DNA from: Ruminococcaceae bacterium UBA1438
GTDB lineage: Bacteria > Bacillota > Clostridia > Oscillospirales > Acutalibacteraceae
Assembly (NCBI GenBank): GCA_002329285.1
Contig: DCTO01000072.1
Span: forward strand, 1,914 to 14,395
Length of the DNA: 12,482 nt
Direction of reading: 5' to 3'
The position numbers and the translations under genes were made by a program. Each line of letters starts with the position of its first letter. Within the stretch, counting starts at the first letter, position 1. Shown here piece after piece: positions 1 through 12,482 of this stretch. The notes below the pieces were generated by a model. The model had not been told where the DNA came from and did not search any database. It saw nothing but the letters and a program-made list of their open reading frames with translations.

Positions 1-41
1 CCTTTAACATATTGCATCTCTCTTTCCCAAAAGTTTATTGT

Positions 42-767
42 TTACGGTTCATAGCGAAAGCAGGGCATATAAGATAGCTTAAACAGATTATCTTTATGCT
101 TTTTGTCAATGACTGCTTTGATGTCTTTATCGTCAATCTGCCCTGTTCGGATATAGCGGTCAAGCACCTCATAGGTAAAGCCGAGGTTTTTCTCGTCCGT
201 TTTACCGCAGAGCCCGTCAATCGGCGTTTTATCAACAAGAGCATTCGGAAGTTTTAACAATCTGCCTATCTCCTTAACCTCCTGGACAGTCAGAAATGAG
301 CAGGGACTGAAATCGCCTGCATTGTCGCCGTATCGGGTTGAGTAGCCGACCCAATCCTCACTAAGATTACAGGTGTTGGCAACCCTTCCGTTATGACTTT
401 GTGCAACTGCGTAAAGCGTTGTCATTCGTATTCTTGCAGGGATATTCGTTAGTGTCTGAGGAGTCGCATCAAACGGTAAGGCTGAAATAACACCGTCAAC
501 TGCGGCTTTTATATTCACTGTATAACTTTTTATGTTAAGGTGCTTAACAAGCAGTCTTGCCATATCAATATCCGACTGCTCACCGTTTGGCATCAGTACG
601 CCGATTACTCTATCTCTGCCAAGTGCTTCGACACATAAGGCGGCGACAACGGAGCTGTCCTTTCCGCCTGAAATTCCAACAATTGCATTACAACCTTTTC
701 CGTTTTCTTCAAAAAACTCTCTAATCCATTTAACGCAATCGTCCTTAACCTTCTCTGCATCAAACAT
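42..767 (-). CDS. nadE: Ammonia-dependent NAD+ synthetase
   Basis: Cytoplasmic enzyme that amidates nicotinic acid adenine dinucleotide to NAD+ using ATP and free ammonia, the last step of NAD synthesis. The 241-residue protein has the ATP-pyrophosphatase P-loop SGGKDSS at residues 33-39. The family block NLSEDWVGYSTRYGD lies near 134-148, and a C-terminal TDEKNLGF segment near 190-197. There is no nitrilase/glutaminase domain, so it should use ammonia directly, like the short bacterial NadE type. I chose the ATG at 767 because AGGTGA lies 5 nt before it; an in-frame GTG at 776 would add three residues. It is the fourth gene of the glnA-amt-asnB-nadE series, 16 nt after the asnB stop, so coupled translation is likely. 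Its place beside an ammonium channel fits its ammonia demand (inference). Confidence 0.93.
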   Translation of the reverse strand: MFDAEKVKDDCVKWIREFFEENGKGCNAIVGISGGKDSSVVAALCVEALGRDRVIGVLMPNGEQSDIDMARLLVKHLNIKSYTVNIKAAVDGVISALPFDATPQTLTNIPARIRMTTLYAVAQSHNGRVANTCNLSEDWVGYSTRYGDNAGDFSPCSFLTVQEVKEIGRLLKLPNALVDKTPIDGLCGKTDEKNLGFTYEVLDRYIRTGQIDDKDIKAVIDKKHKDNLFKLSYMPCFRYEP

Positions 768-783
768 TACTATCACCTATCAT

Positions 784-2367
784 TTATTTTCCGCTTTCTC
801 CGTAGTTAGAAAGAACGCGGGCGGAGGGGTCGTTTACATCACAGCCCTCCCATTCTTTATTCGGCATCCAGAAGTCGGCAATCATTTCTGCCTGTCCCGG
901 ATAGTATTTTTCAAATATCTCTCGGTACAAGAGCGATTCCTTTGTGAAGGGCTGTGCGTGGCTGTATTTGAGCCTTAATTTTTCAAATTCGTCGTCTGTA
1001 TACTGACTCTGGGCATATTCCTTGAGGTAGTCCACCATAGAATGACCTACCGCATCTGAAAACGCCGCCTTTTCACGCCAGAGAATAGAATCAGGAAGAA
1101 GCCCCATTCCTTCAAATGCGTGGCGCAGAAGATATTTCCCCTTGCCGTATTTGTTAATTTTAATTTCAGGGTCAAGGCTCATCACATAGCGAACGAAATC
1201 CAAATCGCCGAAGGGTACTCTGGCTTCCAGGGAGCTTACGGAAATACAGCGGTCTGCACGAAGCACATCGTACATATGCAGTTCTCTGATTCGCTTTTCC
1301 GCTTCCTTCTGGAATGCACTAGCTGACGGTGCAAAATCCGTATATTTATAGCCGAACAGTTCGTCTGAAATCTCGCCCGTGAGAAGTACGCGGATATCCG
1401 TCTTTTTGTGGATTGCCTTGCATAAAAGGTACATACCCATACTTGCGCGAACGGTTGTTATATCATATGTTCCGAGAAGCTTTATTAATTCTTCAAGCGA
1501 AGAAATAACTTCATCAGGCGTCATATATATTTCCGTATGATGAGAGCCGATATAATCGGCAACCTGCCTTGCGTATTTCAAATCAATGGCGTCCTCGCTC
1601 ATGCCGATGGCAAAGGTTTCAATTGGTTTTTCGCTTTCCTTTGCCGCTATGGCGCAGACAAGCGAGGAATCCAGACCGCCCGAAAGCAGAAAGCCAACTT
1701 TCGCATCTGATACAAGGCGCTTCTTAACGCCTGATGTCAGCTTATCACAGATAACGCTGCAAGCCGTTTCAACATCATCGTTGCAGATTGTTTCAGCTTT
1801 AGCGATGTCGCAGTAACAAATGAATTCACCATTTTTATAATAATGACCGGGTGGGAACGGCATAATTTTCTCTGCAAGACCGACAAGGTTTTTCGCTTCG
1901 CTTGCAAACAAAATGTTGCCGCTTCCGTCATAGCCGTAATAAAGCGGACGGATACCGATAGGGTCACGGGCGGCGATAAATTCACCTGTTCTGCCGTCAT
2001 AGATAATGCAGGCAAATTCTGCGTCAAGCCTTGCAAACATTTCCACTCCGTATTCAAAATACATAGGAAGAATAATCTCGCAGTCGCTGTCCGACTGAAA
2101 AGAATAACCCTTCTCTTTGAGTAGTTCCTTTTCCTTTTCAAAACCGTAAAGTTCACCGTTGCACACAACGTAGCTTCCGTCACGCTCAAAGGGCTGCATA
2201 CCTGACGGAGTCAGCCCCATAATCGACAGTCTGTGAAAGCCGAGCAGTCCTTTTCCCGTATCCACAATTCTGCTGTCATCGGGTCCGCGCGACTTCGTGC
2301 GTACAAAGCCTTTTTTAAATATTTTCAAATCAGCCTCAGGGCTGCAATATCCCATAATTGAACACAT
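784..2367 (-). CDS. asnB: Asparagine synthetase (glutamine-hydrolysing)
   Basis: Makes asparagine from aspartate, ATP and glutamine in the cytoplasm. The 527-residue protein begins Met-Cys, leaving Cys2 as the N-terminal nucleophile of a class II glutamine amidotransferase. Other glutaminase-domain marks are HRLSI near 45-49, NGELYG at 70-75 and SDCE near 94-97. The synthetase domain follows with the PP-loop SGGLDSS at 229-235, GEISDELFG near 331-339 and LEARVPFGDLDF near 380-391. It is slightly shorter than the roughly 550-residue E. coli AsnB, but both domains look intact. The start follows a purine-rich AAGGAAGAGAG site. It lies 70 bp after amt and 16 nt before nadE on the same strand, and a GC-rich hairpin separates it from amt. 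Related amidotransferases share this fold, but the length and motifs fit AsnB best. Confidence 0.93.
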   Translation of the reverse strand: MCSIMGYCSPEADLKIFKKGFVRTKSRGPDDSRIVDTGKGLLGFHRLSIMGLTPSGMQPFERDGSYVVCNGELYGFEKEKELLKEKGYSFQSDSDCEIILPMYFEYGVEMFARLDAEFACIIYDGRTGEFIAARDPIGIRPLYYGYDGSGNILFASEAKNLVGLAEKIMPFPPGHYYKNGEFICYCDIAKAETICNDDVETACSVICDKLTSGVKKRLVSDAKVGFLLSGGLDSSLVCAIAAKESEKPIETFAIGMSEDAIDLKYARQVADYIGSHHTEIYMTPDEVISSLEELIKLLGTYDITTVRASMGMYLLCKAIHKKTDIRVLLTGEISDELFGYKYTDFAPSASAFQKEAEKRIRELHMYDVLRADRCISVSSLEARVPFGDLDFVRYVMSLDPEIKINKYGKGKYLLRHAFEGMGLLPDSILWREKAAFSDAVGHSMVDYLKEYAQSQYTDDEFEKLRLKYSHAQPFTKESLLYREIFEKYYPGQAEMIADFWMPNKEWEGCDVNDPSARVLSNYGESGK

Positions 2368-2395
2368 AATCTCTCTTCCTTTTTATACGCTTTAT

Positions 2396-2414
2396 GGGCG
2401 GAGAAACTCCGCCC
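2396..2414. other. GC-rich hairpin between amt and asnB
   Basis: A perfect 8-bp inverted repeat (GGGCGGAG / CTCCGCCC) around a 3-nt loop. In the direction of the operon (minus strand) no T-run follows it, so it is unlikely to be an efficient terminator there. On the plus strand it is followed by TTTTATTTG, yet no plus-strand gene ends here. It may stabilise or mark a processing point in the amt-asnB mRNA, or block antisense transcription (inference). Confidence 0.6.
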
Positions 2415-2437
2415 TTTTATTTGTATTAATCAACAAA

Positions 2438-4189
2438 TTAAATGTCGTCTTCGCCTTGCAATGCATCGTATCCATGCTCTCCGGTTCTGACTTTGACAAC
2501 GTCGTCAACCTCATAGATGAAGATTTTGCCGTCGCCGATATTGCCTGTGTAAAGCACTCTTCGTGCCGCCTCTACAACGTCTGAAACGGGAACGGCGGAA
2601 ACTACCATTTCAAGTTTCATTTTCGGGTTGAGATTCATTTCTTCAATCTCAACGCCACGGTATTTCTTAATGTTGTGTCCCTTCTGAACGCCGCAGCCCA
2701 TTACATTGGTTACCGTCATACCCGTTACGCCGATTTCATTCATGGCATCCTTAACTGCTTCAAAGCGTGCAGGATTGAATACCATAACAAGTTTTGTAAG
2801 TTTCGGCTTGCTTTTCGTAATATATGATTCAACAGGTACGGCTCTTTCAACAGGCTCAATCGGAGCGCCGACAATCTCTTTTGCCTCAGGCAGCACCGCC
2901 TTCATAGAGGCGGAGGTTGCTACCGCCATAGCCGGCATAAAGTCCGCATATGCTGACGGGAGGTTATGCTCCGTAGCGTCAAGACCTTTGATTTCCTCTT
3001 CTTCTGAAACACGAAGCCCATGGAATTTCTTAATTGCCGTGAAAACAATCAGCATTGTGCAAACCGTCCAGGCAGCAACTGCGAAAAAGCCGAGCGCCTG
3101 AATACCAAGCTGCTTAAAGCCTCCGCCGTGGAACAGACCTTTACCTACTCCGTCTGCACCTGTAGAAAACAGACCGACTGCGAAGGTTCCCCAGATGCCG
3201 TTTGCCAAATGCACGGCACACGCACCGACGGGGTCGTCAATATGTAATTTCTTATCAATGAATTCAACGGCAACGACAACAAGAACACCCGAAACGGCGC
3301 CGATAATGATGGAGCCGAGTGCATCCGTGCAATCACAGGGAGCGGTAATCGCTACCAAGCCTGCAAGCGAGGCGTTAAGGCTCATCGAAACATCGGGCTT
3401 GCCGTCCTTTACCCAGGTGAAAATCATTGTAACTACCGTTGCAACCGCCGGTGCAAGCGTAGTTGTAACAAAAATTGATGCAAGCATATCAACGCTTGTT
3501 GCGGCAGCACCGTTAAAGCCGTACCATCCGAACCAAAGAATGAACACGCCGAGCGCACCTACCGTCAGGTTGTGCCCGGGGATTGCTCTTGCAATTTTCT
3601 TGCCCGTCTTTTTGTCAAGCTTATATTTGCCGATACGCGGTCCGAGCATTGCTGCACCGATGAACGCTGCAATACCGCCGACCATATGAATAGCCGTTGA
3701 GCCTGCAAAATCGTGGAAGCCGAGTTTAGCAAGCCATCCCTCGCCGTTCCATATCCATCCTGCTTCAACGGGATAAACAACGGCGGAAATTACTGCGGAA
3801 TAAATGCAGTAAGCCGAAAACTTTGTTCTCTCCGCCATAGCGCCTGAAACGATGGTGGCTGCCGTAGCACAGAACACAAGGTTGAACACGAAGTTTGACC
3901 AGTCGAAATGTGCATAATCGGTGAACACGCCGAGCGTCGGCATACCGATAAGACCTCCAAGACATTCCTCGCCCATCATCAAGCCGAATCCGAGCAGAAT
4001 AAACATAACCGCTCCGATACAGAAATCCATCAGGTTTTTCATAATAATATTGCCTGCGTTCTTCGCTCTGGTAAAGCCGCTTTCTACCATGGCAAAGCCG
4101 CACTGCATAAAAAACACAAGCGCCGCACCGATTAAAAACCAAACGCCGAACACGCTGTCTGAAACAGCGGATAAAATTGAATCACTCAT
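2438..4189 (-). CDS. amt: Ammonium transporter with fused C-terminal P-II domain
   Basis: Inner-membrane ammonium channel joined to a nitrogen-sensing P-II (GlnK-like) domain, 583 residues in all. The Amt part (about 1-395) has a series of hydrophobic segments, the family block DFAGSTAIHMVGG (D160, twin-His H168) and ACAVHLANGIWG (second twin-His H327). A linker of about 65 residues follows. The P-II domain (about 463-580) carries QKGH at 502-505, the T-loop YRG at 510-512, the B-loop IGDGKIF at 551-557 and VRTGEHG at 567-573. The position equivalent to the uridylylated Tyr51 of E. coli P-II is Ile515, so that modification cannot occur. I chose the ATG at 4189 because an AGGAGG site precedes it; an upstream in-frame ATG at 4249 has none. 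It lies downstream of glnA behind a long structured leader. Built-in gating of the channel by its own sensor is inference from the known GlnK-Amt partnership. Confidence 0.93.
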   Translation of the reverse strand: MSDSILSAVSDSVFGVWFLIGAALVFFMQCGFAMVESGFTRAKNAGNIIMKNLMDFCIGAVMFILLGFGLMMGEECLGGLIGMPTLGVFTDYAHFDWSNFVFNLVFCATAATIVSGAMAERTKFSAYCIYSAVISAVVYPVEAGWIWNGEGWLAKLGFHDFAGSTAIHMVGGIAAFIGAAMLGPRIGKYKLDKKTGKKIARAIPGHNLTVGALGVFILWFGWYGFNGAAATSVDMLASIFVTTTLAPAVATVVTMIFTWVKDGKPDVSMSLNASLAGLVAITAPCDCTDALGSIIIGAVSGVLVVVAVEFIDKKLHIDDPVGACAVHLANGIWGTFAVGLFSTGADGVGKGLFHGGGFKQLGIQALGFFAVAAWTVCTMLIVFTAIKKFHGLRVSEEEEIKGLDATEHNLPSAYADFMPAMAVATSASMKAVLPEAKEIVGAPIEPVERAVPVESYITKSKPKLTKLVMVFNPARFEAVKDAMNEIGVTGMTVTNVMGCGVQKGHNIKKYRGVEIEEMNLNPKMKLEMVVSAVPVSDVVEAARRVLYTGNIGDGKIFIYEVDDVVKVRTGEHGYDALQGEDDI

Positions 4190-4271
4190 TTTCTGTCCTC
4201 CTATAACAAAACAAGAACGAAAATGCCAAAGTTCGCTTAAATACAGCATTTCGGCGATTCGGATTCGTCTT

Positions 4272-4385
4272 GCTTTGCCTATTCTCTCCTGTGGAATACT
4301 CCCCCAAATCAGGCATACTATCGCAGTCTGAAGTTGTAAAGGCAGGGGGAGTACCCCCTTTACAGGAAGAGAGAACGGGATAAGC
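4272..4385 (-). repeat. Imperfect inverted repeat in the amt leader
   Basis: Two arms, 4272-4305 and 4345-4385, are inverted copies of one pattern. In minus-strand complement order each arm shows GCTT, then TTCTCTC, CTGT and TACTCCCCC, with small insertions in one arm. The core is a perfect 9-bp pairing of TACTCCCCC with GGGGGAGTA (4297-4305 with 4345-4353). The second arm also holds GGGGGTACTCCCCC, which can fold on itself and, with GTAAA/TTTAC flanks, forms a separate hairpin at 4336-4363. The two folds use the same bases and exclude each other. It lies between glnA and amt in the predicted amt mRNA leader. It could be a regulatory RNA switch or a degenerate inserted element. Confidence 0.6.
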
Positions 4386-4428
4386 AGAATAATAGCCGCA
4401 AGCTTTCTACCTACCCCGTTGCAAGTGA

Positions 4429-4437
4429 ATTATAACA
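4429..4437 (-). promoter_or_regulatory. Possible extended -10 promoter for amt
   Basis: On the minus strand just after the glnA stop there is TGTTATAAT, a perfect TATAAT with the TG-N extension. No good -35 box was found at the usual distance. If used, it would start a leader of about 230 nt before amt that includes the inverted repeat. It would let amt be transcribed independently of glnA. Confidence 0.35.
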
Positions 4438-4461
4438 ATTGTAAAGTCTTTTAGTGGTTAA

Positions 4462-5793
4462 TCATATATCTGTCAATTTCCCATTGACTAATCTGTGTTT
4501 GTATTCATCCCATTCGCGCTTCTTACCCTCAATGTAGTTGTTATATACATGCTCGCCGAGAGTTTCTTTGATGAACGGGTCTTTTTCTGCTTCCTTTATT
4601 GCTTCTTCAAGTGAGCCGGGCAAGCAGTCAATGCCTTCCTCTTTCAGTTCTTCATCCGAAAGAACGAAAACGTTTTCATCATAGCTGGGCTTCGGTACAA
4701 GTCCTCGCTTAATACCGTCAAGACCTGCGGCAAGGCAAAGCGCCATTTCAAGATAGGGGTTGCAGGTCGGGTCGGGGCAGCGAAGCTCAACCCTTGTGCC
4801 TTTTCCTCTTGAGGCGGGAATTCTTACAAGGCAGCTTCTGTTTGAGGTTGACCATACTAAATAGCTTGGAGCCTCATAGCCCGGAACAAGCCTTTTGTAT
4901 GAGTTTACGGTTGGGTTTGAAAATATCGCAATACCCTTGACGTGCTCCATAATTCCCGCGATAAAGGAATATGCTTCTTTGGAAAGACCAAGCTCGCCGT
5001 TCGGGTCGTCAAAAACGTTCTTACCTGTTGCGATATCGTAAAGGCTCATATTCGTATGCATACCGCTGCCGTTGATACCGTGAATCGGCTTCGGCATAAA
5101 GGATGCATGTAAGCCGTGCTTGGTTGCGTAGGTTTTAACAACATGCTTAAAGGTCATTACTCTGTCAGCAGTGAGAAGTCCGTCGCCGAACTGGAAGTCA
5201 ATCTCGTGCTGACCCTGTGCAACTTCGTGGTGCGACGCTTCAATGGTATATCCCATTTCTTCAAGCGCAAGGCAGATATCCCTGCGGCAGTTTTCGCCGT
5301 GGTCAATCGGGTTGAGGTCGAAGTAACCTGCCTCATCGCCGAGCTCAATGGTAGGCTTGCCGTCCTCGTCAAGCTTGAAAAGGAAGAATTCACATTCGGG
5401 ACCGACATTGAAGCCGTAGCCGAGCTTCTTTGCTTCCTCCATTACTTTGATTAACACGTTTCTCGGGTCGCCTTCAAACGGTGTTTTATTGTCCGCTTTA
5501 TATACGGAGCAGATAAGTCTGCCCGTCTGAATATTCTCGTGCTTTCTCCAGGGAACGATTGCCCATGTATCGTAATCGGGATGAAGGTACATATCACTCT
5601 CGTCAATACGAACGAAGCCGTCGATGGACGAGCCGTCAAACATACAGTCGTTCTCCAGTGCTTTTTCAAGCTGTGACACCGTAATAGCCACATTCTTCAT
5701 TTTGCCGAACAGGTCAGTAAACTGAAGTCTGACGAATTCAACATTATTTTCCTTTGCGCTCTGTAAAATCTGTTCCTTTGTCATTTTGCTCAT
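4462..5793 (-). CDS. glnA: Glutamine synthetase, type I (alpha subgroup)
   Basis: ATP-dependent synthesis of glutamine from glutamate and ammonium; the main ammonium-fixing step, normally a cytoplasmic dodecamer. The protein is 443 residues, close to the 444 of B. subtilis GlnA. Metal and substrate residues are visible: E133 and E135 in GPECEFF, E190 and E197 in [11 protein letters not shown]246 in GSGMHTN and E336 in [22 protein letters not shown] lies at 293-309. [11 protein letters not shown] at 52-62 includes an arginine at the position linked to glutamine feedback inhibition in the Bacillus enzyme. The NLYDLP-type adenylylation segment of beta enzymes is absent, so control is probably by feedback and at gene expression. 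The start is fixed by AGGAGG at 5801-5806. It is the first gene of the nitrogen operon and is preceded by a leader with three tandem hairpins. Confidence 0.97.
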
Positions 5794-5828
5794 AGTGTTT
5801 CCTCCTAAAAGTTTTTTATATAGCGAAA

Positions 5829-5977
5829 GGCGCCTTTTGTATTGCTACAAAAGACGCCATTGCCTATCGTCATATTTAAAGGAAAAGAGTCTTTGAGATA
5901 AACTCAAAGACTCCATTGCCCAAATATTCTGTTAAATAGTGAAAGGGTCCTTGAGTTTCCTCAAAGACCCCTTTGCC
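5829..5977 (-). repeat. Three tandem hairpin repeats in the glnA leader
   Basis: Three copies, starting at 5977, 5920 and 5864 on the minus strand (period 57 and 56 nt), each begin GGCAA-A/T-GG-N-GTCTTT and fold into a hairpin. Hairpin 1 (5973-5942) has a GAAA loop, hairpin 2 (5914-5886) a TTTAT loop, and hairpin 3 (5858-5829) a GCAA loop. The ninth base of the repeat is G, A and C in the three copies, and its partner is C, T and G, so the pair changes but pairing is kept. The upper stem also differs in copy 3 (TGTA/TACA instead of GAG/CTC) with pairing kept. Each hairpin is followed by a short T-run of 3-4 bases. The array ends about 22 nt before the glnA ribosome binding site, so it most likely acts in the mRNA as an attenuator, protein-binding array or stability element (inference). 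Confidence 0.8.
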
Positions 5978-5987
5978 TTACAAGTAA

Positions 5988-6016
5988 AGGTTACACCCGT
6001 TTTCCGAAAAAGTCAA
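5988..6016 (-). promoter_or_regulatory. Candidate glnA promoter
   Basis: On the minus strand TTGACT (6016-6011), a 17-nt spacer and TAACCT (5993-5988). The -35 box is near consensus and the -10 box is weak, which would suit an activated or tightly controlled promoter. Transcription would start near 5981 and take the whole triple-hairpin array into the mRNA leader. I found no clear GlnR/TnrA-type TGTNA-N7-TNACA site nearby. Confidence 0.45.
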
Positions 6017-6311
6017 TACACAAATCGATTTTTGTAAAATCTGCTATATTTTTTTCAACATTATCACTTTATGTTAGACAATTTTCATACTTGGACAGCA
6101 AAGATGTTTATTTAAATGTATAATTAACACCATACATATGAAACTAAATAAATTAGTTATAATTATTTCAAAAAAGCTATTATTCGATGACTTTTCACTG
6201 CTTAAGAACTGAGAAAAACACAGAATACTTTTACAGTTTCCGTTTTGCATATTTTTCATCATTTCAAGTGTTGTTATTTGCTAAAAACCATTTTTTACTG
6301 GTCAAGACGGT
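6017..6311. other. AT-rich gap with no recognised gene
   Basis: This stretch lies between the candidate glnA promoter and the terminator of the small accessory unit. It is visibly AT-rich, and the short open frames in it have no recognisable domain or ribosome binding site. I see no tRNA, no clear operator and no terminator here. It may hold upstream control sites for glnA. Confidence 0.5.
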
Positions 6312-6341
6312 AAAGAGAAAAGGCGAGGATTTCTCCTCGCC
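6312..6341 (-). terminator. Rho-independent terminator of the tnpV unit
   Basis: On the minus strand an 8-bp stem GGCGAGGA / TCCTCGCC with a 4-nt loop is followed directly by TTTTCTCTTT. It begins 5 nt after the stop codon of the DUF6809-like gene. It should stop this transcript before it reaches the glnA promoter region. Confidence 0.82.
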
Positions 6342-6346
6342 TCAAC

Positions 6347-6610
6347 TTATGTATATGCTTCTATTATGAATCTTGCACCTAATTTGACACCAACCTTGAA
6401 GCAATCAAGCTCAATAAGGTTTGCAAATTCTTCGCTCGCAGTAAGTAGTCTTTCTAATAACTCGTTTTGCTCATCTGTCAGAGTTGCTTTCAAACATTCC
6501 TGATTTTGATTGACTAACCTTAGTGCTTCCTTGTATCTTGTATTGTTTTCAATGCGACTATATTCTGTCGGTGTAATATTGCCGTACCAAAGTTCTTCAA
6601 GAATATCCAT
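6347..6610 (-). CDS. DUF6809-like small protein of mobile-element type
   Basis: An 87-residue protein of unknown function. It begins MDILEELWYGNITPTE and resembles, as I recall it, the DUF6809 family: small proteins in Clostridia often found on mobile elements next to TnpV. It is hydrophilic and probably helical, with no signal peptide or membrane segment. An ATG at 6625 lies in the same frame, but the ATG at 6610 is preferred because a GCGAGG site precedes it. That site overlaps the end of the tnpV-like gene, whose stop is 4 nt upstream. The tight spacing implies coupled translation, and a terminator follows at once. Family assignment is by pattern memory only. Confidence 0.72.
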   Translation of the reverse strand: MDILEELWYGNITPTEYSRIENNTRYKEALRLVNQNQECLKATLTDEQNELLERLLTASEEFANLIELDCFKVGVKLGARFIIEAYT

Positions 6611-6614
6611 AACA

Positions 6615-6992
6615 TTACCTCGCATAAATCACTTCGTTATAGACAATCTCTCTTGCTTGGTTAGCGATATTCGTCATCTTTTGCACCCACAGCATTTGGT
6701 TATCAGCCTTCAGCTGTTCTGTAACACCTTGCTTTTCGGCAAGCTGCTTTACAAGTGTATCGTACACCTCCATCGCTCTGGCATCCACCTCGTGCAAATG
6801 CGTATTCAATTTACATTGTACCATAAGTGAGCTACAAAACGCAGGGCGATGCTCTTTGATATAATCATAATACCTCATCCCCCAAATACCGATTTCATAA
6901 TTTGTTTCAGTTGATATAAGGTTTGGTAGATACACACCACTCACAAGTGTATAGTCAAGTCCGTTTTTCTTATCAGTAATATGCTTTTTCAT
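6615..6992 (-). CDS. tnpV: TnpV-family transposon-encoded protein
   Basis: A 125-residue protein matching the TnpV family, accessory proteins first named on the Tn4451-type mobilizable transposons of clostridia; their biochemical role is not settled. Family-like features are the opening KKHITDKKNGLDYTL, the block IGIWGMRYYDYIKEHR near 34-49, TEQLKADNQMLWVQKM near 91-106 and the ending AREIVYNEVIYA. I placed the start at the ATG at 6992, which has GGAGG 8 nt upstream; a longer frame from a TTG at 7007 would overlap that site. It forms a two-gene unit with the DUF6809-like gene. No recombinase (TnpX-type) or mobilization gene is present in the window, so this looks like a remnant or a minimal cargo unit. 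It sits between two core metabolic units. Confidence 0.82.
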   Translation of the reverse strand: MKKHITDKKNGLDYTLVSGVYLPNLISTETNYEIGIWGMRYYDYIKEHRPAFCSSLMVQCKLNTHLHEVDARAMEVYDTLVKQLAEKQGVTEQLKADNQMLWVQKMTNIANQAREIVYNEVIYAR

Positions 6993-7040
6993 TGCATTTT
7001 CCTCCAATATTAAAGTTGATTATTGTTGTAAAATGCAAAA

Positions 7041-7087
7041 TGCCGTAACGATTGTTTCTACTTACTTTCAAAACCTTCGTTATGGCA
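7041..7087. repeat. Inverted repeat upstream of tnpV
   Basis: Arms TGCCGTAACGA (7041-7051) and TCGTTATGGCA (7077-7087) are inverted copies with one difference, separated by 25 nt. They lie about 50-95 bp upstream of the tnpV-like start. It could be an operator for the small unit, a recombination end, or chance. Confidence 0.4.
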
Positions 7088-7142
7088 CCTTCTCTAAAGA
7101 ATGTTAGCTCTAAAATCGCATCTTTTTCGTGATAATTGCGTT

Positions 7143-7180
7143 AAAAAACGGGTTAAGGCGGCAAGCCTTAACCCGTTTTT
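7143..7180. terminator. Bidirectional rho-independent terminator
   Basis: A perfect 12-bp stem ACGGGTTAAGGC / GCCTTAACCCGT (7148-7159 and 7165-7176) with a 5-nt loop. A-runs precede it and T-runs follow it on both strands. No plus-strand gene ends here and no minus-strand gene lies to its right, so its client is not evident. It shields the tnpV unit and the ABC operon from each other. Confidence 0.82.
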
Positions 7181-7271
7181 ATGCCTTTTATTATCAACGA
7201 TTATAACATCTCCGGCTGAATGATTTTGTCACATACTGTTGATTTCTCATAGGCACAAATAAAAACAGGGC

Positions 7272-7300
7272 TTGACTTTAGTGCGCTAATACGGTAAAAT
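7272..7300 (+). promoter_or_regulatory. Sigma-A type promoter of the ABC importer operon
   Basis: TTGACT (7272-7277), a 17-nt spacer and TAAAAT (7295-7300), followed about 45 nt later by the binding-protein start. Both boxes are one base from consensus with ideal spacing. The spacer contains the near-palindrome TTAGTGCGCTAA (7278-7289), a possible repressor site. Confidence 0.75.
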
Positions 7301-7344
7301 AAATCAGCATTAATAAATGTGAATTATTTTTAAGGAGAATTATA

Positions 7345-8157
7345 ATGAAGAACTTAAAGAAAATTATTGCAGTGCTTCTTGCGGTGCTTATGATTGGCGC
7401 GGTATTTGCAGCTTGCTCCGGCGGAGAGAACGCTTCACAGAGTAGAGTTCTTAAGGTTGGCTTTGACCAAGACGGCTTTGAACCATTCGGTTACACCGAT
7501 GCTAACGGCGAATGGATTGGCTTTGATCTTGATCTCGCAAAGGAATGCGTTGCAATCATGGATGATTATGACAGCGTTGAGCTTGTTCCGATTTCCTGGG
7601 ATAATAAGGACACTGAAATCTCCTCCGGCAATGTTGATATTATGTGGAATGGCTTCACAATCCAGGGCAGGGAAGATGATTATGAGTGGACAAAGCCATA
7701 TATGAGCAATTCACAGGTTGTTCTTGTTGCTGAAAACAGCGGCATTAACACTGTTGCAGACCTTGCCGATAAGCTTGTCGGCACACAGAAGGATTCCAGT
7801 GGCCTTGCTGCAATCGAAGAAAATGAAGAGCTTATGGGCATCATTAAGAACGGCGAACCAATGCAGTTTGACGGTTATGAAACCGCGCTTATGGAGCTTA
7901 AGGCAGGCAGCATTGATGCACTTGTTATTGATGAGCAGGTAATCACAGTTAAAATTGCAAACGGCGATGTTGACGGCTTCAAGATTCTTGATGAAAAGCT
8001 TTCAACAGAGGATTACGGCGTTGCTGCCGCAAAGGGCAACACAGAGCTTGTTAATGACATTCAGGCCGCTCTTGACACTCTTGCTGAAAACGGCAAGGTT
8101 GCAGAAATTTCACAAAAGTATTTCGGTTATGATGCAACTGTCTGGGCTGCTGAATAA
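7345..8157 (+). CDS. Amino acid ABC importer, substrate-binding lipoprotein
   Basis: Extracellular lipid-anchored binding protein that captures a polar amino acid and delivers it to the membrane permease. The 270-residue protein starts with a charged region and a hydrophobic stretch ending in AVFAAC, so Cys24 is the likely lipidated residue after signal peptidase II cleavage. The mature part is SBP_bac_3-like: VLKVGFDQDGFEPFGY near 35-50, IGFDLDLAKEC near 58-68 and NGFTIQGRE near 102-110. R109 is at the position that usually binds the ligand carboxylate, and D196 in DALVIDEQV is a candidate amine contact. AAGGAG lies 7 nt before the ATG. First gene of a three-gene operon; a terminator-like hairpin follows, so it is probably made in excess over the permease. 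The exact substrate cannot be read from sequence. Confidence 0.93.
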   Translation: MKNLKKIIAVLLAVLMIGAVFAACSGGENASQSRVLKVGFDQDGFEPFGYTDANGEWIGFDLDLAKECVAIMDDYDSVELVPISWDNKDTEISSGNVDIMWNGFTIQGREDDYEWTKPYMSNSQVVLVAENSGINTVADLADKLVGTQKDSSGLAAIEENEELMGIIKNGEPMQFDGYETALMELKAGSIDALVIDEQVITVKIANGDVDGFKILDEKLSTEDYGVAAAKGNTELVNDIQAALDTLAENGKVAEISQKYFGYDATVWAAE

Positions 8158-8197
8158 TTATCAGGCACCGTTTTACGAATATTAAATATCGTATTTA

Positions 8198-8232
8198 CAG
8201 GGAGGAATTGCTCCTCCCTGAATTTTTTATAA
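8198..8232 (+). terminator. Intercistronic terminator after the binding-protein gene
   Basis: A perfect 9-bp stem CAGGGAGGA / TCCTCCCTG with a 5-nt loop (8198-8220), followed by AATTTTTTATAA. It lies between the binding-protein stop and the permease start on the same strand. Partial termination here would give more binding protein than membrane parts, a common layout in ABC importer operons. Confidence 0.75.
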
Positions 8233-8266
8233 TTTATTCTTTATTCTGTTTTCGGAGCTTTTAAGT

Positions 8267-8944
8267 ATGATGATTTCACCCATTTTAATGAAGTTTGATT
8301 TCAGCGTAACCTTTTCTCTGCTGTGGCAGTTTTACGGCAAATCAATGATTATTTTTGCCCTAACAATGCTGCTTTCAACGCCGCTTGGCCTTTTAGTGTG
8401 CGTGTGCAGAATGAGCAAGTTTAAGCCGTTGCAGTTAATCACAAAGCTTTATATTTCCGCTATGCGCGGCACACCGCTTATGCTTCAGCTGGTTGTTGTG
8501 TTTTTCGCGCCATATTATGTTTTCGGAATCCGCATCAGCAATGATTATCGCTTCTGGGCGGTTATTATCGGCTTTGCAATTAATTATGCCGCTTATTTTG
8601 CAGAGATTTACCGCGGCGGTATTGAGGCAATAAAGGTCGGCCAGTATGAGGCTGCGGAGGTCTTGGGCTTCACAAAGGCGCAAACCTTCTTCAGAATTAT
8701 TCTGCCACAGGTTATCAAGATTGTTTTGCCAAGCATAACCAATGAAACCATAACCCTGGTTAAGGATACCTCGCTTGCATTTGCCATTTCCTATGTTGAG
8801 ATGTTCACAACTGCAAAGCAGTGCGTAACCTCGCAAAGCTCAATTCTTCCCCTGTTTGTTGCAGGCGCGTTTTATTATGTAACAAACCTGGTTGTTGCAT
8901 TCCTGCTTGAGAGAGCTGAAAAGAAGCTCAGCTATTACAGATAA
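8267..8944 (+). CDS. Amino acid ABC importer, permease subunit
   Basis: Integral membrane subunit of the HisM/GlnP type, which forms the transport channel, probably as a homodimer since only one permease gene is present. The 225-residue protein has about five hydrophobic segments. Its cytoplasmic coupling (EAA) loop reads YEAAEVLGFTKAQTFFRIILP near 127-147, with the usual conserved Gly at 134. RGTPLMLQL near 67-75 is a typical family segment. The start is at a double ATG (8267 or 8270) with CGGAG about 9 nt upstream, a weaker site than those of its neighbours; a third in-frame ATG lies at 8288. It is 109 bp after the binding protein and 12 bp before the ATPase. Confidence 0.93.
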   Translation: MMISPILMKFDFSVTFSLLWQFYGKSMIIFALTMLLSTPLGLLVCVCRMSKFKPLQLITKLYISAMRGTPLMLQLVVVFFAPYYVFGIRISNDYRFWAVIIGFAINYAAYFAEIYRGGIEAIKVGQYEAAEVLGFTKAQTFFRIILPQVIKIVLPSITNETITLVKDTSLAFAISYVEMFTTAKQCVTSQSSILPLFVAGAFYYVTNLVVAFLLERAEKKLSYYR

Positions 8945-8956
8945 GGAGGGAATGAA

Positions 8957-9715
8957 ATGGCATTGTTAAAGGTTGAAAGTTTAAAGAAAAGCTTTGGAAA
9001 TAATCAGGTTTTGAAAAGCATTTCCTTTGAGGTTAATGAGGGTGAGGTCGTTTCAATTATCGGCCCGTCGGGTTCGGGAAAATCAACTCTGCTTCGCTGC
9101 TGCACAACTCTTGAAACCGTTGATGAGGGCACAATAACTTACGGCGATATGGTGCTTGTAAAAACCGAAAACGGCTCAGCAAAATATGCGGATAAAAAGC
9201 AGCTAAAAAGCATCCGCGAATTTTTTGGCCTTGTTTTTCAGGATTTCAATTTGTTTCCGCATTTTTCGGTTATGCGTAATTTAACTGAGGCGCAAACCGT
9301 TGTTCTCGGCAAAAGCAAGTCAGATGCTGAAAAAACCGCCCTTTCGCTCCTCAAAAAAATGGGGCTTGCAGATAAAAGAGACGCTTATCCATGCGAGCTT
9401 TCGGGCGGGCAGCAGCAAAGGGTTTCCATTGCAAGGGCGCTTTCAATGAATCCCAAAATCCTGTTTTTTGATGAGCCAACCTCAGCGCTTGATCCGGAGC
9501 TTACGGGCGAAATTCTCAAGGTTATCAAAAGCCTTGCAGCGGATAATATGACGATGGTTATCGTAACCCATGAAATGAAATTTGCCCATGATGTTTCCGA
9601 TAAGGTTATCTTTATGGATGGCGGCGTAATCTGTGAGGAGGGAACGCCCGAAGCTGTGTTTGAAAACCCAACCAACGATCGCACCAAAGAATTTCTTAAA
9701 AATTACGATAATTAA
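8957..9715 (+). CDS. Amino acid ABC importer, ATPase subunit
   Basis: Cytoplasmic ATP-hydrolysing subunit of the GlnQ/HisP type that powers the importer. The 252-residue protein shows every nucleotide-binding motif: Walker A GPSGSGKS at 36-43, Q-loop glutamine at 95 in VFQDFNLF, signature LSGGQQQR at 148-155, Walker B ILFFDEP at 168-174 with catalytic E173, D-loop SALD and H-loop His205. Length and motifs are normal. The start has a strong AAGGAGGG site in the 12-bp gap after the permease. The segment 67-84 ([18 protein letters not shown]) before the Q-loop is a charged insertion seen in some members. A bidirectional hairpin terminator follows. Confidence 0.95.
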
Positions 9716-9745
9716 AAAATAAAGCCTCGGAGCTACCGAGGCTTT
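9713..9745. terminator. Convergent terminator between ABC operon and AI-2E-type gene
   Basis: A perfect 10-bp stem AAAGCCTCGG / CCGAGGCTTT (9721-9730 and 9736-9745) with a 5-nt loop. On the minus strand it is followed by TTTATTTTTTAAT, a good terminator for the membrane-protein gene. On the plus strand the T-run is just three bases, so the ABC operon is terminated less strongly. It lies between two converging genes. Confidence 0.78.
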
Positions 9746-9754
9746 AACTAATGC

Positions 9755-10951
9755 TTATTTCTTATTTTTTCTTTCGATTTTAATCAGCTTGCTGTTTTCG
9801 TCAATGCGCTTTTCCTCCGGAATTTTCCACAGTTGGATTCTGCCGGTGTCGTTAAACGCCTTAAGAGTCATAACCGAAATCGGCACGATAAACATTCCGA
9901 TGAAGCCGAAAAGCTTCAAACCGAAATATAAGCCCGCAAGGGTGATAATCGGATTAACGCCCAGCGAATCGCCAACGATCTTCGGCTCAATATATTGCCT
10001 GATAACAGTGATAACGGCATAGATTATAATTAAACCAAAGCCCTGCTTCGGGTTGCCGATGATAAAGGATACCAGCGCCCATGGAATAAGAATGCCACCG
10101 CTGCCTGCAACGGGAAGAATGTCAAAAATGGTTATTGCAAGTGCAATGAGATAAATATAAGCGTTATTTGTAATTCCTGCCCATTTCATAATGGTGAAGC
10201 CAAGGCTCAGCTCGCAGAAGGTGATAGTCATAATTACGCCATATGCTCTCACCATCTTGAGAATGGTTTTGTAAAACACCTGCTTTATTTCAACAAGCAG
10301 GTTTTTTTTGCCATCAGGCAGCTGCAGCTGCAAAAAGCGGACAACCTTGTCGTAATCCTTTGTGAAAAGAATCCAAGCAATAATGCTGATAACAATGCTT
10401 ATAACCGCGCTCGGAACATTTTTAACAACGCTGTAAATCCCTGTCACACCGGTTGTTATGGTGGTGGAAACCGTGCTCATATCAATTCCTAAACTGTTGA
10501 GGCTGAAATCCTTTGCAAGATTATCCGTGGTTTCGATAATTGATTCTGCAGCCTTGCTGTATAATGAGTCCGGAAGAAAGGCTATAGCGTTTAGCAGCTT
10601 TTCCTGCAAGGCTCCCATAAATTCAGGAAGATCGGAAAGATTTGTTACCAGATATCCGCCAAAGCTAACAATTTCCATAATGAATTTTGAAAGCAGCAGA
10701 ATAATCGGAAGCAAAACAATCATTATTGAAAGCAGCACAAGCAGAATTGCCCAAAGCGTGTGGCATTTGCGCTTTGTTTTTTTATCAAGCCAGCGCAGCG
10801 GCCTTTGCAAAAGCACTGCAAAGAAAAACGAAAGCAAAAACGGAGCAACCGGCCAGAATAAATATTTAAAGAAAACATAAACCAGCCCAAGCATAGCAAG
10901 CACATATGCAATGTTAATTAAAAACGATCTTCTTTTTTCAACCTTATCCAT
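9755..10951 (-). CDS. AI-2E family (YtvI/PerM-like) membrane protein
   Basis: A 398-residue multi-pass membrane protein of the AI-2E family transporter group. Members have been linked to autoinducer-2 export or to solute and ion exchange, and YtvI-like members to sporulation, but most are uncharacterised. Hydrophobic helices lie near 12-48, 66-90, 180-196, 238-256, 264-300 and 305-365. Family blocks are DILPVAGSGGILIPWA at 277-292 and RQYIEPKIVGDSLGVNP at 318-334, followed by LFGFIGMFIVP at 347-357. The C-terminus is lysine-rich. I chose the ATG at 10951, with AGAGG about 8 nt upstream; a longer frame from 10987 lacks such a site. It is a single-gene unit, divergent from the ACT-hom operon. 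AI-2 export should not be assumed. Confidence 0.88.
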   Translation of the reverse strand: MDKVEKRRSFLINIAYVLAMLGLVYVFFKYLFWPVAPFLLSFFFAVLLQRPLRWLDKKTKRKCHTLWAILLVLLSIMIVLLPIILLLSKFIMEIVSFGGYLVTNLSDLPEFMGALQEKLLNAIAFLPDSLYSKAAESIIETTDNLAKDFSLNSLGIDMSTVSTTITTGVTGIYSVVKNVPSAVISIVISIIAWILFTKDYDKVVRFLQLQLPDGKKNLLVEIKQVFYKTILKMVRAYGVIMTITFCELSLGFTIMKWAGITNNAYIYLIALAITIFDILPVAGSGGILIPWALVSFIIGNPKQGFGLIIIYAVITVIRQYIEPKIVGDSLGVNPIITLAGLYFGLKLFGFIGMFIVPISVMTLKAFNDTGRIQLWKIPEEKRIDENSKLIKIERKNKK

Positions 10952-10992
10952 TATTAATCCTCTTTTTTTGAAAAAATATATTTTCACTCTCT

Positions 10993-11021
10993 ATAATAAA
11001 CCTATATTTAAGCTTTATCAA
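10993..11021 (-). promoter_or_regulatory. Promoter of the AI-2E family gene
   Basis: On the minus strand TTGATA (11021-11016), a 17-nt spacer and TATTAT (10998-10993). Both boxes are close to the sigma-A consensus at ideal spacing, about 42 nt upstream of the chosen start codon. Confidence 0.65.
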
Positions 11022-11058
11022 GAAAAAAATTTATTTTTGAAAATTTTTGATTTTTCTC

Positions 11059-11087
11059 TTGTATATTTAGTTGAATAATGTTATTAT
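11059..11087 (+). promoter_or_regulatory. Promoter of the ACT-hom operon
   Basis: TTGTAT (11059-11064), a 17-nt spacer and TATTAT (11082-11087), about 50 nt before the TTG start of the ACT-domain gene. It lies 37 bp from the divergent promoter in a very AT-rich gap. I found no leader-peptide attenuator or threonine-type leader. Confidence 0.5.
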
Positions 11088-11138
11088 ATCTAAAGTGTTT
11101 TTCACAGCAAAACAACTGTCTTTGGGTGGTGGACGATT

Positions 11139-11576
11139 TTGTCTGATTCGAAACCAAAATATTTTCTTGTGAATGCCGATATTTTGCCGGATGTTTATGC
11201 AAGGGTTATAGAGGCAAAAAAGCTGCTTGCAGCCGGTGATGCCGCAAATGCGACCCAGGCGGCAAAAATGGCGCAGATTTCACGCTCTGCATATTATAAA
11301 TATAAAGACGGAGTTTTTGAGTATAATTCAGAGGCTTCAAAGGATATGATAACCCTCTCGATGAAGCTGGAGGATACCAAGGGCGTGCTTTCCGCAATTA
11401 CAAATGAACTTTATATGGTTGGGGCAAATGTGCTTTCAATCAATCAGGAAATTCCGCAAAACGGCATTGCCAATGTCACTTTAACAATGTATGTTGCGGA
11501 AATAACGGTTGAGGTTTCGGTGCTTATTAATAAGCTCAAAACCGTCAGCGGTGTAAAAACAATTCAGATAATGTAA
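11139..11576 (+). CDS. PheB-like ACT domain protein (UPF0735 family)
   Basis: A 145-residue protein of the PheB/UPF0735 group. The N-terminal part (about 8-60) has KYFLVNADILPDVYARVIEAKKLL and the helix-turn-helix-like block ISRSAYYKYKDGVF near 47-60, both typical of the family. An ACT domain follows (about 70-145), the fold that commonly binds amino acids to control biosynthetic enzymes. The start is TTG at 11139: it gives the family's usual N-terminus, GGTGG lies 7 nt upstream, and the next in-frame ATG would remove much of the conserved N-terminal region. It is 15 bp before hom on the same strand, which suggests a role in sensing or regulating the aspartate-family pathway (inference). The specific ligand is unknown. 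Confidence 0.87.
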   Translation: MSDSKPKYFLVNADILPDVYARVIEAKKLLAAGDAANATQAAKMAQISRSAYYKYKDGVFEYNSEASKDMITLSMKLEDTKGVLSAITNELYMVGANVLSINQEIPQNGIANVTLTMYVAEITVEVSVLINKLKTVSGVKTIQIM

Positions 11577-11591
11577 AATTCGGAGGTATAT

Positions 11592-12482
11592 ATGAAAGTT
11601 GCAGTAATGGGCTACGGCACTGTCGGCAGCGGTGTGGTTGAGGTTATTGAAGAGCACAGCCAAATAATCGCAAAGCGCACAGGCGGCGAGCCCCTTGAGG
11701 TTAAATATATTCTTGATTTACGCGATTTCCCGGGTGATCCTCATCAGGCTGCCTTCACAAAGGATTTTAATGATATTCTCAATGATCCTGAGGTGAAAAT
11801 CGTTGCTGAAACCATGGGCGGAATTAATCCTGCCTTTGATTTCACAATGAAGCTGCTTGCGGCGGGCAAATCCGTTGTAACTTCAAATAAGGAGCTTGTT
11901 GCCCAAAAGGGACTTGAGCTTCTCACTCAGGCTGAGGAAAGCGGCGCAAATTATCTTTTTGAGGCAAGCGTCGGCGGCGGAATCCCGATTATCCGTCCGA
12001 TGACCCAGTGCCTTGCCGCAAATAATATTGAGGGCGTTGCCGGAATTTTAAACGGCACAACCAATTTTATTTTAACCAAAATGATTGAGGAAAATATGTC
12101 CTTTGAGGATGCCTTAAAGCTTGCCCAGGATAACGGCTATGCCGAGAAAGACCCAACTGCCGATATTGAGGGGCATGATGCCTGCCGCAAGGTTTGCATC
12201 CTTGCTTCGCTTGCATTTGGCAAGCATGTTTATCCCAATCAGGTTGAGGCAGAGGGTATCACAAATATCACGCTTGAGGATGTTGCTTATATTCACAGCG
12301 TTAACGGCGTTATTAAGCTGCTTGGCCAAATAAAGTATATTAATGAAAACAGCATTGCGGCATTCGTAAGCCCAGCCGTTGTTTATAACGGAAGCCAGCT
12401 TGCAAGCGTGCGCGATGTTTTCAATGCAATCCTTGTTCGCGGTGATGCAGTGGGCGATGTTTGCTTTTACGGCAGGGGCGCC
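11592..12482 (+). CDS. hom: Homoserine dehydrogenase, 3' end cut by window edge
   Basis: NAD(P)H-dependent reduction of aspartate semialdehyde to homoserine, the branch step toward threonine and methionine. The window holds the first 297 codons in one open frame with no stop. The N-terminal Rossmann motif GYGTVGSGV lies at 7-15 and TSNKELVA near 97-104. The substrate-domain blocks EASVGGGIPII and GILNGTTNFIL follow. The catalytic set E185, D196 and K200 in EGHDACRK has the same spacing as the yeast enzyme's Glu208, Asp219 and Lys223. Family members usually run to about 400-430 residues with a C-terminal ACT domain, so roughly 100 or more residues are missing only because of the window edge. 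GGAGG lies 5 nt before the ATG. It is the second gene after the ACT protein. Confidence 0.95.
   Translation, partial: MKVAVMGYGTVGSGVVEVIEEHSQIIAKRTGGEPLEVKYILDLRDFPGDPHQAAFTKDFNDILNDPEVKIVAETMGGINPAFDFTMKLLAAGKSVVTSNKELVAQKGLELLTQAEESGANYLFEASVGGGIPIIRPMTQCLAANNIEGVAGILNGTTNFILTKMIEENMSFEDALKLAQDNGYAEKDPTADIEGHDACRKVCILASLAFGKHVYPNQVEAEGITNITLEDVAYIHSVNGVIKLLGQIKYINENSIAAFVSPAVVYNGSQLASVRDVFNAILVRGDAVGDVCFYGRGA

Follow-up and report, generated by a model that had tools for sequence, protein, structure and literature searches.

Tandem single-hexaloop units in a clostridial glnA leader as probable ANTAR-controlled transcription attenuators

The leader of glnA in the stretch of DNA analysed here (12,482 nucleotides of contig DCTO01000072.1 from Ruminococcaceae bacterium UBA1438, hereafter the window) carries three units in tandem, and in our opinion it is highly probable that each of these 56-57 nt units acts as a protein-dependent transcription attenuator switched by an ANTAR protein. 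Most likely we are dealing with a set of nitrogen genes under ANTAR antitermination and not with a new riboswitch. The initial annotation had already described the array as a functional-looking, covarying RNA with a possible tie to nitrogen, and in this it was right.

The array lies on the minus strand, in the sense orientation to glnA, which is also on the minus strand (Table 1). The three units with a shared head are indeed present, at head-to-head distances of 57 and 56 nt. Folding reproduces both the pairs reported for the ninth base and its partner (G-C, A-T and C-G) and the loops of the long hairpins (GAAA, TTTAT and GCAA). The leader as a whole has a folding energy of -73.1 kcal/mol, where shuffled sequences average -39.9 (z -7.9; none of 200 shuffles was as good). 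The long hairpins that had been claimed are recovered in the centroid, which is close to three hairpins, but in the lowest-energy fold the arms of units 1 and 2 pair with each other. The array was also said to sit between a promoter and the glnA ribosome binding site. A likely promoter can be recognised by eye, and several close relatives have a similar block, TTGAC...TGTAAC, in their leaders; the strict scan, however, does not list it, nor does the output of the promoter script on the near-identical leader L034. As for a T-run after each hairpin, the claim holds for unit 2, the only one accepted by the strict terminator scan of the window leader, but not for units 1 and 3, where the stem is closed or trailed by CTTTC only and the U-tracts are poor. 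In the window a good U-tract is limited to unit 2, so termination at the other two units may be leaky.

Table 1. Features of the glnA leader and of the ANTAR locus. Coordinates are those of the window unless a locus (L) is given; both L entries lie on contig C99 of the source genome (G000:C99).
Feature	Position	Strand	Basis or remark
Likely promoter TTGACT-17-TAACCT	5988..6016	-	by eye; predicted start a few nt 5' of unit 1
Head GGCAA[A/T]GG-N-GTCTTT, unit 1	5977-5963	-	pattern
Head GGCAA[A/T]GG-N-GTCTTT, unit 2	5920-5906	-	pattern
Head GGCAA[A/T]GG-N-GTCTTT, unit 3	5864-5850	-	pattern
Unit 1 hexaloop hairpin AAGGC[AAAGGG]GUCUU, proposed ANTAR site	5964..5979	-	folding, covariation
Unit 1 long terminator-like hairpin, weak U-tract	5942..5973	-	folding, covariation
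Unit 2 hexaloop hairpin GGGC[AAUGGA]GUCU	5908..5921	-	folding
Unit 2 terminator hairpin, then UUUCCUUU	5886..5914	-	folding and strict terminator scan
Unit 3 hexaloop hairpin AGGC[AAUGGC]GUCU	5852..5865	-	folding
Unit 3 long terminator-like hairpin, weak U-tract	5829..5858	-	folding
glnA ribosome binding site AGGAGG	5801..5806	-	read from sequence
glnA, glutamine synthetase	4462..5793	-	
Ammonium transporter with C-terminal P-II domain, 3' of glnA	2438..4249	-	
Glutamine synthetase gene before the ANTAR gene	L002:779-1992		
ANTAR gene, directly after the glutamine synthetase gene	L003:1084-1668		

A search of the window against Rfam returned no family at gathering score, in agreement with the earlier suggestion that the element may be undescribed. 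Within the leader the best sub-threshold match was the PyrR binding site (RF00515; 31.7 bits, gathering 54), which we rejected along with mir-547, RsaE and other families, all below threshold.

The initial annotation found no match to an ANTAR target. This is correct insofar as the array does not have the paired-hexaloop arrangement, but each head does fold as an ANTAR-type hexaloop, which was missed because only the loops of the long hairpins had been considered. ANTAR targets are described as a hexaloop with A1 and G4 on a short stem (PMC3369931), with a C:G closing pair according to SELEX with NasR (PMC7496416). The head GGC[AAWGGN]GUC forms just such a hairpin, and the three window hexaloops, AAAGGG, AATGGA and AATGGC, all have A1 and G4, are closed by GGC/GUC and stand on a stem of at least 3 bp. 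The long hairpin includes the 3' strand of the hexaloop in its own 5' strand, and therefore only one of the two can fold at a time; in unit 1 the long hairpin and the hexaloop are mutually exclusive in this way. By themselves the window hexaloops are weak (-1.4 to -2.6 kcal/mol; -2.5 for unit 1), and with the hexaloop forced the units reach only -6.5 to -8.9 kcal/mol as against -20.9 to -23.8 unforced (-23.1 for unit 1). A bound protein would therefore be needed to hold the hexaloop. Stepwise attenuation and protein binding had both been raised before; the former is plausible and the latter possible.

Our comparison set consists of 80 glnA loci from public genomes, some genomes contributing several loci. 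The 420 nt 5' of glnA in these loci hold 91 terminator-like hairpins, and 78 of them carry an R-A-N-G hexaloop with a stem of at least 4 bp at the 5' arm, compared with 35 of 334 such hairpins elsewhere in the same loci. A rule that looks at the hexaloop only (C-[RANGRN]-G on a stem of at least four pairs) picks out 94 units, which belong to 60 of the 80 glnA leaders: one unit in 38 leaders, two in 10 and three in 12, spaced 47-80 nt apart where there are several. The same rule finds no unit in the remaining 20 leaders; as controls, it gives 2/80 on the opposite strand and a mean of 1.5/80 in shuffled leaders.

For the covariation of the hexaloop stem we used 59 distinct units, in which the register was taken from the loop sequence and not from the stem; a terminator-like hairpin was required and no stem rule was applied, 7 of 91 hairpins without a register were dropped, and four chance-looking rows were retained. 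In this set 62 cells were changed on both sides of the stem (18.9 on average in shuffles, none of 500 of which came as high), and the covariation score is 0.541 in register and at most 0.374 when the partner is slid. The pairs are A-U in 34 and G-C in 23 units at the first position, A-U in 26 and G-C in 24 at the second, and A-U in 24, G-U in 21 and G-C in 10 at the third. Around the same type of loop the stem reads GGC/GUC, AGC/GCU, GAC/GUC or AAC/GUU. The closing pair is C-G in 56 of the 59 rows, with the proviso that C/G neighbours broke ties in the choice of register. A is preferred at loop position 1, where 8 of the 59 units have G; G4 formed part of the register rule, and its constancy is hence not independent.

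Hexaloops with G1 (GAGGGC, GAAGGC, GAGGAC) occur, with the terminator-like hairpin retained, in the glnA leaders L048, L049, L064, L067, L075, L091, L092 and L094. They may inform on the role of A1.

Both helices can be followed together in 51 full units. These come from 107 candidates, of which 57 were kept and 6 then omitted by hand as over-long or mis-ended (from L079, the minus strand of L203, L207, L208, L165 and L150). A terminator arm was required throughout, and in the glnA-leader rows a hexaloop stem of at least 4 bp as well; the non-glnA rows were selected under the same rule. In these rows, whose selection with both helices in view favours both, the terminator helix is paired in 98.7% of cells with 92 changed on both sides, and the hexaloop helix in 89.4% with 44 changed on both sides. 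Columns 14-18 are common to the two helices, and the variable ones among them track both partners: column 16 covaries with column 5 (G-C 27, A-U 24) and also with column 44 (C-G 26, U-A 24). Such three-way covariation is the pattern by which sequence comparison recognises an attenuator whose two folds exclude each other. Conservation does not extend beyond the loop of 6 nt, the pairs that close it and the complementary arm.

The source genome (85.8% complete) has seven units in four leaders. Besides the array in the window, DNA similarity and the head pattern reveal two units in front of gdhA (contig C99). A second glnA, on contig C54, is preceded by one unit, and so are the GS-ANTAR genes on C99, where it reads ATGAGC[AAAGGC]GTTCAT. 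Five of the six exact matches to the head pattern in this genome fall in the glnA and gdhA leaders, the sixth in apparent coding sequence. Across 150 genomes of the family 67 exact matches were listed as against about 50 in the reversed control (summed by hand), and because this enrichment is weak we did not count single exact matches as evidence.

The same 150 genomes were searched with a covariance model of the full unit. Of the 91 that are ANTAR-positive 46 have a match at E<=1e-3, and of the 59 that are ANTAR-negative 4 do (Fisher p 6e-9, genomes taken as independent). Eight positive genomes hold rows of the model (the source genome, G001, G032, G034, G066, G071, G073 and G098), and without them the figures are 38/83 and 4/59 (p 2e-7, on the same assumption); at E<=0.01 they are 58/91 and 14/59. 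Some rows of the model come from regions chosen for their nearness to ANTAR genes. At least 29 of 78 model matches lie within 15 kb of an ANTAR gene, a lower bound that covers part of the ANTAR positions and is not used as evidence. The initial annotation had proposed to see whether hits of such a model cluster at nitrogen genes, and they do: the first gene downstream of the 30 returned loci is a type III glutamine synthetase in 15, GlnA in 5, an ammonium transporter in 3, gdhA in 2 and a gltB-type amidotransferase in 1, which makes 26 of 30, or 21 of 23 when the seven loci that contain model rows are set aside. The other first genes are dapF, pyrG and a circularly permuted (CP) ATP-grasp gene, one each, and one is unassigned; the unassigned match (L258, in an ANTAR-negative genome) is probably a plain terminator. 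The units precede nitrogen genes in the orientation of the gene, so that the reading as a scattered REP or MITE element, considered from the start as a possible refutation, can be rejected.

Two model matches lie 5' of genes that do not obviously belong to nitrogen assimilation, the circularly permuted ATP-grasp gene (L248) and dapF (L238). A match at C72:20738 of the source genome (E 1.7e-3), with no ORF of at least 60 aa starting within 500 nt, was rejected as an ordinary terminator.

The leader form is not universal, since 45 of the 91 ANTAR-positive genomes have no model match at E<=1e-3 and, among nine closer glnA leaders from other genomes of the family (L213-L221), a clear unit is seen in L213 only. 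At the cut-off used glnA was matched in 2 of 15 ANTAR-negative and 13 of 15 ANTAR-positive genomes, leaving few negative leaders to compare; L217 and L227, glnA leaders from ANTAR-negative genomes, show no unit-like terminator by eye.

The source genome has one ANTAR match, a protein of 194 residues, whose gene lies directly behind a second glutamine synthetase gene on contig C99; the two genes are divergent from gdhA with its two units. By sequence the protein matches 6wsh (a response regulator, which we take to be EutV), 1qo0 (AmiR) and 1s8n (a putative antiterminator). The last is Rv1626 (PMC8934654). A glutamine synthetase gene is directly upstream in 43 of the 56 ANTAR loci in which the query found the ANTAR gene (60 scanned). 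ANTAR proteins occur in 91 of 150 genomes of the family. Fifty of the 80 glnA loci led to 47 genomes, 46 of them with an ANTAR protein; under the hexaloop rule 45 of the 47 carry a unit before glnA, and ANTAR is present in 44 of those. One of the genomes with ANTAR, in which a single match was found, is that of Eubacterium coprostanoligenes ATCC 51222, whose leader (L065) has one unit. L037 (G151, a draft of 1.6 Mb) has a three-unit glnA leader and no ANTAR match, perhaps because the assembly is incomplete or the gene was truly lost.

We aligned 55 ANTAR proteins (that of the source genome and those of 54 of the 60 loci) and mapped the residues of EutV onto them ourselves, the roles of the residues being taken from PMC8934654. 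Among the residues that contact RNA, Lys149 and Glu160 have their equivalent in all 55 proteins and Met172 in 54; at the place of Tyr164 53 have His, and the place of Arg142 is mostly Ile. At the phospho-acceptor place of the receiver 34 of the 55 have Asn and 12 have Asp.

Based on these data, we propose the following mechanism. When polymerase leaves the promoter the head would fold first, as the small hexaloop hairpin. An active ANTAR protein would bind and hold this hairpin, the terminator would be blocked and transcription would continue; with the protein inactive, the far more stable long hairpin would win and polymerase would stop. We expect the protein to be inactive, and the terminators to act, in nitrogen excess. 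With three units in series the effect of each stop would be multiplied, so that the off state is tight and the response steep. The regulator would be the ANTAR protein encoded on C99, with glnA, the second glnA, gdhA and its own operon as targets. Because the receiver is mostly without the usual phospho-acceptor Asp, nitrogen or glutamine status would be expected to reach the protein through a partner protein or a ligand, not through phosphorylation, and the sensor is perhaps the adjacent glutamine synthetase. The alternative helices with their covariation, the regulon and the ANTAR co-occurrence are computed; binding, antitermination and the signal are inferred.

The most serious objection is that the units are canonical dual-hexaloop targets after all, either because neighbouring units serve as P1 and P2 or because a divergent P1 was missed. 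A second hexaloop is available in the 22 of 60 leaders with two or three units, and NasR is reported to bind a single hairpin more weakly than a pair. We nevertheless consider this unlikely. The other 38 leaders have one unit only, and the spacing of 47-80 nt (56-57 nt in the window, against a linker of 2-25 nt in a pair) contrasts with EutV, which is reported to tolerate short linkers only. An A1/G4 hexaloop with a stem of at least 3 bp lies within 40 nt upstream of just 3 of the 94 units, where mononucleotide shuffles lead one to expect 8.6-8.9. Between the window units the same stem rule, run on the near-identical L034, finds no second hexaloop. A weak ACAGAA loop before unit 2, with two closing pairs followed by U-U mismatches (by eye), was discarded, since it has no stem of 3 bp and no counterpart was seen before unit 3. 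Further, 36 of the 38 single-unit leaders have a promoter that matches 10-12 of 12 bases and puts the predicted start 0-10 nt before the hexaloop stem, leaving too little room for a P1. These promoters are consensus calls and the starts predictions, and 9 of the 60 leaders received no call; with a reach of 150 nt upstream it is again 36 of 38, and shuffles yield 1.3. As read from the leaders, then, the arrangement is one hexaloop per terminator, and the multi-unit arrays appear to repeat the whole hexaloop-terminator unit.

One may suppose instead that the units work as DNA, as operators to which a repressor or an activator binds near the transcript start, and that the terminators are incidental. 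The first unit is just 3' of the predicted start, a classical place for an operator, and symmetric changes in the stem would also fit a palindromic DNA site. However, the conserved centre AANGGN is asymmetric, the terminator arm covaries with the same strand, the spacing of the units is variable, and the units track an ANTAR protein, which belongs to a known RNA-binding family; we regard this reading as quite improbable. Less probable still are plain tandem terminators that limit read-through with no regulator: the hairpins are strong and the hexaloop is energetically minor, but neither the covariation of the 5' strand that lies outside the terminator (columns 4-6), nor the contrast of 78/91 with 35/334, nor the ANTAR link would then be accounted for. 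The small-molecule sensing suggested originally, that is, a tandem riboswitch for glutamine, 2-oxoglutarate or ammonium, would suit the nitrogen genes downstream, and tandem riboswitches are known, but with no conserved core of aptamer size and no Rfam match at gathering we found nothing in favour of a riboswitch and give this reading the least credence of all.

In some glnA leaders (L040, L041, L043, L044, L080, L052, L053, L055 and L057) the stretch from the array to glnA holds a small ORF of 53-59 codons, which has a ribosome site of its own and ends in NTTSWD, NTTTWD, NETSWD or similar. Its product is possibly a small regulator of glutamine synthetase. Shorter, dissimilar ORFs occupy the same place in L050, L051, L056, L058, L060 and L061. 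The 53-59-codon ORF was not seen in the window; L035 has an apparent C-terminal remnant of it (by eye).

ANTAR antitermination of nitrogen genes is of a known kind, and glutamine synthetase genes are already among predicted targets elsewhere, as described in PMC3369931 and PMC3369936. What is new relative to the literature, as far as our search of it goes, is the single-hexaloop tandem form: in open-licence PMC papers we recognised no description of single-hexaloop ANTAR attenuators or of this glnA array. The ANTAR RNAs published so far, according to PMC8164766, have two hexaloops each, which a linker of 2-25 nt joins. Predicted ANTAR regulons with glutamine and glutamate synthase genes, including those in Desulfotomaculum (PMC3369931), are the same kind of target, but they were found with a dual-hairpin model, and single-hexaloop leaders fall outside its definition. 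Such a search model would miss these leaders. Also comparable are nitR of C. acetobutylicum and Clo1313_2030 of C. thermocellum, where an ANTAR gene is clustered with GS/GOGAT and where ammonia-responsive antitermination has been proposed for the clostridial GS-linked antiterminator (PMC4676874); the passages of that paper on which we draw give no RNA target.

We would go one step further, with some hesitation, and entertain the idea that single-hexaloop ANTAR attenuators at the 5' end of the transcript run nitrogen assimilation across a whole clade within the Clostridia and break the two-hexaloop rule. Proximity to the promoter would replace the recruiting P1, a copy number of 1-3 would tune the dynamic range, and an unphosphorylatable ANTAR protein would read nitrogen via its glutamine synthetase neighbour. 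This is a possibility that we take seriously without being convinced of it. If such leaders are real, they would account for the control of nitrogen genes in one set of gut and rumen Clostridia, the two-hexaloop model could be tested directly on naturally occurring one-hexaloop leaders, and the existing series with one, two or three similar units would be a ready test of what serial attenuators do to a response.

The best-studied comparison is EutV in the eut system of Enterococcus faecalis, which shares with the units the A1/G4 hexaloop, the short stem and the strand common to hexaloop and terminator, and likewise has an ANTAR-domain regulator, nitrogen-linked genes and several attenuators in one regulon (PMC3369931; PMC8934654). 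EutV is activated by phosphorylation and needs two hexaloops with a short linker; it binds as a dimer, each hexaloop separately in the structure, and function is strongly reduced or lost when the linker is 3 or 14 nt long or is extended by 20 nt (PMC3369931, PMC8934654). The glnA units, on the contrary, have one hexaloop per terminator with no P1 found, and the ANTAR proteins linked to them mostly have Asn for the receiver Asp and His for Tyr164. By alignment AmiR, the signal of which is amides, has His at this same place. The C-G closing pair and the preference for A1 and G4 are shared with NasR and nasF, as seen in SELEX with NasR, whereas nasF has a P1P2 pair and the signal there is nitrate or nitrite (PMC7496416, PMC3369936). 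With a single loop per terminator the units fall outside the dual-hexaloop family and are not filed in it; they very probably work like a member of that family.
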